Shown here piece after piece: positions 1 to 64,000 of a stretch of DNA of 64,000 nt. Position numbers and translations under genes: made by a program. The notes below the pieces were generated by a model. It did not search any database and had not been told where the DNA came from. It was given only the letters and a program-made list of their open reading frames with translations. The stretch's first letter is position 1; every line of letters starts with the position of its first letter. The stretch is from Treponema sp. Its GTDB lineage: Bacteria > Spirochaetota > Spirochaetia > Treponematales > Treponemataceae. The stretch covers positions 1-64,000 of the forward strand of contig JAIKYZ010000008.1 of assembly GCA_024682655.1 (NCBI GenBank), read 5' to 3'.

Positions 1-809
1 CCTAAGGTTGTTCCAAGGGCACCGATTGTTGCAATAGTTGGAACTACAACTCCGCGTAAAGAACGGATAAAGATGATGAGGAAGATAAGCATTACAATAA
101 AACCAATTCCAATTCTGCTTATACACTGCTGATTTGTAACGGCTTCTTCTTCGTATTCTGTGTAAGAAAGACCTGTTTCTCTTAAAGTCCATTTATCATT
201 CGAGCGGTACTTTTCCGACTTAAAGATTTCCATTGCCGGTGGAGCAATTTTTTGCATGGCAATAGAAAGCTCTTCTGAATACTGCTCTAAGTTGATTATG
301 ACCCAGGTTTCGGTACAATCGTCACTTACAAGATTATTTACCAGAGATTCACGGCTCATAATAAAGGCCTTTTTTTCGGCCAGTTCATCAGGGTCGCTTG
401 GAACTCCGTCTTCAAAAGGACTTGTTACTTCAAATCCGTCTTCGGTTCCAATTGGAATAGAAAGTTCCATAAGAGAAGTTACACTTGAAGCGTAAGGAAC
501 ATTATTCAAAAGGTCCTGACCTAAATCATCAATCATCTGTAAGATTTCAGGATCAAAAACATCCTTTGCTGTAATGTGGGCAGCAAGGCTGTCGGTAGAA
601 CCGAAAATTGCCTCAAAATGGTCCTGATTGACTTTTGTTGTTTCCCAATCATCGAACCAGTCCGATTCACCATTATCAAGCTTAAGGCGGCTAAGACCTA
701 AACAGCCAACAATAGTAAGAACAATTAAACCAATAATAAAAGCCCAGCGGTGTTTTACTTCAAAACGGCCGAACTTTTCAAACCAGTCATTAATTTTTTT
801 GACTTGCAT
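1..809 (-). CDS. RND/MMPL-family export protein, N-terminal part (runs off the left edge)
   Basis: The gene starts at an ATG at 809 with a GGGAG Shine-Dalgarno at 815-819 and continues beyond position 1. The protein has a short cytoplasmic N-terminus, a first membrane helix (about residues 23-42), a soluble domain of about 170 residues and then further membrane helices (RIGIGFIVMLIFLIIFIRS). This is the layout of half of an MMPL/RND exporter such as the hydrophobe/amphiphile families. It is divergent from a TetR-type regulator, with three shared palindromes in between, so repression by that regulator is the simplest model. The substrate cannot be told from this fragment. Confidence 0.75.
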   Translation of the reverse strand, partial: MQVKKINDWFEKFGRFEVKHRWAFIIGLIVLTIVGCLGLSRLKLDNGESDWFDDWETTKVNQDHFEAIFGSTDSLAAHITAKDVFDPEILQMIDDLGQDLLNNVPYASSVTSLMELSIPIGTEDGFEVTSPFEDGVPSDPDELAEKKAFIMSRESLVNNLVSDDCTETWVIINLEQYSEELSIAMQKIAPPAMEIFKSEKYRSNDKWTLRETGLSYTEYEEEAVTNQQCISRIGIGFIVMLIFLIIFIRSLRGVVVPTIATIGALGTTL

Positions 810-847
810 ATATACTCCCAATATGTTAGATATAACTAACAAATTTT

Positions 848-862
848 GATAACGATGTTATC
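848..862. promoter_or_regulatory. operator copy 1, GATAAC-N3-GTTATC
   Basis: GATAACGATGTTATC has perfect 6-bp arms around a 3-bp centre. It lies between the divergent exporter and TetR genes and starts 20 bp before operator copy 2, about two helical turns. It is probably a TetR dimer site controlling the exporter. Confidence 0.65.
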
Positions 863-867
863 TTAGC

Positions 868-882
868 GATAACACTGTTACC
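868..882. promoter_or_regulatory. operator copy 2, GATAAC-N3-GTTACC
   Basis: GATAACACTGTTACC has the same design as its neighbours, with one mismatch in the right arm. It lies 20 bp from copy 1 and 41 bp from copy 3, so all three sites fall on roughly the same face of the helix. Confidence 0.6.
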
Positions 883-908
883 TAGTCAATAGAATTTTAG
901 AAATTTTC

Positions 909-923
909 GATAACGTTGTTATC
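909..923. promoter_or_regulatory. operator copy 3, GATAAC-N3-GTTATC
   Basis: GATAACGTTGTTATC has perfect 6-bp arms. It ends 8 bp before the -35 box of the TetR gene, a position suited to autoregulation. Confidence 0.65.
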
Positions 924-931
924 ATTTTTTA

Positions 932-959
932 TTGACAGTCCTTATTTTTTATTTATAAA
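932..959 (+). promoter_or_regulatory. sigma-70 promoter of the TetR gene
   Basis: TTGACA at 932-937, a 16-bp spacer and TATAAA at 954-959 give a near-consensus promoter. It is followed by a short leader, a Shine-Dalgarno at 969-974 and the ATG at 979. Confidence 0.65.
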
Positions 960-978
960 ATACGCGCAGGAGGATTCC

Positions 979-1602
979 ATGGCAGAATCTTCATCAGAGA
1001 CAAAAAGAAAGATTATAGAAAGTGCAAAAAAAGAATTTCTCGAAAAGGGCTTTGTAAATGCTTCGCTCAGGCAGATTGCGGCGAATGCAGGTTTAACCAC
1101 AGGAGCAATGTATCGTCATTTTAAAGATAAAGATGCTCTTTTTTGTGCTCTGGTAGACAATGCAATTGAAGTTACAAGAAAAGCAGTAATGACTGCCGAT
1201 GTTATGACCCATATGAAGGACAAGGATCCAATGGGTAAGGAACATGAAGATAAAGAAAACGCCATCCTCAAAGATTTTATTGAATATATTTACAGCGACT
1301 TTGATGCCTTTATCCTCTTAATTTCAAAAGCTGCGGGCTCTACCCATGAACATTTTGTCGAAGAAATAAGCGATTTATATACAAAAAACTGTAAAGGAAC
1401 TTTAGACTGGCTTTATGAACAGAAGTTCGTAAAAAAGCAGCTGGACGAATTGACAATTCATGTAATTGCTTCAAGCCTTATAAATGCCTTTAGGGAAATG
1501 ATAAGCCACAGAGTTCCCAAGGATGAAGCTTTAAGTTTTGTTGCCAATATCAGAGACTTCTTCCATAATGGAACTATGTCTATTATGAATCCCTCAGATT
1601 AG
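979..1602 (+). CDS. TetR/AcrR-family transcriptional regulator
   Basis: A 207-residue protein with a TetR N-terminal helix-turn-helix at about residues 10-55 (IIESAKKEFLEKGF, then SLRQIAANAGLTTGAMYRHF) and a variable ligand-binding C-terminus. The start chosen is the ATG at 979, preceded by CAGGAGGA. An upstream in-frame start at 916 would put translation across the promoter and is rejected. The gene is divergent from an RND/MMPL exporter, and three GATAAC-N3-GTTATC palindromes lie between them, so it probably represses both genes and is released by an exporter substrate. The ligand is unknown. Confidence 0.85.
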   Translation: MAESSSETKRKIIESAKKEFLEKGFVNASLRQIAANAGLTTGAMYRHFKDKDALFCALVDNAIEVTRKAVMTADVMTHMKDKDPMGKEHEDKENAILKDFIEYIYSDFDAFILLISKAAGSTHEHFVEEISDLYTKNCKGTLDWLYEQKFVKKQLDELTIHVIASSLINAFREMISHRVPKDEALSFVANIRDFFHNGTMSIMNPSD

Positions 1603-1623
1603 ATATTTAAATTAAATTTTCAC

Positions 1624-1682
1624 TTGAATATTTGCTCAAATGTTAGTATATCTATAAGTGTAGATACTTGAATGTTTGTTCA
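1624..1682 (+). promoter_or_regulatory. ZIP-gene promoter with two ArsR/SmtB-like operators
   Basis: A -35 TTGAAT (1624-1629), a 17-bp spacer and a -10 TATATC (1647-1652) form a promoter. TGAATATTTGCTCA (1625-1638, one mismatch) overlaps the -35, and TGAATGTTTGTTCA (1669-1682, perfect TGAA-N6-TTCA) lies just after the predicted start, 44 bp away. TGAA-N6-TTCA is the known core of zinc-sensing ArsR/SmtB/CzrA operators. No ArsR gene is visible in the window. Confidence 0.5.
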
Positions 1683-1698
1683 AGTGAGGAGTGCCTCT

Positions 1699-2484
1699 AT
1701 GTATTGGATAATTGCAAAAGGTTTATTGATTCCATTTTTAGGAACTGCTTTAGGTGCAGCCTGCGTATTCTTTATGAAAAAGGAAATGAGTACCGGAGTT
1801 CAAAAAATGCTTTCGGGCTTTGCAGGTGGAGTAATGGTTGCTGCTTCGGTATGGAGTTTGCTTATTCCTTCGCTTAATCTTGCAGATGAAGCAGGAATGG
1901 GCCGCTTAAGCTTTGTTCCAGCCGTTGTGGGCTTTTGCCTGGGTATGGTATTTCTTTTGATACTTGATCACGTTATCCCGCATATGCATATAGACGAAAC
2001 TGTTGAAGGACCAAGAACTAACTTAAATAAGACTACAATGATGGTGCTTGCGGTTACCTTGCACAATATACCAGAAGGAATGGCCGTAGGTATTTTGTAT
2101 GCCGGCTGGCTCAATGGAACTGCCAGCATTACAGAAGCTGCTGCCCTGGCTCTGGCACTTGGAATTGCTATTCAGAACTTCCCTGAGGGGGCAATCATTT
2201 CTATGCCTCTGCATTCAAAGGGATTAAGTAAGGGAAAGGCCTGCTGGATGGGAGTTCTTTCCGGCATTGTAGAACCACTTTTTGGCTTTATCACAGTTTT
2301 ACTTTCCAGCCTTATTTTACCAGTTCTTCCATATCTTTTAAGTTTTGCTGCCGGTGCAATGATTTACGTTGTGGTAGAAGAATTAGTTCCAGAAATGGCA
2401 GAGGGAAAGCATTCGAACATTGGAACAGTAATGTTTATGATTGGCTTTTCTTTGATGATGGTGTTGGATGTAGCGCTGGGATAG
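1699..2484 (+). CDS. ZIP-family divalent metal transporter (ZupT-like), copy 1
   Basis: A 261-residue membrane protein with eight predicted helices. It has the ZIP signatures: LHNIPEGMAVG in helix 4, QNFPEGAIISMPL in helix 5, and a downstream EELVPE; the His and Glu residues form the binuclear metal site of the family. The short loop PHMHI adds histidines. The start is set at 1699 because a GAGGA Shine-Dalgarno precedes it, and because an in-frame ATG at 1672 lies inside a TGAA-N6-TTCA palindrome. The second paralogue (62756-63547) begins at the equivalent residue. It probably imports zinc or a related cation. The operator pair upstream suggests metal-responsive control. Confidence 0.88.
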   Translation: MYWIIAKGLLIPFLGTALGAACVFFMKKEMSTGVQKMLSGFAGGVMVAASVWSLLIPSLNLADEAGMGRLSFVPAVVGFCLGMVFLLILDHVIPHMHIDETVEGPRTNLNKTTMMVLAVTLHNIPEGMAVGILYAGWLNGTASITEAAALALALGIAIQNFPEGAIISMPLHSKGLSKGKACWMGVLSGIVEPLFGFITVLLSSLILPVLPYLLSFAAGAMIYVVVEELVPEMAEGKHSNIGTVMFMIGFSLMMVLDVALG

Positions 2485-2502
2485 AAATTCTAATTTTATT
2501 AT

Positions 2503-2519
2503 GATAACATAATGTTATC
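2503..2519. repeat. 17-bp perfect palindrome downstream of the ZIP gene
   Basis: GATAACATAATGTTATC has 8-bp arms and a 1-bp centre. It shares the GATAAC/GTTATC half-sites of the TetR operators at 848-923 but with a 5-bp instead of a 3-bp gap. It lies 19 bp after the ZIP stop codon. No T-run follows it, so it is more operator-like than terminator-like. Confidence 0.4.
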
Positions 2520-2605
2520 AGAAGAGTTAAAAATGAGAGGTTATTCAAAAATTTTAAACACCACAAAACAATCCCTTGACTACTCAAAACAGAGAAAATA
2601 CGCTT

Positions 2606-2650
2606 GTTCTGTTCTGTTCTGTTCTGTTCTGTTCTGTTCTGTTCTGTTCT
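2606..2650 (+). repeat. pentanucleotide microsatellite, nine GTTCT units
   Basis: Nine exact tandem copies of GTTCT (45 bp), about 105 bp upstream of a surface lipoprotein gene. A terminator (2681-2714) lies between the repeat and the gene. Slipped-strand mispairing would change the length by 5 bp per event. It also creates an open reading frame with a repeating LFCSV peptide (2576-2758), which I do not regard as a gene. Confidence 0.9.
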
Positions 2651-2680
2651 GAAATAATTGTAATTTTAAATAAATTTAAC

Positions 2681-2714
2681 GCCGGAAGAATTTTTTCTTT
2701 CGGCATTTTTTTTT
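2681..2714 (+). terminator. intrinsic terminator between the ZIP gene and the lipoprotein gene
   Basis: GCCGGAAGAA (2681-2690) pairs with TTCTTTCGGC (2695-2704), with one G-T wobble and a four-base loop, followed by nine T residues. It could end the ZIP transcript or a short transcript through the GTTCT repeat. Confidence 0.8.
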
Positions 2715-2754
2715 GTTTTAAATATAAAAAAAATTATTCATATGGAGGATTAAG

Positions 2755-4161
2755 ATGAATAAAAAGTATGGAAAAATAACAGCCTTATTTATAAGCCTTC
2801 TGTTATTAATAGGATTTACGGCCTGTAATAATGCCGTTACATCTATAGTGCCTCTTGTAAGTACAGAAACTAGTGGAAATGATGAAACTAGTGGAAATGG
2901 TGAGACTAGTGAAACTCCGACAGAAAGCAAAACTCTTTCTAGTATTTCGGTAAGTGGGACTCCAAGTAAAACTGTCTATCTTTCAGGAGAAAGTTTTGAT
3001 TCTTCAGGTATTACAGTAACAGCAACATATTCAGATGAAAGTACAGAAACAGTAACTACATATACAAATGATTTAGGTACTGATATTTGTTATAACGGAA
3101 AAACTCTTACATTGAGCTATACTTATAATTCAGTAACAAAAACAGCAAGTCTTACAGGACCATTCTACATTGCTGCTTCCGATGCCCTTACACAGACAGT
3201 AATTGCTAACGGAACTAAGACTATTACAGTTTCTGAAAATGGAGCGAATGTAGAAAGAACTTATGATTTAGTAAAATTCGGAGACTTCCCACAGACAATT
3301 GCCGCAAGTGGAATAACTTATTCTTCATCAACAGTTTACAACGGCTGGTATCTGGGGTCTGATGGATATTTTTATGAAGAGTGTTCTGCTAATCCATATC
3401 AATCTTCATATACATTTTCTAATAATGTAACAATAGCAAGTGGAACTACATATTACTTTAAGGTCCAGCCAATTGTATGGCGTGTATTAACAAGTGACTA
3501 TAATTCAACCGGTAAAAAACTCCTTCTTGTAGAAAAAATCCTTACAGCAAATGTGCCTTATTACGGTTCAACCACAAACCGAACTTTGACAGTAAATGGA
3601 GTAGAGACCACAATTTATGCAAATAACTACAAGTATTCAAACATCCGAGCCTACTTAAATGGAACTAAGAAGCAGTATGTAACAGATGGAGGAACTTCAA
3701 ATGATTATACAATTGACTGGTCAGATAAGGGCTTCTTACAAAAGGCCTTTACAACAAGTGCACAAGCTCTTATTCCTACAACAAGTGTAGATAACTCAGC
3801 TGCAAGTACAAATCCAGATGGAAATTCAACATTATGGAATAGCGGAACAAACGATTATGCCTGTGATAACACCAGCGATAAGATTTTCCTCTTAAGTGAG
3901 CAAGAAGTAACAACAAGCTCCTATGGTTTTGCAGCATATGACGAAGAAGATTCTAATAGAATAAGACAAGCAACCGATTATGCCAATGCAAACACAAGTG
4001 GGGCAGGTCAAAACACTGGTTATTGGTGGCTCCGCTCTCCTTACTATGATGATTGTGCTGTAGTGAGATATACCGATCTTTATGGTCCGGCCAGTTATCA
4101 ATGCAGTGTCTATGATAGAGAAAGTGGCGTATGTCCAGCTTTGTGCATTTCATTTGAATGA
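2755..4161 (+). CDS. surface lipoprotein with Ig-like and DUF6273-type C-terminal domain
   Basis: A 468-residue lipoprotein: signal peptide with lipobox FTAC, a Ser/Thr/Gly/Glu-rich linker with TSGN/TSGE repeats (residues 36-60), a bacterial Ig-like domain (about 62-140, SISVSGTPSKTVYLSGESF), and a long C-terminal domain with PIVWRVL, KLLLVEKIL, KIFLLSEQE, WWLRSP and GVCPALCIS. These match the order of motifs in DUF6273 proteins, a C-type-lectin-like group. The Shine-Dalgarno GGAGGA is at 2744-2749. The last 45 residues are rich in Tyr, Asp, Cys and Ser, and the family's usual Arg in GVRPAL is Cys here. The role is probably surface binding; the ligand is unknown. Confidence 0.7.
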   Translation: MNKKYGKITALFISLLLLIGFTACNNAVTSIVPLVSTETSGNDETSGNGETSETPTESKTLSSISVSGTPSKTVYLSGESFDSSGITVTATYSDESTETVTTYTNDLGTDICYNGKTLTLSYTYNSVTKTASLTGPFYIAASDALTQTVIANGTKTITVSENGANVERTYDLVKFGDFPQTIAASGITYSSSTVYNGWYLGSDGYFYEECSANPYQSSYTFSNNVTIASGTTYYFKVQPIVWRVLTSDYNSTGKKLLLVEKILTANVPYYGSTTNRTLTVNGVETTIYANNYKYSNIRAYLNGTKKQYVTDGGTSNDYTIDWSDKGFLQKAFTTSAQALIPTTSVDNSAASTNPDGNSTLWNSGTNDYACDNTSDKIFLLSEQEVTTSSYGFAAYDEEDSNRIRQATDYANANTSGAGQNTGYWWLRSPYYDDCAVVRYTDLYGPASYQCSVYDRESGVCPALCISFE

Positions 4162-4197
4162 AATGGACTATAGTTCTTACGTTTAGCAATAATCTAG

Positions 4198-4238
4198 TTA
4201 CAAATGCAGAAAAGGCACTTGGTGCCCTGCATTTGTAA
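4198..4238. repeat. strong compound hairpin downstream of the lipoprotein gene
   Basis: TTACAAATGCAG (4198-4209) pairs perfectly with CTGCATTTGTAA (4227-4238), and an inner GGCAC/GTGCC stem (4214-4218 with 4222-4226) sits inside. No T-run follows, so it is not a standard intrinsic terminator. It could stabilise the mRNA 3' end, form a cruciform or mark a recombination target. Confidence 0.75.
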
Positions 4239-4317
4239 AGTTACCAGGCTGCAAAATTATTGTTTGGATTCGCGCTTCCTGTAAGGGAGATTTTTTTGCC
4301 CTGTCTTAGTGTATTCT

Positions 4318-4360
4318 GCTATTTAATAAATAATTATTATTAAATAGCATTTTTATATTT
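4318..4360 (+). terminator. AT-rich hairpin with T-run before the chemosensory operon
   Basis: GCTATTTAATAA (4318-4329) and TTATTAAATAGC (4337-4348) are perfect 12-bp arms with a 7-nt loop, followed by T-rich sequence. It probably ends upstream transcription. It also overlaps the -35 region expected for the next promoter. Confidence 0.6.
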
Positions 4361-4367
4361 TTCCCCT

Positions 4368-4373
4368 TATAAT
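4368..4373 (+). promoter_or_regulatory. -10 box of a probable leaderless transcript (first CheW-like gene)
   Basis: A perfect TATAAT lies 8 nt before the ATG at 4382, which leaves no room for a Shine-Dalgarno. Transcription would start at or within a base or two of the start codon. No good -35 is visible. Confidence 0.55.
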
Positions 4374-4381
4374 AAATCATT

Positions 4382-4888
4382 ATGTCAGAAGAGATTTTAT
4401 CTTTAATAAAAAATAGTTCTCGAAATAATGTTGAAGAAGCAAAACGTGATAAAAAGGCTGTTTGGTTAATTTTTACAATCGGTAATCAGGCTGATGGTAA
4501 AAATCTTTATGCTATTCCTGCTGATTCTGTTAAAGAAATTTTACGTGATGCAACTGTATTTCCACTTCCTTTTGTGCCTCCCTATGTGAACGGTGTTTTA
4601 AATCGTTATGGAGATCCTTATCTTGTAATTGATTCTGCTGTGCTTGAAGGAAAAGAAGCTCAAAATTCTCTTCTCTTTATTGTTCTAAATGATGAAAGTC
4701 ATTCCTGTCTTCGTATAACTGATGTAAAAGATTTTTTTACTGCTTCTGAAAAAGATGTTGTTCATTTTACCGAGGCTGAACTTTCTGATTATTATGAAGG
4801 TACTCTAAAAATTAATGGCCAGGAAGTTTTTGTTTTAAAAGTTCAGGCCATTATTGAGAAAGTAGGAAAAGAAATTGCGTCAGCCTGA
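4382..4888 (+). CDS. cheW: CheW-like chemosensory coupling protein
   Basis: A 168-residue soluble protein with a CheW domain at about residues 23-160: AVWLIFTIGNQADGKNLYAIPADSVKEIL, a PFVPPYVNGVLNRYGDPYLVID core, and a C-terminal VFVLKVQAIIEKV strand-helix. CheW proteins link receptors to the CheA kinase. It is the first gene of a long co-directional chemosensory cluster and overlaps the next gene. The start lies 8 nt after a TATAAT box, so the message is probably leaderless. Confidence 0.8.
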   Translation: MSEEILSLIKNSSRNNVEEAKRDKKAVWLIFTIGNQADGKNLYAIPADSVKEILRDATVFPLPFVPPYVNGVLNRYGDPYLVIDSAVLEGKEAQNSLLFIVLNDESHSCLRITDVKDFFTASEKDVVHFTEAELSDYYEGTLKINGQEVFVLKVQAIIEKVGKEIASA

Positions 4889-5306
4889 AAGATTTGTTTG
4901 TATTACTTATCCTCAAATAGATTTTCTCATCCCAAATGATTATGTCATTTCCTGTGTAGGTGTTAAAGATTTGGACATAAGTTTACTTCATGACCAGAAT
5001 TCGGGTGTTTTTGATTTTGATGATATTGCCAGTGAATTTAATCAAAGTCCAAGGCAATCGGATATTAAAACTATGATTGTATTAAAAGGCCAGAATATTA
5101 AAAATCTTTCCATTGTTACTACTCAAGAGTGCAGGGTTTCTACTATTCCTCTCACAGATTTTGGTTTATTTTCCGACGCCTATTCTTATGCTTTTGAAAA
5201 CATTGGTATTTTGGCCTGTAATTTTCTTGATGGCCGCCTTAGACTTTTAATAAATGTAAAAAATATTATTGATTATATGAATAATTCTTTACTGGAGGAA
5301 ATATGA
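4875..5306 (+). CDS. second, divergent CheW-like protein
   Basis: A 143-residue protein starting at TTG (4875), with AGGA at 4864-4867, and overlapping the upstream stop codon. The pattern FVCITYPQIDFLIPNDYVISCV and the closing LLINVKNIIDYMN resemble the edge strands and last helix of CheW, but the middle is poorly conserved. Position between cheW and cheB and tight overlaps on both sides support a role as an alternative coupling or scaffold protein. It could also be a lineage-specific protein with only a CheW-like fold. Confidence 0.5.
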   Translation: MRQPERFVCITYPQIDFLIPNDYVISCVGVKDLDISLLHDQNSGVFDFDDIASEFNQSPRQSDIKTMIVLKGQNIKNLSIVTTQECRVSTIPLTDFGLFSDAYSYAFENIGILACNFLDGRLRLLINVKNIIDYMNNSLLEEI

Positions 5307-6370
5307 TTTCGGTCCTTCTTGCTGATTCTTCCGCAGTAAATCGTTCTCTTCTTAAAGAAATTATTCTTAAGTCCGAAAAACTTTCTTGTCTGGGGGAAGC
5401 TGCCTCTTACTCTGAACTAAAAGCTCTTTCTAACCGCTTAAAACCAAATGTAATTATTGCCGATAAATCTATTTTTGATTCCGAAAGGGCTTCTTCTTTT
5501 TCAGAATATTGTAACAATTCAGAAATCCCCACTTTAATTTTTATAAGTCAGGGAGAAAAAAATTATTATTCTTCTAAAAATATTAAATTTATCGAAAAAC
5601 CAAAATTAATTACTTTTTCTTCTGAAAAACTCGACGAATATTCAAAGGGCCTCTGTCAAATCCTAATGGACTTAAAATGTAATCTTCTTTTAGAAAATCA
5701 TCCTAATTCTCTTTATTCAACGGTAAAAGAAGACGGCAGTCTGGTAAATCCAATTCCAAGCCTTTCTAAAGATTTTTCTAACCGTAAATATAAGGCTGTT
5801 CTGGTTGGAGTTTCTACCGGTGGTCCAGGGGCTCTTCTGGAATTTTTAAAGGGTATTGGGCAAAATTTCCCTCTACCAATTTTTATTACCCAGCACATAG
5901 ATTCATTTTTTGACAAAAATCTTATCAACTGGCTTTCAAAAGAGGCAAAGCTTCCTGTTCATCTTGCAGAAAATAATGCTAAGGCTCTGCCAGGTCATGT
6001 TTATTTTGCGCCGTCAGATCAGCATCTTACTTTTATTCCTTATCCGGAAGATGATTTTCATATGATTTTAAATCATGATGCTCCTGTAAATTTTTTACGT
6101 CCCGCCGTTGATAAAATGTTCGAAAGCGCGGCCAAAGTTTTAGGTCAAAATTGTATTGCAGTTATTCTTACCGGAATGGGGGCCGACGGTTCTAAAGAGT
6201 GTCTTCATTTAAAAAAACTTGGGGCCTATACAATCACTCAGGATAAGGATTCTTCTGTAATTTACGGTATGCCAAAAGCGGCTTTTGAAATTGGTGCTTC
6301 TTGTGAGGTACTTTCTCTTAATCAAATTCCAGAAAGGCTTTGGTCTTTAGTTGGAGCTAATAGGAGTTAA
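5303..6370 (+). CDS. cheB: chemotaxis response regulator protein-glutamate methylesterase CheB
   Basis: A 355-residue two-domain protein. The N-terminal receiver (residues 1-120) keeps D7, the phosphoacceptor D54 (IIADKS) and K99, but has only one of the usual two acidic residues after strand 1. The C-terminal methylesterase (about 163-350) has the catalytic triad: S171 in GVSTGG, H198 in TQHID and D295 in GMGADG. It removes methyl groups from receptor glutamates to reset adaptation. It overlaps the CheW-like gene upstream by 4 bp and is followed by cheR. Confidence 0.92.
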   Translation: MISVLLADSSAVNRSLLKEIILKSEKLSCLGEAASYSELKALSNRLKPNVIIADKSIFDSERASSFSEYCNNSEIPTLIFISQGEKNYYSSKNIKFIEKPKLITFSSEKLDEYSKGLCQILMDLKCNLLLENHPNSLYSTVKEDGSLVNPIPSLSKDFSNRKYKAVLVGVSTGGPGALLEFLKGIGQNFPLPIFITQHIDSFFDKNLINWLSKEAKLPVHLAENNAKALPGHVYFAPSDQHLTFIPYPEDDFHMILNHDAPVNFLRPAVDKMFESAAKVLGQNCIAVILTGMGADGSKECLHLKKLGAYTITQDKDSSVIYGMPKAAFEIGASCEVLSLNQIPERLWSLVGANRS

Positions 6371-6373
6371 AAG

Positions 6374-7771
6374 GTGGAGAGAGTTAACGAAGAGCTTATT
6401 GAATACGTAAAATCTAAAATCCTCACTTTTTCTGGAATTAATCTTGCCCAGTCCCAGTACGATTCTTTAATCAAACATCTGGAAAAAAATGCATCTAAAA
6501 GAAAACTTTCTCCTATGGAATTCTGTAAGTCTTTAAGCCCAAATACTCCGGATTTTGATTCAATCATTAATCTTGTTACTGTAAACGAAACTTATTTTTT
6601 CCGTGAAGAAAAACAATTTGATTTCTTAAAAGAAGAAGTTTTTCCTAAATATATTGGCAGATCTCTTACAATCTGGTCAGCTTCTTGTTCTACTGGCGAA
6701 GAAGTTCTTTCCCTGCTGGCTTTAGCTCTTTCTATGAATATTAATATTACAATCTATGCCTCAGATATTGATGATAATGCACTTAAAACTCTTTCAAAGG
6801 GCATCTATCCTCAATATTCTTTACGCCCAGATGGTAAAAAATATCATTCTCTATTGCAGCCTTATTCTAAAATTACCCCTACAGAAATTACTTTTAAGAA
6901 AGATTTTATAAATCGCATTCACAGTTTTAAATTCAATCTTATCCAGGGGCAAATATCTTCTCTGCCTTTTTACGAAAACGTAGATATTATTTTTATGCGC
7001 AATGTTTTTATCTACTTCGATAAAGAAACAAGAAAATTAGTTTGCAGCAAAGTAACCCAGAGATTGAAAAATGACGGTTTGTTGTTTTTCTCTATGAATG
7101 AAATTGGCTCAATCGATAACAGCATAATTCCAAATTATTTATGTAAACTTAATAAGGGTTGTGTTTATTATTTTGTAAAAGGAATTTCAAAAGATAAATC
7201 AAATTCAAAGGGCAGAAGTATAGAAGAACGCCTGGAAGAAAAGAAAAATCAGATAAAAAATAAAAAACTAAAAGAAGAAGTAGAAAAGGTAAAATTACAT
7301 AAATATATAGAAGAAAAAGACCTTTCTAGAGCTGCAAATAATTCAAATCCTTCAAATTCCGGGGATTTTGATGCAAAGAAAACTTATGAAAGCATCTGCC
7401 AGGAAATTAATCGTGGTAATTTTGATAAGGCCCGAGAAATTGTTACTTCAATAAATGGAAGTCAATATAAAAAATATTCTTTCTTTATGCAGGGATATAT
7501 TGAATATCATGCCGACAACAGGGGAGATGCAGAAACTTTATTTTCTTCTGCAGTTAGTATTTCTCCTGATTTCTGGCCGGCAATTTTTTACCATGGGATA
7601 GTTCTTCGTGATATGGGGAAAAATCAAAAGGCTCTGGAATGTTTTTCAAAGTGTAAAGATATTATTTCTTCCTACCCAAGTAATTTGCCTTATGATTTTG
7701 CTTTGGATTCTTTTAGTCCATCTTACATTTATTCACTTTGCGAAACTTTTTCTAATTTAGGAGGGCACTAG
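6374..7771 (+). CDS. cheR: CheR methyltransferase with C-terminal TPR region
   Basis: A 465-residue protein starting at GTG with AGGAG at 6362-6366. The first 270 residues are CheR: VNETYFFRE (70-78), the SAM-binding loop ASCSTGEEVLSLLALA (103-118), SDIDDNAL, and MRNVFIYF (208-215). It methylates receptor glutamates. A Lys/Glu-rich linker (about 275-320) leads to a TPR-like helical region (about 340-465). CheR-TPR fusions are typical of Frz-like or alternative chemosensory systems, where the TPR controls substrate choice. The stop overlaps the GTG of the next gene (TAGTG). Confidence 0.88.
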   Translation: MERVNEELIEYVKSKILTFSGINLAQSQYDSLIKHLEKNASKRKLSPMEFCKSLSPNTPDFDSIINLVTVNETYFFREEKQFDFLKEEVFPKYIGRSLTIWSASCSTGEEVLSLLALALSMNINITIYASDIDDNALKTLSKGIYPQYSLRPDGKKYHSLLQPYSKITPTEITFKKDFINRIHSFKFNLIQGQISSLPFYENVDIIFMRNVFIYFDKETRKLVCSKVTQRLKNDGLLFFSMNEIGSIDNSIIPNYLCKLNKGCVYYFVKGISKDKSNSKGRSIEERLEEKKNQIKNKKLKEEVEKVKLHKYIEEKDLSRAANNSNPSNSGDFDAKKTYESICQEINRGNFDKAREIVTSINGSQYKKYSFFMQGYIEYHADNRGDAETLFSSAVSISPDFWPAIFYHGIVLRDMGKNQKALECFSKCKDIISSYPSNLPYDFALDSFSPSYIYSLCETFSNLGGH

Positions 7772-9861
7772 TGAATCTTGATAAAAATCTTTTCATTGCA
7801 GATTACATTTCTGAAGCTCGCGAAATACTTGATTCTCTTGATGAATTGGCAATGGCCGCCACAAAAGAAAAGGGAAACAGCAAGTATCTAAAAGAAATTT
7901 TACGTCTTTTACATACCTTAAAGGGTTCTTCCCGCATGCTGGAATTTCTTCAAATAGAAAAAGTTGTGAATCATTTGGAGACCGTCTGCAAAAGTATACA
8001 GGGTAACAGAAGTGAAATCTCAAATAAGATAGTTCAGCTTTTAATGGGAGTGGATGAAATCCTCAGAAAGACTTTAGATTCCATAGAAAAAGGTTCTGAC
8101 GGTAATTTCCCCGAATATCAGGAAATTATTGAAAATATTGATAAGGCCCTTGAAGACGATTCATTTAAAACTGATTTTTCGGGTAAAGAAGAGAGTGATA
8201 ATTCTGAAAAAGATGAAGAAAAAGTTTCTCAGGATAATTCAGAATTTTTCCACGATTCCCAGACAATTAAGATTCAGATTTCCCAGGTAGATTCAATTTT
8301 ACAATCGCTGGATAAACTCATAATGAGGCAAATTAAACTCAAAAATGAGATAGATTCCCTAAAAAAACAGAGTGAAAGTGCCGGTTTTCAGGCCTTTCAG
8401 GAAATCTCAGAAAATATTTCCGTACTCGAAAATCAAAGTGTAGATATTCAGAAAAATATTATTGCTCTTAGAATGCTGCCTTTTGATATGATTTTACGGC
8501 CAATAAAACGTTCTATTGTTTCAGAAGCCTTAAAAGTTGGCAAAAATATTGATTTTGATATTCCTCAGTCCGAAATCACAATTGACAAATTCATTTTGGA
8601 AAAACTTCCTGCAATTTTAATTCACCTGGTTCGCAATTCAATTGACCACGGAATTGAAACTAAGGAAGAAAGATTAAAACTTGGTAAAAGTGAAAATGGA
8701 AAAATCTCGGTTTCTATAAGTCAGGTTTCCAATAGAATTTTTATTAATGTAAAAGATGATGGTCATGGAATTGATTATGAAAAAATCAAAGCAAAGGCCC
8801 TAAAAGTCTTTCCCGAAAAAGAAAACGAAATCCTTTCTGCCGATAAAAATGATTTACTTCAATTTATATTTGCGGCTGGTTTTTCTACAAAAGAACAGCA
8901 GACAGAACTTTCGGGCCGGGGAATAGGTCTTGATGTTGTCCGTAGCGAAATGGATAAACTTAAGGGTAAAATTACAGTCTATTCCGAAGTAAATCAGGGA
9001 ACAAATTTTGAACTTTCTCTGCCGGCTTCTCTTGCAACTCAGGATGGTTTATTTGTTTCGGTTTCGGATAATTCTTATTTGATTCTTTCCCACTATATAA
9101 AAGAAATTCTTACAGTTAAAAAATCGGATTTTCTTGAAATGCAGCATGGACCGGTAATAAATGTTCATGACGAACTGGTTCCTATTTTTGATTTTGATAT
9201 TATTAATCCAAATTCTCAAAAACATACCAATACAAAGAGTGAATTATCAATCGTCATCCTTGAATATTTGAATCGTAAGATTGGAGTTATTGTAGATAAG
9301 ATTTTACATTATGGTACTGTTGTTATTAAACCGGTACCTCCAATTTTAAAAGATTTTAATGCCCTGCAGGGACTTGTTTTTGACGAAAATTATAGAATTA
9401 TTCCAGTTCTTAATATTCCAGATACAATTCGCCGTTTTAGAGTTGTTAATGTTTATGATATTAAAAATCTGGAAGTTCGAAAAATGCCAAAAATTCACTC
9501 GGTTCTTGTTGTTGATGATTCCCATACAACTCGTCATATTGAACAGATTATTCTTGAAGCAGAAAACTACAATGTTTCGACAGCGGTAGATGGAATTGAT
9601 GCCCTTGAAAAAATGAAGGAACATAAATTTGATCTTGTTGTAACCGATGTTAAGATGCCTAGAATGGATGGTTTTGTTCTTCTGCATAATATGCGCCATA
9701 AGGAAGAACTTAAAAATATTCCTGTAATTATGGTTTCTTCTGTCTTTGAAGGGGATACTTTAGAAAAAGCAAAAAATCTTGGAGCCCAGGGCTATATCGT
9801 AAAATCTGATTTTGAAAGAGAAAATCTTACCGCCAAGGTAAAGGAGTTGCTGCATGACTAA
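7771..9861 (+). CDS. cheA: hybrid CheA histidine kinase with C-terminal receiver
   Basis: A 696-residue hybrid kinase starting at GTG with TTAGGAGG upstream. Order: HPt domain with phosphorylatable H48 in LLHTLKGSSR; acidic linker; dimerisation helices (about 165-235); ATPase domain with HLVRNSIDHGIE, DDGHGID and GRGIGLDVV; CheW-like regulatory domain; and a receiver (about 570-696) with VVDDSH, phosphoacceptor Asp in TDVKMP, VSS and VKSD. The canonical P2 CheY-binding domain is not evident. A CheA-receiver fusion without a free CheY resembles Myxococcus FrzE. The receiver may act as the output or as a phosphate sink. Confidence 0.9.
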   Translation: MNLDKNLFIADYISEAREILDSLDELAMAATKEKGNSKYLKEILRLLHTLKGSSRMLEFLQIEKVVNHLETVCKSIQGNRSEISNKIVQLLMGVDEILRKTLDSIEKGSDGNFPEYQEIIENIDKALEDDSFKTDFSGKEESDNSEKDEEKVSQDNSEFFHDSQTIKIQISQVDSILQSLDKLIMRQIKLKNEIDSLKKQSESAGFQAFQEISENISVLENQSVDIQKNIIALRMLPFDMILRPIKRSIVSEALKVGKNIDFDIPQSEITIDKFILEKLPAILIHLVRNSIDHGIETKEERLKLGKSENGKISVSISQVSNRIFINVKDDGHGIDYEKIKAKALKVFPEKENEILSADKNDLLQFIFAAGFSTKEQQTELSGRGIGLDVVRSEMDKLKGKITVYSEVNQGTNFELSLPASLATQDGLFVSVSDNSYLILSHYIKEILTVKKSDFLEMQHGPVINVHDELVPIFDFDIINPNSQKHTNTKSELSIVILEYLNRKIGVIVDKILHYGTVVIKPVPPILKDFNALQGLVFDENYRIIPVLNIPDTIRRFRVVNVYDIKNLEVRKMPKIHSVLVVDDSHTTRHIEQIILEAENYNVSTAVDGIDALEKMKEHKFDLVVTDVKMPRMDGFVLLHNMRHKEELKNIPVIMVSSVFEGDTLEKAKNLGAQGYIVKSDFERENLTAKVKELLHD

Positions 9862-11755
9862 AAATGACAAGCCTTTAATTTACCTTGCTCAAAGTTCAAA
9901 AGTACTGGCTAAAATTATTTCCTCCAGCCTGGAAAAACTTAACTACCAGGTTCAGATTTTTACCGACGGTTTTTCACTTTTAAAGAGTCTTCTAAAAGAA
10001 AGTCCAAATCTTATTATTGCCGATAAAAATCTTGAAAAAATTGACGGTCTTGAACTGTGCTCAATCTTAAAAAAGGGTTCTTCCAAAGCAGATATTCCTT
10101 TTATTTTGATTACAAGCGAAGACAAGGTTTATGATTTTTGGAATGATTCTTATCTGGCCAATGAAGCACTTTCAATTACAAGTCAAAATCTGGATTTACT
10201 TCTTTCTCAGGTGGAAGATTTATTAAAATATAAAAATCTGCCAATTAATACTTTTATCCAAGTTGAGGAAGAGGAAAAATCAAAGGAAATTAAAGTTTCT
10301 GAAGAAGAAAAACTTACCGGCTGGCTTGTAAATTCAATGGAAAAATCTTCCTACTATCTTAATATTTCTCAAAATCTCATGAAACTTTATCAGGATGTCA
10401 GAGATTTAGATATGCTGGTTGGAAATCTTTTCCGTCTTTTATACAGGGCTTGTGAATACGATATGATTACCCTGATTTTAGATGGTCAGAATGCAAAAGT
10501 TTACAAAACAGGAATTGAATATTTTGACCAGGCTACAATCGATGAATTCTGGAATATTTGTAAAACAGAATATGAACAAGAAGCAAAGAAGAATCACACA
10601 ATCAGATATGAAGAAAAATCTTTTATTCAGATTGTAAATACTTTTGACCAGGCCGACAGCGAAATTTCTTCCAAAAATGATTCAAAATCCCAGAATAAAA
10701 AACTTGAATCTTATCAGGCTTACACAATTAAAAATGGCAATGAATTTGTAGGAACTTTACATCTTACTTCCCGACGAAAAAAAATCTTTAACTACAAAAT
10801 TCAATCTTCAATTGATTATATTTTACCTTCTCTTGCTAATCTTTTGCAGGAAGCTGTCCAGCGTTCAGAATTAATTGAAAAAGAATCTAAAATCAGAAAA
10901 GCCTTTTCTAAATTTGTTCCAGAACAGGTAATTAATGATTTTTTGGATTCAGATGGAAACAGTGAGGCAAAAAATAGTAACGAAAAGCGAAATGTCGTAA
11001 TTTTGATGAGTGATATAAGAAGTTTTACTTCCATAAGTGAAGTAAACCGCCCGGAAGATGTCGTAAATTTCTTAAATAATTATTTTACCCGCATGGTTGA
11101 TATTGTAAAAAAATATGGGGGCACGGTTGATAAATTTATTGGAGATGCAATTATGGTTTTGTTTGGTGCTCCAATCAGTTACAACGATAATGCCAAGCGT
11201 GCGGTTATGGCTGCAATTGAAATGTATGCTCAGCTGGAATCAATTCCCTGTGGTCAGTTAAAATTTCCAGAGGGGGTAAAACTGGATGTTGGAATTGGAA
11301 TTCATTATGGAGATGTAATTGTAGGTCAAATTGGTAGTACAGATAAAACTTCTTACACAGTTATTGGCGACACTGTAAATCTTGCTTCCAGACTTGAAGG
11401 TCTTACAAAACTCTACGGAGCAAAAATTATAATTTCTCAGGCGGTAAATGATGAACTTGATGATTCAATGAACATTCTTCTGCTTGATTCTGTAAAGGTA
11501 AAAGGAAAAAAGGAAAGTGTTTTAATTTACAGGGCAGACGAAAAAGCTCTGCCAAAGAAATTTACTCAGGCCTATGAAAAAGGATTTAAATCTTACAACG
11601 AAGGAGCATTCACTCTTGCAATCCCTTATTTTGAAAAGGCTCTTGAAATATTGCCTAATGATAAGGCCGCAAAGTTGATGCTGGAACGTTGTAATGAATT
11701 TGCTATAAATAAACCAGAAAATTGGGATGGCGCTGTTGCGCTTACTTCAAAATAA
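9854..11755 (+). CDS. class III adenylate cyclase with degenerate receiver and GAF-like region
   Basis: A 633-residue protein. Residues 1-120 form a receiver-like domain that keeps the acceptor Asp (IIADKN) but lacks the paired acids after strand 1 (YLAQSS). A GAF-like middle region follows. The class III cyclase domain (about 370-550) has metal-binding Asp residues in MSDIRSFT and KFIGDAIMVLFG, and YTVIGDTVNLASRL for substrate and transition-state contacts; the Lys and Thr favour ATP. A short TPR-like tail closes it. It makes cAMP. The gene overlaps cheA by 8 bp, so it is translationally coupled and probably an output of that kinase. Confidence 0.88.
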   Translation: MTKNDKPLIYLAQSSKVLAKIISSSLEKLNYQVQIFTDGFSLLKSLLKESPNLIIADKNLEKIDGLELCSILKKGSSKADIPFILITSEDKVYDFWNDSYLANEALSITSQNLDLLLSQVEDLLKYKNLPINTFIQVEEEEKSKEIKVSEEEKLTGWLVNSMEKSSYYLNISQNLMKLYQDVRDLDMLVGNLFRLLYRACEYDMITLILDGQNAKVYKTGIEYFDQATIDEFWNICKTEYEQEAKKNHTIRYEEKSFIQIVNTFDQADSEISSKNDSKSQNKKLESYQAYTIKNGNEFVGTLHLTSRRKKIFNYKIQSSIDYILPSLANLLQEAVQRSELIEKESKIRKAFSKFVPEQVINDFLDSDGNSEAKNSNEKRNVVILMSDIRSFTSISEVNRPEDVVNFLNNYFTRMVDIVKKYGGTVDKFIGDAIMVLFGAPISYNDNAKRAVMAAIEMYAQLESIPCGQLKFPEGVKLDVGIGIHYGDVIVGQIGSTDKTSYTVIGDTVNLASRLEGLTKLYGAKIIISQAVNDELDDSMNILLLDSVKVKGKKESVLIYRADEKALPKKFTQAYEKGFKSYNEGAFTLAIPYFEKALEILPNDKAAKLMLERCNEFAINKPENWDGAVALTSK

Positions 11756-11767
11756 AAAGGAGTGGAT

Positions 11768-13606
11768 ATGAGTTTTAAGGAGAAACTTGCTAAAAAGAAG
11801 ACTGCTTCTAATAAGGACATAAATTTTGGAAAAGAGGTTTTTAGAAAACTCGTAGTTTCCAATATTTTATTTACAATAGTTACTTTAGCAGCCTGTATTG
11901 CTATTGCTTATGGAAATGTTCTTTTTCTTGATTTGCCAAATATTATAGTTTTAGGGCTTATTATTTGTATTGGGCTTCATGTTCTTGTTTTAGGAATTAT
12001 GAATCAATTAGCTTCCCAGTCAATTACAGAAGATTTAACTTCCTTTTATTATTATGATTCAACGGTAAAAGAAAGAACTAAATTGATGAAGCAGCTTATG
12101 GGAATGCCAGCTAGAATTGGAGCCCTGTCTTTTACAATTTTTATTGGCTGCGGAATTATCTGGATTTCCTTTTTTACTAAAATTTCCAGTTTGAATTTAT
12201 CCACTGTGATTTTAGTTTCCTGCCTTATGTTTGTTGGAGCTTATTTTTCTGCCGTAAATGCAATAACCGAAATTACCCAGAAGATTTGTTCCCGCCACGC
12301 CTCAAATATTGTAGAAAAGGGTGTTTCTAAAGAAGAAGTTGAAAAAAATCACACTTTTGGAATGACTTCTACCGTTATTACCATTCTCCACATTTTTGCG
12401 CCAATCATATTATTTAGTTTAATTTTTTATATTCTGGCCTGGAGAACTTACGCTTCTTACTCAGCCGAAAAAGTAGATTTTTTCAGACTTATTTTAATTG
12501 GAATCATCGCAATTACTTCCTACAATTATTTTTCAACCATTTTATTCAAGAGAATGATGCGTTCAATTAATAACATGAAAGATTTAATGTCTGGAATTAA
12601 TAAGGAAAATCTCCATAAAGTAAAATTTGAAAAGACAGACCTTTCAAATGAGTTTATGTACAACGTTTATCTTATCAACACAATTGTAGAAATTCTTCAG
12701 AAAATCTTAAAGGAAAGTCAGAGAATTTCTATGTCGGTAATTGAATCAAGTAATGAACTTTCGGTTATTTCAAGGGAAACCGCAGTTACTTCTTTGGAAC
12801 AGAATTCTGGTGTAAAAGAACTGCTTTCTGCCATGGAAGAATCTGATGCCCTTTCTAAAAATATTTCGGAAAAAATTGGCGAAGTTTCTCTGGTAGCAAA
12901 AAGAACAACTGATAATATAAACGAAGGTTTTGGTATTCTTAAAGAAAATATGCAGAAACTTGATGAAATTAAAAGGGCAAATGATGTTACTGTGGATGGA
13001 ATCAAAGAATTAACAGAGAAAGTTTCTGGTATTTCAGATATAGCAAGAATCATTAATTCTATTGCCGACCAGACAAATATTATTGCTTTTAATGCTGAAC
13101 TTGAAGCTTCCAGTGCCGGAGATGTAGGCGAAAATTTCTCTCTGGTAGCTAACGAAATCAGACGTCTTACAAATTCAACAATTCAATCAACCGAGGAAAT
13201 TAGAAAACGAATCATAGAAATTCAACATTCTTCTGATGAATTGCTGCTTTCTTCTCAAAATGGAAGTAAAAAGATTCTGGACGGAAATCAGATTATTAAT
13301 GATTTGAATCACCGTTTTGAAGAACTTAAAGAATCTTCTGAGTCAATGAATTATGCTTCGGAAGATATTAAAAATATCATAGAACAACAAACCGCTTCTT
13401 TTGCTCAAATTGTAATTACTTTACGCCAGATTGCAGAAGCAGCCGAAACTTTCTCTGGTTCTACCCAGAAGATTTCAGATTCCGCTCAAAATCTTTGCTT
13501 AATCTCAGATAATCTTAAAAATCTTCAGCCAAAAGAAGTACTGGAAGAAAATGAATCAGAAAAGCAGGAACTTCAAGAAGAATATTCAAATAGTGAGGTG
13601 CAATAA
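11768..13606 (+). CDS. methyl-accepting chemotaxis-type receptor, six membrane segments, copy 1
   Basis: A 612-residue protein. The start is set at the ATG at 11768, since AGGAG (11758-11762) runs into an alternative GTG at 11762. About six hydrophobic segments fill residues 35-270, with almost no periplasmic loops, so it probably senses within the membrane. The C-terminal signalling domain contains IINSIADQTNIIAFNAELEA followed by SSAGDVGENFSLVANEIRRL, a recognisable MCP hairpin tip that differs from the consensus NAAIEAARAGE. It is followed by a paralogue with a TAATG overlap. Both probably feed the CheA encoded upstream. Confidence 0.85.
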   Translation: MSFKEKLAKKKTASNKDINFGKEVFRKLVVSNILFTIVTLAACIAIAYGNVLFLDLPNIIVLGLIICIGLHVLVLGIMNQLASQSITEDLTSFYYYDSTVKERTKLMKQLMGMPARIGALSFTIFIGCGIIWISFFTKISSLNLSTVILVSCLMFVGAYFSAVNAITEITQKICSRHASNIVEKGVSKEEVEKNHTFGMTSTVITILHIFAPIILFSLIFYILAWRTYASYSAEKVDFFRLILIGIIAITSYNYFSTILFKRMMRSINNMKDLMSGINKENLHKVKFEKTDLSNEFMYNVYLINTIVEILQKILKESQRISMSVIESSNELSVISRETAVTSLEQNSGVKELLSAMEESDALSKNISEKIGEVSLVAKRTTDNINEGFGILKENMQKLDEIKRANDVTVDGIKELTEKVSGISDIARIINSIADQTNIIAFNAELEASSAGDVGENFSLVANEIRRLTNSTIQSTEEIRKRIIEIQHSSDELLLSSQNGSKKILDGNQIINDLNHRFEELKESSESMNYASEDIKNIIEQQTASFAQIVITLRQIAEAAETFSGSTQKISDSAQNLCLISDNLKNLQPKEVLEENESEKQELQEEYSNSEVQ

Positions 13607-15402
13607 TGAAAGACAGTCAGAAAAACTTATCATTAGAAAGTAAACTCTTTAAAGCAAGTCATATTCCAGATATAGCCTGTGGTATTATTCTGCTTTTATA
13701 TACAGTTTTTATTTTAAACCTTAAAATTTCAACTCACTATATTTTAATTTTAATTGTAATTGCTGGTGTTCTTTTTGCTCAATTCTGTTTATCTTCAATT
13801 ACTAATCACTTTTTAATGAGCAAAACTTCAAAACTTATCGAAAAGTGGGAGAGTGAAGAAACAAGTCTAGAAGAAAGGACAAAAATATTTCTTTCTTTAC
13901 ATAAATTACCAAAAAGAAAATCTTTAGAAGCCTTTACTTACTTCTTTATCTGTTCAATTCTGCTTGGACTTGCTTATCATTTTATCTACAAGGTAAATAT
14001 CAGCATAAACTTAGTCAGTGTTTTTTCTTGTTTTCTTGGCTCTTATGTGGCTGGACTTCTGGCTTTAGCAAATTCAAGTTCAATTTGTAATGAATATGCC
14101 TGCAAATTAGTTGAATCTGGAATAGACACTAAGATTTTAAATAAAAGAACTAATTTTGGTCTTTCTTACAAGAGTACCTTTACCTTTTATTGTACAGTTC
14201 CTGTTGTCTGGGGCTTTTTACTTGCAATGGGACTTTTCTACGTTTATTACTATAACAATGTAATTTCAAGTTCTGGTACAGGTTTTCTTCCTGCTGATTA
14301 TTATGGAAAGGGCCTTAGAAAAATTCAGCTTTCCCGTCTGGCAGTTGTAATTGCAATTAATGCCATGGTTGGAATTGCTTCTGTTTATTCTTTCTTAAAA
14401 AGTATCTTAGTTTCTTCTAAAAAACTTCAGGATTCTATGCTTCATATAATTAAAAATGATATTTTTACTGTAAAATTGGTACCAACTGATTTTGAATCGG
14501 AAGTTTCTTACAATCTCTACCTTATAAACCAGATTGTAATTTTGTTCAGGTCTATTCTGAATGACATTCATGAAATTGGCGATACAATGATTGAACCAAT
14601 GGAAGGCCTTTCCGAAATTGCCCAGTCCACTGCTTCAACTTCTCTGGAGCAATCAACAGGGGTAAAAGAAATTCTCGCTACAATGGAAGATACCGACCGC
14701 CAAACCCGAAATATCGTAGATAAAATTGCTGATGTAACAACTGTGGCAGAAGGTACAGAAAATAATGTAAATGCCGGTTTTGAAACTTTACAGTTTAATC
14801 TTGATAAAATGTCCGAAATTACAGAGGCTAATATTTCAACAATTACTGGTATTCGTGCTCTGGGAGAAAAAATTGGAAGTATTTGGGAAATTGTAAAAAT
14901 TATTAATGATATTGCCGACCAGACTAGAATTATTGCCTTTAATGCCGAACTGGAAGCTTCTTCTGCAGGGGACAGCGGTAAAAATTTCCATATTGTTGCA
15001 AATGAAGTTCGCCGCCTGGCTGCCGGAATTACAAATTCAGTAGATCAGATTAAGGAAAGAATTACAGAAATTCAACATTCATCCGATAACTTAATAATAA
15101 CTTCGGAAAGTGGAACAGAGAAGATTCGCGAAGGTCTTGACCTTTCTGAAAAACTCAAAGAAAAATTTGATGATATTCAATCTTCTTCAGAAATTACTGT
15201 GGAATCTGCAAATCAAATTAAAGAAATAATTAATCAGCAGTCTACAGCTTTTGATCAGATTGTTGCTACTGTACGTCAGATTTCTTCTGGTATTGAGAAC
15301 TTTTCTACTTCGACAAGTACTGTTAATAATACTGCACAGAAACTTAAGGAAGCTGCAAATCTTCTGGAAAATTTGCATGTAAGTATTATTGCGCAGGAAT
15401 AA
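13606..15402 (+). CDS. methyl-accepting chemotaxis-type receptor, six membrane segments, copy 2
   Basis: A 598-residue paralogue of the preceding receptor with the same layout: about six membrane helices within residues 20-275, then a coiled-coil signalling domain with IINDIADQTRIIAFNAELEA and SSAGDSGKNFHIVANEVRRL. Its ATG overlaps the previous stop (TAATG). The two receptors may form heterodimers or share an array. As in copy 1, there is no sizeable periplasmic sensor domain. Glutamine/glutamate pairs in the helices are possible CheR/CheB targets, but I cannot place them firmly. Confidence 0.85.
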   Translation: MKDSQKNLSLESKLFKASHIPDIACGIILLLYTVFILNLKISTHYILILIVIAGVLFAQFCLSSITNHFLMSKTSKLIEKWESEETSLEERTKIFLSLHKLPKRKSLEAFTYFFICSILLGLAYHFIYKVNISINLVSVFSCFLGSYVAGLLALANSSSICNEYACKLVESGIDTKILNKRTNFGLSYKSTFTFYCTVPVVWGFLLAMGLFYVYYYNNVISSSGTGFLPADYYGKGLRKIQLSRLAVVIAINAMVGIASVYSFLKSILVSSKKLQDSMLHIIKNDIFTVKLVPTDFESEVSYNLYLINQIVILFRSILNDIHEIGDTMIEPMEGLSEIAQSTASTSLEQSTGVKEILATMEDTDRQTRNIVDKIADVTTVAEGTENNVNAGFETLQFNLDKMSEITEANISTITGIRALGEKIGSIWEIVKIINDIADQTRIIAFNAELEASSAGDSGKNFHIVANEVRRLAAGITNSVDQIKERITEIQHSSDNLIITSESGTEKIREGLDLSEKLKEKFDDIQSSSEITVESANQIKEIINQQSTAFDQIVATVRQISSGIENFSTSTSTVNNTAQKLKEAANLLENLHVSIIAQE

Positions 15403-15446
15403 GGAATAGAATAAGAATCCTGATTGAATAAGGAGTTTTCTGCTCA

Positions 15447-17219
15447 ATGAAAAAGAAATATGTGGTTTATGATACTTTTATTAGTCTCTATTGCCTCTTA
15501 ATTGTTTTATGGGTTGTCGCTGTTTTGATAAAAGCTTACCGCGCTCCCGGAAATCAAATATTGTATCGTGCACCTGCATATTTTGATTGTAGCGCTGGCT
15601 GGTATGACGACCGGGGTAATATCCTTGATATTGATGATTTGACTTTTAGTAAGTCTGAAGTAGGAAAAGAAAGAATTCTTCATTATCAAATTCCAAGTGA
15701 CTATAATCTTTGTGAAAATCAAGCTATATGTTTTTTTAGCCGGGGAATGGATTTTGATGTATATGCTCAATCTTTTAATTGTAATTCTTCTGATTCAGAA
15801 AATTTTAATAGATTTGAGCCCAGAAAGATTTATGAATTCAGGCAAAATGCAGCTCGTCTTTCAGGAGAAGATATTGGACTTACAGCTCAGATTGTTCCAC
15901 TTCACTGCAGCGACAAGGAAAGTGAAATTACCTTGGTAATAACTCCCGCTGAATATTCTGCCTTTATTCTTGATATGAGAATTCAAAAATCTACAGATTT
16001 TCTCTTAAGTGTTTTAAGGCCAAGACTTTCTCTCTTTGTTGCTTCTTTAGTTATTTTCTTTTTTGGTATAGCTATTCTTGTATATACATTTTTTGCAATT
16101 AAAAGAGAAAGAGAAGGAAAAATTGCAATGTATGCCTGGGGCCTTTTTTCTTTGATTATTGGTACAATGCTTGTAATCCAAAGTCAGGTATTACAAATAC
16201 TTACAGGAAAACCCGAATTCTTTACTACATTAAAATATGCCCTGGCTCTTCTTTTGTGTTTCCCTCTGTCGGTTCTTATTGATTATATTCCCAGGGTAGG
16301 TCATAAACATTTTTCTTTTGCAATTGGAATTATTGTCGCTCTGCTTATGGTTTTTGAAACTGCGGGAAATTTCTTTATGAATATTTCTTTTTACCGATTA
16401 TTTTATCTTTCGGCCCTTATCATGCTTTATATTTTTGCCATGTCTATATATCTTTTGATAAGGGAATGTAGATACAGCTTAAAAAATCACAAAAAACTAA
16501 ATACGGTAGGCATGCTTTCATTAATGGTGGCACTGGAAGTTTTTGCTATTATTGATCTTTCAATTTATTATGCTTCTAAAAGGCATATGACTGACTGGGG
16601 AAGATGGCTTAGAAACGCTTATTTAGTTTATATCCTGATAGTTTTAGTTATTGCCCTTAGAATTTCAATTAAGAGAAATAAAAAAGCCCAGCTAGCCGAT
16701 AAATATAAGGCCGATTCATTAACCGATGCTATGACCGGACTTTATAATAAGGGTGCCTATATTGAGAGAGAAGAAGAATTAACTCAGAAACTTATTAAGC
16801 AAAGAGAAAAGGGTAACAATGACTTTTCTTTTGTTATTATGTCTTTAGATTTGAATAATCTTAAAAAAGTTAATGATTCTATGGGTCACGAAGCAGGAGA
16901 TATATTTATTCAAAAAGCCTCTAAACTTCTAAAAAATGCAGTTGGCGATAATGGTGAAGTTTTTAGAGTAGGCGGAGATGAATTTCTTGCTTTGATTTTT
17001 GGCAAAGATTTAGAGATAATATATGAACATATAATTAATAAATTAAATAAAGATATTGAAGATTTTAATAATAAGGAAAAATCTTTAATTCCATTGACTT
17101 TTGCTTATGGTCACGCAATTTGCCGTGCAGATCAAAATCAGTCAATCCACGATTCAGAAAGAATGGCCGATAAAGAAATGTATGCCTGTAAACATAAAAT
17201 GAAAATGGAAAGGGAATAA
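15447..17219 (+). CDS. membrane-bound diguanylate cyclase (7TM sensor plus GGDEF)
   Basis: A 590-residue protein: N-terminal helix (about 9-29), a periplasmic region to about residue 185, seven predicted helices (about 190-410, a 7TMR-DISM-like layout) and a C-terminal GGDEF domain beginning at DSLTDAMTGLYNKGAY. The active-site motif RVGGDEF is intact, and MSLDLNNLKKVNDSMGHEAGD carries the metal and base contacts, so it should make c-di-GMP. No RxxD inhibitory site is visible just upstream of GGDEF. AGGAG lies 11 nt before the ATG. It lies between the receptors and an HD-GYP gene. Confidence 0.88.
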   Translation: MKKKYVVYDTFISLYCLLIVLWVVAVLIKAYRAPGNQILYRAPAYFDCSAGWYDDRGNILDIDDLTFSKSEVGKERILHYQIPSDYNLCENQAICFFSRGMDFDVYAQSFNCNSSDSENFNRFEPRKIYEFRQNAARLSGEDIGLTAQIVPLHCSDKESEITLVITPAEYSAFILDMRIQKSTDFLLSVLRPRLSLFVASLVIFFFGIAILVYTFFAIKREREGKIAMYAWGLFSLIIGTMLVIQSQVLQILTGKPEFFTTLKYALALLLCFPLSVLIDYIPRVGHKHFSFAIGIIVALLMVFETAGNFFMNISFYRLFYLSALIMLYIFAMSIYLLIRECRYSLKNHKKLNTVGMLSLMVALEVFAIIDLSIYYASKRHMTDWGRWLRNAYLVYILIVLVIALRISIKRNKKAQLADKYKADSLTDAMTGLYNKGAYIEREEELTQKLIKQREKGNNDFSFVIMSLDLNNLKKVNDSMGHEAGDIFIQKASKLLKNAVGDNGEVFRVGGDEFLALIFGKDLEIIYEHIINKLNKDIEDFNNKEKSLIPLTFAYGHAICRADQNQSIHDSERMADKEMYACKHKMKMERE

Positions 17220-17240
17220 AATTAGAAGGGGGAAGTTTCT

Positions 17241-18155
17241 ATGAATCACAGTAATATAAGTCTTTTGATTATAATTTATTCAATGATTGGAATTGGCGTA
17301 TTGGTTATGGTTACAAATATTTACCGTTATGCCCGTTTTATGAAGATGCAGGATATTCTTTCTTCAAATAATAAAAAAGATTTCAGCTGGAAACTTACCG
17401 GACTTTTATTACTTATATTTTTCCTCTTTGGTTATATTATTATCGGATTTTTTAGTAAACCAGATTTAATGATGGCCAGTGTTCTATTTGGCGGAAGTTT
17501 CTTTGTAATGATTGTTTTGACTCTTTTGTTCCGCCTTATTGAATCAGTAAAGCAGAATTGTCTTGATGTTACAGAAGTTTTAATTTCTATAATTGAAAAA
17601 CGTGATCCAAACTTGAATGGTCACAGTAGAAATGTTCAGAATATTACAATGCTTTTTTACAGCTATCTTCCAAAAGAGATTAGAAAGCAGATTAATCCTT
17701 TAAGTCTTGAATATGCCGCCCTTATGCACGATGTAGGAAAATTAGGAATTCCAGAGGAAGTTTTAAATAAACCTGGAAAATTAACCGACGAAGAATGGGA
17801 AATTATGAAACAGCATCCAAAAATTGGAGTTAAGTTTCTTGAACCCCTGCGTAATTTTGAACATATCAAGAGCTGGATTTTATATCATCACGAAAGAGTT
17901 GACGGCAAGGGCTATTATTCACTGCCGGGCGACCAGATTCCACTGGCTGCAAAAATTATTTCCATTGCCGATGCTTATTCTGCAATTACTATGAAAAGAG
18001 TTTATAAAGATCCAAGAAGTCACGAAGCCGCAATTGAAATTTTAAAAAATGTTGCGGGTAAACAGATTGATGCTAAACTTTTTGAGATTTTCTACAAGAT
18101 TCCCCAGGAGGAATTGGAAAAATGTCTTCCTCCTGAGCTTGAAAGTAAATATTAA
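17241..18155 (+). CDS. HD-GYP-type c-di-GMP phosphodiesterase-like protein
   Basis: A 304-residue protein with about three N-terminal membrane helices (residues 8-28, 50-70, 78-98) and a C-terminal HD domain. Metal-binding residues are seen in RDPNLNGHSRNV, ALMHDVGKLGIP, KQHPKIG, YHHERVDGKGYY and IADAYSAIT. The signature Gly-Tyr-Pro is Gly-Tyr-Tyr here. The HD ligands are present, so it is probably an active hydrolase, but specificity for c-di-GMP is less certain. It follows the GGDEF gene by 21 bp with a GGGGG Shine-Dalgarno, pairing a synthase with a hydrolase at the end of the chemosensory cluster. Confidence 0.82.
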   Translation: MNHSNISLLIIIYSMIGIGVLVMVTNIYRYARFMKMQDILSSNNKKDFSWKLTGLLLLIFFLFGYIIIGFFSKPDLMMASVLFGGSFFVMIVLTLLFRLIESVKQNCLDVTEVLISIIEKRDPNLNGHSRNVQNITMLFYSYLPKEIRKQINPLSLEYAALMHDVGKLGIPEEVLNKPGKLTDEEWEIMKQHPKIGVKFLEPLRNFEHIKSWILYHHERVDGKGYYSLPGDQIPLAAKIISIADAYSAITMKRVYKDPRSHEAAIEILKNVAGKQIDAKLFEIFYKIPQEELEKCLPPELESKY

Positions 18156-18162
18156 GGTTTAA

Positions 18163-18828
18163 TTAACGGGCAAGTTTTTTATTTAATGCCCAAAGTCCCA
18201 GAGAAAAGCCCCAGGTCAAAAGAAGTATAATTGGAATTACCAGCCAGATAGTTCCAAGTCCACCTGCCAAAAAACCGTACCAGTCATATTTTGGAAGAAC
18301 TTTACCATTATCTAAATGAAGAAGAATATTTGGCAGATAATAACAAGCGTAGATTAGCATAGGAATAATTCCATAAAAAGTTTTTGCAAAAGATATTTCT
18401 GACTTTTCAAAGAAAACAAAACTAATTATGCAAAGGAGAGGGGTAAGAAGATGCATAAAAAGATTTGAATTCATAAAGTAATCAAAATAAGTTGTTGTGG
18501 ATTGTGGTGCCAGGAAGAAAACTGTAACCATCATTGTTAGGGTAACTCCAGTGCTTGCTGCTAACTGAAAAATATGCATAAGGCCGGGGATTTCTTTAAT
18601 TTTTCCCTTGTTTTTTAAGATTAATAAAAACATATAAATTAGGGAAGATAATCCAGCAAATACGTTTGAATCCACTGTGAAATATTTAAATGCATGGAAA
18701 TTTCTTGATGAAAGGACTGTAATTTCTCCCATAAAATGAAATCCAATAATCATACTTATAGTAGCAAAGAGGGTAAAAATAAAAATTAAAAAATTGAAAA
18801 TAAAAGAAGCCTTTTCCTTTTTAGTCAT
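18163..18828 (-). CDS. six-helix integral membrane protein, Pr6Pr-like
   Basis: A 221-residue protein with six predicted membrane helices. The pattern FKYFTVDSNVFAGLSSLIYM and NLFMHLLTPLLCIISFVFFE resembles the Pr6Pr/FAR-17a-like family of uncharacterised membrane proteins. A CTGGAG Shine-Dalgarno precedes the ATG. It converges on the HD-GYP gene, leaving 7 bp between stop codons. I cannot name a function. Confidence 0.6.
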   Translation of the reverse strand: MTKKEKASFIFNFLIFIFTLFATISMIIGFHFMGEITVLSSRNFHAFKYFTVDSNVFAGLSSLIYMFLLILKNKGKIKEIPGLMHIFQLAASTGVTLTMMVTVFFLAPQSTTTYFDYFMNSNLFMHLLTPLLCIISFVFFEKSEISFAKTFYGIIPMLIYACYYLPNILLHLDNGKVLPKYDWYGFLAGGLGTIWLVIPIILLLTWGFSLGLWALNKKLAR

Positions 18829-18979
18829 TTGAAACTCCAGATTTTAGTATAGCTCTCTCATGGATTTTATATATTTTTAATGATTTTTAGTGTTTTAGAC
18901 AATTGAATTGTATAAAATATATAAATTAAAACAAAAGATTATTTTTTCTGTCTTAAAAAGCCTACAAGTTAAGAAAAAT

Positions 18980-18994
18980 TATAGACAGTCTATA
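18980..18994. promoter_or_regulatory. perfect 15-bp palindrome between divergent genes
   Basis: TATAGACAGTCTATA has 7-bp arms and one central base. It lies 35 bp before the OLD-nuclease promoter (-35 TTGTTT at 19015-19020, 17-bp spacer, -10 TAAAAT at 19038-19043), a good position for a repressor or activator site. The rest of the 222-bp intergenic region is plain AT-rich sequence. Confidence 0.45.
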
Positions 18995-19050
18995 TCCATA
19001 TAAAGGGATTTTTTTTGTTTTTTCTTGATTTCTGACGTAAAATTATATCT

Positions 19051-20655
19051 ATGATTGAATTGGAAAGTCGGGTAAAGATTCCTTTTTTGTGGGGAAAATC
19101 GGTATTTAAAAAGAATAATTGGTCTCAAATAAACCTGATTGTTGGTCCTAATGGTTCTGGAAAAACTCTTCTGGCCCAGGGGCTTGCTAAACAATTTTCC
19201 GAGGCAGGTTATTCTGTGCGTTTTATAAAAAGCGACCGGGGAAACCGTAAAAAACAACTGGCCTTTCTAAAATCAAATGATAAAGTTCGTGGAAAAATAG
19301 AAACTGTCCTTTCAAGTATGTTCGGTAAATCTATAAAATTCATAGAAGATATAGACGGGACTATGATTCCAATTGTGGAAAATAAGGCCTGGAATGTTGA
19401 ATATATGCTCGAAGATGCTGAATGTCACGGACTAAGAGAAATCATTTTACTGCTTATAAATCTCTATCAAAAATCTAGTGAAGCAAGTTTAGGGGAATGT
19501 ATTTTTTTTGATGAACCAGAACTTCATCTTCATCCTCAATTTCAGACTTTTTTTATGAATGAAATTCGTAAGGAAGTTCAACATTCTTCCCGTAGAATAT
19601 TTTTCTTGATTTCTCATTCTCCCTTTTTTATTGATTTACGCACCCCGGAAGATTTGACTGGGGTAATTGCCTGTCATATAAATAAAGTTCCAACCAGCAT
19701 TGAAGAATTGGACGAAGAAGATGACATTCTTTTTAGAAAATTTTTACCTCGTTTTAATACCTATCACAAACAGTTTTTCTTTTCTGATAATCAGATTTTT
19801 GTAGAAGGTTATACCGATCAAAAAATGTTTACTTATCTTTTACCTTACATAGAAGATGAATATAGTGCAGCGGGTACAGGTATAATTGATGTTGGTGGTA
19901 AAGATGAACTTGGGGTTTTTTGTAAAGTCTGTTCACTTTTGGGTACAAACGGCAGAATAATTACCGATTTAGATTCTTTATTTAGTGGTAAATTACGGGA
20001 TGTCTTTAGTCAGGATCAAAGAGTCTGTCAGTGGCTTGATAAACAAAAAGAAAAACAGACAGCCTTTTATCAGTCAATTTTTACAGAAAAAGAAATTGCC
20101 CTGGGCATTAATCTTGAAAAATTAATTCGAAGACTGGAACGATTTCTTATTGATATTGGAAAATCAATAAATGATCTTTCCTCTGCAGATATAAAAATTG
20201 AACTCAAAAAAGATACAAAAAGTAAGGGGCAGTTTAGCCGCCATGATTTAGAACTTCTGGATATTCTTTTACAAAAACTTGCTCTTTTGCAGGAAAAACA
20301 TGAAAATGCCGAAGCAATAGATACTTATAAAACTGTTTTACTTCAGGGGGTAGGAGCAATCCCTCAGCTTTTGGAAAAAATCCTTCCTCAAAAAATTGCT
20401 TCTACAATTCCTCTTGTAAAAAATCTTAGTGCCCTGGTCCTTGCTGCTGCAGAAGCCGCCAGAGTTTATATTTTACCAAAAGGTTGTATTGAACATTACT
20501 ATACTCAAAATACAATCTTATTTATGCCGGTTTCTGCAAAAGACCGCTTATTCCGCAATGAATTAGATTTTATTCAATCGGCCCACCGAAAGGTAGTTAG
20601 AAAAAAATACGCAGAATTGATTTCCATTCTGGAAAAGGCCTGTACCCCTGTTTAA
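19051..20655 (+). CDS. OLD-family protein: AAA ATPase fused to TOPRIM nuclease
   Basis: A 534-residue protein. The ATPase half has Walker A GPNGSGKT (32-39), Walker B ECIFFDEPELHLHP (E/D 152-157) and the switch His in LISHS (about 187-190). The second half has a TOPRIM pattern: E252 in FVEGYTDQ, then a DxD pair D306/D308 in ITDLDSLF. This is the design of OLD nucleases, which cut DNA under ATPase control and act in phage defence or repair. No UvrD-like helicase (GajB) or reverse transcriptase is adjacent, so it is a solitary, class-1-like OLD. A -10 TAAAAT ends 7 nt before the ATG, suggesting a leaderless message. Confidence 0.78.
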   Translation: MIELESRVKIPFLWGKSVFKKNNWSQINLIVGPNGSGKTLLAQGLAKQFSEAGYSVRFIKSDRGNRKKQLAFLKSNDKVRGKIETVLSSMFGKSIKFIEDIDGTMIPIVENKAWNVEYMLEDAECHGLREIILLLINLYQKSSEASLGECIFFDEPELHLHPQFQTFFMNEIRKEVQHSSRRIFFLISHSPFFIDLRTPEDLTGVIACHINKVPTSIEELDEEDDILFRKFLPRFNTYHKQFFFSDNQIFVEGYTDQKMFTYLLPYIEDEYSAAGTGIIDVGGKDELGVFCKVCSLLGTNGRIITDLDSLFSGKLRDVFSQDQRVCQWLDKQKEKQTAFYQSIFTEKEIALGINLEKLIRRLERFLIDIGKSINDLSSADIKIELKKDTKSKGQFSRHDLELLDILLQKLALLQEKHENAEAIDTYKTVLLQGVGAIPQLLEKILPQKIASTIPLVKNLSALVLAAAEAARVYILPKGCIEHYYTQNTILFMPVSAKDRLFRNELDFIQSAHRKVVRKKYAELISILEKACTPV

Positions 20656-20695
20656 TCAAAGGATTTTTAAGCAGGAGCAGGGCCTTTAATAAAAA

Positions 20696-22366
20696 TTATT
20701 CTTCTTCGTCTGCGGCTTCTAAAACTCCGTAGAAGGCATCTTTACAAGTATAATTTCCTTCAAATAAAAGCGGATGGTTTTTAATTCCATTGTTATTATA
20801 AATCCAGGAAGTTTCGTCAATTGTACCCCATAAAGTAACGCCTCTAATTCCATATTTTGAATCACTTTTACGGTTTGCAAGACACATCTTGAAGAATTCC
20901 TTGTACTTTGCTTTTAATCTTTGAGAATTATATCTTTGGCCATCCAGACCAATATCAAGTTCTGTAATCTGAACATCAAGACCTTTTGCTATAAATTTCT
21001 GCACTGAAGTTTCAAAACTGTTAGGCCCTGTGATTGGAGTGTTCATACCAATATGACTTTGCATTCCAAGTACATCAATTCTGGCATCTGGTGCTGCTTG
21101 AATGGCATCTACAATTTTGCAAATAGCCCCACATTTTGCTACCGAAGAACAGCCATAATCATTGTAAGCAAGAAGAAGATCTTTTGGAGCATATTTATTT
21201 GCATAGCGGAAGGCATTTACAATAAATTCTTCATTTTTGTAGATTTTATACCAGTTGCTGTTAGTTCTTAACCAGCTGGATTGACTTGCATTATCTGAAG
21301 CGGCTTCGTTTACGACATCCCAGGTTACTACAATTCTTTTACCTTCGTTGTTTTCATCTTCCCAGTTTTTAATATATTCAAGAATAGTTTTAATATACCA
21401 TTCAAGACGGGCATTCATTTCTTCTTTACTTGCAAAGGCGGCTGAATTTCCACCATAATTTTCGCGGAAGAACCAGTCTGGGGTTTGTGAATGCCAAACT
21501 AAAACATGGCCTCTCATTTTTAGATTTGTATATTTTGCAATTCTAAGAATAGTTGCAATATTTCCCAATACAGGGGTATTTTCTGGCACCTTGTAAGTTT
21601 TTCCGTCCTCGCCAACAAAATCCAGGAACTTTGAAGGTTTTTGCCAGGCAAACATAAAATCAGGTTTAAATTCGTTTTCCATAGTAAAACAAGAAGCCTG
21701 ATGTTCAAGTCCCTTTATTACCTGTCCATTTTGTAAAACTGCTTTTGGAGTTGCAAATCCAAAGTAATCAAAATAAGGCTGGTAGGCCTCTGCAAGACTT
21801 CTTTCATCTGCCCAATTAACCTTAACTTTCTTTTCTTTTCCAATTTCATCGCAGTTTAGTTTTAAATTAAAATTCTTGATGTAGATTTTTAGATCTTCTT
21901 TATCAATTCCTGCTGCAGAAATATATAATTGTCTTTTTCCAGAAAGGGCAATTGATTTTGTTCCCTGAAAATGAGTCCACTCACCAGCTTTTACTTTAAT
22001 TCTGGCAAGTTCAGGAAATCCTGCATTTACTTCATTTACCATCCATAAAATATCAATTTCATTTTCCTTGCTGCTGGTAAATTTTAAATCGCAGGAAAAA
22101 TCAAAATCCATATCTAAATCTTCAAAGTCAGCTAAATCAATGGTAACCAGATTTCGATTTGTTGATTTTGAGCAGTCAACAATTGTAACGTTTGTAAAAT
22201 CATCTGCTTTTTGACCATATTTAACAGCAGCGCCATCACTGTCAATATTTGTGATTATTGCCTGTCCTGCTTCAATTTTTGTAAAACTTTTTTCTGTTTT
22301 TGTAGTAGCACAGGAAGTTATAAGCAAACTCAAGACCGATAAGACTAAAATCATAGTTTTTTTCAT
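20696..22366 (-). CDS. secreted endo-1,4-beta-xylanase lipoprotein, GH10
   Basis: A 556-residue lipoprotein (lipobox LITSC, Cys19). Residues about 30-170 form a beta-rich N-terminal module resembling a carbohydrate-binding domain. The GH10 catalytic domain follows, with HVLVWHSQTPDWF, acid/base E354 in WDVVNEA, MQSHIG and nucleophile E469 in ITELDIG, then GVTLWGTID. It hydrolyses xylan backbones at the cell surface, pointing to a plant-fibre gut niche. AGAGGA precedes the ATG. A LacI-type palindrome fills the promoter spacer. The gene stands alone, not in a sugar-utilisation cluster. Confidence 0.93.
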   Translation of the reverse strand: MKKTMILVLSVLSLLITSCATTKTEKSFTKIEAGQAIITNIDSDGAAVKYGQKADDFTNVTIVDCSKSTNRNLVTIDLADFEDLDMDFDFSCDLKFTSSKENEIDILWMVNEVNAGFPELARIKVKAGEWTHFQGTKSIALSGKRQLYISAAGIDKEDLKIYIKNFNLKLNCDEIGKEKKVKVNWADERSLAEAYQPYFDYFGFATPKAVLQNGQVIKGLEHQASCFTMENEFKPDFMFAWQKPSKFLDFVGEDGKTYKVPENTPVLGNIATILRIAKYTNLKMRGHVLVWHSQTPDWFFRENYGGNSAAFASKEEMNARLEWYIKTILEYIKNWEDENNEGKRIVVTWDVVNEAASDNASQSSWLRTNSNWYKIYKNEEFIVNAFRYANKYAPKDLLLAYNDYGCSSVAKCGAICKIVDAIQAAPDARIDVLGMQSHIGMNTPITGPNSFETSVQKFIAKGLDVQITELDIGLDGQRYNSQRLKAKYKEFFKMCLANRKSDSKYGIRGVTLWGTIDETSWIYNNNGIKNHPLLFEGNYTCKDAFYGVLEAADEEE

Positions 22367-22408
22367 TTTTATATCCTCTTTTGTAATTAAATGATAAGTC
22401 TAGATTTT

Positions 22409-22437
22409 GATATAGTAAAACGTTTTACCTGCTAAAA
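22409..22437 (-). promoter_or_regulatory. xylanase promoter with LacI-type operator in the spacer
   Basis: On the minus strand, -35 TTTTAG (22437-22432), a 17-bp spacer and -10 TATATC (22414-22409). GTAAAACGTTTTAC (22415-22428) is a perfect 14-bp palindrome with a central CG, the hallmark of LacI-family operators, and lies wholly between the two boxes. Bound protein would block RNA polymerase. Confidence 0.6.
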
Positions 22438-22512
22438 GAGGATTTTTGGGGATTTTCCCTTAACGCTTTTAATAAAAAAGTCAGATAAATAATTTTTTTT
22501 TGCAAAAAAAAA

Positions 22513-22532
22513 AAGACGGCAAAAGCCGTCTT
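22513..22532 (-). terminator. rubrerythrin terminator
   Basis: AAGACGGC and GCCGTCTT pair around a four-base loop. On the minus strand this is followed by a run of about eleven T residues (complement of 22502-22512). It ends the rubrerythrin transcript before the xylanase promoter. Confidence 0.88.
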
Positions 22533-22555
22533 TTTCAAAAGTTTAAGTCTTAAAA

Positions 22556-23146
22556 TTATCTTCCCTGAGATAAAATTAAGTCGTAATCTTCTTCTCTTAC
22601 TTCAAAATACTGATTATATTCACCGCAAGTTGGGCAGTAGTCTGGGGCGCTAGGACCAATTACAATGTGTCCACATTTTAAACATTCCCAAACCTTAATC
22701 TGACTCTTCTTTAATTCTTCTACTTCTGCTTGATTTGCCGAAGTTTTTTCTCCTTTTAAGCCTGCTAAAAGTTTACGGTAGCGTTCTTCGTGACGTTTTT
22801 CGATTTTTGCTACTGCGCGGAATTTTTTTGCTAATTCTTCAAAGCCTTCTTTTTCGGCAGTTTTAGCAAAAGTTTCGTACATATCTGTCCATTCATAATT
22901 TTCGCCATCTGCTGCGGCTTCAAGGTTTTCTGCCGAAGAATTAATTCCTGCAAGCTCTGTAAACCACATTTTTGCATGCTGTTCTTCGTTTGCGGCAGTT
23001 TTCTTAAAAGTTTCTGAAATTGTTGAAAGTCCTTCTTTATCTGCTACAGCCGAGAAGTAAGTATATTTATTTCTTGCTTGAGATTCACCTGCAAATGCAG
23101 CCAATAAGTTTTTTTCTGTTTCTGTTCCAGAATATTTGTTTGCCAT
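22556..23146 (-). CDS. rbr: rubrerythrin
   Basis: A 196-residue protein. The N-terminal ferritin-like four-helix domain has diiron ligands in [25 protein letters not shown] and [11 protein letters not shown]. The C-terminal rubredoxin-like domain has two CxxC pairs, CLKCG and CPTCG. It reduces hydrogen peroxide in anaerobes and microaerophiles. AGGAGAAAG precedes the ATG. It is a single-gene unit with its own terminator. Confidence 0.95.
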
Positions 23147-23322
23147 TTTTTTTCTTTCTCCTGTAAAAACAATATTTATTTAACTTTATTTTATAAAAGA
23201 CTGGAATGCAAGAAAAAATTTTTAACACTTTTATTATTTTCTAAGTTGTTTTTCTTATTTGTTGTAGTTCATACTATCAAATTTCTTGCTTTATTTAATA
23301 AAGTGGTCCAAAATTAATTATT

Positions 23323-24444
23323 ATGAAAAAAATTTTATTATCACTAATTTTATCTATTCTTGTAAGTAATTTGTTTGCCGGACCAAAAGCTCCAATCCTT
23401 GACCCAATTGAATTTGACCTTGTTCAAGATCAGGGGGAATATAATACTTTTACAGTTGATCCCCGTATTGAAGTTATTGCAATGATTTGCCGTTTAGCAG
23501 AAATGCCCGCCTTTAATTATAATTACGAAGGAGATAATACTTTTTTAAGTCAGATGGATTCTATTTTTTCTAAATATAAGGATCATAAGGCTGTAAAAAG
23601 TGTTAAGGCCCTTAATAAAAAGGGAATTGAAGGAGATGCCTTTATTTCTCTTGCTTATCACATCAAACCCGATTTTTCTGGAACTGTTATTGATTTTTCG
23701 CCATTCCCAGAAACTTTATTTTATTCCTGGAAAAATATTCCTGTAAATACAATCTATAAGCTTGTAAAAGAGATTCATCAATTTGCTCTTGATACGAATT
23801 TCCCAAGAATTTATCTTTTGAATAGAGCCACTTATATTGCTAATACAGGTAACATGAAAAAAAGTGCAGAAAAGTGTGGAATTGCAAAATGGGCTAAAGA
23901 GTTTTTTATGATGGATTCCTTTGAAAGACCTGTATTAAATGTTTCCCAAATCAATGTAGGCTGTAATTATTATGATTTTGTAATTGGACAGGATGGAAAA
24001 AGACTTGCTTATCTTACAACTTTCCCTGGAACCTATTTTGATTCTTTTGAAACAATGTACATTTGTATGTATGCTCAGATTTTTGCTACAGAAAACTGGC
24101 CTAAAATAAAAGAAAACTATTCAAAATATATGAGGGCCTGGTCCTTAAAGGTTAGCCCAGACAATAAAAAAGAAATAGAAAGCCGTGAGTTCATTGATTA
24201 TGATTTTGTTCAGGTAATTGTAAATTATTTGTACCTTGCATATTTAAAAGATGTAGAGCCAGAAAATCATATGTCCTGGGAAGAACTTTATGGTTATTTT
24301 GAAAAACAGTTTGCAGACGAAAATATTATAAAAGTCTGGGATTTAGTCTTAGAATATCAGGCTAATCGCGATAAATATCCAACTTTCTTAGATTTTTCTG
24401 AACCGGTTGTTAATTTTATAAATCAACTTTCTTTTGAAGAATAA
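23323..24444 (+). CDS. secreted DUF4932-like protein
   Basis: A 373-residue protein with a Sec signal peptide (residues 1-19, cleaved near LFAGP). The mature start, with VDPRIEVIAMICRLAEMPAFN, resembles the opening of DUF4932 proteins, which have a metalloprotease-like helical architecture. I do not see a clear HExxH motif, so catalytic activity is not supported. The 176-bp gap to the divergent rubrerythrin gene holds no obvious operator. The next gene, an S41-type lipoprotein, follows by 36 bp, so the two may be co-expressed as envelope proteins. Confidence 0.5.
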   Translation: MKKILLSLILSILVSNLFAGPKAPILDPIEFDLVQDQGEYNTFTVDPRIEVIAMICRLAEMPAFNYNYEGDNTFLSQMDSIFSKYKDHKAVKSVKALNKKGIEGDAFISLAYHIKPDFSGTVIDFSPFPETLFYSWKNIPVNTIYKLVKEIHQFALDTNFPRIYLLNRATYIANTGNMKKSAEKCGIAKWAKEFFMMDSFERPVLNVSQINVGCNYYDFVIGQDGKRLAYLTTFPGTYFDSFETMYICMYAQIFATENWPKIKENYSKYMRAWSLKVSPDNKKEIESREFIDYDFVQVIVNYLYLAYLKDVEPENHMSWEELYGYFEKQFADENIIKVWDLVLEYQANRDKYPTFLDFSEPVVNFINQLSFEE

Positions 24445-24480
24445 AATTTAAGCCTAAAAATCCATATCGCGGAGTTAAAA

Positions 24481-26088
24481 ATGAATAAAAAGTCTTCATC
24501 AAAAAATCTTTTTGTAAAATTATTATGCCTTCTGCCTTTCTTTTTAATTCTTTCCTGTGCTACAACAAAAAATCTTGAGCCGGGCGAAGAACTTGTTGAA
24601 TATAAAAATATGGATTACAAATCCCTGAATAAAAGTGAACTGACTCAGGAAGAACTTAGAGAAGATTGTGATATGTTAAACTATCTTCTCTACAATTCTT
24701 ATGCAGGGATTGATGAAGCAATAGAAAATGGCTTTGACCTGGATGCCGCAATCGAAGAAATTTACAATACAAGTCTATCAAAAATGAATATGGGAACTTG
24801 TTCTCAGACCGATTTTTCAAATTCAATCTATCAGGTTTTATCAAAAAAACTAAATAATAATGACCTTCATTTAAATATTGGGGGTAGATCGTTAAAAGAA
24901 GCTTATTCTATTTATTACACAAATATTTATTTTGAAAAGAAAGGAGATAAATATTTTGTAAAAGAAATTAGGGCTCCAAAAATCGACAGCAAGGAAAATA
25001 AAGCTGTAAAATTTGATGAAAATCCTGAGGTAAAAGTGGGCATGGAATTCACTGGCCCAGAAAATAATCTATATCCTTTTCTTATTCCCGGGGGTATTGA
25101 ATATAGATATGGCCTGTTTATAAATAAAAAAATCCGTACTGCAATTATTTCTCTTGAAAATCAAAATTATACAGTTCCAATTACAAACGAAAAAGCAATC
25201 AAAAGTAAACTTGCCTGGACTGGTCTAAAAACAAGTAAAGAAACTCTTTATATGGCTTTGGGAGATTGTACTCAGGTAAATGGAATTGGTCAGGATTCAG
25301 AATTAAGAAGCCTGGCCTGGGATAAATATCTTGCAGACCTTTCTCAAAATATCAAGGGCAAAAAAAATATTATTTTTGATTTAAGAAGTAATCCTGGCGG
25401 CCGTTATGAATATCCTGCAAAAATGCTTGTTTCTACAGTTTTCTATACCCATACAGATAAAGATGAAATTAGAGAATTACAAAACTTATTTTCGAATTCA
25501 ATCGATCAGGATATGACTTTTCTGGTTTCTCCAGTTACTATGGCGGTAGAAAAGAAGTATTTAACCGGTTATGGGAAAAATCTTTTTGAACAGATGGATT
25601 TAGAACGTCAGGAGTATTTTAAAAATTACTGGAAAAATATGAAAAGACGTCCTATAAGAAAACACATTCCATTAAAAGAATACACCTGCAAATTAGAAAC
25701 TTTCCCCCAGGCAGATTTCCAGGGCGATATTTATATTTTAATCAACAGATATACGGCTTCGGCTTCAGAATTTGGAATTGGAATGGCCTATCTTTTACAG
25801 GATAAGGGAATAAAAGTTCATTTAATTGGAGAAAATTCTACCGGGGCTTTTAAATATGGTGGTATGCATTATAACTCTTTGCCAAATTCCGGATTGGGAG
25901 TTTATTCAGGAGTTTATTTTGGAGAATCTGATAGCATGAAAGAAAATCCACACTGGCTGGGCGAAGCTTTTGGTTTTAAGCCGGATTATTATGCCTGTAG
26001 AGAAAATATTCTTTCCACTTTGATTTTGCTCACAGAAGATGGAGAACTTGCCGAATGCCTTAAGGGCTTGGACAAGGAACAGTTGTAA
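24481..26088 (+). CDS. S41-family peptidase-like lipoprotein
   Basis: A 535-residue lipoprotein (lipobox LILSC). The C-terminal half has the S41 tail-specific protease signature: IIFDLRSNPGGR (about residues 298-309), then INRYTASASEF with the candidate nucleophile serine (about 425-430), and IGENSTGAFKYGG. No PDZ domain is evident. GGAG in GCGGAG precedes the ATG. It probably processes or binds peptides at the cell surface. A 162-bp palindromic element begins 10 bp after the stop codon. Confidence 0.75.
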   Translation: MNKKSSSKNLFVKLLCLLPFFLILSCATTKNLEPGEELVEYKNMDYKSLNKSELTQEELREDCDMLNYLLYNSYAGIDEAIENGFDLDAAIEEIYNTSLSKMNMGTCSQTDFSNSIYQVLSKKLNNNDLHLNIGGRSLKEAYSIYYTNIYFEKKGDKYFVKEIRAPKIDSKENKAVKFDENPEVKVGMEFTGPENNLYPFLIPGGIEYRYGLFINKKIRTAIISLENQNYTVPITNEKAIKSKLAWTGLKTSKETLYMALGDCTQVNGIGQDSELRSLAWDKYLADLSQNIKGKKNIIFDLRSNPGGRYEYPAKMLVSTVFYTHTDKDEIRELQNLFSNSIDQDMTFLVSPVTMAVEKKYLTGYGKNLFEQMDLERQEYFKNYWKNMKRRPIRKHIPLKEYTCKLETFPQADFQGDIYILINRYTASASEFGIGMAYLLQDKGIKVHLIGENSTGAFKYGGMHYNSLPNSGLGVYSGVYFGESDSMKENPHWLGEAFGFKPDYYACRENILSTLILLTEDGELAECLKGLDKEQL

Positions 26089-26098
26089 AATTAATAAT

Positions 26099-26260
26099 AT
26101 ATTGAAAATGGCTCACAGTCGAGAAATCGACTTATCGAAACCGCATGCTCGCATGCTACATGCCTTTTGTGCTTGTAATTATATACGTGTGCCGCTTGTG
26201 CGGCACCACAAAAGGAATGTTTTCGAAAGCCGTTTCTCTCCTTCGCGCCATCTTCAATAT
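26099..26260. mobile_element. 162-bp foldback element, MITE-like
   Basis: The ends are inverted repeats: ATATTGAAAATGGC (26099-26112) against GCCATCTTCAATAT (26247-26260), 13 of 14 paired. Further inward the strands keep pairing imperfectly: CCTTTTGTG (26163-26171) with CACAAAAGG (26207-26215), and the tip GTGCCGC/GCGGCAC (26189-26195 with 26200-26206). A local AGTCGA-GAAA-TCGACT hairpin (26117-26132) and a repeated GCATGC also occur. It encodes no protein and is GC-richer than its surroundings, as expected for a non-autonomous transposable or REP-type element. Confidence 0.6.
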
Positions 26261-26322
26261 AAAAGCAGTTTAAATGTTTTTACCCTGTCAAAAATCCCAT
26301 TTCCTCTTTTTATAAATTTAAT

Positions 26323-26328
26323 TATAGT
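26323..26328 (+). promoter_or_regulatory. -10 box of a probable leaderless transcript (HAD hydrolase)
   Basis: TATAGT ends 6 nt before the ATG at 26335, leaving no space for a Shine-Dalgarno. Confidence 0.45.
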
Positions 26329-26334
26329 AAGATT

Positions 26335-26928
26335 ATGTTATTTATTTTTGATATGGGCGGTGTTGTAACTAACACTTTTAAAATGGATTCTTTATACCAA
26401 AAACTTGGGATTTCAAAAGAAGAATTTTTTAAAATTTGTCAGGAAGATTCTAATATCTGGCCTGATTTTCAAAATGGATTTATAGATGCAAAGGAATTTT
26501 GGGATTCTTTTAATAAATTAACCCAGGGAAGTTCAATTCCCAGAGTTAAAAATGATTTATTCCGTTTAACTTTTCATCCTTCCAAAAATCTGCAAACTAT
26601 TGCTTTGATTAAAGAATTAAAAGAGGCAGGTCACAGACTTGTCTGCGGAACAAATACAATTCAAAGCCACTGGGAAAATCACCTGGAAAGGGGAGATTAT
26701 TCCTTTTTTAATCAAACTTATGCATCTAATAAAATTGGTCTTTCAAAACCAGACAGGGATTTTTTTAAAGTGATTTTAGAAGCCGAAGGTTACCAGGCAA
26801 AAGATGCTTTTTTTACAGATGACAAAATCGAAAATGTTCAGGCCGCAAAAGAAGTTGGAATTAATGCCTATCATTTTGATTCTGCCCAGGGATTCAGAGA
26901 ATATTTACATTCTATGAATGTTTTATAA
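26335..26928 (+). CDS. HAD-superfamily hydrolase
   Basis: A 197-residue protein. The N-terminal FIFDMGGVVTNT is HAD motif I, though the nucleophile region reads FDMGGV as in the YihX/epoxide-hydrolase-like subgroup. A helical cap follows, then CGTNTIQSHW (motif II region), SKPDRDFF (motif III lysine) and FFTDDKIENVQAAKE (motif IV acids). It probably dephosphorylates a small phosphometabolite; the substrate is unknown. It starts just after the foldback element and is followed by the methyltransferase gene. Confidence 0.8.
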   Translation: MLFIFDMGGVVTNTFKMDSLYQKLGISKEEFFKICQEDSNIWPDFQNGFIDAKEFWDSFNKLTQGSSIPRVKNDLFRLTFHPSKNLQTIALIKELKEAGHRLVCGTNTIQSHWENHLERGDYSFFNQTYASNKIGLSKPDRDFFKVILEAEGYQAKDAFFTDDKIENVQAAKEVGINAYHFDSAQGFREYLHSMNVL

Positions 26929-26947
26929 ATTTTGGTATATTCAAATT

Positions 26948-28204
26948 ATGGAAATTGTAAGAGTTTTTTTAAACGCAAAAGAAGAAAAAGAAATACTTCA
27001 GGGCTTTCCCTGGGTTTTTGATAACGAAATATCTCATATTAAACACAGAGCAAACGAAAAATCTGAATGGAAATATGAAGAATTAAAAGATTCTACTGTT
27101 GAAGACGGTTCTATTGTTGAAGTTTTTACTAAGGCCGGCGGTTTTTTAGGAACTGGCGTTATTAATAAAAAATCAAAAATCACTGTAAGATTAATCAGTA
27201 ATGAACACGAAGATAAAATCCTGGCCAATACCTATGCCTTTTGGGAAAAGAAAATCACAAATGCAATTGATATCAGAAAGGCTTTTTATAAAGAAAATGA
27301 TTCTTACCGCTTAATTTTTGGCGAAGCAGATTTTATTCCAGGCTTTATTTGCGAACGTTTTTGCGATGTAAACGGAAGGGTATTCTTAGTAGTTCAGTTC
27401 CTTTCTCTTTCTTGTGAAATTTTCAGAGAAGATATTTTACAGGCCCTTAAACGCCACTGTAAACCAACAGGAATTTTTGAAAGAAGTGATACTTCTGCAA
27501 GAGATAAAGAAGGTCTCCCTCAGGTATTTGGCTGGGTAGATAATAAGGTTTTTGATAATCAGATTACAATTTTGGAAAACGGAATTAAGTTGGAAGTTGA
27601 TATTGCAAACGGCCAGAAAACCGGATACTTCCTTGACCAGAAATTCAACAGGGCTCTTGCCGCAAAATTCTGTAAGGGTAAAAAAGTTTTAGACACCTTT
27701 ACTCATACCGGAGCCTTTGGTTTAAATGCTTTTGCTGCGGGTGCAAGTCAGGTAACCTCTGTTGATATTTCTCCAGAAGCCGTTCAAATGGTAAATAATA
27801 ATATCAAGTTGAATAAGGCAGAAGGAGTTATGAAGGGTCTTTGTGCCGATGTTTTTGATTTACTCAAAAAATATGAAGCCAGCGGCGAAAAATTCGATGT
27901 AATTATTCTTGATCCTCCGGCCTTTACAAAATCTGCCAAAATGATAGAAAAAGCTTACGGTGGATATAAAGAAATCAATCTTCGTGCCATGAGAATCTTA
28001 AATGAAGGCGGAATTTTAATTACCTGTTCCTGCTCTTATTTTATGGAAAGTAATATGTTCTGCGATATGGTTATGCATGCCGCAATGGATAGTCATAAAA
28101 GAGTTCAGATATTAGAAAAACGCGGGGCTGGTCCAGATCATCCGGTACTTGTTGGTTATCCAAAATCTGAATATTTAAAATGCCTTGTTTGTAAGGTAAT
28201 GTAG
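26948..28204 (+). CDS. class I SAM-dependent rRNA methyltransferase, RlmI-like
   Basis: A 418-residue protein starting at the ATG at 26948. A TATATT box ends 6 nt before it, so the longer in-frame start at 26918 is unlikely. Residues about 1-85 form a PUA-like RNA-binding domain (VFLNAKEEKEILQGFPWVFD). The Rossmann domain has VLDTFTHTGAFGLNAFAAGA for SAM binding and IILDPPAFTK as the DPPxF active site. RlmI-type enzymes make 5-methylcytosine in 23S rRNA; the position modified here is not knowable from sequence alone. It is followed by miaA after 3 bp. Confidence 0.85.
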   Translation: MEIVRVFLNAKEEKEILQGFPWVFDNEISHIKHRANEKSEWKYEELKDSTVEDGSIVEVFTKAGGFLGTGVINKKSKITVRLISNEHEDKILANTYAFWEKKITNAIDIRKAFYKENDSYRLIFGEADFIPGFICERFCDVNGRVFLVVQFLSLSCEIFREDILQALKRHCKPTGIFERSDTSARDKEGLPQVFGWVDNKVFDNQITILENGIKLEVDIANGQKTGYFLDQKFNRALAAKFCKGKKVLDTFTHTGAFGLNAFAAGASQVTSVDISPEAVQMVNNNIKLNKAEGVMKGLCADVFDLLKKYEASGEKFDVIILDPPAFTKSAKMIEKAYGGYKEINLRAMRILNEGGILITCSCSYFMESNMFCDMVMHAAMDSHKRVQILEKRGAGPDHPVLVGYPKSEYLKCLVCKVM

Positions 28205-28207
28205 TTT

Positions 28208-29152
28208 ATGAGTGATTATAACTGTGTAATTCTTTTAGGTCCCACCGCTGTTGGTAAAACTGCAATTGGAGTTGCTATTGCCAGTCATTTTGATGGAGAA
28301 ATTATTTCCGCTGATTCCCGTCAAACTTACAGACACCTGGATATTGGCTCTGGAAAAGATTTAGAAGATTACACAGTTGATGGAAAAGAAATTCCCTATC
28401 ATTTAATAGATATTATTGATCTTCCTGCAGAATACAATGTTTATAATTATCAGCAGGATTTTTATAAGGCCTTTAAAGATATTCAAAGTCGCAAGAAATT
28501 ACCTGTAATTGTGGGTGGAACCGGTATGTACATAGACGCAATTGTCCGCGATTACCAGCTTGTAATTTTGCCCGAAAATGAAAAACTTCACCGGGAACTG
28601 GAAGCAAAAAGCCTTGAAGAACTGGGCCAAATGCTTTTAAAAGAAGATCCAGCTTTACACCAGAAGGCAGATTTAAAAGAAAAGGATAGGGTAATTAAAG
28701 CTCTGGAAATTATTCAGGCTAAAAAAGATGGAATTGATTCTACTTCAATCCACCGTCCCGACATAAAACCCCTGATAATTGGAACAACTTTGCCTCGGCC
28801 TTTAATGTGGGAAAATATTTCAATACGTCTAAAAGAAAGACTGGAAAATGGAATGTTGGAAGAAGTTTCTTCTATTCATGAAAGTGGAATTTCCTGGGAA
28901 AGACTTGAAAAACTAGGCCTGGAATATAGATTTTGTTCTTTATATCTTCAGGGAAAAATCTCTACAAAAGAAGAATTGTACGAAAAACTTTTTATTGCTA
29001 TCCGCCAATTTGCAAAAAGACAGGAAACCTGGTTTAGATTTATGGAAAAAAACGGGGTTAAAATAAATTGGCTTGAGCAAACTCAAGATAAAAATATCCG
29101 AATTTCCCAAGCCTTTGATTTAGTTCAAAAAAATCTTAATATTGATTTATAA
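28208..29152 (+). CDS. miaA: tRNA dimethylallyltransferase MiaA
   Basis: A 314-residue protein with the P-loop LGPTAVGKTA (residues 10-19), SADSRQTYRHLDIGSGK, the IVGGTGMYIDAIV motif and DPALHQKA. It transfers a dimethylallyl group to A37 of tRNAs that read codons starting with U. Length and motif order match the family, although the usual DxGTAKP is DIGSGKD here. It follows the methyltransferase by 3 bp, with the stop of miaA abutting the convergent small gene at 29153. Confidence 0.93.
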   Translation: MSDYNCVILLGPTAVGKTAIGVAIASHFDGEIISADSRQTYRHLDIGSGKDLEDYTVDGKEIPYHLIDIIDLPAEYNVYNYQQDFYKAFKDIQSRKKLPVIVGGTGMYIDAIVRDYQLVILPENEKLHRELEAKSLEELGQMLLKEDPALHQKADLKEKDRVIKALEIIQAKKDGIDSTSIHRPDIKPLIIGTTLPRPLMWENISIRLKERLENGMLEEVSSIHESGISWERLEKLGLEYRFCSLYLQGKISTKEELYEKLFIAIRQFAKRQETWFRFMEKNGVKINWLEQTQDKNIRISQAFDLVQKNLNIDL

Positions 29153-29365
29153 TTAAGCAGTAATAGCGATTTTTTCTTTGATTTCTGTAAGATAGCCAGT
29201 TCTGAGGCATGATTCAAATAATTCACGACTGATATAATCAGTTTTTACATCCTGATAACCGTCTAAATCTCTTACAATTTTAACTACATATCCATCTTCC
29301 ATTTCGCGAATGATAGTCATATAGTCTGTTTTCTTTCCAATACTCTTTAATGTGTAACTTTTCAT
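29153..29365 (-). CDS. small conserved hypothetical protein
   Basis: A 70-residue soluble protein rich in charged residues (MTIIREMEDGYVVKIVRDLDGY). A GGGAGAAG Shine-Dalgarno sits just before the ATG, which supports a real gene. No domain is recognised. It is encoded between convergent miaA and divergent tatD. Confidence 0.65.
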   Translation of the reverse strand: MKSYTLKSIGKKTDYMTIIREMEDGYVVKIVRDLDGYQDVKTDYISRELFESCLRTGYLTEIKEKIAITA

Positions 29366-29415
29366 TTTCTTCTCCCAATTTAAAAATGATATCCACTATT
29401 AATATTATTCTCGGT

Positions 29416-29421
29416 TATAAT
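29416..29421 (+). promoter_or_regulatory. -10 box of a probable leaderless transcript (tatD)
   Basis: A perfect TATAAT ends 7 nt before the ATG at 29429. No Shine-Dalgarno can fit between them. Confidence 0.55.
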
Positions 29422-29428
29422 AGGAAAT

Positions 29429-30235
29429 ATGTTAGTAAAATCTTTGCAAAAGAACGAAATTATTTTTTCTGACGCTCATTGCCATCTTGTAAATTGCAGG
29501 GAATTAAATTGTGATCAAAGGCCCAAAAATTGGCTTGGGGCAACTACAATTTTAAGTATTGAAGAGTGGAATAAGGCTGTTTTTGATTTTGATTTATTTT
29601 ACACTTTTGGCATTCATCCTCAGGCAGTTTGCAAAGAAAATAAAGAAGAAATAGTCAAAACTCTAGATTTTTTAGAAAAACTTTTGCAAGAAAAAAATAA
29701 TCCCCAGTCTGGAAATAAAAAAATTGCGGCAATTGGCGAAGTTGGTTTTGATTATTTTACACAGGAATTCAAAGAAAACGCTGCTTTTCAGGAAGAAATA
29801 TTTAATAATCAAATAGACTTAGCTCTTAAATACAATATTCCTCTTGTAATTCATTGTCGTAAGGCAAATCATAAACTTTTTGAGTATTCTTCAAAATTAA
29901 AAAAATTACCTGCCGTACTATTTCATTCCTTTATGGGAAGTCCTGTAGAAGCAAATAGTCTTATAAAAAAGGGAATTAAGGCATATTTTAGTTTTGGAAA
30001 GCAAATAATGAACAATAATAAAAAAGTTATTGCCTGTGTAAAAGAATTAGCTTTAGAAAATCTACTTTTAGAAAGCGATGCTCCCTATCAAACTTTAAAA
30101 GGGGAAGAAGTAACTAAAATCAGTGATATTCAAAAGATTTATCAAGAAGCCTATAAATTAAGGGAAGATAAGATAAGCTACAAAGATTTTAGTAACATAT
30201 TATTTGAAAATTTGTTATATTTATATCATGAGTAA
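29429..30235 (+). CDS. TatD-family metal-dependent DNase
   Basis: A 268-residue TIM-barrel protein. Metal ligands: SDAHCHL near the start, GEVGFDYF, VIHCRKAN, ALFHSF-like VLFHSFMG, and LLESDAPY near the C-terminus. TatD proteins are 3'-5' exonucleases and related hydrolases. The stop codon overlaps the ATG of lepB (CATGAGTAA). The first motif is normally D-x-H-x-H, kept here as DAHCH. Confidence 0.85.
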   Translation: MLVKSLQKNEIIFSDAHCHLVNCRELNCDQRPKNWLGATTILSIEEWNKAVFDFDLFYTFGIHPQAVCKENKEEIVKTLDFLEKLLQEKNNPQSGNKKIAAIGEVGFDYFTQEFKENAAFQEEIFNNQIDLALKYNIPLVIHCRKANHKLFEYSSKLKKLPAVLFHSFMGSPVEANSLIKKGIKAYFSFGKQIMNNNKKVIACVKELALENLLLESDAPYQTLKGEEVTKISDIQKIYQEAYKLREDKISYKDFSNILFENLLYLYHE

Positions 30236-32039
30236 TAATAAGAAATCTAAAAAATCAGCCTCTGGGGCAAAAAATCAAAAAGTATTATTTGAAATTGAAT
30301 TACTTGCTGCTATTTTATTTTCCCTTTTGTCTTTAAGTTTTAATGCTGATATTTCTCTTTTGGCTTTTCCAATTGCCTTGATTTTTACAGGAATTACCCT
30401 TTATTTTTCCTGGTTTTCAATGCTTAGAAAAAAAGACAGTAAAAAGTGTTTTTGTGTATTAAAATTAACACAATATCTTCCTTATGTTTTATTTTTGACT
30501 TTTATCTTAAGAAGAGCCGGTAAAAATGGTACTTCTTTCTTCTACGATTTAATTACTGTTATTTTATGGTGTATTGTTTTTGTAACTTCTTTGATTATTT
30601 CTCACAAAATGAATGACAAGAGAATTAAAGATTTTACCGCAGACTGGCCAAAACCAAAGAATAAATATGATAAACCCCTGGGTGGCGCCCGAGTTGCCTT
30701 TGAAATTGTAGATTGGATTGATGCGCTTGTACAGGCAATATTTATTGTTTTGTTAGTTCAGATTTTTATCCTTCAGTTATATGCAATTCCTTCTGAGTCT
30801 ATGGTTCCAACTTTTCTTATTAAAGACAGAGTTGCCGTTTCTAAAATTGACTGTGGTCCAAAATTTCCTTTAACTGATATTGGTCTTCCTGATATGAGAA
30901 AATACAAAAGGGGAGATACAATTGTTTTAAGAAATCCTCATTACAGTATGGATAGAAAATCGGAAGTAAAAACTGTAGTTTCGCAGTTGATTTATATGCT
31001 TACTTTTATGCAGGTTAATACAAATAAAGATGAAAACGGGGAATTAAAGGCAGATCCTTTGGTTAAAAGAATTTGCGGAGAGCCTGGCGAACAATTAGTA
31101 ATGCAGGATGGAGTTCTTTACACCCGTACAAAAAAATCTGATGATTTTGAAGCAAATCCTATGGATGCTAAATATGCCACCTGGGATTTAACAAAAATTG
31201 ATAAATCACTTTTGAGCAAGGTAGAAACTTATCCACTTTCTGACATTTCTTTTGATTATAATAAGGCAAATTACAGGGACGTTCTTTTAAGTGCTTCAGA
31301 AAATTATCAGACAATGCTTGATTTGGAAGAAGAAAGACGTTCTTATGATTTAGATTTAGCCGCAATACAGGCTCAGGAACTTGTAAGAGAATTTAATTCT
31401 TTGGCTTATAATTCAAATCTTATTGGAGATTTTTCTCAGGATTCTCTTTTTGAATATGATTTATTTACTCATGTTTCAGATATTACAAATCGTCTTATGA
31501 ATCAAAAGGGCGGAAAGGAATGGTTCCAAAGTTTTATGACTTCCTGGATTCCTGCAAAAGACCAGTCCCTTGATATGTATGCAATGTCTAATTACAAATT
31601 AAATGTAATGACCAAGATTACTTTTGGAAAACTTGTTGTAAGATATGCTCAAATTTTCAGGGATGGTAAACTTGGAGACAGTAATTATCAGGAAAATGAT
31701 TCTGTAATAAAAGAAAATCTCCAGAAAGCTGAAATTTTAAACAAATATATTCAGTCCTGGCTTGATTCAAGAAATATGCCACTTTTCCCTGCAAATGATG
31801 CAAATGGAAATCCTCAGTACATTCCAAAAGATTGTTACTTTATGATGGGAGATAACCGCTTTAACTCTTTGGATTTAAGACACGCAAATGATTATTCTCT
31901 CAAAAATCTTACTCCTTCTGATGATTTATCGGTAAAGTATTATTCGATTATTCAGCCACAGTATATAAACAAAAAATATATTATTGGTAAACCTGTATTT
32001 AGATTCTGGCCAACTTATAGAATGGCCCGGGTAAGATAA
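30228..32039 (+). CDS. lepB: signal peptidase I with large insertion
   Basis: A 603-residue protein starting at the ATG at 30228 inside the tatD stop; a TTG at 30204 is rejected. About four N-terminal membrane helices precede the usual anchor (IVLLVQIFILQLYAI). The catalytic serine is S191 in SESMVPTF and the lysine K280 in VKRICGEPGE; the conserved GDNRFNSLDLR is at 541-551. About 250 residues separate the lysine from GDNR, far more than in most bacterial enzymes. It cleaves signal peptides of exported proteins. The gene ends at a strong terminator shared with secA. Confidence 0.92.
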   Translation: MSNNKKSKKSASGAKNQKVLFEIELLAAILFSLLSLSFNADISLLAFPIALIFTGITLYFSWFSMLRKKDSKKCFCVLKLTQYLPYVLFLTFILRRAGKNGTSFFYDLITVILWCIVFVTSLIISHKMNDKRIKDFTADWPKPKNKYDKPLGGARVAFEIVDWIDALVQAIFIVLLVQIFILQLYAIPSESMVPTFLIKDRVAVSKIDCGPKFPLTDIGLPDMRKYKRGDTIVLRNPHYSMDRKSEVKTVVSQLIYMLTFMQVNTNKDENGELKADPLVKRICGEPGEQLVMQDGVLYTRTKKSDDFEANPMDAKYATWDLTKIDKSLLSKVETYPLSDISFDYNKANYRDVLLSASENYQTMLDLEEERRSYDLDLAAIQAQELVREFNSLAYNSNLIGDFSQDSLFEYDLFTHVSDITNRLMNQKGGKEWFQSFMTSWIPAKDQSLDMYAMSNYKLNVMTKITFGKLVVRYAQIFRDGKLGDSNYQENDSVIKENLQKAEILNKYIQSWLDSRNMPLFPANDANGNPQYIPKDCYFMMGDNRFNSLDLRHANDYSLKNLTPSDDLSVKYYSIIQPQYINKKYIIGKPVFRFWPTYRMARVR

Positions 32040-32086
32040 ATCTGATTATTGGATATCTGATTTTTGATTAAAATCTAATAAAGATA

Positions 32087-32122
32087 AAAAAAGCCGTGAT
32101 TTAATTTAATCACGGCTTTTTT
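32087..32122. terminator. bidirectional terminator between lepB and secA
   Basis: GCCGTGATT (32093-32101) pairs with AATCACGGC (32108-32116), flanked by six A residues on one side and six T on the other. It works for both convergent genes. Confidence 0.9.
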
Positions 32123-32140
32123 ACGCTGTTTTAAGAATTA

Positions 32141-34981
32141 TTAGCGTCCACAGCAGTTTTTATATTTTTTACCACTACCACAAGGACAAGGATCGTTTCT
32201 TCCTACCTTAGGCATTGTTCTTCTTACTGTGATGTTATCGCCCTGAGAGCGTTTTTGCATTGCACTTGCGGCTGCCTGACGTCTTGCGGTATCACCGCTA
32301 AAAGTTGAAGCAGCATTTCTCTGAGCCTGTACCTGAGCGGCCTGTGCAGAACTTGATACATTTCCAAAATTCTGATTCATCTGAGTGTGCTGGGCATTCA
32401 TGTTCCTGTTCTGGGCTTCAAGCATCTGTTTTCTGTGTTCAGCGGCTTCTGGAGATAACTGAATCTTAACTTTGAATACTCTGGACATTACTGTATTTCT
32501 GATTGAGTCTAACATTTCGTAGAAAATATTAAATCCATCAATTTTGTATTCTGTAAGAGGGTTTTTAGAACCGTAAGAACGAAGTGCTACAGCTTCTCTT
32601 AAACCATCAAGAGTTTCAAGCTGGTCAAGCCATTTTCTATCGATAATCTGAACATACTGATAGCGGATAAACATATTTAAGTTTTCTTTACCGGCTAAAG
32701 TTTCTTTTTCAGTAATATCATTTTGTAGGGCGGCTATAACTGCTTCTTTTGTTAGCTGTTCATTTGGTAACTGGAAGCCAAAAGTTTCGCGGATTGCTTC
32801 TGAAAGTTCCTGTAAAGGAGCATTTGAGTTTTTATTATGTTTTGCTTCAGATTCATAATTTTTGAATAATAATTCAACTGTATCTTCCGCATTATCCATA
32901 ATACGTTTACTTAAATTTTCATCTGCAAGAATTTCATCTCTCTGCTGATAAATAACTGTTCTCTGTTCATTTAAAACATCATCATAATCAAGCAGGTGTT
33001 TACGGATTTCAAAGTTTCGGTCTTCTACTTTCTGCTGGGCTTTTTCAATACCTTTATTAAGCCAAGGATGATCAATTGGTTCACCAGGTTTCATACCAAT
33101 TCTAGTCATCATGACCTTCATTCTTTCTCCACCAAAGAGACGCATTAAATCGTCGTCCATAGAGATAAAGAATTTTGAGCGACCTGGGTCACCCTGACGT
33201 CCAGAACGTCCTCTTAACTGGTTATCAATACGTCTGGATTCATGACGTTCAGTACCAATTACATACAAACCGCCAAGACTTCTGACTTCTTCGTAATCTT
33301 TTTTCCAGTTTTCTTTTTCGATTGCTAAGGCTGCTTTGTATTCTTCGTCGCTTGCGTTAGTTCCGGCTCTTTTTCTTGCCCTAAATTCTGGAGATCCACC
33401 CAATTTAATATCGGTACCACGACCTGCCATATTAGTTGCAATTGTTACAGAACCTTTAGCACCGGCTTCAGCAATGATAAGAGCTTCTCTTGCGTGGTTT
33501 TTGGCATTCAAAACTTCATGTCTAACACCTTTTTTAGTAAGAAGGTTAGAAATAAGCTCTGATTTTTCTACCGAAACTGTACCAACAAGAATTGGCTGTC
33601 CCTTATCGTGGGCTGTTTTAATTTCTTTACAAATTGCTTCCCATTTTTCGTTTTCGTTCAGATAAACTTCGTCGTTTTCATCTTTACGGGCAACAGGTTT
33701 ATTTGTTGGAATAGAAACAACTTCAAGGTTGTAGATTTTTGAAAATTCAACTTCCTCAGTTTTTGCTGTACCTGTCATACCAGAAAGTTTATTGTACATA
33801 CGGAAGAAATTCTGGAAGGTAATTGTTGCCATTGTACGGTTTCTCTGGGCAATTCTGATATGCTCTTTTGCTTCAATAGCCTGATGTAAACCATCTGAAT
33901 AACGGCGGCCTTCAAGAATACGACCTGTAAATTCATCTACAATCTGTACCTGGCCATCTTTTACAATGTAATCAACATCATTATGGAAGAGCAGGTGAGC
34001 TTTTAAGGCTTGAGTAAAGTAGTGTACATATTCAAAGTTTTCTTCATCAACTAAAGCACCGCGAATCAAATTGTGCTTTCTTAAAATTGATTCAATTTTA
34101 TTCATACCCTTGTCGGTAAATGAAACTTTCTTTGATTTTTCGTCCAGTGTATAATCACCTTCGATTTTTGCCCTTTCTTCTGGGGTCATCATTGTTTCAT
34201 CAGGGTATTCGCCGGTTGCAGGATCTTTTGCGACTTCTGTAAGTTCACCTACATATTTATCAACTTCATGATATTTGTAGGTATCATCTTCTGCGGCACC
34301 AGAAATAATAAGTGGAGTTCTTGCTTCATCAATTAAGATAGAGTCAATTTCATCCACGATACAATAATTAAATCCGCGCTGAACTTTATCCTTAATCTGG
34401 ATTTTCATGTTATCGCGAAGATAATCAAAGCCTAATTCATTATTTGTACCGTAAGTAATATCGCAATTGTAAGCAACTTTTCTTGCTTCGTTATCCATAT
34501 CGGAAAGGATAGAACCTACTGTCTGGCCTAAATATGAAAAAACAGGTCTCATGGTGTTGGCATCACGTTCTGCAAGGTAATCGTTTACAGTAACAATATG
34601 AACACCTTTTCCTGTCAAAGAATTCAAATATGCTGGAGCAACGGCAACAAGAGTTTTACCTTCACCAGTCTTCATTTCGGTAATTCTTCCTTTGTGAAGA
34701 TTTATACCTCCCAATACCTGAACGTCAAAGAGTCTTTCTCCACGTACTCGGTAGGCTGCCTCTCTTACTAATGCAAAGGCTTCTGGTAAAATATCATCAA
34801 GACTTTCTCCTGCTTCAAGTCTTGCTTTTAATTTTTTTGTTTCTTCTGGATAATCTTCGGCTTTAAGCGATTTTGCCCATTCTTCTTTTTCATTAACTGC
34901 TTTTAAAATTGGTTGTAAAGCTTTTAAATCTCGGTCATTCTGGGTACCAAAGATTGCTGTAAGTATTTTATCAACAAACAT
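32141..34981 (-). CDS. secA: preprotein translocase ATPase SecA
   Basis: A 946-residue protein. It has the SecA DEAD motor: [11 protein letters not shown] (Walker A), [16 protein letters not shown] (Walker B), [13 protein letters not shown] and [18 protein letters not shown] (motif VI). The Gln/Ala-rich tail leads to the zinc-binding [15 protein letters not shown] that contacts SecB or ribosomes. It drives proteins through SecYEG. The start has TAAGGAAA upstream. It is encoded convergent to lepB, so two export genes share a terminator. Confidence 0.98.
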
Positions 34982-35048
34982 ACTAAGTTTTCCTTAAATA
35001 AATATAATGTTATATTCTACTATAAAAGTTACTTATTTTCCACTATAA

Positions 35049-35077
35049 TTGACAAGTAAAAAACGAGCCTTTAAAAT
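35049..35077 (+). promoter_or_regulatory. promoter of the 35121 lipoprotein gene
   Basis: TTGACA (35049-35054), a 17-bp spacer and TAAAAT (35072-35077). AAACGAG/CTCGTTT arms (35061-35067 and 35085-35091) flank the -10 and could form an operator. The leader to the ATG has no clear Shine-Dalgarno. Confidence 0.6.
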
Positions 35078-35120
35078 GAAATTACTCGTTTATTAAAAAA
35101 AATTAACCAGAGTTTTACAG

Positions 35121-36347
35121 ATGAAAAAAAAGATAAAGTATACACTTACATTTATATTAAACCTTGGCCTTCTTTTTGGTCTTTTAGCCTGCCGTGCTTC
35201 TAATGCAGTCGAAGCAATTGATGAAAATACCTTGTTTTCAATTCCTTATGGTAATTTTGAAGAGCAGATTAGTATTTCTGATTTAAATTCCGTTGGAAAT
35301 TGTAGATTTGGTCTTGCTATGAGAGACGGATTTTTTTATTTTATCAACGGTCAGGCAAAAAAAATCATGGAGTTTAATTCCTACGGGGATCTTTTGACTC
35401 TTTTTTATAACGAAGATTCAGAAATAGCAAAATACCTGGAAAAATCAAACAGACCCGATGCCAGTGTTCATAACGTAATTTCTTTTCCTTTTGATTATCC
35501 TGGTCAGATTGTTGTCGATTCTCAGAAAAATATTTATACAGTCTGTTCTATTCCCCGCGAACGTCAGGAAAAAAGTGATGACGGAGCAATGCTTTACAGT
35601 CAGAATGTTTTAAGAATTTCCAGAAACGGTTCTTCTGTTGATTATATTGGTCAGCAGGGGCCAGGAGGAACTCCATTTCCTTTTATTAAAAACATTTACA
35701 CTACCGATAAAGACGAGCTGGTTGTAGTTTCAAAAACTTCCAGTGGAGTAATAGTTTACTGGTATGGAATTGACGGCTTTTTAAAATACATGATTCCAAT
35801 TGATGATAAAAAAGTTCCAACCGTAAAAGGAATTGATGAAAATTCAGAAGTTTTCCAGACAGTAGAAAATGTAATTCCTAATATTTCAGCCTATAAACTC
35901 TATGTAAAAGTTGATTATTATTCGACTTATTTTGATGAAGAATCTAGAGTTCAGTCTGGTGTAAATTATGTACAGACAAACCTGTATGAATTGGATATCG
36001 AAACTTCTTCCTATGAAGATCCAGTTACAATTCCCCCTTATGAAGAGTCTGTAGTTGCTGATTATAGCCGTCTTACTTACAAGATTCCTTATGATTTTCT
36101 TGGTGTAACAAAAAGCGGCTGGAAATTCTTTATTGTAAAGACCGAAAATGGTTTTAATCTGGAAATAATTCAAAATGAAAGCCAGAGAATTTTAAGACGT
36201 CATATTGATGTTAATCACGAGGATGTTTTGTTTAATTCTATGGCCTTATCTCCAGAAGGACTTTTATCTGTCCTGTATATCGAAAAAGAAAATGCCAGAG
36301 TTTCCTGGTATAGAACCGACAGTTTAATCGAAAGTTTGATTAAATAA
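35121..36347 (+). CDS. spirochaete conserved lipoprotein (LIC_12708-like)
   Basis: A 408-residue lipoprotein with lipobox LLAC (Cys24). The body looks like a beta-propeller-type chain of strands: FFYFINGQAKKIMEFNSYGDL, VVDSQKNIYTV and FLKYMIP repeats, which recall YWTD/NHL-like periplasmic propellers. It resembles a family of conserved spirochaete lipoproteins of unknown function. It leads a run of five co-directional genes (to 38852) whose members include another membrane-anchored protein and a small lipoprotein. Confidence 0.6.
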   Translation: MKKKIKYTLTFILNLGLLFGLLACRASNAVEAIDENTLFSIPYGNFEEQISISDLNSVGNCRFGLAMRDGFFYFINGQAKKIMEFNSYGDLLTLFYNEDSEIAKYLEKSNRPDASVHNVISFPFDYPGQIVVDSQKNIYTVCSIPRERQEKSDDGAMLYSQNVLRISRNGSSVDYIGQQGPGGTPFPFIKNIYTTDKDELVVVSKTSSGVIVYWYGIDGFLKYMIPIDDKKVPTVKGIDENSEVFQTVENVIPNISAYKLYVKVDYYSTYFDEESRVQSGVNYVQTNLYELDIETSSYEDPVTIPPYEESVVADYSRLTYKIPYDFLGVTKSGWKFFIVKTENGFNLEIIQNESQRILRRHIDVNHEDVLFNSMALSPEGLLSVLYIEKENARVSWYRTDSLIESLIK

Positions 36348-36376
36348 AATTTGGGTTTTATAATTGGAATTGGCTT

Positions 36377-36943
36377 ATGGAAGAGCATCGAAATAAATTA
36401 TTCAAAAATGTTGAAGAAATGAGACCAGACGGGGAGCAGCCGCTTCACTTTTATTACAATCGGGAAGAACGTATTGCAAGGGCTCCAGAAAATGTAAAAG
36501 CCTATTACCGGGGCGAAATGAAGCCTGTCCGGGGTTTTAAAGTTCTTTTTACAAAACAAAATAAATATATTTTCCTTTCCTTAATTTTTTTCTGTGCTTC
36601 GGTTTTAATTTACAATGGTTTTAACAAAAGCCGAAATTATGCCCTTATTAATCATCTGGATTGCGAAGTTCAGGCTTTTTCCTTTGAAGAAGAAGTTTAT
36701 GTAAATCTCAAAATCAAAAGAAATAAAAATGCAAAAGATTTAAGTCCTAAAAAAGTAATGGCCCAAATCTTTATGATAGATCCAAATAATAATGTTAGCG
36801 ATAAAAAAGTAGAGTATTTGGATTATCAGGAAGGTGAACAATTTATTCGTGCAAAGTTTACTGACTTTGATATAATCAGAGTGGATTTAATTGTAAATGT
36901 AGATGGTCAGGAAAAAGAACTTTCTACTCAAGTTAAACATTAA
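36377..36943 (+). CDS. membrane-anchored conserved hypothetical protein
   Basis: A 188-residue protein: a charged cytoplasmic N-terminus of about 60 residues (EQPLHFYYNREERIARAPE), one membrane helix (about 69-85) and a periplasmic beta-rich domain. It lies 29 bp after the lipoprotein gene and 15 bp before the NUDIX gene. The N-terminal motif is conserved-looking, but I do not recognise a named family. A helper for the upstream lipoprotein is possible. Confidence 0.55.
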   Translation: MEEHRNKLFKNVEEMRPDGEQPLHFYYNREERIARAPENVKAYYRGEMKPVRGFKVLFTKQNKYIFLSLIFFCASVLIYNGFNKSRNYALINHLDCEVQAFSFEEEVYVNLKIKRNKNAKDLSPKKVMAQIFMIDPNNNVSDKKVEYLDYQEGEQFIRAKFTDFDIIRVDLIVNVDGQEKELSTQVKH

Positions 36944-36958
36944 TTTAAGGAGATTTAT

Positions 36959-37372
36959 TTGAGCAGTTCTGTTGCATGTATAGATTACAGAGATGGAAAA
37001 ATATTTATTGCAAAACGCCAGAATGTTGGTGATATGGGTGGCCGCTGGGAATTTCCTGGTGGAAAAATAGATGCCGGCGAAAATTTTCAACAGGCAATTA
37101 AAAGAGAAATGAATGAAGAATTCGGAGTTGATGTTGAAGTTTTTGAAGAAATAGCTTCCTGTAATTTTGAACACAAGGGAAAAATCTGTTCCGTTCAGGC
37201 TTTTAGGGTTCACTTTGCCCATGACGGAATGGAAAAGAAATTTGTTCTGACTGAACACACCGATTATAAATGGGTTTCTCCTTCCGAAATAAAAAAATTA
37301 AATTTTGTAGATTCTGATTTAAAACTTCTTCCCGAAGTTTTTAAAAATCTGGGTATTAAAGAGGATGAATAA
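36959..37372 (+). CDS. NUDIX hydrolase, 8-oxo-dGTP diphosphatase-like
   Basis: A 137-residue protein starting at TTG with AAGGAGAT at an ideal distance. The Nudix box runs from GGKIDAGE to REMNEEFGV (about residues 38-60), with the FPGGKI start typical of MutT-like enzymes. It probably cleans oxidised nucleotides from the pool. The stop overlaps the ATG of the next gene (TAATG). Confidence 0.85.
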   Translation: MSSSVACIDYRDGKIFIAKRQNVGDMGGRWEFPGGKIDAGENFQQAIKREMNEEFGVDVEVFEEIASCNFEHKGKICSVQAFRVHFAHDGMEKKFVLTEHTDYKWVSPSEIKKLNFVDSDLKLLPEVFKNLGIKEDE

Positions 37373-37731
37373 TGAAAGTAATTAAGGTCTTAATTTGTGC
37401 AGCTTTGATTTTTATGTCTTTTATTTCCTGTAAATTGCGAAAGGAAGAAAAGATAGTTTTTGACCAGACTCATCCTTTGGCTTTAGCCCCAGATGTTTCC
37501 TGGGCTGTGGTTTCTGATCCTTATGCCGCTTACAGAAAAGAAGCCGACTGGAATTCTACCGGATATGGACATTCAAGACGCGGAGATATTTTGCAGGTTC
37601 TGGGCCAGTCAAACGATAAAGATGGCCATGTCTGGTATTTATTCGAAGACGGCTGGTTACCTGAAACTTGTCTTTCGGTTTTTGATAACAGATATAAGGC
37701 TCAGGCCCGTTCAAAACTTTTGGAGCAGTAA
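37372..37731 (+). CDS. small lipoprotein with SH3-like fold
   Basis: A 119-residue lipoprotein with lipobox FISC (Cys20). The mature part has GDILQVLGQSNDKDGHVWYLFEDGWLPE, the pattern of bacterial SH3 domains that often bind cell-wall peptides. It is translationally coupled to the NUDIX gene and 2 bp ahead of the NeuB-like gene. Confidence 0.6.
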   Translation: MKVIKVLICAALIFMSFISCKLRKEEKIVFDQTHPLALAPDVSWAVVSDPYAAYRKEADWNSTGYGHSRRGDILQVLGQSNDKDGHVWYLFEDGWLPETCLSVFDNRYKAQARSKLLEQ

Positions 37732-37733
37732 GT

Positions 37734-38852
37734 ATGTCTACAATTATAGCTGAAATTGGAACTAGTCACGAAGGTTCTAAAGAAAAGGCTTTTGAATTAA
37801 TTGATGCTGCAGCAGAGGCTGGTGCAGACGCAATAAAATTTCAGTGGGTTTATGCCGATGAAATTCTCCATCCCAATACTGGTTTTGTAAAACTGCCAAC
37901 CGGTAATATTCCACTTTACGAAAGATTCAGGCAACTGGAATGTAGTAAGGATTTTTACAGGGAATTATTGGATTATGTTCATTCCAAGGGCTGTAAATTC
38001 TGCTGTTCACCTTTTGGACTCAGAAGTTTACAGGATTTACTTGAAATAAAACCTGATATCCTCAAAGTTGCTTCTCCAGAATTAAATCATTATAAAATGC
38101 TGGAGGCAATTCGCGATTTTAGAGAAAAGCAGGCAGATGGAGAAAAGATTCCTTTAGTACTTTCCAGTGGGGTTTCTAAATTAGCAGATATAGAAAAAGC
38201 TCTGGACATTGTTGGAAGAGAAGGAGTTTCTTTACTTCACTGTGTAACTTCTTATCCCGCTCCAGAAGAAGAATATAATCTCCGCCTTATTAGCAATCTC
38301 AAAAATATTTTTGGAATTGAATGTGGAGTTAGTGATCACAGTTTAGATCCAATTTTAGTTCCATCTCTTTCGATTGCCTGTGGTGGAAGCCTTGTAGAAA
38401 AACATATTACCTTGAGTCGACAAACTGCCGGCCTTGACGATCCTGTTGCCCTTGAACCAGAACAGTTTGCCATGATGGTACATGTAATTCATCAGACAGA
38501 AACACTTATGGCTCACTACGGAAAGAATTTGGGCTGGGAAAAAACTATTGAGCAATTATCAGAAGGTTTTGGAAAAGATAAGATAATGTCTACTTTAGGA
38601 GACGGAATTAAACGTCTTGCCCCCGCAGAAGAGGCAAATTACGGGCGTACCAACAGATCTTTACACTTTATGAAAGATTTTAAGAGCGGACATAAAATCA
38701 GCCCTCAGGATATTTCAATTTTAAGAACAGAAAAAGTCCTGAGCCCTGGAATATCCCCTGATTTTTATGATTCTTTGATTGGCGCTCTTTTAGTAAAAGA
38801 TGTAAAAGCGGGACAGGGAATTCAATTATCTGATTTTATTAAGATTCAATAA
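37734..38852 (+). CDS. NeuB-like sialic-acid-type synthase
   Basis: A 372-residue protein. The TIM-barrel NeuB domain (IAEIGTSHEGS, AGADAIKFQ, CSPFGLRSLQDL, LKVASPE, LSSGVS, HCVTSYPAP, GVSDHSLD, VEKHITL) condenses phosphoenolpyruvate with an amino sugar. A C-terminal antifreeze-like SAF domain (about 305-370, NRSLHF to KAGQGIQ) is present. No neuA, neuC or pse genes are adjacent, so the product could be a nonulosonic acid made from genes elsewhere, or a related sugar acid. Its 3' end overlaps convergent coaX by 14 bp. Confidence 0.82.
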   Translation: MSTIIAEIGTSHEGSKEKAFELIDAAAEAGADAIKFQWVYADEILHPNTGFVKLPTGNIPLYERFRQLECSKDFYRELLDYVHSKGCKFCCSPFGLRSLQDLLEIKPDILKVASPELNHYKMLEAIRDFREKQADGEKIPLVLSSGVSKLADIEKALDIVGREGVSLLHCVTSYPAPEEEYNLRLISNLKNIFGIECGVSDHSLDPILVPSLSIACGGSLVEKHITLSRQTAGLDDPVALEPEQFAMMVHVIHQTETLMAHYGKNLGWEKTIEQLSEGFGKDKIMSTLGDGIKRLAPAEEANYGRTNRSLHFMKDFKSGHKISPQDISILRTEKVLSPGISPDFYDSLIGALLVKDVKAGQGIQLSDFIKIQ

Positions 38853-39633
38853 AATCCCCGGCAATTTTTATACCTTCCAGAGTTAAATCTTTTTCCAGTT
38901 TATCAAAAACTTTTGTAATAGGTGCAATCATGCTGTTTAAACCGCCAGTTGCTATTACAAGAATATCTTTTTGCTTTATTCCACATTCCTTTTCTAAATC
39001 TGCTTTCATATTTGCAAGAAGGCCTTCTACCAAGCCTTTGTAGCCTAAAACAATTCCACTTTGAACAGCAACAACAGTGTTTTTTCCAAGACTTGTTTCT
39101 GGAATATCCAAAGGAATTGCAGGAATCTGGGCTGTGTTATTAAAAAGTGAGTTGAAGGCGGTTCTAATTCCCGGTGCAATTGCAACTCCTGCTACGGTTC
39201 CCTTTTGATCTAAAGCGGTAAAAGAAAGGGCAGTACCAAAATCGGCAATTATGCAGGGAGCTTTATATTTTGTCCAGGCTGCCAGGGCATCACAAAGTAA
39301 GTCAGTTCCAATTTCATGTTTTGCAGTTTCTGGAATTTTGATTGGCAATTTATCGTAATTTTCAGGACTTAATAAAATTGGTTTTTTACCAGTAATGTGC
39401 TGGCTTACAATTACAAAAGGTCCAATTAAGGCTGGAACAACTGTACTTAAAACAATTTTATCGATATCAGAAAATTCAATCTGACTGTCTCTAAAAAGTG
39501 GTCTTAAAATCGAAAAATATTCGTCGCCGGTTCTTTTAATATCGGTGGAAAGTCTCCAAACTTGTTTTAGTGAATTACCTTCAAAAAGGGCTGTTTTTAT
39601 ATTTGTATTTCCAATATCAAAAATCAAAGTCAT
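38839..39633 (-). CDS. coaX: type III pantothenate kinase CoaX
   Basis: A 264-residue protein with ASKHA-fold motifs: FDIGNTNIKTALF (phosphate-binding loop), GTDLLCDALAAW, IADFGTALSFTALD, GVAIAPGI and VIATGGLN. It performs the first step of coenzyme A synthesis and is the potassium-dependent, feedback-insensitive class. GGGAGATA precedes the ATG. It converges with and overlaps the NeuB-like gene. Confidence 0.92.
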   Translation of the reverse strand: MTLIFDIGNTNIKTALFEGNSLKQVWRLSTDIKRTGDEYFSILRPLFRDSQIEFSDIDKIVLSTVVPALIGPFVIVSQHITGKKPILLSPENYDKLPIKIPETAKHEIGTDLLCDALAAWTKYKAPCIIADFGTALSFTALDQKGTVAGVAIAPGIRTAFNSLFNNTAQIPAIPLDIPETSLGKNTVVAVQSGIVLGYKGLVEGLLANMKADLEKECGIKQKDILVIATGGLNSMIAPITKVFDKLEKDLTLEGIKIAGDFIES

Positions 39634-39737
39634 ATAAAATATCTCCCTAAGTGCTTATTTATAATTTAAAGAATCTCTTTATTGTCTTATTTGAACATTT
39701 TTAATATTATAACCATAAAAAGAGGATACAACAATAA

Positions 39738-40979
39738 ATGAAAACAAATGCCTTAAAGGGAATGAAAGATATTCTTCCTGCAGAACAGAAAATGAGAGAT
39801 TATGTTCAGGGAAAAATCCTTGAAACTTATCGTGCATCAGGTTTTGAAAGAATTTCAACTCCAATTCTAGAAGATTCAGAAAATTTGGATAAATCAGACG
39901 GTGGAGATAATCTGAATCTTATTTTTAAAGTTTTAAAACGTGGAGATAAATTAGAAAGTGCCCTTTCTCAGGAACATCCAAGCGAAAAAGAACTTTCTGA
40001 TATGGGCTTGCGTTATGATTTAACTTTGCCTCTTACAAGATTTTTTGCCGCAAATCGCAATAATCTTCAGTTTCCTTTTAAAGTTATTCAGACTGACAGA
40101 GTTTACCGTGCCGAAAGACCTCAAAAAGGTCGTATGAGAGAATTTGTTCAGTGTGATATTGATATTCTTGGAGATTCGTCACCAAATGCAGAAGTTGAAT
40201 TGATTGATGTAACTGCAAATGCAATGCTTGCAATAGGATTTAAAGATTTTTACATCAATATTAATGACCGCAGAATTTTAAGAAGTATGCTTGAAAACAT
40301 GGGCTTTGCTCCAGAAACTTTAGATTCAGTTTGTATTACTTTTGACAAAATGGATAAAATCGGAGCCCAGGGAATTGAAGCTGAGTTAAAAGAAAAAGCT
40401 CTCCCAGAAAATGCAATAAAAGCTCTGGTTGATTTTGTTTCAAGTGGAAAGGAAATCACTCTGGATTATGTAGCATCAAAGTGTGCAGATCCTTCTATTG
40501 CAGATAATCTTAAATATATTATCAAAACTGCCAAAGAAGTAGCTCAGGGCGCTTATGATATAAAATACTGCCCAAGTCTTGTTAGAGGTCAGGGCTATTA
40601 CACAGGTGCTGTATTTGAAATTGGAAGTCCACTCTTTTCTGGTGCAATTGGCGGTGGCGGCCGTTATGATAATCTTATTGGAAAATTCGTTGGTCAGCCA
40701 GTTCCTGCTGTTGGATTTAGTATTGGTTTTGAAAGAATCTGCAGTATTCTTCTTGATCAGAATTATCAGATTCCAGGTGCAAAAGAAAAATGTGCTTTAC
40801 TCTACGAAGATTCAATTCCTTTTGCTCAGGTAATGAAAGAGGCTGAAAAATTACGTCAGACTTATTCACTTTCAATTATTAAAAAGGCAAAAAAAGCCGG
40901 ACCTCAGTTTGATATGCTTGAAAAACAGGGCTATACAAAATTTGCCACTTATAAAGACGGAAATTTGATTTTAAAATAA
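39738..40979 (+). CDS. hisS: histidyl-tRNA synthetase
   Basis: A 413-residue class II synthetase: motif 1 region KGMKDILP, motif 2 VIQTDRVYRAERPQKGRMREFVQ-type sequence (about residues 114-136), the histidine-specific LVRGQGYYTG-like HisA loop (about 285-294) and motif 3 AVGFSIGFERI. The complete catalytic motifs support a true HisRS rather than HisZ. The anticodon domain is at about 335-413. GAGGA lies 13 nt before the ATG. Confidence 0.9.
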   Translation: MKTNALKGMKDILPAEQKMRDYVQGKILETYRASGFERISTPILEDSENLDKSDGGDNLNLIFKVLKRGDKLESALSQEHPSEKELSDMGLRYDLTLPLTRFFAANRNNLQFPFKVIQTDRVYRAERPQKGRMREFVQCDIDILGDSSPNAEVELIDVTANAMLAIGFKDFYININDRRILRSMLENMGFAPETLDSVCITFDKMDKIGAQGIEAELKEKALPENAIKALVDFVSSGKEITLDYVASKCADPSIADNLKYIIKTAKEVAQGAYDIKYCPSLVRGQGYYTGAVFEIGSPLFSGAIGGGGRYDNLIGKFVGQPVPAVGFSIGFERICSILLDQNYQIPGAKEKCALLYEDSIPFAQVMKEAEKLRQTYSLSIIKKAKKAGPQFDMLEKQGYTKFATYKDGNLILK

Positions 40980-41008
40980 AGAAACTACTATAATATTCAG
41001 CTGCTTTA

Positions 41009-41037
41009 TTGACATTATTTTTATAAGGCATTATATT
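41009..41037 (+). promoter_or_regulatory. promoter of the rimP-nusA-infB operon
   Basis: TTGACA (41009-41014), an exact 17-bp spacer and TATATT (41032-41037): near consensus. It lies upstream of an intrinsic terminator (41064-41096), so its transcript must pass that terminator to reach rimP. Confidence 0.75.
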
Positions 41038-41063
41038 TATCTATGTCAGTTTAATATTACATT

Positions 41064-41096
41064 AAAAAGACTCGTGTCAACCCACGGGTCTTTTTT
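41064..41096 (+). terminator. intrinsic terminator inside the rimP leader
   Basis: GACTCGTG (41069-41076) and CACGGGTC (41083-41090) pair with one wobble, with A5 before and T6 after. It may end hisS transcripts and, given the promoter at 41009-41037, may also attenuate the rimP operon. Confidence 0.85.
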
Positions 41097-41099
41097 ATT

Positions 41100-41167
41100 G
41101 CGAGTTTACAATTCCTGAAACTCGCAAAACGGCTGAGTCAAGGCCGAAGAGTGAAGCGTGCCTTGAC
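41100..41167 (+). repeat. two tandem hairpins in the rimP leader
   Basis: GCGAGTTT (41100-41107) pairs with AAACTCGC (41118-41125), and GTCAAGGC (41137-41144) pairs with GCCTTGAC (41160-41167). The first arm could also pair with the 5' arm of the terminator (ACTCG at 41070-41074). The rest of the 243-bp gap from hisS to rimP is otherwise unremarkable. Confidence 0.65.
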
Positions 41168-41222
41168 CAGACGTATTTAGCATTTTTTTTGCGAAGTAAA
41201 AATTATCTGACTTGAAACAGAT

Positions 41223-41696
41223 ATGGAATATACATCATATAAAAACATTAAGTATTACAAAGAGTGTGCAGCTCTTGTAGAAGGTCTTGGTTTTAAACTT
41301 GTAGACCTTAAAGTTATTCCTAGTAAAACAACTACAAAAATTTCTGCAATGATTGCCAGTTCTGATCCAAAAGTAAACATTGGAGTAAATGACTGCGCAA
41401 AAGTTCACCGCCTTCTTTTACCTCGTTTAGAAGCACTTCTTGGCACAGATGATACATCAATGGAACTTACAAGTCCTGGAGTTGAGCATAATATTAAGAA
41501 TGCGGCAGAATTTTCTGTATTTACAGGAAGAAATGTAAGAGTTTGGGATAAAACTGTTACAGATTGGGTTGGGGGAAAGATTCTTTCTTCTGACGAAAAT
41601 TCAGTTACATTGGAAAAAGAGGACGGTACTTCAGTTACTGTTACTTATGAAAATATAGCTAAAGCAAAATTTATTTATACTATTGAGGAGGCATAG
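41223..41696 (+). CDS. rimP: ribosome maturation factor RimP
   Basis: A 157-residue protein of the RimP family: N-terminal LVEGLGFKLVDLKV, the CAKVHRLLLPRLEALL helix, the family-typical MELTSPGVEHNIKNAAEF, and a C-terminal SH3-like domain. It helps assemble the 30S subunit. It leads the conserved rimP-nusA-infB-rbfA order. The ATG lacks a clear Shine-Dalgarno. nusA follows after 2 bp. Confidence 0.92.
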   Translation: MEYTSYKNIKYYKECAALVEGLGFKLVDLKVIPSKTTTKISAMIASSDPKVNIGVNDCAKVHRLLLPRLEALLGTDDTSMELTSPGVEHNIKNAAEFSVFTGRNVRVWDKTVTDWVGGKILSSDENSVTLEKEDGTSVTVTYENIAKAKFIYTIEEA

Positions 41697-41698
41697 AA

Positions 41699-43174
41699 AT
41701 GTCAGAAATGGCAGATGCTATCCGTCAGCTGATTCAGGAAAAAGGTTATTCTGAAGATTCAGTTAGACAGACAATTGAAAGAGCCCTTAAGGCTGCTTAT
41801 AAAAGAACTTACGGAACTGATGAAAACGCAATTGTAAAATTTGCAGAAGATATGTCAGATGTTTCTATTTATTCAAGAAAAGTTGTTCTTGATGGAGTTT
41901 GGGATCCTGTAAAAGAAATCGAATTAGAAGATGCTCGTAAACTTTCAGAAGATGTTGAAGTTGGAGATGAAATTGATATTTTGGAAGATCCTAAAACTTT
42001 TGACCGTTCTGCAGTTTCAACTGGAAAACAGACAGCTCACCAGGGATTAAACGAAACTTACAAAGATTCTTTGTATAACGAATATAAGGATAAAATTGGA
42101 GAAATTATCATCGGTTATTTCCAGAGAGAAAGAAATGGCAACATTTATCTTGACCTTGGCAATGCTGGAAAAATCGAAGGTGTTCTTCCTAACAAATATC
42201 AGTCAAAATTGGAATTCTACGAAAAGAATGACCGTATTAAGGCTTTGATTGTAGAAATCAAAAAAACAAATTCTGGTATTCAGCTTGTACTTTCAAGAAG
42301 CGATCCAAAATTAGTTAGTTCAATTCTTGAAAAAGAAGTTCCAGAAATTGCAGACGGTACAATCACAATTGAGCGCATTGTTCGTGATGCAGGTTACCGT
42401 ACAAAGATTGCAGTTTCTACAAAGCGCGAAGAAGTAGATCCTGTAGGTGCTTGTGTTGGATTAAAAGGTGTTCGTATTCAGAATGTTATTCGCGAACTTT
42501 ACAACGAAAAAATTGATGTTTTACGTTATGAACCAAATCCTGTTGATTTTATCAAAAATGCACTTTCTCCTGCTCAGGTTGAAAAAGTTGTAATTATGGA
42601 TGCAGATAAACGCCAGGCACTTGCAATTGTAGAAGAAAGTCAGTTCTCACTTGCAATTGGTCGTCAGGGCCAGAATGTAAGACTTGCAAATAGACTTTGT
42701 GACTGGAATATTGATGTTAAGACTGTTGAACAGGCAGAAGAAATTGACTTCTCAACTGTTAATACAGTTCAGAATGCTAAAAATCTCTTTAATGATGATG
42801 TTGTTGAAGAAGAAAATGCAGAAATTTACACAGTTTCAGAACTTCCTGGAATCAAAGAAAACGTTGCTGCCTTGCTTAAGGAAAATGGAATTGATCAGAT
42901 TCAAGATTTCGTTGAAGCCTATGATAAAGATGCTATTCATATCGAAGGAATTACAGCTGATGATCTTGAAGAAGTAAATGATTTGATTAATAACAATGTA
43001 GAATTTGTTGAAGAAGATCAAACAGAAGAAAATGAAGTAGAAGAGACAGAAACTCACGAAGAAGAAAAAGAAACTGAAGAAGAATATTTCTGTCCTGCTT
43101 GTGGAGCAAAAATTACACTTGATATGACTCACTGTCCAAATTGTGGTGCTGAGTTTGTATTTGAAGAGGAATAA
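41699..43174 (+). CDS. nusA: transcription elongation factor NusA with C-terminal zinc ribbon
   Basis: A 491-residue protein: N-terminal RNA-polymerase-binding domain (1-125), S1 domain (about 135-205), tandem KH domains (about 205-350, including VGACVGLKGVRIQNV and LAIGRQGQNVRLA), then a helix-hairpin-helix-like segment, a Glu-rich linker and a terminal zinc ribbon with C465-x2-C468 and C479-x2-C482. The zinc ribbon is unusual for NusA. GAGGAGGC precedes the ATG. It modulates pausing, termination and antitermination. Confidence 0.95.
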   Translation: MSEMADAIRQLIQEKGYSEDSVRQTIERALKAAYKRTYGTDENAIVKFAEDMSDVSIYSRKVVLDGVWDPVKEIELEDARKLSEDVEVGDEIDILEDPKTFDRSAVSTGKQTAHQGLNETYKDSLYNEYKDKIGEIIIGYFQRERNGNIYLDLGNAGKIEGVLPNKYQSKLEFYEKNDRIKALIVEIKKTNSGIQLVLSRSDPKLVSSILEKEVPEIADGTITIERIVRDAGYRTKIAVSTKREEVDPVGACVGLKGVRIQNVIRELYNEKIDVLRYEPNPVDFIKNALSPAQVEKVVIMDADKRQALAIVEESQFSLAIGRQGQNVRLANRLCDWNIDVKTVEQAEEIDFSTVNTVQNAKNLFNDDVVEEENAEIYTVSELPGIKENVAALLKENGIDQIQDFVEAYDKDAIHIEGITADDLEEVNDLINNNVEFVEEDQTEENEVEETETHEEEKETEEEYFCPACGAKITLDMTHCPNCGAEFVFEEE

Positions 43175-43195
43175 ATAGAGGGAATAGAATAATAT

Positions 43196-45844
43196 ATGTC
43201 AGAAGAATTAGATAAAAAACCAGAGTTTGTTGTACACAAAAAACAGCAGGATTCAAATTCAAATCCTAATAATTCAACAAATAATGGTTCTGGAGAAAAG
43301 AAGAAGGTTGTTGTTCTCAAAAGAAAACCAAGTTCAGGTTCTGGACAGGCTCCAAAGTCTGCAAAACCAGCTACTGAACAGGGTAAGAAGGAAGGAGTTC
43401 GTGTTCTTGTAAAGAAAAATGAAACTCCAGTTCCTGCTACTGAGAAGCAAGACGGAAACCTTCAGACTTCTTCTAATCAAACCGCAAAAAATAATACAAA
43501 TGCAAACAATAACAGAGAAAAAAAACCATTTGTATTTAATTCAGAAAGACCAAATGTAAAGGCTGGAAATCTTTCCGATAGGGGAAGACAGAATAATGGC
43601 CGTAATAATTATAACCGGGACGGTGGACGTTCTGGAAATAATCGTTATAATCGCGATGGTTCATCTGGATTTAGTGGAGATCAGGCACGACAGAGAGCCC
43701 AGCAGAATAACAGACAGGGCGGCTTTAATCGTGGCGGCCAGGGTGGTGGTTTCAACAGAAATGGCCAGGGCGGAAACTTTAATCGCAATGGACAGGGTGG
43801 AAACTTTAACCGTAATGGTCAGGGCGGTGGATTTAATCGTGGACCAAGACCAGGAATGAGCGGCGGAGCTCCAGTTCCTCCAGTAGATCAGTCTAGACAG
43901 CCAGCTAAAAAACAGTTTAAAGGCAAAAAGCAGATTTATAATCGTAAAGATGCAGAGCAGTATGATGATAATCTCTTTGAACAGAAAAAGAAGAGCGAAA
44001 CTCCAGCTTCTGTAGTACCAAAGTCAATTGATATTATGGAATCAATTTCTGTTTCAGATTTAGCTCGTAAAATGAACCTTAAGGCTAACGAGGTAATCGC
44101 TAAACTTATGGGTATGGGTATGATGGTTAGAATTACTGAATCCATCGACTCAGATACTGCTACTTTACTTGCTGCTGAATATGGTTGTGAAGTACATCTT
44201 GTTTCACTTTACGACGAAACAGTTATTGAAAGTGATAAAGATGACGGAATAGAATTAAAAGTTCGTCCTCCAATCGTAACAGTAATGGGACACGTAGACC
44301 ATGGTAAAACAAAAACTCTTGATGCTATCCGTAATGCACATGTTGCAGAAGGTGAAGCAGGTGGAATTACTCAGTCTATTGGTGCTTATTCAGTAACAAC
44401 TCCAAAAGGTAAAATTACATTCCTTGATACACCAGGTCATGAAGCCTTTACAATGATGCGTGCTCGTGGTGCTCAGGTAACAGATATTGTAGTTCTTGTA
44501 GTTGCAGCAGATGACGGTGTTATGCCTCAGACTTTGGAAGCTATTGCTCATGCAAAAGATGCTAAAGTTCCTATTATTGTTGCTGTAAACAAAATTGATA
44601 AACCAGAAGCAAATCCAGACCGTGTTAAGACTCAGTTGTCTGAACAGGGATTAACTCCAGAAGAATGGGGTGGAGATACTCAGTATGTACATATTTCTGC
44701 TAAACAGAAACAGGGTATTGATGATCTTTTGGATGCAATTTTACTTCAGGCAGAAATGCTTGAACTTAAGGCAAATGACCAGTGTCGTGCCGAAGGTAAG
44801 ATTCTTGAATCTCGTGTAGATCAGGGACGTGGTGTTGTATCTTCTGTTGTAATTCAGAGAGGTACCTTACATCAGGGTGATCCATTTGTTGCAGGTATTT
44901 ATTCTGGCCGTGTTCGTGCTATGTTTGATGACCGCGGTAAGAGAATCCAGGAAGCAGGTCCTTCTACACCAGTTGAAGTACTGGGTATGGAAGAAATGCC
45001 AAATGCAGGTGATCCATTCCAGGTAACAGAATCTGAAAAAGATGCAAGAGCAATTTCTTCTAAACGCCAGGAATTAAAACGCTTCGAAGCTGCCAAGGCT
45101 GTTAAGAAGACAACTCTTGATACACTCTTTAGTGATATTAAAGATAGTGAAGTTAAAGAACTTAAAGTTATCATTAAAGCTGACTTACAGGGTTCTGCAG
45201 AAGCTCTTAAATCTTCTTTGGAAAAACTTTCTACACGCGAAATCAGACTTTCTGTTATTCACTCATCTGCCGGTGCAATCAACGAATCAGACGTTACACT
45301 TGCAGCAGCAGACTCAAACGCAATTATTATCGGATTCAACGTTCGTCCTACACCAAAAGCAAAAACTTTGGCAGAACAGGAACAGGTTGAAATCAGAAAA
45401 TACAATATCATCTATAAGTGTGTTGAAGAAATTCAGCAGGCTATGGAAGGTATGTTACAGCCAGATACAAAAGAAGAAGTTATTGGACAGGTTGAAGTTC
45501 GCGAAACATTCAAAGTTCCAAAAATCGGTGTTATCGCAGGTTGTTCTGTATCAGAAGGTGTTGTTCGTAGAACTTCCAGCGTAAACCTTATCCGTGACGG
45601 AATTGTTAAGTTTACAGGTAAGATTTCTTCTCTTAAACGTTTCAAGGATGATGCTAAAGAAGTTAGCGTAGGTTATGAATGTGGTATCGGTCTTGAAAAC
45701 TGGCAGGATATTCAGGTTGGCGATAAACTCGAAGTATTTGAAATTGTTGAAATCGCTAAAAAACTTGGAAAAACAATTGCAGAAGAAGAAGCTGAAGCAG
45801 CAAAACGTAATGTTACTGCGTCTGGTTCTGAAGGAGCTCAATAA
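43196..45844 (+). CDS. infB: translation initiation factor IF-2
   Basis: An 882-residue protein. The N-terminal 270 residues are low-complexity, Asn/Gly/Arg-rich, with four 9-residue repeats of the type NFNRNGQGG. The IF2 N-domain follows (VSDLARKMNLKANEVIAKLM), then the GTPase with GHVDHGKT, DTPGHEAF and NKIDKP, and domains II-IV. It places initiator tRNA on the ribosome. The stop overlaps the ATG of rbfA (TAATG). Confidence 0.98.
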   Translation: MSEELDKKPEFVVHKKQQDSNSNPNNSTNNGSGEKKKVVVLKRKPSSGSGQAPKSAKPATEQGKKEGVRVLVKKNETPVPATEKQDGNLQTSSNQTAKNNTNANNNREKKPFVFNSERPNVKAGNLSDRGRQNNGRNNYNRDGGRSGNNRYNRDGSSGFSGDQARQRAQQNNRQGGFNRGGQGGGFNRNGQGGNFNRNGQGGNFNRNGQGGGFNRGPRPGMSGGAPVPPVDQSRQPAKKQFKGKKQIYNRKDAEQYDDNLFEQKKKSETPASVVPKSIDIMESISVSDLARKMNLKANEVIAKLMGMGMMVRITESIDSDTATLLAAEYGCEVHLVSLYDETVIESDKDDGIELKVRPPIVTVMGHVDHGKTKTLDAIRNAHVAEGEAGGITQSIGAYSVTTPKGKITFLDTPGHEAFTMMRARGAQVTDIVVLVVAADDGVMPQTLEAIAHAKDAKVPIIVAVNKIDKPEANPDRVKTQLSEQGLTPEEWGGDTQYVHISAKQKQGIDDLLDAILLQAEMLELKANDQCRAEGKILESRVDQGRGVVSSVVIQRGTLHQGDPFVAGIYSGRVRAMFDDRGKRIQEAGPSTPVEVLGMEEMPNAGDPFQVTESEKDARAISSKRQELKRFEAAKAVKKTTLDTLFSDIKDSEVKELKVIIKADLQGSAEALKSSLEKLSTREIRLSVIHSSAGAINESDVTLAAADSNAIIIGFNVRPTPKAKTLAEQEQVEIRKYNIIYKCVEEIQQAMEGMLQPDTKEEVIGQVEVRETFKVPKIGVIAGCSVSEGVVRRTSSVNLIRDGIVKFTGKISSLKRFKDDAKEVSVGYECGIGLENWQDIQVGDKLEVFEIVEIAKKLGKTIAEEEAEAAKRNVTASGSEGAQ
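43721..43828 (+). repeat. in-frame 27-bp tandem repeat in infB
   Basis: Four 27-bp units encode GFNRGGQGG, GFNRNGQGG and two NFNRNGQGG, with a fifth partial unit. Synonymous differences between units show they are not recent copies. Copy number may vary between strains without loss of frame. Confidence 0.85.
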
Positions 45845-46245
45845 TGGGACAATATAGATTACAGAGATTGAATGATCAGCTCCGTGATGAAATTTCCCAG
45901 TTGATACTTCGTGGACAGGTAAAAGATCCACGAGTATCTACTTTCCTAAGTGTAAATCGCGTTGAAATTACCAGCGATTTAGCTTATGCAAAAGTTTATG
46001 TATCATCATTTTTGCCAGACGGTGAATTAAAACATGGAGTAGATGGATTAAACGCTGCCGCAGGTTTTATTCAGCGGGAAATTGCAAAAAAACTTAGAAT
46101 TCGTCAGTTCCCAAAATTGCAGTTCATTGTTGATCAGGGAATGAAAGAAGGCTTTAAGATGGTGCAGAAATTGAATGCGCTGGAAAAAGAGTCAGAAGAA
46201 AGAGAGAAGGCTAAAACTTCAGATTCTGAGAAAGATTCAGATTAA
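45844..46245 (+). CDS. rbfA: ribosome-binding factor A
   Basis: A 133-residue protein of the RbfA KH-like fold: RLNDQLRDEISQLILRGQVKDPRV, the family core AKVYVSSF, and IAKKLRIRQFPKLQFIVDQGMKEG. It acts late in 30S maturation on helix 1 of 16S rRNA. It is translationally coupled to infB. An acidic C-terminal tail follows, then a terminator. Confidence 0.95.
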   Translation: MGQYRLQRLNDQLRDEISQLILRGQVKDPRVSTFLSVNRVEITSDLAYAKVYVSSFLPDGELKHGVDGLNAAAGFIQREIAKKLRIRQFPKLQFIVDQGMKEGFKMVQKLNALEKESEEREKAKTSDSEKDSD

Positions 46246-46272
46246 TAATCTTAAAAACTTATAAAAATCAAA

Positions 46273-46308
46273 AATCTGGCAGGCTAATTACTTGTCAGAT
46301 TTTTTTTG
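46273..46308 (+). terminator. terminator after rbfA
   Basis: AATCTGGCA (46273-46281) pairs with TGTCAGATT (46293-46301), with one wobble, followed by T residues to 46307. It separates the rimP-rbfA operon from truB. Confidence 0.8.
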
Positions 46309-46334
46309 TATAAAATAAAATTTGTGGAATAAAA

Positions 46335-47318
46335 ATGGATGGAATTGTACTTCTAGCAAAAAAACGTGGTTTAACTTCTTTTGCTTCCCTTAGTAATATC
46401 AAAAAAGCTCTTAAAACAAGTAAAGTAGGTCATACCGGGACCTTAGATTCTTTTGCCCAGGGATTACTTGTAGTTTGCTGTGGACGACTTACAAGACTTG
46501 CCGGGAATATTACAGAATTTGATAAAACTTACTCGGCTGTTATTAAATTTGGAGCAGAAACTGATACTCTGGAATATACGGGAACTATAATAAAAGAAGC
46601 CCCTTTGCCCGAAAAAAAAGATCTGATTGCTGCAATTGAACATTTTAAGGGCCCACAAATGCAAAAACCACCTGCTTTTTCTGCAATTCATGTTGATGGT
46701 AAAAGATCCAGTGATTTAGCCCGAAAAGGACAGATTTCGGATATTCCTGCAAGAAATATTACAGTTTATTCAGCTGAATTAGAGGAAATCAAGTTAAATT
46801 CTCAAGGAAAAGTCTTAGCTTGTCTAGTAAAGTTTACAGTTTCCAAAGGAACTTATATAAGAAGCCTTGCAAGAGATATAGGAAATTACTGTAATAGTGC
46901 CGCATATCTTGTTGGCCTTTACAGAAGTCGGGTTGGAGAATTTAAAATTGAAGATGCGGCCGGTGTTTCTGAATTGGAAGATTTTACAATTGACAATTGT
47001 CTGGCCGATGAAAGAAATTATCAGGCGGACGAAAAAGTTTATTATTCAGAAAATATTCAGGAAGAAATCCTTCAAAAAATCCAAACTTTTACCAGGGAAT
47101 TATCGATTTACTGTGGATTTGTAAACATCAATCTCAAAGATTCTTCAGCCCTTGCCGAGTTTTCAAACGGAAAAGCTCTTAAAAATCGTTTATTCACCGA
47201 AGATTTATATAAGATTCCAAATAAAAGTATTGTAGCCGTATTCTTTGAAGAAAGCTTTTGCGGCCTTTTAGAAAAAGACGAAAATGGTAAAATTAAATAT
47301 AAATTTGTGAAAAAATAA
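46335..47318 (+). CDS. truB: tRNA pseudouridine-55 synthase TruB
   Basis: A 327-residue protein with the TruB catalytic motif VGHTGTLDSFAQGLL, the KTYSAVIKFGAETDT strand, KPPAFSAIHVDGKRS and GTYIRSLARDIG. It makes pseudouridine 55 in the T-loop of tRNAs. The C-terminal 90 residues lack a clear PUA domain and are longer than in short TruB forms. It is separated from rbfA by a terminator. Confidence 0.92.
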   Translation: MDGIVLLAKKRGLTSFASLSNIKKALKTSKVGHTGTLDSFAQGLLVVCCGRLTRLAGNITEFDKTYSAVIKFGAETDTLEYTGTIIKEAPLPEKKDLIAAIEHFKGPQMQKPPAFSAIHVDGKRSSDLARKGQISDIPARNITVYSAELEEIKLNSQGKVLACLVKFTVSKGTYIRSLARDIGNYCNSAAYLVGLYRSRVGEFKIEDAAGVSELEDFTIDNCLADERNYQADEKVYYSENIQEEILQKIQTFTRELSIYCGFVNINLKDSSALAEFSNGKALKNRLFTEDLYKIPNKSIVAVFFEESFCGLLEKDENGKIKYKFVKK

Positions 47319-47420
47319 TAATATACGCATATAAAGCTTTGTTAAGTTTCTATAATTACACTCTGTGAGCTGTTATAATTATGTAAGGGGAGTATTTCTT
47401 TAAGCTTTTTTTTTGAAAAA

Positions 47421-47456
47421 AATAAAAAAAAAGACTTCAGAAAAATCTGAAGTCTT
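47421..47456 (-). terminator. terminator of the tRNA-Val gene
   Basis: AAGACTTCAG (47431-47440) and CTGAAGTCTT (47447-47456) pair perfectly. On the minus strand a T-run (complement of 47422-47430) follows. It starts immediately after the mature tRNA 3' end. Confidence 0.9.
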
Positions 47457-47457
47457 A

Positions 47458-47531
47458 TGGACGGTGAGAGGATCGAACTCCCGACATTCTGGGTGTAAAC
47501 CAGACGCTCGTACCAGCTGAGCTAACCGTCC
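47458..47531 (-). tRNA. tRNA-Val(UAC)
   Basis: On the minus strand the sequence folds into a standard cloverleaf: acceptor GGACGGT with ACCGTCC, D-arm TAGCTCAGCTGGTA, anticodon loop TTTACAC reading UAC, and T-arm GGGAGTTCGATCCTC. No CCA is encoded. The promoter lies on the minus strand: TTGACA at 47576-47571, a 17-bp spacer and TATATT at 47553-47548. Confidence 0.97.
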
Positions 47532-47547
47532 GTCAGTTGATGTATTT

Positions 47548-47576
47548 AATATATAAAATTATAAAAAAAGTGTCAA
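47548..47576 (-). promoter_or_regulatory. promoter of tRNA-Val
   Basis: TTGACA (47576-47571), 17-bp spacer, TATATT (47553-47548) on the minus strand, about 17 nt upstream of the mature tRNA 5' end. The rest of 47577-47705 shows nothing clear. Confidence 0.75.
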
Positions 47577-47705
47577 TACATAAAACATTATTTTTTGAAA
47601 ATTTCTGCAATTAATTTTACAAATCATTTGGTAACTTCTTTTTGAACAAATGTTAAAAATACTTATAATTTTTATACCAGTCAGGTTCAAAAACTCTTCT
47701 AAAAT

Positions 47706-49232
47706 CTAATTAAAATTCTCAAAATAATATTCAGAATACTTAGATAACTCATCGTTTAGTAGGTCAAGTCCTAGGGTATCCATAAGATTAGTCTCTTCTG
47801 ACATTGCATTAGTTCCAAGGCCTAGTTTATTGCCTTCTATCTTAAAATCCATGGCTGCCAGAGTGGTTGGGAATATGTCTAATATACTTATTTTTCTTTT
47901 GTGTAATTTTTCTATATCAACTTCTTTTAAATTTGAGCCTATAAAGCAGTTATATATTAATCTTGAATCTAATGGGATTCCATTTATTAGAATGTTGTCC
48001 ATTCTTGGATGATCTCCTGTAATAACAATTACACTATCTTCATAAAAAGGTTGATTTTTCAGCCAGTTTATAAATTCAGCTAATTGATTATCTGCACAGG
48101 TAACTACATTTGCCAGATTTTCATCATATTCATTGCCGCATAAGCTGCATTTATATCCACCAACATGATGGGTATCAACTGTCAAAAATGAAAAATTAAA
48201 GGGTTTTTCCAGTGACGCAAGTCTTGTAATTTCATCTTTTGCGATTTTATACAAAATTTCATCTTCAAAGCCCCACCAGACCCAATAATCTTCTGGGATG
48301 TATCCTTTTTCTCTGGCGGTATAAACATCAAAAACTGTGTAATTTCCATGTTGTTCAAAAAAAGTTTTTCTTCCGGCAAAATTTCCATCTGAACCACACA
48401 AAAATTCCTGATTATATCCTTCTTTTTCTAATATATCGCCAAGTGTACATATTCCTTCTGCAAATTTACTGTGGGTTCCCATATTATTTCCTACTGGGAA
48501 AGCAAATGGAACGCCTGTGTTTTGTGCAAAAAGTGAAGCAATTGTCCAACCAGAGCCTGTAATACAATTAAATCCCCCAAATGTATCTCCTCCCCAAAAG
48601 GAAACGTTTTCTTGAGCTAACTTTTGCAATTTTGGCATAAAATTATAGTAATTTTGACTTTCTTTTGTCATTTTGGCATGAGCATAAGTTGTTTCAAGGC
48701 TTTCTACATATATGTGTATAAGATTTTTTTTATTTTCTGGAGCTGTGATTTTTACTGATTCTGGCGAAACATAGTATTCTTCATAAATACTTGTTTTTGA
48801 AAATCTGTGTTTTATATAACCAAAAACTGAAACTTTAGAATCTACATATAATACTCCTTCCACCAAGGTAAAAAGGGCAAATATCACTGTGATTATTCTT
48901 AATAAAATATCAAATCTTATTCTTCTTTCTTTTTTGGATGTAAAAAATACTATTGCTATTTTAATATTTGTAAGCAATTCAAATTCCAAAAAGAGGATAA
49001 AAATATATCCGAGTAAAATTTTAAGTGATAATTTAAGTACCGGTTTTATAAGTGGTCGTAAGAATCCTACATCGGCTCCCTTCATGGGATTTGAGATTGT
49101 GTATATAAATTCTTCAAAAGTTGTATTAAATGTAACTATGTACCAGTCTGTTAAATGAAATAAATTTAGACCTATTACTGTTATTAAAAAACAGAAAAAA
49201 TATAAGAGAAAAATTAGGGGCTTCTTTTTCAT
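47706..49232 (-). CDS. phosphoglycerol transferase / LTA-synthase-like membrane sulfatase-fold enzyme
   Basis: A 508-residue protein with about four N-terminal membrane helices and a large extracellular alkaline-phosphatase-fold domain. Family motifs: IHIYVESLETT (metal-binding Glu), GGFNCITGSGWT (nucleophile Thr region), VDTHHVGG and ITGDHPRMDN (metal-binding Asp/His). Such enzymes (MdoB, LtaS) move phosphoglycerol or related groups onto membrane glycans or glycolipids. It starts directly after the stop of a small membrane protein gene (TAAATG). Both genes lie between the tRNA-Val gene and an inverted partial copy of it. Confidence 0.82.
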   Translation of the reverse strand: MKKKPLIFLLYFFCFLITVIGLNLFHLTDWYIVTFNTTFEEFIYTISNPMKGADVGFLRPLIKPVLKLSLKILLGYIFILFLEFELLTNIKIAIVFFTSKKERRIRFDILLRIITVIFALFTLVEGVLYVDSKVSVFGYIKHRFSKTSIYEEYYVSPESVKITAPENKKNLIHIYVESLETTYAHAKMTKESQNYYNFMPKLQKLAQENVSFWGGDTFGGFNCITGSGWTIASLFAQNTGVPFAFPVGNNMGTHSKFAEGICTLGDILEKEGYNQEFLCGSDGNFAGRKTFFEQHGNYTVFDVYTAREKGYIPEDYWVWWGFEDEILYKIAKDEITRLASLEKPFNFSFLTVDTHHVGGYKCSLCGNEYDENLANVVTCADNQLAEFINWLKNQPFYEDSVIVITGDHPRMDNILINGIPLDSRLIYNCFIGSNLKEVDIEKLHKRKISILDIFPTTLAAMDFKIEGNKLGLGTNAMSEETNLMDTLGLDLLNDELSKYSEYYFENFN

Positions 49233-49562
49233 TTATTCTGAGGCCTCATTTTTTTCTTTGATTTCGCATTTTACTTTTATGTATTTTTTGGCAATTAAGT
49301 AAATATAAGGCAATATTACAGAGCAAAATGTTGAAAGTAGGGTGTACTTTACTGAAAATAACTCTATTGAGGTATTTAATATTATCCTTGCTAGGGCTAA
49401 GGGAATCTTTGTTACTATTAGATTTGCAACGCAAAGAATACAATAGGATTTAAATATATCAAAATAATTATTAGATATTAGTCTTTTTTTCTGGAGAATT
49501 GCCAGAGAAATCATTGGGACTAAAAAGAGATTAATAATCAAAATAGCATTTTTTTCAAACAT
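49233..49562 (-). CDS. small membrane protein coupled to the phosphoglycerol transferase
   Basis: A 109-residue protein with about three hydrophobic segments (AILIINLFLVPMISLAIL, YCILCVANLIVTKIPLALA, LSTFCSVILPYIYLIA) and a basic tail. The start is set at the ATG at 49562 because GAGGAAAG (49578-49571) precedes it; a TTG 18 nt upstream overlaps that Shine-Dalgarno. Zero-gap coupling to the next gene suggests a partner or chaperone of the transferase. No family recognised. Confidence 0.6.
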   Translation of the reverse strand: MFEKNAILIINLFLVPMISLAILQKKRLISNNYFDIFKSYCILCVANLIVTKIPLALARIILNTSIELFSVKYTLLSTFCSVILPYIYLIAKKYIKVKCEIKEKNEASE

Positions 49563-49634
49563 TTTTATAACTTTCCTCAAATTAATATTATAACTCAGAA
49601 ATCAACAAATTAAAACTTTGTCCTTCTATTTTTC

Positions 49635-49682
49635 CCCAGAATGTTGGGACTTTGATCCTCTCACCGTCCATAAGGCTTCAGA
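49635..49682 (+). pseudogene. degenerate copy of the 3' half of tRNA-Val
   Basis: 44 of 48 bases match the tRNA-Val gene from the 3' anticodon stem through the T-arm, acceptor strand and 9-12 bases of the terminator (47493 down to 47446). Differences include three in the T-arm (GGGACTTTGATCC here against GGGAGTTCGATCC). It lies in the opposite orientation to the intact gene, 2.1 kb away. A reading frame through it (49618-49815) is probably not a gene. Confidence 0.8.
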
Positions 49683-49891
49683 AAATGAATCAAACTTTAT
49701 CTATTTCGTGGAAAAGTCGGGCCTTCAAAACCTTCTTTTACGATTTCAATATTCTGAAGAAAAAAGCTCCCGAAAAATTTGTGCAGAAAATATGAAAATA
49801 AAGAAAAATTTGTAAAAATATTAATGATTTTTTGATCAAAGTGATATATAATTTTAAACAAGGACTGAGTTTTTATTTAATTGTATGCAAC

Positions 49892-49931
49892 GGCGCAGCG
49901 ACTTTATACAAGGGTATCTGCGCCTTTTTTT
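49892..49931 (+). terminator. GC-rich hairpin with T-run upstream of the PucR-type gene
   Basis: GGCGCAG (49892-49898) pairs with CTGCGCC (49918-49924), 19-nt loop, followed by seven T. A -10-like TATAAT at 49847-49852 would give a transcript of about 70 nt ending here, so a small RNA or leader is possible. Otherwise 49683-49996 is AT-rich with nothing else clear. Confidence 0.65.
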
Positions 49932-49996
49932 ATGCAATTATGAGTTTATTTAAACTCTGCTGATTTTTGCTAATTGAATATAATTGGAGGAAAATT

Positions 49997-51178
49997 TTGG
50001 CCATAACAGTTCAGTCTCTTTATAACTCTTTAAATGTTTACAGATTAAAATTAATTGCGGGGGCCAACGGTCTTCAAAAACATGTAAGTTGGGTTTATTA
50101 CACCGAAGATCCTGAGTCGATTGAATTTATCAGGGGTGGAGAGATAGAAATTACAACAGGACTGAATGTTGAGCGCCATAAACATAACACTGACGATAAA
50201 TCAGATTTTTCCCTGGAATTTTTGACTGCTTTAATCAAAGAATCGGTTGATAAAAATGCTTCGGGCCTTATTGTTAATACCGGAAAATATATTGATGTAA
50301 TTCCCCAGAAAATCATTTCTCTCTGCGATGAATTAGATTTTCCTCTTTTTACCATGCCCTGGGAAATCCACACAATTGATGTAATGCAGGAAATTGGTAA
50401 TAAAATCGTAAATGATAATCAAAAAGGGCAGACTTTAGAACAGTGTTTCTATGATGTTCTTTTTCATTCCAAGAATTTTAACAGTGCTTATCTTGAAAAC
50501 ACTCCTTTTGCAAACGCTAGTGAATTTTCCATCATTTTAATGAAGATCCCGTCAGGAGTATTTGATGACGATAAAGATCAGCTCAAAAGACATATAGAAT
50601 ACTCTTTTAATAATAAAATCGGTCTAAACCCAAGTGATTTTTGCTGGTTGATTTGTGATAATCTGATTGTTTATATTCTACATTCTGATCCTTACAATAT
50701 TGCAAAAACTATCAGTCAAATTGTTTGTAATGATAGAGTTCTAAAGGGTAGTATTGTTTCTATCAGTTCTATATGTCATTCTCCTTTGGAACTTGCAGCC
50801 GAATTTGAACATGCCGAAGTTGCCTTAAAATTCTGTAAAGCAGGGGAAAACTTTATTGATTACAATTCCCTGGGCGTATTTAAGCTTTTTGCCGAAGTTA
50901 AAAATCCTTCTGTGCTCGAAAATATGTACCAGGAGATTTTAGGTCCTTTAGATAGTTTATCTCCTCTAAAACACCAGTCTTATCTTGAAACTTTAAAATT
51001 TTATGTTGAACAGAATGGTAAGATTCAAAAAACTGCAGAAGAAAACTCAACTCATCGTAATACAATAAATTACAGAATCCGAAAAATATCTGAATTGTTA
51101 AAGTGCGACCTTCAAAATGGTCAGGTTCGTTACATGATTCAAACTGCACTTTTAATCGGTGAATATCTGGGGAAATAA
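49997..51178 (+). CDS. PucR/CdaR-family transcriptional regulator
   Basis: A 393-residue protein starting at TTG (49997), with GGAGG at 49986-49990. Residues 1-120 match the PucR N-terminal domain (ITVQSLYNSLNVYRLKLIAG, ASGLIVNTGKYIDVIPQKI, DFPLFTMPWEI). The C-terminus has the HTH_30 helix-turn-helix: TLKFYVEQNGKIQKTAEEN, then HRNTINYRIRKISELL. Relatives control purine, proline or GABA metabolism. No such pathway gene is adjacent, so the target is unknown. A longer in-frame start at 49967 has no Shine-Dalgarno. Confidence 0.85.
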   Translation: MAITVQSLYNSLNVYRLKLIAGANGLQKHVSWVYYTEDPESIEFIRGGEIEITTGLNVERHKHNTDDKSDFSLEFLTALIKESVDKNASGLIVNTGKYIDVIPQKIISLCDELDFPLFTMPWEIHTIDVMQEIGNKIVNDNQKGQTLEQCFYDVLFHSKNFNSAYLENTPFANASEFSIILMKIPSGVFDDDKDQLKRHIEYSFNNKIGLNPSDFCWLICDNLIVYILHSDPYNIAKTISQIVCNDRVLKGSIVSISSICHSPLELAAEFEHAEVALKFCKAGENFIDYNSLGVFKLFAEVKNPSVLENMYQEILGPLDSLSPLKHQSYLETLKFYVEQNGKIQKTAEENSTHRNTINYRIRKISELLKCDLQNGQVRYMIQTALLIGEYLGK

Positions 51179-51230
51179 TAGAATTTTCATTTGCCATAAT
51201 GCAATTACTTTTGTAGAATAGGCCTCAATT

Positions 51231-52883
51231 ATGAGATATTTTAGATTTTATACAATTGTATTTTTTGCATTATTTTTAGTTTCCTGTTCTTCATCTTCAA
51301 TAAAAAATCAAACCCAGCCATTTCCGGGGATTGAAACACTTCCCACAGAAGTAATTGAACTTGAAAAAGGAAAAATTCAAGGAATTCAGCTTACAGATAA
51401 ATCTCTTGAATTATTTGCCGGTATTCCCTTTGCAAAAGCACCTGTGGGAGATTTACGCTGGAAAGAACCTCAGGATTTAGAGGCCTGGGATGATATTTAT
51501 TATGCCGACCATTTTGCTCCTATGGCCATGCAAAATCAAACTCCTAAAATTATCAGAAAACTCATGAATGCTTATGTTCATTCAAAAGGAGACAGAACTG
51601 ATTTTGCACCTATGTCAGAAGATTGTCTTTATCTTAATATCTGGAGACCTAAGGGCTTAGATTCTACTTCAAAGCTGCCGGTTTTGGTTTATGTTCACGG
51701 TGGCAGCCTTTCAAGTGGTTCCAGCTGGTTTCAATCTTATGACGGCGCAAGTTTAGCTCAAAAAGACTTAATTTTTGTTACAATTTCCTATCGTTTGAAT
51801 ATTTTTGGATATTTTGCAAGTCAGGAATTAGCAGAGGAAAGTCCAAACGGAACTACAGGTAATTACGGCCTTTTGGATCAGATTAAGGCCCTTGAATGGG
51901 TTAATAAAAACATCAAAGAATTTGGTGGAGACCCAGAAAATATTACAATTGCCGGAGAATCTGCAGGTTCTTCTTCTGTAAACGCTTTATGTGCATCTCC
52001 TTTATCAAAGGGAATGTTTAAAAGAGCAATTGCAGAAAGTTCTTCTCTTGTAGTTCCTGTTCCAGCCCATACCTTCCGTTCAAGAGAACTTGCTCTTTCT
52101 ACTGGTCAAAAAATTATGGATGAACTTGGTGCTAAAAATCTTGCAGATATGAGAAATCTTTCGGCCCAGGAATTAATGAAAACTACTCATGTAAATAATT
52201 CTATGACAGTGGATCCTTATTCTATGCCTGAATACCCTTGGGAGATTTACCAGAAAGGTCTGAATCATGAAGAAGCCCTTTTGAATGGTTTTAATAAAAG
52301 AGAAGGCGATGCATTTATCGTTTTATCAAAAATCACTAAGAAAAATTACAGAGATTTAGTGGCAGATTCACCTTATGTAACAGATGTTGACGGCTTATGT
52401 TCTTTAGCAGAACCAGTAAAAAACAACAAAGAGGCTAAAAAATTCTACGGCAGGTTATTTTCTGCCATTTGTTTTACTTATCCTCACGACAGCTGGACTA
52501 AAGTTCTGGAAAGTCAGGGAAAACCCGTTTATGAATATTATTTTTCTAAGGAAAATAAAGGAATTGGTACTTATCACTCTGGCGAAATGATTTATGCCTA
52601 TGGAAATGTTCCAAAAACTAAGGCCTATAATCAAAGTGATTATGAATTAGAAGAAATAATGTCTGAATATTGGGCTAATTTTGCAAAATACGGAAATCCA
52701 AATGGACTTGGAGAATCAAATCTTCCTTTATGGCAAACTTCAAAAGAAAGTAATGGTTTGCTTTTAGAATTGGGAGAAGAGATTTATATGAGAGAAGATC
52801 CATTTAAAGAAATATATCAGTATCTGGATTTTGATATTGGTGCTGAAAATAGACCTGCAACTTTTGGTCGTAGTGAAGATTAG
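51231..52883 (+). CDS. carboxylesterase type B lipoprotein
   Basis: A 550-residue lipoprotein (lipobox LVSC). Alpha/beta hydrolase motifs of the type B family: oxyanion VYVHGGSLSSGS, nucleophile S244 in IAGESAGSSS, Glu in the C-terminal half, and catalytic His in TYHSGEMIYAYGN. Surface anchoring in a fibre-degrading organism suggests hydrolysis of acyl or aryl esters on plant polymers or lipids, but the substrate is not certain. A TAGAAT box ends 11 nt before the ATG, and no Shine-Dalgarno is visible. Confidence 0.88.
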   Translation: MRYFRFYTIVFFALFLVSCSSSSIKNQTQPFPGIETLPTEVIELEKGKIQGIQLTDKSLELFAGIPFAKAPVGDLRWKEPQDLEAWDDIYYADHFAPMAMQNQTPKIIRKLMNAYVHSKGDRTDFAPMSEDCLYLNIWRPKGLDSTSKLPVLVYVHGGSLSSGSSWFQSYDGASLAQKDLIFVTISYRLNIFGYFASQELAEESPNGTTGNYGLLDQIKALEWVNKNIKEFGGDPENITIAGESAGSSSVNALCASPLSKGMFKRAIAESSSLVVPVPAHTFRSRELALSTGQKIMDELGAKNLADMRNLSAQELMKTTHVNNSMTVDPYSMPEYPWEIYQKGLNHEEALLNGFNKREGDAFIVLSKITKKNYRDLVADSPYVTDVDGLCSLAEPVKNNKEAKKFYGRLFSAICFTYPHDSWTKVLESQGKPVYEYYFSKENKGIGTYHSGEMIYAYGNVPKTKAYNQSDYELEEIMSEYWANFAKYGNPNGLGESNLPLWQTSKESNGLLLELGEEIYMREDPFKEIYQYLDFDIGAENRPATFGRSED

Positions 52884-52953
52884 AATATTTACAGTACAAT
52901 TACCTGATATTTTTGTTATATTTTTACAAAATTGTTGGAATTAAAATCACATT

Positions 52954-53985
52954 ATGAGTTATTTAGATGATTTACCAGAAAAAACAAGTCTCCAGGTTTT
53001 TGATGAAGATTCTCTAATTTTTTCGAGTAAGGGAAAATGGCTTTATCCCTTATTTGAATTAGAGGAATTCTTAAAAACTTATTCTGGTAAAAATCTATCT
53101 TCTCATGATACTGCTATTGGTAAGGCCGCCGCTTTTCTTTCAATCAGGCTGGGAATAAAAAAAATCAACGCAGAACTAATCAGTCAAAACGCCCTGAATT
53201 ATATTAATTACTTAAATAAAAATCTGCCAGAAGAAGAAAAAATCCAGGTAAATTATAAAAATCTGGTTGATAAATTGATGTGTGCAACAGAAAATCAACT
53301 TGAAGATTTATATGACGGTGATTTAATTTATTCAATTTTAAGGCAGAGGGCTAAACTGGTTCAGGGGATTTCGGTAAAAGTCGAAAATCTTACTTATTCC
53401 TTTGGTTCAATAAATAATCTTTCTTTTGAATTAAAAGCGGGGGCCCATCTTATGATTTTGGGCGAAAATGGGGCTGGTAAAACAACTTTGTTAAGACTTC
53501 TGGCAGGAATTTATAAACCTCTTTCAGGTCGTATTTTATTAGACGACAAAAATCCTGCTGATTTAGATAAATTTACAATTGGTTATATTCCCCAGGCCTC
53601 AGATAATAGTAATTTTAGTCTTTCTGTTGAAGAAGTAATTGGACTTGGAATTGACAAAAAGGTTAAAGATAAAAAATCCCTGATAGAAAAATGTCTGATA
53701 AGGACTTCCAGTCAAAAATTGGCGGGCAGGGCTTTTAACAGTTTGAGTGGGGGAGAAAAACAAAAAATATCTCTTGCCCGCTGTCTTGCTCAAAATGCAA
53801 AATTACTTCTTTTGGATGAGCCAACTTCTGCCTTGGATAACGAAAATAAGAAAATGGTAACGGATATTTTACGTTCTCTTACAATTTCTGAAATTCCAAC
53901 AATAATTGTAGTAACTCACGATAAGGAACTGGCTAATCTTCCGGGTTGGGATAAATTAATTTTGGGGGAAGAAAATGTGGACTAA
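52954..53985 (+). CDS. metal ABC transporter ATPase with fused N-terminal DUF1893 domain
   Basis: A 343-residue protein. Residues about 10-100 match DUF1893 (SLIFSSKGKWLYPLFELEEF, DTAIGKAAAFLSIRLGIK, NAELISQNALNYI). The ABC ATPase starts near residue 138: Walker A GENGAGKT (170-177), IPQAS Q-loop, LSGGEKQKISLARCL signature, Walker B LLLLDEPTSALD and the VTHD switch His. It energises the ABC-3-type permease encoded next, which overlaps by 11 bp. A TAAAAT box ends 6 nt before the ATG, suggesting a leaderless message. The DUF1893 fusion to a metal-type ATPase is unusual. Confidence 0.88.
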   Translation: MSYLDDLPEKTSLQVFDEDSLIFSSKGKWLYPLFELEEFLKTYSGKNLSSHDTAIGKAAAFLSIRLGIKKINAELISQNALNYINYLNKNLPEEEKIQVNYKNLVDKLMCATENQLEDLYDGDLIYSILRQRAKLVQGISVKVENLTYSFGSINNLSFELKAGAHLMILGENGAGKTTLLRLLAGIYKPLSGRILLDDKNPADLDKFTIGYIPQASDNSNFSLSVEEVIGLGIDKKVKDKKSLIEKCLIRTSSQKLAGRAFNSLSGGEKQKISLARCLAQNAKLLLLDEPTSALDNENKKMVTDILRSLTISEIPTIIVVTHDKELANLPGWDKLILGEENVD

Positions 53986-54802
53986 TTTAAGTTTAATATT
54001 TACCCTGGCTCCAATCACCCGTGGATTTTTTGCCATGATTATTTCCGGAGCCTTTTTTCCTCTCTGCGGATTGATGGTTCTTCGACTTGATTTAGTTCCC
54101 CTGCGTTATATGCTAATGCACGGGGTAATTCTTGGTGGAGCCCTGTCTTTAGCCTTAAATCTGCCCCTTTTCCCGGTGACAATAACTATTAATCTGCTTT
54201 TGATTTTTATTATGATGTTTTTTAACAAAACCCAAAGCTTTGGCTTTTCTGGTGCAAGTGCAGCCGCAATGGTTTTAAGCATGGCATTGGCTTCAATTCT
54301 TATGCAAGTTGCTGATGTTCCCGCAAAAGATACTTTAAATCTTATGTGGGGAAGTCCATTTGCCTTAACTAATTCAGATTTAATAATTTTACTGGCAATT
54401 TCCTTTCTTTTGATTTCCTATATTTTCTTTAATTTTAAAAATATTCTGGCCTTATTCTTTAATAAAGATGTTGCCCAGGCCATGGGAATAAAAGTCCGCT
54501 TGAATTATACCTTTATGATTTTGATTATTGCTCTTCTTGTAGCCCTTGCAATGAAACTTCTGGGAGCCTTTTTAATTGACTCTTTGTTAATACTTCCAGT
54601 CCTAAATGCCAATCTATTTTGCGGAAAAAAATCCTCTGGAATTAAAAAACTTTTTATTACAAGTTCAATTTTTGGTCTTATAAATTCGCTTTTAGGCTAC
54701 AGCCTGGCTGTAATGATAAACTGGCCACCCGCAGCTACAATTTCACTTTTAGCAGTAATAATTTATATAATTTTATCTTTTGGAAAAAGGAGATCTAAAT
54801 GA
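53975..54802 (+). CDS. ABC-3-family metal permease (ZnuB/TroC-like)
   Basis: A 275-residue membrane protein with about eight helices and the ABC-3 pattern: GAFFPLCGLMVLRLDLVPLRYMLMHGVILG, LNLMWGSPFALTNSDL, and KLLGAFLIDSLLILPVLNA near the C-terminus. It forms the channel for zinc, manganese or iron import. It overlaps the ATPase gene by 11 bp, and its stop overlaps the ATG of the binding lipoprotein gene (ATGA). Confidence 0.85.
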   Translation: MWTNLSLIFTLAPITRGFFAMIISGAFFPLCGLMVLRLDLVPLRYMLMHGVILGGALSLALNLPLFPVTITINLLLIFIMMFFNKTQSFGFSGASAAAMVLSMALASILMQVADVPAKDTLNLMWGSPFALTNSDLIILLAISFLLISYIFFNFKNILALFFNKDVAQAMGIKVRLNYTFMILIIALLVALAMKLLGAFLIDSLLILPVLNANLFCGKKSSGIKKLFITSSIFGLINSLLGYSLAVMINWPPAATISLLAVIIYIILSFGKRRSK

Positions 54803-55551
54803 AAAAAATTACTTTACTTTTAATTATTCTTATACTTTTAAGCAGCTTAATTTCCTGCAATAAAAAGAAAGAATCAGACAATTCTTCCCAAAAGTATATT
54901 GCCTCTACAAGCTGGACAGCCGCTTTTGCAGATTTAGCTGGCCTTGATAAGGTTGACGCCATTGCCCCCGCATCCTTACGTCACCCGCCAGAGTACGAAG
55001 TAACACTTTCGGATATTGAGATAATAAAAAACTCAGAATATTTTATTTTTGCAGGTTTTGAAAGAATGATGCAGACTCTGGGAACTGCTATTGATGGTGT
55101 AAATATGGTAAAAATCACCTGTGATAATTCTATTCAAACTGTAAAAAAATCTGCTTTTCAAATTGCAGAAGTTACAGGAACTCAAGAAGAATGTCAGAAA
55201 AGAGTAGAAGAATATATTTCTACAATTTTAGAGGGTAAGAAAAAACTTGAAGAAATGGGACTTGCCGGAGCAAAAGTTTACTGTAATAAAAATCAGATTT
55301 ATCTTGCCAGGGATTTAGGTCTTGAAGTTGTAGAAATCTTTGGACCGGGCCCTGTTACAAGTCAGCAGATTTTAACAGCAAAAGAAGGGGATTTTGATTT
55401 TATAATTGATAATGTTCATAATCCAGTTGCAGGTCCATTGACCGAAGTTTCAAGTGCAAAATATATTATCTGGAGAAATTTCCCGGAAGTGATTGAAAGA
55501 AATGCACTTAAGAATGTTGTTGCTAAAAATATTGCAGAAATTACAGAATAA
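54799..55551 (+). CDS. metal-binding lipoprotein of the ABC-3 system (ZnuA/TroA-like)
   Basis: A 250-residue lipoprotein (lipobox LISC, Cys20). It keeps the fold pattern of cluster A-I binding proteins (ASTSWTAAFADLAG, LRHPPEYEVTLSDIEIIKNS, FAGFERMMQTL). Usual members have three His and one Asp or Glu as ligands, often with a His-rich loop; here only one clear family His (LRHPPE) is seen, plus NVHNP near the end. Metal choice is therefore uncertain, and a chelate or reduced ligand set is possible. The three-gene operon ends here. Confidence 0.75.
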   Translation: MKKITLLLIILILLSSLISCNKKKESDNSSQKYIASTSWTAAFADLAGLDKVDAIAPASLRHPPEYEVTLSDIEIIKNSEYFIFAGFERMMQTLGTAIDGVNMVKITCDNSIQTVKKSAFQIAEVTGTQEECQKRVEEYISTILEGKKKLEEMGLAGAKVYCNKNQIYLARDLGLEVVEIFGPGPVTSQQILTAKEGDFDFIIDNVHNPVAGPLTEVSSAKYIIWRNFPEVIERNALKNVVAKNIAEITE

Positions 55552-55552
55552 A

Positions 55553-56938
55553 TTATAAATAAGGGAGTTGAATGATAAATTCAGCTCCTTTTTTATCGCG
55601 GCGATTTTCTGCTTTAATTTTTCCGCCCAGGGCTTTTACGATTGTAGAGGAAATTGCAAGCCCAAGACCAGAACTTCCCTGACTGCGTTTATGAGCCTTA
55701 TCTCCCTTGTAAAAACGTTCAAAAATATGAGGTAAAACCTCTTCTTCAAAACCAGGTCCGTTATCTTTTTCAATTATAAATACCTGGTCATCTTTTATAA
55801 AAGAATCTAATTCAATTAGGCATTCTTTATTTTCTGAACTTTCAGCCTTATTTTTCCAGAATTTTATACTGTTAGAGATTAAAGCCGTTAAAACCTGGTG
55901 GAGTAATTCAATATCGCACTTAAAATTAATGTTGATAGAAGGGGAAAATATTATCTGTAAATCAGGATTTATTGGGCAGAATTCCTTTTTTAATCTGTCA
56001 AAAAGACTGGAAATACTGCAATTTTCATAAAATATTTCTTCTTTTCCATTTTCCAATTTTGAAATTTGCAGAAGATTTGTAATTATTGCGCTCATAGAAT
56101 TTGCTTCTGTGATTATTAAATCAAGAGATTCTTCTAATTGATTTGGGTCCTTTTTTCCCCAGCGCTTTAATAATCCTGCCTGTCCCAGAATTCCTGCAAT
56201 TGGAGTTTTTAATTCGTGGGAAACATCACTTGTAAAATTTCTTTCCCTTTCAAAATCTTTGCGTAAACTTTCAAAGAGGGAATTAAAAGTCTGGGCCAGT
56301 TGATCTAATTCATCATTACGTTTACTTATTGGCAGCAGATTTTCAAGATTTGTACTGCTCATTTGACGGGCACTTTCTGTAATTTCTTTTACGGGTTTCA
56401 TAGTTCTTTTTGTGATAAATAATGAAACCAAAAAGGAAATGATTAAAATAGGCAGGGCAAAAATCAAGGCAATTTTGGGAATTTCTCTTACCATTTCGGC
56501 CGCTGCATCCCGGTCCATATCCACCGAGGTTTGCACAATCCACACTTCATTATTTTTACCTTTAAGTTCGCAGCTGCTGTATAAAATAGTTAAATCTCCA
56601 TCCGCATAATAATCTGCCTGATGATAACGTTTTACCGTTCCTTCTGTTAATGGAAGTTTTGGTAAAAAGGGGTCGTTAGTGTGAATAATCTGTCCCGTTT
56701 TAGAATCATAAACAAGATAAGTTAAAAAATATGGTAATCCTAAAAGTTCTGGAGTGCTTTCCTGTGTGATATTTGAACAGACTAAAGCAGTCAGCCCCAT
56801 AAGAGTATTTTTCATTCTGTTGTTAATTGAAAATCTTAAGACAAATACAAAACCAGAAGATAAAAGTAAGACAATCAGAGCTACAATCAGCATAAATCTT
56901 ATGGAAAGTCTTAAAGAAAGGCTGTTTTTTATCTTCAT
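55553..56938 (-). CDS. two-component sensor histidine kinase
   Basis: A 461-residue protein with two membrane helices (about 13-33 and 158-178), a short periplasmic sensor (about 34-155), HAMP (about 180-230), HisKA with the phosphorylatable His in FTSDVSHELKTPI and a HATPase domain (NSIKFW, EKDNGPGFEEE, SSGLGLAI). It converges on the metal-binding lipoprotein with almost no gap. It follows its regulator by 1 bp in the operon 57593-56940-55553. Confidence 0.92.
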   Translation of the reverse strand: MKIKNSLSLRLSIRFMLIVALIVLLLSSGFVFVLRFSINNRMKNTLMGLTALVCSNITQESTPELLGLPYFLTYLVYDSKTGQIIHTNDPFLPKLPLTEGTVKRYHQADYYADGDLTILYSSCELKGKNNEVWIVQTSVDMDRDAAAEMVREIPKIALIFALPILIISFLVSLFITKRTMKPVKEITESARQMSSTNLENLLPISKRNDELDQLAQTFNSLFESLRKDFERERNFTSDVSHELKTPIAGILGQAGLLKRWGKKDPNQLEESLDLIITEANSMSAIITNLLQISKLENGKEEIFYENCSISSLFDRLKKEFCPINPDLQIIFSPSININFKCDIELLHQVLTALISNSIKFWKNKAESSENKECLIELDSFIKDDQVFIIEKDNGPGFEEEVLPHIFERFYKGDKAHKRSQGSSGLGLAISSTIVKALGGKIKAENRRDKKGAEFIIQLPYL

Positions 56939-56939
56939 A

Positions 56940-57608
56940 TTACACCATCATATATCCAATGCCACGAATAGTTCTTATGTATTCACTCTTGGCCACTTGA
57001 TCAATTTTTGATCTAAGGTAATTTACATAAACATCAACAGTATTTTCTTCTATGAAATAATCTTTACCCCAAACTTTATCTATGATTTGATTACGGCTGA
57101 GGGCAACATTTACGTTTTCCATAAAATACTTAAGCATTAAAAATTCAAGTTTAGAAAGATTGATGCTATTTCCCTGAATATTAGCGCTCATACTCTGGGT
57201 ATTTAATTCAAGGTCTCGATTTTTAAGCAGGGTTTCATTTGAAACAGACTTAAAGCGGCGCAAAACAGCAGAAATTCTTGCAAGTAATTCTTCAATCGCA
57301 AAAGGTTTTGAAATATAATCATCTGCCCCGGTGTTTAAGCCATTTACCTTGTCGTAAGTTTCCCCCTTGGCAGTAACTAAAATTACCGGGGTAGAGGAAG
57401 CTTTTCGGATTCTTCTAAGAACTTCAATTCCATTTAATTCAGGAAGCATTATATCAAGCAAAACTAAATCAGGTTTTTCCTCTTCAAATACTTCAAGGGC
57501 CTGACGTCCATCTTTTGCGACAAGGCAATTATAACCTTCGTGTTTTAATTCCAGTTCTTCAAAATTTAAGACAGTTTCGTCGTCTTCTACAATTAAGATT
57601 TTTTCCAT
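56940..57608 (-). CDS. OmpR-family response regulator
   Basis: A 222-residue protein. The receiver has IVEDDE, phosphoacceptor Asp in LLDIMLPELNG, VTAKGET and ISKPFA (Lys). The winged-helix output domain has LSKLEFLMLKYFMEN, and NTVDVYVNYLRSKID and IRTIRGIGYMM near the end. It is the partner of the kinase encoded 1 bp downstream. Its ATG lies within the 3' end of the secreted-protein gene (16-bp overlap). Confidence 0.93.
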   Translation of the reverse strand: MEKILIVEDDETVLNFEELELKHEGYNCLVAKDGRQALEVFEEEKPDLVLLDIMLPELNGIEVLRRIRKASSTPVILVTAKGETYDKVNGLNTGADDYISKPFAIEELLARISAVLRRFKSVSNETLLKNRDLELNTQSMSANIQGNSINLSKLEFLMLKYFMENVNVALSRNQIIDKVWGKDYFIEENTVDVYVNYLRSKIDQVAKSEYIRTIRGIGYMMV

Positions 57609-58255
57609 ATTTTTTCTCTCCAGGAATATAAATATTGTGCATTACTACTTACTTTTTCAAGTTTTAAGGCTTGAATCTCCAGTCCCTGCCAGGACTTAAT
57701 ATTTTGAATAATCAGATTAAAATTTTCTTCTTCATTAGTGATAATAAATCTAATTCCCCGGGAATTTTTCATAAATTGATAGGTGAAAGGGTAGTTTGTA
57801 TTAATTTTTGGACAGGGGGGAATTTTTTCCTCTTCCTGGGGTAATTTTTTATTGGGATATTTAAGGGGAGGTCTTCTAGGTGGGGGCATCCTTTTTTCTT
57901 TTTGATTTTCAGACATTTCTTCCGGCTCAACCCAATCATTATTTTTATTATTTGAATCTTCAAGGGGGAGAATAAGAATTGAATCTGCTTTTATTGACAT
58001 AGGGTCTATTTCGGAGGTGAAAAATACATCCAGACAAGTTTGATTTTCTTCTATTTGGAGAATTTTTATTGCACAGATAAAAAAATCTTTTTCACTTTCC
58101 AGTTCTTTTAATCTTTTTCCGTGGTAAGAATAAATTCCATCTTCTGGTGGTGGCGGAAAAGCCCTTATATTTTGACTTTTCTGCTGGCTTTGTGCAAAAA
58201 GAGGAAGTCCTGATATAAATAAGCCTGAAAGCATAATTAAACTCTTTATATTCAT
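57593..58255 (-). CDS. secreted proline-rich protein leading the two-component operon
   Basis: A 220-residue exported protein (signal peptide to about residue 21, LPLFAQS). A central Pro/Lys/Glu-rich stretch (MPPPRRPPLKYPNKKLPQEE) separates two small beta-rich halves, and ends with RGIRFIITNEEENFNLIIQN. No family is recognised. Its 3' end overlaps the response regulator start, so it is co-translated with a two-component system and may be its periplasmic sensor accessory. Confidence 0.6.
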   Translation of the reverse strand: MNIKSLIMLSGLFISGLPLFAQSQQKSQNIRAFPPPPEDGIYSYHGKRLKELESEKDFFICAIKILQIEENQTCLDVFFTSEIDPMSIKADSILILPLEDSNNKNNDWVEPEEMSENQKEKRMPPPRRPPLKYPNKKLPQEEEKIPPCPKINTNYPFTYQFMKNSRGIRFIITNEEENFNLIIQNIKSWQGLEIQALKLEKVSSNAQYLYSWREKIWKKS

Positions 58256-58300
58256 GATTTAATAATAATCGAAAACGACCTTTATCTTAAGCCTTTTTTT

Positions 58301-58316
58301 ATTAGAGTTTTCTAAT
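58301..58316. promoter_or_regulatory. inverted repeat in the 147-bp divergent intergenic region
   Basis: ATTAGA-GTTT-TCTAAT lies between the secreted-protein/two-component operon (start 58255) and the divergent exported protein (58403). TTTTCTAA/TTTTCAAA motifs around it could be regulator sites. This is a weak call. Confidence 0.3.
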
Positions 58317-58402
58317 TTTCTATTAATATCTGTCTAAAGTTTTCAAAGCCCATTTTCTTTATTCTTTTGATTGTAAGATGATTTTTCTTACGAGGAGTAT
58401 TT

Positions 58403-58912
58403 ATGAAAGAAACAAAAAAATTTACTTTGGTTTTTGCAATCATTACTTTAATTGGAAGTAGTTTAGTTTTTGCAAGAAGCAATCCAAAAATTAACAAGGA
58501 CAATCAAAAAGATTCTGCCAAAAAAATGGAAATGAATGGAGAGGATGGAAATCTTCCTAAAATTGACTATATAGGAAAAGTAACTGCAATAGACACAGAG
58601 AATTCTTCTGTTACAATTGCAGATGCAGACGGAAATGAATTTACTGTAATAATCAGCCCATTTACTCACATCAAAAAGGCAGATATGGAAAAAGCTCCTG
58701 AAAATCCACCAAAAGATATGAAAGATGCCCCAGCTGATTTATCTTTACCAAAAGGACTTAAAAATCCTCCAAAAATGGATGGAGATTTGCCAGAAAATGA
58801 AGAATCTTTAGACATTTCTGCAATCAAAACTGGTGACTGGCTTATGATTTCAATTTATAAAACAGACACTAAGAATCTTCTTGCAAGTAGAATTATTCTT
58901 AAGAGCCTATAA
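58403..58912 (+). CDS. small exported protein, DUF5666-like OB fold
   Basis: A 169-residue protein with a signal peptide (to about residue 25, LVFARS). The mature part has YIGKVTAIDTENSSVTIADADGNEF-type sequence (about residues 55-80) and ISAIKTGDWLMISIYK near the end, the pattern of DUF5666/OB-fold proteins. A Pro/Asp/Met/Lys-rich insert (about 92-135) lies between. CGAGGAG precedes the ATG. It is divergent from a two-component operon that also begins with a Pro-rich exported protein, so it may be a target of that system. Confidence 0.6.
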   Translation: MKETKKFTLVFAIITLIGSSLVFARSNPKINKDNQKDSAKKMEMNGEDGNLPKIDYIGKVTAIDTENSSVTIADADGNEFTVIISPFTHIKKADMEKAPENPPKDMKDAPADLSLPKGLKNPPKMDGDLPENEESLDISAIKTGDWLMISIYKTDTKNLLASRIILKSL

Positions 58913-58940
58913 AAAATAGAAATATAAATTAGTTAAAAAA

Positions 58941-58975
58941 AAGGTCTGGAAACTATAAAGTTTTCAGACCTTTTT
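58941..58975. terminator. bidirectional terminator after the exported protein
   Basis: AAGGTCTGGAAAC (58941-58953) pairs with GTTTTCAGACCTT (58960-58972), one wobble, with A-run before and T-run after. It serves both this gene and the convergent ABC transporter. Confidence 0.9.
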
Positions 58976-58996
58976 CTATTTTACTTTGATTTATTC

Positions 58997-59815
58997 TTAT
59001 TGAAGAACCATCTGATCATTTGTCATACCGTGATTTTTAATTTCTTTAAATCTGGCGGCAAGATCATCCAGGGTAAGTTTTTGCTTTTCAGGCCCCTTAA
59101 TATCAAGAATAATTTCACCATCATCCATCATTAAAAGTCTGTTTCCGTAATCCAGGGCTTGCTGCATATTATGAGTTACCATCATTACGGTAAGATTATA
59201 TTCTTTTGCGAATTTTCTAGTTAATTTCATGACAATATCAGCATTTGTTGGGTCCAAAGCTGCGGTGTGTTCATCCAAAAGAAGAATTGCTGGTCTTGAA
59301 AGAACTGCCATTAAAAGAGTTAAAGCCTGACGCTGACCTCCGGAAAATTGTTCTACGTTATCGTGTAAACGGTTTTCCAGGCCCATATTCAACTGCTTGA
59401 GTTCAGCCTTAAAAGCTGCACGTTTTCTTTTATTCAAACTGATTTTTAAACCCTTCCAGCCTTTTTCGCAGCAGATTGTCATATTGTCTTCAAGGGACAT
59501 TTTTCCTGCAGTTCCTAAAAGAGGATTCTGGAAAATACGGCCAATGTAAGAAGCTCTTTTATATTCAGGGTCTTTTGTAATTTCCTTGCTTAAGATATTT
59601 CCTTTTTCATCTGGTAAATCAAGGAATATTTTTCCTTTGCTTGGAGTTAAAGTTCCAGAAATAACATTGTAAAGGGTAGATTTTCCGGCTCCGTTTGAAC
59701 CAATTACAGTTATAAAATCACCCTTATTAATTTCCAAATTTATATTTTTTAAAGCAATATTTTCGTCTGGAGTTCCCTGATTAAAGGTAATTCCAATGTT
59801 TTCCAGTCTAATCAT
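58997..59815 (-). CDS. ABC transporter ATPase of a TrpXYZ-type system
   Basis: A 272-residue ATPase: Walker A GSNGAGKS, Q-loop RIFQNPLLG, signature EQFSGGQRQALTLL, Walker B ILLLDEHTAALD and VTHN switch. The DEHTAALDP variant is typical of the COG1101 ATPases that work with ABC_sub_bind proteins. Its ATG lies inside the 3' end of the permease gene (8-bp overlap). Known systems of this type carry tryptophan or other aromatic or nucleoside-like substrates; the substrate here is not certain. Confidence 0.88.
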   Translation of the reverse strand: MIRLENIGITFNQGTPDENIALKNINLEINKGDFITVIGSNGAGKSTLYNVISGTLTPSKGKIFLDLPDEKGNILSKEITKDPEYKRASYIGRIFQNPLLGTAGKMSLEDNMTICCEKGWKGLKISLNKRKRAAFKAELKQLNMGLENRLHDNVEQFSGGQRQALTLLMAVLSRPAILLLDEHTAALDPTNADIVMKLTRKFAKEYNLTVMMVTHNMQQALDYGNRLLMMDDGEIILDIKGPEKQKLTLDDLAARFKEIKNHGMTNDQMVLQ

Positions 59816-60767
59816 TTGAAGCTCCTTTTGAAAGTTTTACTGCCTTTCCATATTTTTTAGGTCTCATTAAATGGCTTTTAAAATTTCCCTTTCCCTTAGC
59901 ATTAGCTACGATAAGACATACAATAATTAAAAGTCCGGTAATTAATTTAAGGTCATTTGCAGTCAGGTTGATATAATGGCCATAACGACGGGCAATAAAC
60001 ATAAGGGCTCTGTAAATAATAGAACCAATCAAAACTCTTAAAGTTTGCAAGCCGATTTTATTAGATTTAATAATAAATTCACCCAGCATAAGAGAAGCAA
60101 GTCCACTCACAATTACACCCGTTCCGCTACCAACATCAGCAAAACCGTTGTACATTGAAGCAAAAGCACCGGAAAGAGCCGCAAGACCATCGCCAACACA
60201 TACTCCAATACCTCTTACAATCTGTGGATTTACACCCTGAGAAATGACCATCTGTTCATTTGCCCCAAGAGCACCCATTGTAAGTCCTAAATCTGTATGA
60301 AAGAAAAGGTCCAGAAGATATTTAAATACTATGATAAAAATTAAGAGGAAAATTAAGATTCCTATCTCATCTGGAGCATCAGGGAGTAATCGATTTGTTA
60401 CCTCAGTAATTTTTGAAAAAGTAGTTTTATATTTGATAAAAGAAATATTTGCTCTGTTAGACATAATCCTAAGATTTATAGAATAGAGCATAGTCATCAT
60501 CAAAATGCCGGCAAGAAGATCTGGAACACGAAGTTTTGTGTATAAAAGGGTTGTACAAAGACCTGCAAGACAGCCTCCAAGAAAGGCCAGAAAAATACCT
60601 ACAATTGGGGGAATGCCTGCTACGATACAAGCAGCAAGAATACAAGCGCCTAAAGGGAAGGCGCCATCTACTGTCATATCACAGAAATTCAAGGTTCGAT
60701 AGCTGATAAAAAGGCCTAAAACCATAATTCCGTAGATTAAGCCTTCAATCAATATTGATTCAATCAT
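59808..60767 (-). CDS. ABC transporter permease of a TrpXYZ-type system
   Basis: A 319-residue membrane protein with about nine helices, similar in pattern to branched-chain-type permeases (MVLGLFISYRTLNFCDMTVDGAFPLGACI, LLAGILMMTMLYSINLRIM, GLGVCVGDGLAALSGAF-like IGVCVGDGLAALSGAF). A perfect operator-like palindrome and a terminator lie upstream, between it and the binding-protein gene, so it can be expressed apart from it. It forms the membrane channel for the 58997 ATPase. Confidence 0.85.
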   Translation of the reverse strand: MIESILIEGLIYGIMVLGLFISYRTLNFCDMTVDGAFPLGACILAACIVAGIPPIVGIFLAFLGGCLAGLCTTLLYTKLRVPDLLAGILMMTMLYSINLRIMSNRANISFIKYKTTFSKITEVTNRLLPDAPDEIGILIFLLIFIIVFKYLLDLFFHTDLGLTMGALGANEQMVISQGVNPQIVRGIGVCVGDGLAALSGAFASMYNGFADVGSGTGVIVSGLASLMLGEFIIKSNKIGLQTLRVLIGSIIYRALMFIARRYGHYINLTANDLKLITGLLIIVCLIVANAKGKGNFKSHLMRPKKYGKAVKLSKGASND

Positions 60768-60791
60768 TTTTTAATATCCTTATGCGATAAT

Positions 60792-60819
60792 ATAATGTTT
60801 CTATTATTAGAAACATTAT
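60792..60819. promoter_or_regulatory. 28-bp perfect palindrome before the permease gene
   Basis: 12-bp arms around a 4-bp centre, with the core GTTTCTATTATTAGAAAC at 60797-60814. The same 7-N4-7 core occurs at 61929-61946 before the binding-protein gene. It is probably a site for a shared regulator. Confidence 0.7.
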
Positions 60820-60836
60820 AACTCATAGAATAAAAA

Positions 60837-60865
60837 AAAGGAATTCCTATGTGAGGAATTCCTTT
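60837..60865 (-). terminator. terminator after the binding-protein gene
   Basis: AAAGGAATTCC (60837-60847) pairs with GGAATTCCTTT (60855-60865), with a T-run on the minus strand. It limits read-through from the abundant binding-protein message into permease and ATPase. Confidence 0.85.
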
Positions 60866-60892
60866 AACAAAATAATCTATAGGAGGACTAAA

Positions 60893-61897
60893 TTATTTTT
60901 CTGTCATTACACCGTTTTCGATGATAAAACTTGCCTGATCAAGATAGTTCTGTGGGATTGTAATTCCACAAGCTTTTGCTACATCAAGGTCAAACAATAA
61001 ATCTGAATCTTCTGGTTTTGTCATAAAACGTACAGGGATTTCGCTAGGTTTTTTGCCCTGTAAGATTTCTACTACCATTTCGCCAGTTGCATATCCAGCC
61101 TTGTAGTAATTAAATCCAGAAGCCATGAAACAACCACCGTTTTTAGCACCTGTTACATCGCCAGAGAAAATAGGCTTTTTAGCTTCGTTGAAAACTGCAA
61201 CTAAACTTGGAAGGGCAGAGAATACTGTGTTATCTGTTGTAAGATAAATACCATCAACTCTAGAAACGATAGCTTCGGCAGCCTGTTTAACTTCTGAAGA
61301 ATTAGAAATTGCCTGAACAACTAATTCAAGTCCTGCTTCTTTACAACCAGCTTCTACAAGATTCAAAGCAGAGATTGAGTTATCTTCACTTGCTGTGTAG
61401 ATATAACCAAGAGTTTTAATTCCAGTGATTTCTTTGAAAAGTTTAATGTGTTCTTTTGAAGGAAGTTCATCAGACATACCTGTAATATTTCCTTCTCCGT
61501 GTTCCAAAGTAGTTACAAGACCAGCTCCAAGAGGATCTGTTACTGTTCCAAATACGATTGGAGTTTCTTTCATTGTATTTGCAAGAGCGATTGCTACAGG
61601 AGTTGCAATTCCTACTGCTACATCAACTTTTTCGTCTTTGAACTGAGTTGCAATCTGTTTTGCTGTGTTGATATCACCATTTGCATTCTGTAAATCAAAA
61701 GTAGCTTCGTAACCTGCTGCTTTAACTGCATCAATTACACCCTGTTCAACAGAATCAAGGGCAACGTGCTGGACGATTTTTGCAATACCAATTTTTACTT
61801 TTTTTGCAGAATCTCCAGAGCTTTTTGTTTCTGCTTTTTTAGAGCAGCCTGTCAATAAAAGTGCAGCTGTAAAAACTGCAAACATTTGTTTTTTCAT
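60893..61897 (-). CDS. substrate-binding lipoprotein of a TrpXYZ-type ABC transporter
   Basis: A 334-residue lipoprotein (lipobox LLTGC) of the ABC_sub_bind family: VKIGIAKIVQHVALDSVEQGVIDAV-type opening, LANTMKETPIVFGTVTDPLGAG, LGYIYTASEDNSI, DGIYLTTDNTVFSA, and GCFMASGFNYYKAGYATGEM. The start is set at the ATG at 61897 because GGAG of AGGAGATATCAAA precedes it; a longer in-frame ATG at 61915 lies upstream of that Shine-Dalgarno. Relatives bind tryptophan or similar small molecules. Expression is probably repressed through two palindromes around its promoter. Confidence 0.88.
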   Translation of the reverse strand: MKKQMFAVFTAALLLTGCSKKAETKSSGDSAKKVKIGIAKIVQHVALDSVEQGVIDAVKAAGYEATFDLQNANGDINTAKQIATQFKDEKVDVAVGIATPVAIALANTMKETPIVFGTVTDPLGAGLVTTLEHGEGNITGMSDELPSKEHIKLFKEITGIKTLGYIYTASEDNSISALNLVEAGCKEAGLELVVQAISNSSEVKQAAEAIVSRVDGIYLTTDNTVFSALPSLVAVFNEAKKPIFSGDVTGAKNGGCFMASGFNYYKAGYATGEMVVEILQGKKPSEIPVRFMTKPEDSDLLFDLDVAKACGITIPQNYLDQASFIIENGVMTEK

Positions 61898-61928
61898 TTT
61901 GATATCTCCTATCATCTAAATAATCTAA

Positions 61929-61982
61929 GTTTCTATTTATAGAAACATAATAGCTCTTTGGTTTGTTACTGTCAATAGAAAC
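61929..61982 (-). promoter_or_regulatory. binding-protein promoter with two GTTTCTA-N4-TAGAAAC operators
   Basis: On the minus strand -35 TTGACA (61975-61970), 17-bp spacer, -10 TATTAT (61952-61947). GTTTCTATTTATAGAAAC (61929-61946) abuts the -10, and the weaker GTTACTGTCAATAGAAAC (61965-61982) covers the -35. The same core occurs at 60797-60814 ahead of the permease. This is a classical repression layout. Confidence 0.75.
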
Positions 61983-62043
61983 ATGAGATATTTTTGAAAA
62001 ATTTTATAAAAATTGAGTTATACTTTACAAAAGAGTAGATTTG

Positions 62044-62694
62044 ATGAGATTTAAGAGCATAATATTCAGTTTTTTTATAGTGAGTTTTTCAATTTTTCCA
62101 CTGTTTTCGCAAAATCAGGGTGAAAATACAGATGAAAGGGGAATGGCAGAGGGAAATCTAAGGCAAAATAGCTGGTCACTTGTTATATACCGACCGGTAG
62201 GTAACGGCGACATAAACCAAGTCCGCTGCTGGCTCAAAATCCAAAATCAAGAAGGAGTGGATGTTACTTATGATGTTGCAAAGGCCTCCTACGAATGGGT
62301 CAATGGAGACAGGGTAAAATCCTATAATTCCAGACCTCCTTTTAGCAGTGTTTTTAATCCAAATATTACAAGTCCTCTTTATAAATATGAAAAATCCTAT
62401 TACCTTTCCGGAGGCATGGCTATGCATTTAATTTTAAAATCCGGAAAATATAAAATCTCATTTTATACCCCTGTTGAAAAAACTAATTTATTTGAAACTG
62501 AAAATCCCGGAGACTGGATTTCAAACACCTTTGAATATGACACTCAAAATCCCGCAAAAGTAATTTTTCTCTGTCCAACTGCTAATGAAAATGGCTTTTA
62601 CAATGGGGGCTGGTGGCTTGATTATAAAGCACCAAAATTTTTCAGATTTACAATTCCTTTGATGCAATTACAAAAAGCAGAAATAAATGAATAA
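62044..62694 (+). CDS. exported hypothetical protein
   Basis: A 216-residue protein with a signal peptide (to about residue 22, FPLFSQN). The mature part is aromatic-rich and beta-like (SWSLVIYRPVGNGDINQVRCWLKIQ, NGGWWLDYKAPKFFRFTIPL) and recalls periplasmic or outer-membrane accessory proteins, but I recognise no family. The start is the ATG at 62044, with a TTG directly before it. It lies 61 bp upstream of the second ZIP gene in the same direction. Confidence 0.6.
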   Translation: MRFKSIIFSFFIVSFSIFPLFSQNQGENTDERGMAEGNLRQNSWSLVIYRPVGNGDINQVRCWLKIQNQEGVDVTYDVAKASYEWVNGDRVKSYNSRPPFSSVFNPNITSPLYKYEKSYYLSGGMAMHLILKSGKYKISFYTPVEKTNLFETENPGDWISNTFEYDTQNPAKVIFLCPTANENGFYNGGWWLDYKAPKFFRFTIPLMQLQKAEINE

Positions 62695-62705
62695 AAACTT
62701 GTTAG

Positions 62706-62711
62706 TATAAT
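62706..62711 (+). promoter_or_regulatory. -10 box upstream of the second ZIP gene
   Basis: A perfect TATAAT, with no clear -35, lies 44 nt before the ATG at 62756. No TGAA-N6-TTCA operator is seen here, unlike upstream of ZIP copy 1. Confidence 0.4.
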
Positions 62712-62755
62712 CTAATCAATTGAAGTCATTTTTTGCCGATGATAATATTAGAAAT

Positions 62756-63547
62756 ATGATAAGTGTAATTGCAAAGGGGTTATTAATCCCATTTTTAGGA
62801 ACATCATTAGGTTCTCTTTGTGTTCTTTTTATGAAAAAAGATTTGAATGTCCGCATTCAAAGAGCTCTTACAGGATTTGCTGCGGGAGTTATGATGGCTG
62901 CTTCTGTATGGAGCCTTTTAATACCTTCCATAGAAGAATCAAGTTCAATGGGAAAATTATCATTCATACCTGCGGTTGTAGGATTTTGTATTGGTATGTT
63001 ATTCCTTTTACTTCTTGATAAAATCACTCCACATATGCATATGAACAATGTAGTTGAAGGTCCACAGACAAACTGGAAAAAAACTACAATGATGGTATTT
63101 GCCGTAGTTCTTCATAATATTCCTGAAGGTATGGCAGTTGGTGTAGTTTATGCAGGCTGGTATACAGGAATGCTTTCGGATACTTCTTCGGTAACTGCGG
63201 CCTCGGCCTTAGCACTTTCACTGGGAATTGCAATTCAAAACTTCCCTGAGGGAGCAATAATTTCCATGCCACTTCATGCAAATGGACTTTCTAAAGGAAA
63301 ATCCTGTTTGATGGGTATACTTTCTGGAATTGTAGAACCAATTGCCGGTTTAATAACTATTTTACTTTCTGCTTTAGTTTTACCAATTCTTCCATATCTT
63401 CTGAGTTTTGCTGCAGGTGCCATGGTTTATGTAATAATCGAAGAGTTAATTCCAGAAATGTCAGAAGGTGAACATTCAAACTGGGGCACAATTATGTTTA
63501 TGCTTGGTTTTGCAATCATGATGATTCTGGATGTTGCTTTAGGTTAA
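62756..63547 (+). CDS. ZIP-family divalent metal transporter (ZupT-like), copy 2
   Basis: A 263-residue paralogue of the protein at 1699-2484, about two thirds identical by eye. It keeps LHNIPEGMAVG, QNFPEGAIISMPL, the PHMHM loop and EELIPE, so the binuclear metal site is intact. The start is set at the ATG at 62756 by alignment with copy 1; an in-frame TTG at 62720 would be almost leaderless after the TATAAT. Different upstream regions suggest different regulation of the two transporters. Confidence 0.87.
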   Translation: MISVIAKGLLIPFLGTSLGSLCVLFMKKDLNVRIQRALTGFAAGVMMAASVWSLLIPSIEESSSMGKLSFIPAVVGFCIGMLFLLLLDKITPHMHMNNVVEGPQTNWKKTTMMVFAVVLHNIPEGMAVGVVYAGWYTGMLSDTSSVTAASALALSLGIAIQNFPEGAIISMPLHANGLSKGKSCLMGILSGIVEPIAGLITILLSALVLPILPYLLSFAAGAMVYVIIEELIPEMSEGEHSNWGTIMFMLGFAIMMILDVALG

Positions 63548-63570
63548 TTTCAAAAATTCTTTATTTCTTT

Positions 63571-63590
63571 ATATACCTAAATAGGTATAT
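63571..63590. repeat. 20-bp perfect palindrome after the second ZIP gene
   Basis: ATATACCTAAATAGGTATAT has 9-bp arms and two central bases. It lacks a T-run, so an operator for the downstream B12-controlled transcript (TTGCTA 63624-63629, TAAAAT 63646-63651) is as likely as a terminator. Confidence 0.4.
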
Positions 63591-63657
63591 TATTCAAAAA
63601 TAATAAAATTTTTCCTCTCCGTATTGCTAGAAAAGCAAAAATATATAAAATTAAAAT

Positions 63658-63834
63658 CGTGTATTTCAATGGAACTGTGTGAAAATCACAGACTGAATGC
63701 GCAACGGTAAGGTAAGGGCAGTAAAATAAACTGCAAAAGATCTGTAACAATCACTGAAGTAAAATTTGGGAAGATTTGATCTTTTTAGTGTTGAAATTAC
63801 ACTATAATTCCAAGTCCGGAAACTTTGGTACACG
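63658..63834 (+). ncRNA. cobalamin (B12) riboswitch
   Basis: P1 closes with CGTGTA (63658-63663) and TACACG (63829-63834). GGAACTGTG at 63671 with TGAAAAT then CACAG forms the conserved P4 arm (63675-63679 with 63687-63691). The B12-box region reads CAAGTCCGGAAAC (63811-63823), close to the family AAGCCAGGAGAC. GCGCAACGGT and CACTG match other conserved segments. It should sense adenosylcobalamin or a related cobalamin and control the gene starting at 63949. Confidence 0.85.
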
Positions 63835-63880
63835 CTGAAAATCTAATTTTTTTCAAAAAACAAAAGCTTTAGGTTTTCAT

Positions 63881-63941
63881 ATCCTCCGTATGGATGGATA
63901 AACTTTAGTTTTTGAGAATTGCGCAGATTCGATTCTCGGAG
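63881..63941 (+). promoter_or_regulatory. probable translational expression platform of the riboswitch
   Basis: CTCCG (63884-63888) can pair with CGGAG (63937-63941), the Shine-Dalgarno of the next gene. Alternatively ATCC (63881-63884) pairs with GGAT (63892-63895), freeing the ribosome site. No terminator with T-run lies directly before the ATG, so control of translation initiation is the likely mechanism. Confidence 0.5.
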
Positions 63942-63948
63942 AAAAATA

Positions 63949-64000
63949 ATGAAAAGAACAAAGTTCTCTCTCCTTAAGCTGAAAATTGCAGCTTTATTTG
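63949..64000 (+). CDS. start of a B12-regulated exported protein (runs off the right edge)
   Basis: The visible 17 residues, MKRTKFSLLKLKIAALF, look like the beginning of a signal peptide. GGAG at 63938-63941 precedes the ATG. Position behind a cobalamin riboswitch suggests a cobalamin uptake or B12-dependent-pathway protein, for example an outer-membrane receptor or binding protein. The fragment is too short to name. Confidence 0.6.
   Translation, partial: MKRTKFSLLKLKIAALF

Follow-up and report, generated by a model that had tools for sequence, protein, structure and literature searches.

Gene clusters of the ACF class and the Wsp system, with its output enzyme WspR, resemble a locus that we have analyzed in Treponema sp. 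in having a CheR protein with a TPR (a weak candidate one in Treponema), a hybrid CheA, a multidomain output enzyme containing a receiver, and no CheY (PMC3447774), and receiver-mononucleotidyl cyclases encoded in CheR-TPR (ACF-class) clusters were noted in 2012 (PMC3447774). WspR is a receiver-diguanylate cyclase that can be phosphorylated, whereas the Treponema enzyme is predicted to make cAMP and its receiver appears to be phosphate-incompetent in the genus. In the Pil-Chp system of Pseudomonas aeruginosa, a chemosensory array likewise increases cAMP by way of a class III cyclase, CyaB (PMC3019171), and FimL, which resembles part of ChpA without the acceptor histidine, has been proposed as the link between the Chp array and CyaB (PMC3019171); Pil-Chp differs in that CyaB is encoded outside the chp operon, the CheY-like proteins PilG and PilH are present, and the target is type IV pili (PMC3019171). 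The Frz system of Myxococcus xanthus is alike in its hybrid CheA (FrzE) and its two unlike CheW proteins, FrzA and FrzB (PMC4546325). The FrzE receiver is thought to act as a phosphate sink (PMC4546325; for a general discussion, see PMC10782961), and FrzS is a non-phosphorylatable receiver whose phospho-site is absent (PMC1974792), but Frz controls reversals and includes no cyclase.

The locus studied here is a run of ten genes in a window of 64,000 nucleotides (GenBank contig JAIKYZ010000008.1, positions 1 to 64,000). Its operon is of a kind already known, the ACF/Chp type, and is a new form of that type; the likeness to ACF rests on domain architecture and gene content, with CheA placed among its relatives only. 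No description of a che-linked cyclase from Treponema was found in the literature searched.

Results

A chemosensory operon without CheY

An initial annotation, made from the letters and open reading frames (ORFs), had read positions 4382 to 18155 as ten co-directional genes with frequent overlaps, and the ORFs and Pfam domains agree with that list (Table 1). All ten ORFs lie on one strand, and Pfam confirms CheW, the CheB methylesterase, CheR, CheA (Hpt, HATPase, CheW, and receiver domains), a receiver joined to a class III cyclase, two MCP signaling domains, GGDEF, and HD-GYP. From cheW through the second receptor gene, neighbors overlap by 14, 4, 1, 8, and 1 nt or are otherwise spaced by 2 to 6 nt; the spacing widens after the second receptor, to 44 nt before the GGDEF gene and then 21 nt before the HD-GYP gene. 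A chance arrangement or miscalled genes are excluded by the Pfam domains and the recurring gene order. Just upstream of the operon, positions 2755 to 4161 hold a lipoprotein-like gene with a DUF6273 domain and a weak bacterial Ig-like domain.

The TPR of CheR is a TPR_2 match (E = 2.5e-4) under the Pfam cutoff. Pfam missed the CheB receiver, whose key residues are D-S-D-I-K, the second acidic residue being absent; the S/H/D active-site motifs of the methylesterase are present in the alignment. The CheA receiver has D582, D583, D626, S656, and K678. The hydropathy profiles show about six hydrophobic segments in each receptor and no periplasmic domain, in keeping with the intramembrane sensing that had been proposed.

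The second gene had been labeled CheW-like, a label that stands at the level of predicted fold but finds no echo in Pfam or profile matches: its product (CheWL) matches nothing in Pfam and does not resemble the first CheW by profile. Profile comparison left it undetected as a CheW, and fold comparison settled its identity. Only CheW and CheA-P5 structures matched its predicted model (pLDDT 79) above noise, with Z scores of 9 to 12 against 4 for the next unrelated fold, and the top 18 Foldseek matches were all CheW or CheA-P5. CheWL is accordingly predicted by its model to adopt the CheW double-barrel fold, with a putative coupling role.

As the initial annotation had stated, no single-domain receiver (CheY) is found among the ORFs or Pfam domains of positions 4382 to 18155, and Pfam reveals no FrzZ-like tandem receiver in the ten-gene run. 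The genome does have a cheY, on contig C112, in a separate canonical treponemal F2 operon that encodes a CheA with P2, a CheW-CheR fusion, CheX, and CheY and is like the F2 system described for T. denticola (PMC7666581); none of this F2 set occurs in the window's run. The description of the locus as an ACF-like system with a CheA-receiver hybrid is sustained by a CheA without P2, a multidomain receiver enzyme, and the lack of CheY.

Table 1. Genes of the chemosensory run and kinase-less CheA examples from sister loci
Feature	Position	Strand	Basis or remark
CheW coupling protein, opens conserved block	4382..4888	+	Pfam CheW, E = 5e-12; block edge by synteny
Second CheW-fold protein (CheWL, predicted), TTG start	4875..5306	+	Fold match to CheW/CheA-P5, Z up to 12.4
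CheB, degenerate N-terminal receiver and intact-looking methylesterase	5303..6370	+	Pfam CheB_methylest, 1e-55
CheR, weak C-terminal TPR	6374..7771	+	Pfam CheR, 5.8e-33
CheA: Hpt (His48), ATPase, CheW domain, intact C-terminal receiver; no P2	7771..9861	+	Pfam, residue alignment
REC-GAF-adenylyl cyclase-TPR (predicted), pseudo-receiver	9854..11755	+	Pfam, model, residue alignment; directly 3' of CheA
Chemoreceptor 1 (MCP1), ~six TM segments, no periplasmic domain	11762..13606	+	Pfam MCPsignal, hydropathy
Chemoreceptor 2 (MCP2), ~six TM segments, closes conserved block	13606..15402	+	Pfam, synteny, hydropathy
Membrane GGDEF protein, neighbor outside conserved unit	15447..17219	+	No match in 117 relatives; no orthologous locus has the gene
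Membrane HD-GYP protein, neighbor common only to window and nearest relative	17241..18155	+	Synteny, homologue positions
Kinase-less CheA, examples	L054:7260-8942; L189:8047-9720; L192:6468-8153; L202:6305-7990		Receiver-adenylyl cyclase directly behind

Eight genes form the conserved unit

The cyclase was searched in 197 genomes, and the surroundings of the best matches were then inspected. The order CheW, CheWL, CheB, CheR-TPR, CheA, cyclase, MCP1, MCP2 is complete in ten other genomes of the same genus and is interrupted by contig ends in four more; one further locus (L045) has the block without the two upstream cheW genes, and outside the block the flanking genes vary between genomes. The conserved unit is these eight genes, from cheW to the second receptor (positions 4382 to 15402), and the block is far beyond chance because its order recurs in same-genus genomes. 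The search for shared gene order that the initial annotation had suggested thus succeeded for the eight genes and failed for the GGDEF/HD-GYP pair. Named Treponema, among the matches listed in the contig scan, contributed more distant ones only and no strict orthologues.

The upstream flank yielded two further observations. In the nearest relative, a 659-aa frame just upstream of cheW (L036:16591-18570, minus strand) combines a Na/Pi cotransporter with PhoU and an OmpR-type DNA-binding domain, and in two genomes the gene immediately 5' of the che block encodes a carbohydrate phosphorylase (L037:12175-14622 and L039:1-1986).

Downstream, a search of 117 relatives at E <= 1e-40 gave no match to the GGDEF protein, and no orthologous che block inspected carries a GGDEF gene behind MCP2. 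The HD-GYP gene stands behind the block in one orthologous locus only, that of the nearest relative, G024; HD-GYP homologues occur in 31 of 118 genomes, the window's genome included, and the close ones other than that of G024 lie on different contigs from the che loci. Since the window's own genome has about 28 GGDEF and 14 HD-GYP genes, such neighbors are unremarkable. Neither protein contains a receiver, and each has its own membrane parts. A motif scan gave 67 promoter-like motifs against 56 in shuffles and 5 terminator-like motifs against 9. By distribution and synteny, the two c-di-GMP genes are late arrivals beside the block, and a dual output is unsupported.

CheA and a predicted adenylyl cyclase remain paired across families

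Wherever CheA and the receiver-cyclase can both be seen, in the genus and in three further families of the order, cheA immediately precedes the cyclase gene, and this adjacency is constant over the four families while other neighbors change. The adjacency was a result and not an effect of selection, because the loci had been picked by cyclase similarity. The proposal that cyclases form the output is well supported for the adenylyl cyclase, the conserved partner of CheA, but not for the c-di-GMP enzymes, which are unconserved neighbors.

The cyclase model (mean pLDDT 73, from a shallow alignment) has a receiver fold at residues 1 to 128, a GAF-like domain at about 150 to 351 that was assigned by topology only, a cyclase domain at 376 to 562, and TPR-like helices at 568 to 618. 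By alignment its catalytic set (D387, K427, D431, T502, N509, R513) is complete and provides what defines a class III adenylyl cyclase, namely, two metal-binding Asp residues, purine-specifying Lys and Thr/Asp, Asn, and Arg. The closest unmodified solved relative is the guanylyl cyclase Cya2, which has Glu and Gly where the window's cyclase has Lys and Thr; cAMP is therefore the predicted product, and from its adenylate-type residues we predict the enzyme to be an adenylyl cyclase. Genomes of this group encode many other class III cyclases, and several cNMP-binding domains are encoded in the window's own genome.

Receiver-cyclases also lie beside cheA or cheB in Nitrospina (L106:9488-14627) and Anabaena (L160:8711-14033), and che-linked cyclases therefore extend more widely than the spirochaetes. 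Sensors with a Reg_prop propeller and Y_Y_Y domain are fused to a class III cyclase rather than a kinase at L041:486-3572 and, in the window's own genome, at L069 (contig C140) and L071 (contig C104); one such gene is divergent beside a che block. On the contig that carries the window, but outside it, C19:103612-104151 strongly matches a class III cyclase and contains one in-frame TAA, a possible pseudogene.

Phosphorylation sites have decayed in the cyclase and CheB

Receivers were scored for the acidic pair, phospho-Asp, and Lys by alignment to CheY. Among loci of other families, 15 of 16 have all of these residues in the cyclase receiver, whereas none of the 31 loci of the window's genus, in which one genome is counted twice (L082 = L098), has the full set. 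For the CheB receiver the counts of complete domains are 12 of 12, then 8 of 14 among the other loci of the genus and 0 of 14 in the window's clade, and that of CheA is complete in 49 of 49. In the window's cyclase, Gln13-Ser14 replace the acidic pair and the Lys is absent, with Asp57 and Thr87 kept; it does not have the full set of a phospho-switched response regulator (acidic pair, phospho-Asp, Thr/Ser, and Lys), and the phosphotransfer to the cyclase receiver that had been suggested as a check is not supported. Asn stands at the phospho-Asp position of the cyclase receiver in 20 more loci of the genus, 18 of which are kinase-less. When the cyclase tree is built with the receiver columns left out, a single change accounts for the loss of the site. 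Measured against the nearest relative, the degenerate receiver has a dN/dS of about 0.08, a rough estimate with dS near saturation, and the pseudo-receiver would on this estimate be under purifying selection and not junk.

A CheA without a kinase in sister loci

In 19 same-genus loci from 19 genomes (L054, L188-L192, L194-L196, and L198-L207), CheA is kinase-less: the proteins are 494 to 601 aa long, their ATPase columns are 6 to 7% filled, and Ser, Arg, Glu, Thr, Phe, or Cys occupies the phospho-His position. In the nine that were scanned, the Pfam domains are CheW and a receiver, and neither Hpt nor ATPase appears even at E <= 0.1. The kinase-less CheA proteins keep P5, and their receivers retain the acidic pair, phospho-Asp, and Lys, with Ala in place of Ser/Thr in seven (L196, L198-L201, L204, and L206). 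The cyclase lies directly behind with its catalytic residues intact, and the CheB receiver is mostly complete in these loci. Eight neighbors scanned there encode OmpA, HD, trypsin-like, or GGDEF/PAS domains or nothing. An assembly error is excluded, as the form recurs in 19 genomes with His and ATPase both gone. A split kinase of the CheA3/CheA4 type was also rejected, given that 7 of 15 kinase-less genomes checked (five of the seven more than 90% complete) have no CheA kinase other than the F2 motility one. In the cyclase tree the kinase-less loci nest among same-genus kinase-bearing loci, with two state changes and several weak branches. G024 has both CheA types (L036 and L206), and in the window's own genome the kinase type only was found.

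A CheW domain and a receiver make up the architecture of CheV, and the kinase-less CheA has the same CheW domain with an intact receiver; unlike CheV, it is clearly derived from CheA, with P1-like and linker parts remaining and the cheA position before the cyclase occupied. CheA3/CheA4 of Rhodobacter sphaeroides offer a parallel, an array containing a CheA that lacks a functional kinase domain (PMC6829392, PMC10782961), but CheA3 retains the phospho-His and has a partner kinase, CheA4, whereas the Treponema protein has no such His and no partner kinase was found. A survey of CheA architectures in 13,673 sequences stated that the kinase domain was present in every one (PMC10782961); the kinase-less form may have been missed through the survey's own collection criteria. 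New here is that, around a constant CheA-cyclase pair, the phosphorylation parts appear to have been lost stepwise.

Discussion

We judge it somewhat better than an even chance that positions 4382 to 15402 encode a chemosensory-to-cAMP unit in which contact with the array or CheA, and not phosphotransfer to the cyclase, governs that enzyme. Membrane signals would alter the array of receptors, CheW, and CheA; CheA would autophosphorylate at His48 and pass the phosphate to its own receiver, the sole complete one in the operon; and the cyclase would bind the array or CheA through its receiver-shaped, phosphate-incompetent N-terminal domain, so that the state of CheA, be it array conformation or phospho-receiver, might set cyclase dimerization and activity. 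The cAMP would then reach cNMP-binding proteins, and the downstream GGDEF and HD-GYP genes would encode separate c-di-GMP enzymes. The lost phospho-site of the cyclase and the kinase-less sisters suggest signaling from array to cyclase by contact rather than phosphate, and it is from these sequence features that we infer the contact step; FrzS and FimL are precedents for this reading of the receiver-shaped domain. Against it, the window's cyclase retains Asp57 and Thr87, the kinase-less loci belong to relatives and not to the window's operon, and the intact receiver of CheA could serve an unrelated partner. The intact receiver of the kinase-less CheA speaks for a function of this receiver, its phosphate coming from another source.

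The retained Asp57 and Thr87 would suit a classical response regulator, in which CheA phosphorylates Asp57 and thereby switches the cyclase as in WspR, and the complete receiver of the same cyclase in other families makes a phospho-switch the probable ancestral mode. Receivers with an incomplete quintet can sometimes be phosphorylated. We nevertheless regard this explanation as unlikely for the window's operon, where the acidic pair and Lys are gone; no same-genus receiver among the 31 loci is complete, the Asp itself is replaced in many, and 19 sister loci have dispensed with the kinase and kept the cyclase. That cyclase might instead be merely cotranscribed and answer to its own GAF-like domain or to bicarbonate, and not to the array. 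Its model does include a GAF-like domain, and the genomes contain numerous other class III cyclases, but the immediate adjacency to CheA over four families despite changing neighbors, and the retention of the receiver-shaped domain, make such independence quite improbable.

The simultaneous output of cAMP and c-di-GMP that the initial annotation had proposed, with the array governing both through the neighboring GGDEF and HD-GYP proteins, fares worst against the comparative data. Both genes are on the operon strand across short gaps (44 and 21 nt) with no clear terminator seen between, and such an output could hold in this one species; a GGDEF protein with no counterpart in 117 relatives and missing from all orthologous loci, an HD-GYP gene next to the block only in the window and the nearest relative, and the absence of a receiver from two proteins with membrane parts of their own render it very improbable.

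Extended to the genus, control by contact becomes a more tentative proposal, to which we give somewhat less than even weight: arrays in this Treponema genus would regulate an adenylyl cyclase through direct contact, the output receiving no phosphate; the cyclase phospho-site would have been lost first, and CheA of the sister branch would then have lost His and ATPase to become a CheV-like scaffold in an array without its own kinase. Chemosensory arrays are understood as machines that control a kinase. The loci form a natural series, from full phosphorelay parts in related families through a phospho-dead cyclase receiver in the genus to a kinase-less CheA in the sister loci, and the CheA-cyclase pairing persists through the whole of it, which makes allosteric-contact signaling by an array directly testable. 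Many uncultured Treponema would thereby gain a cAMP-linked sensing system.
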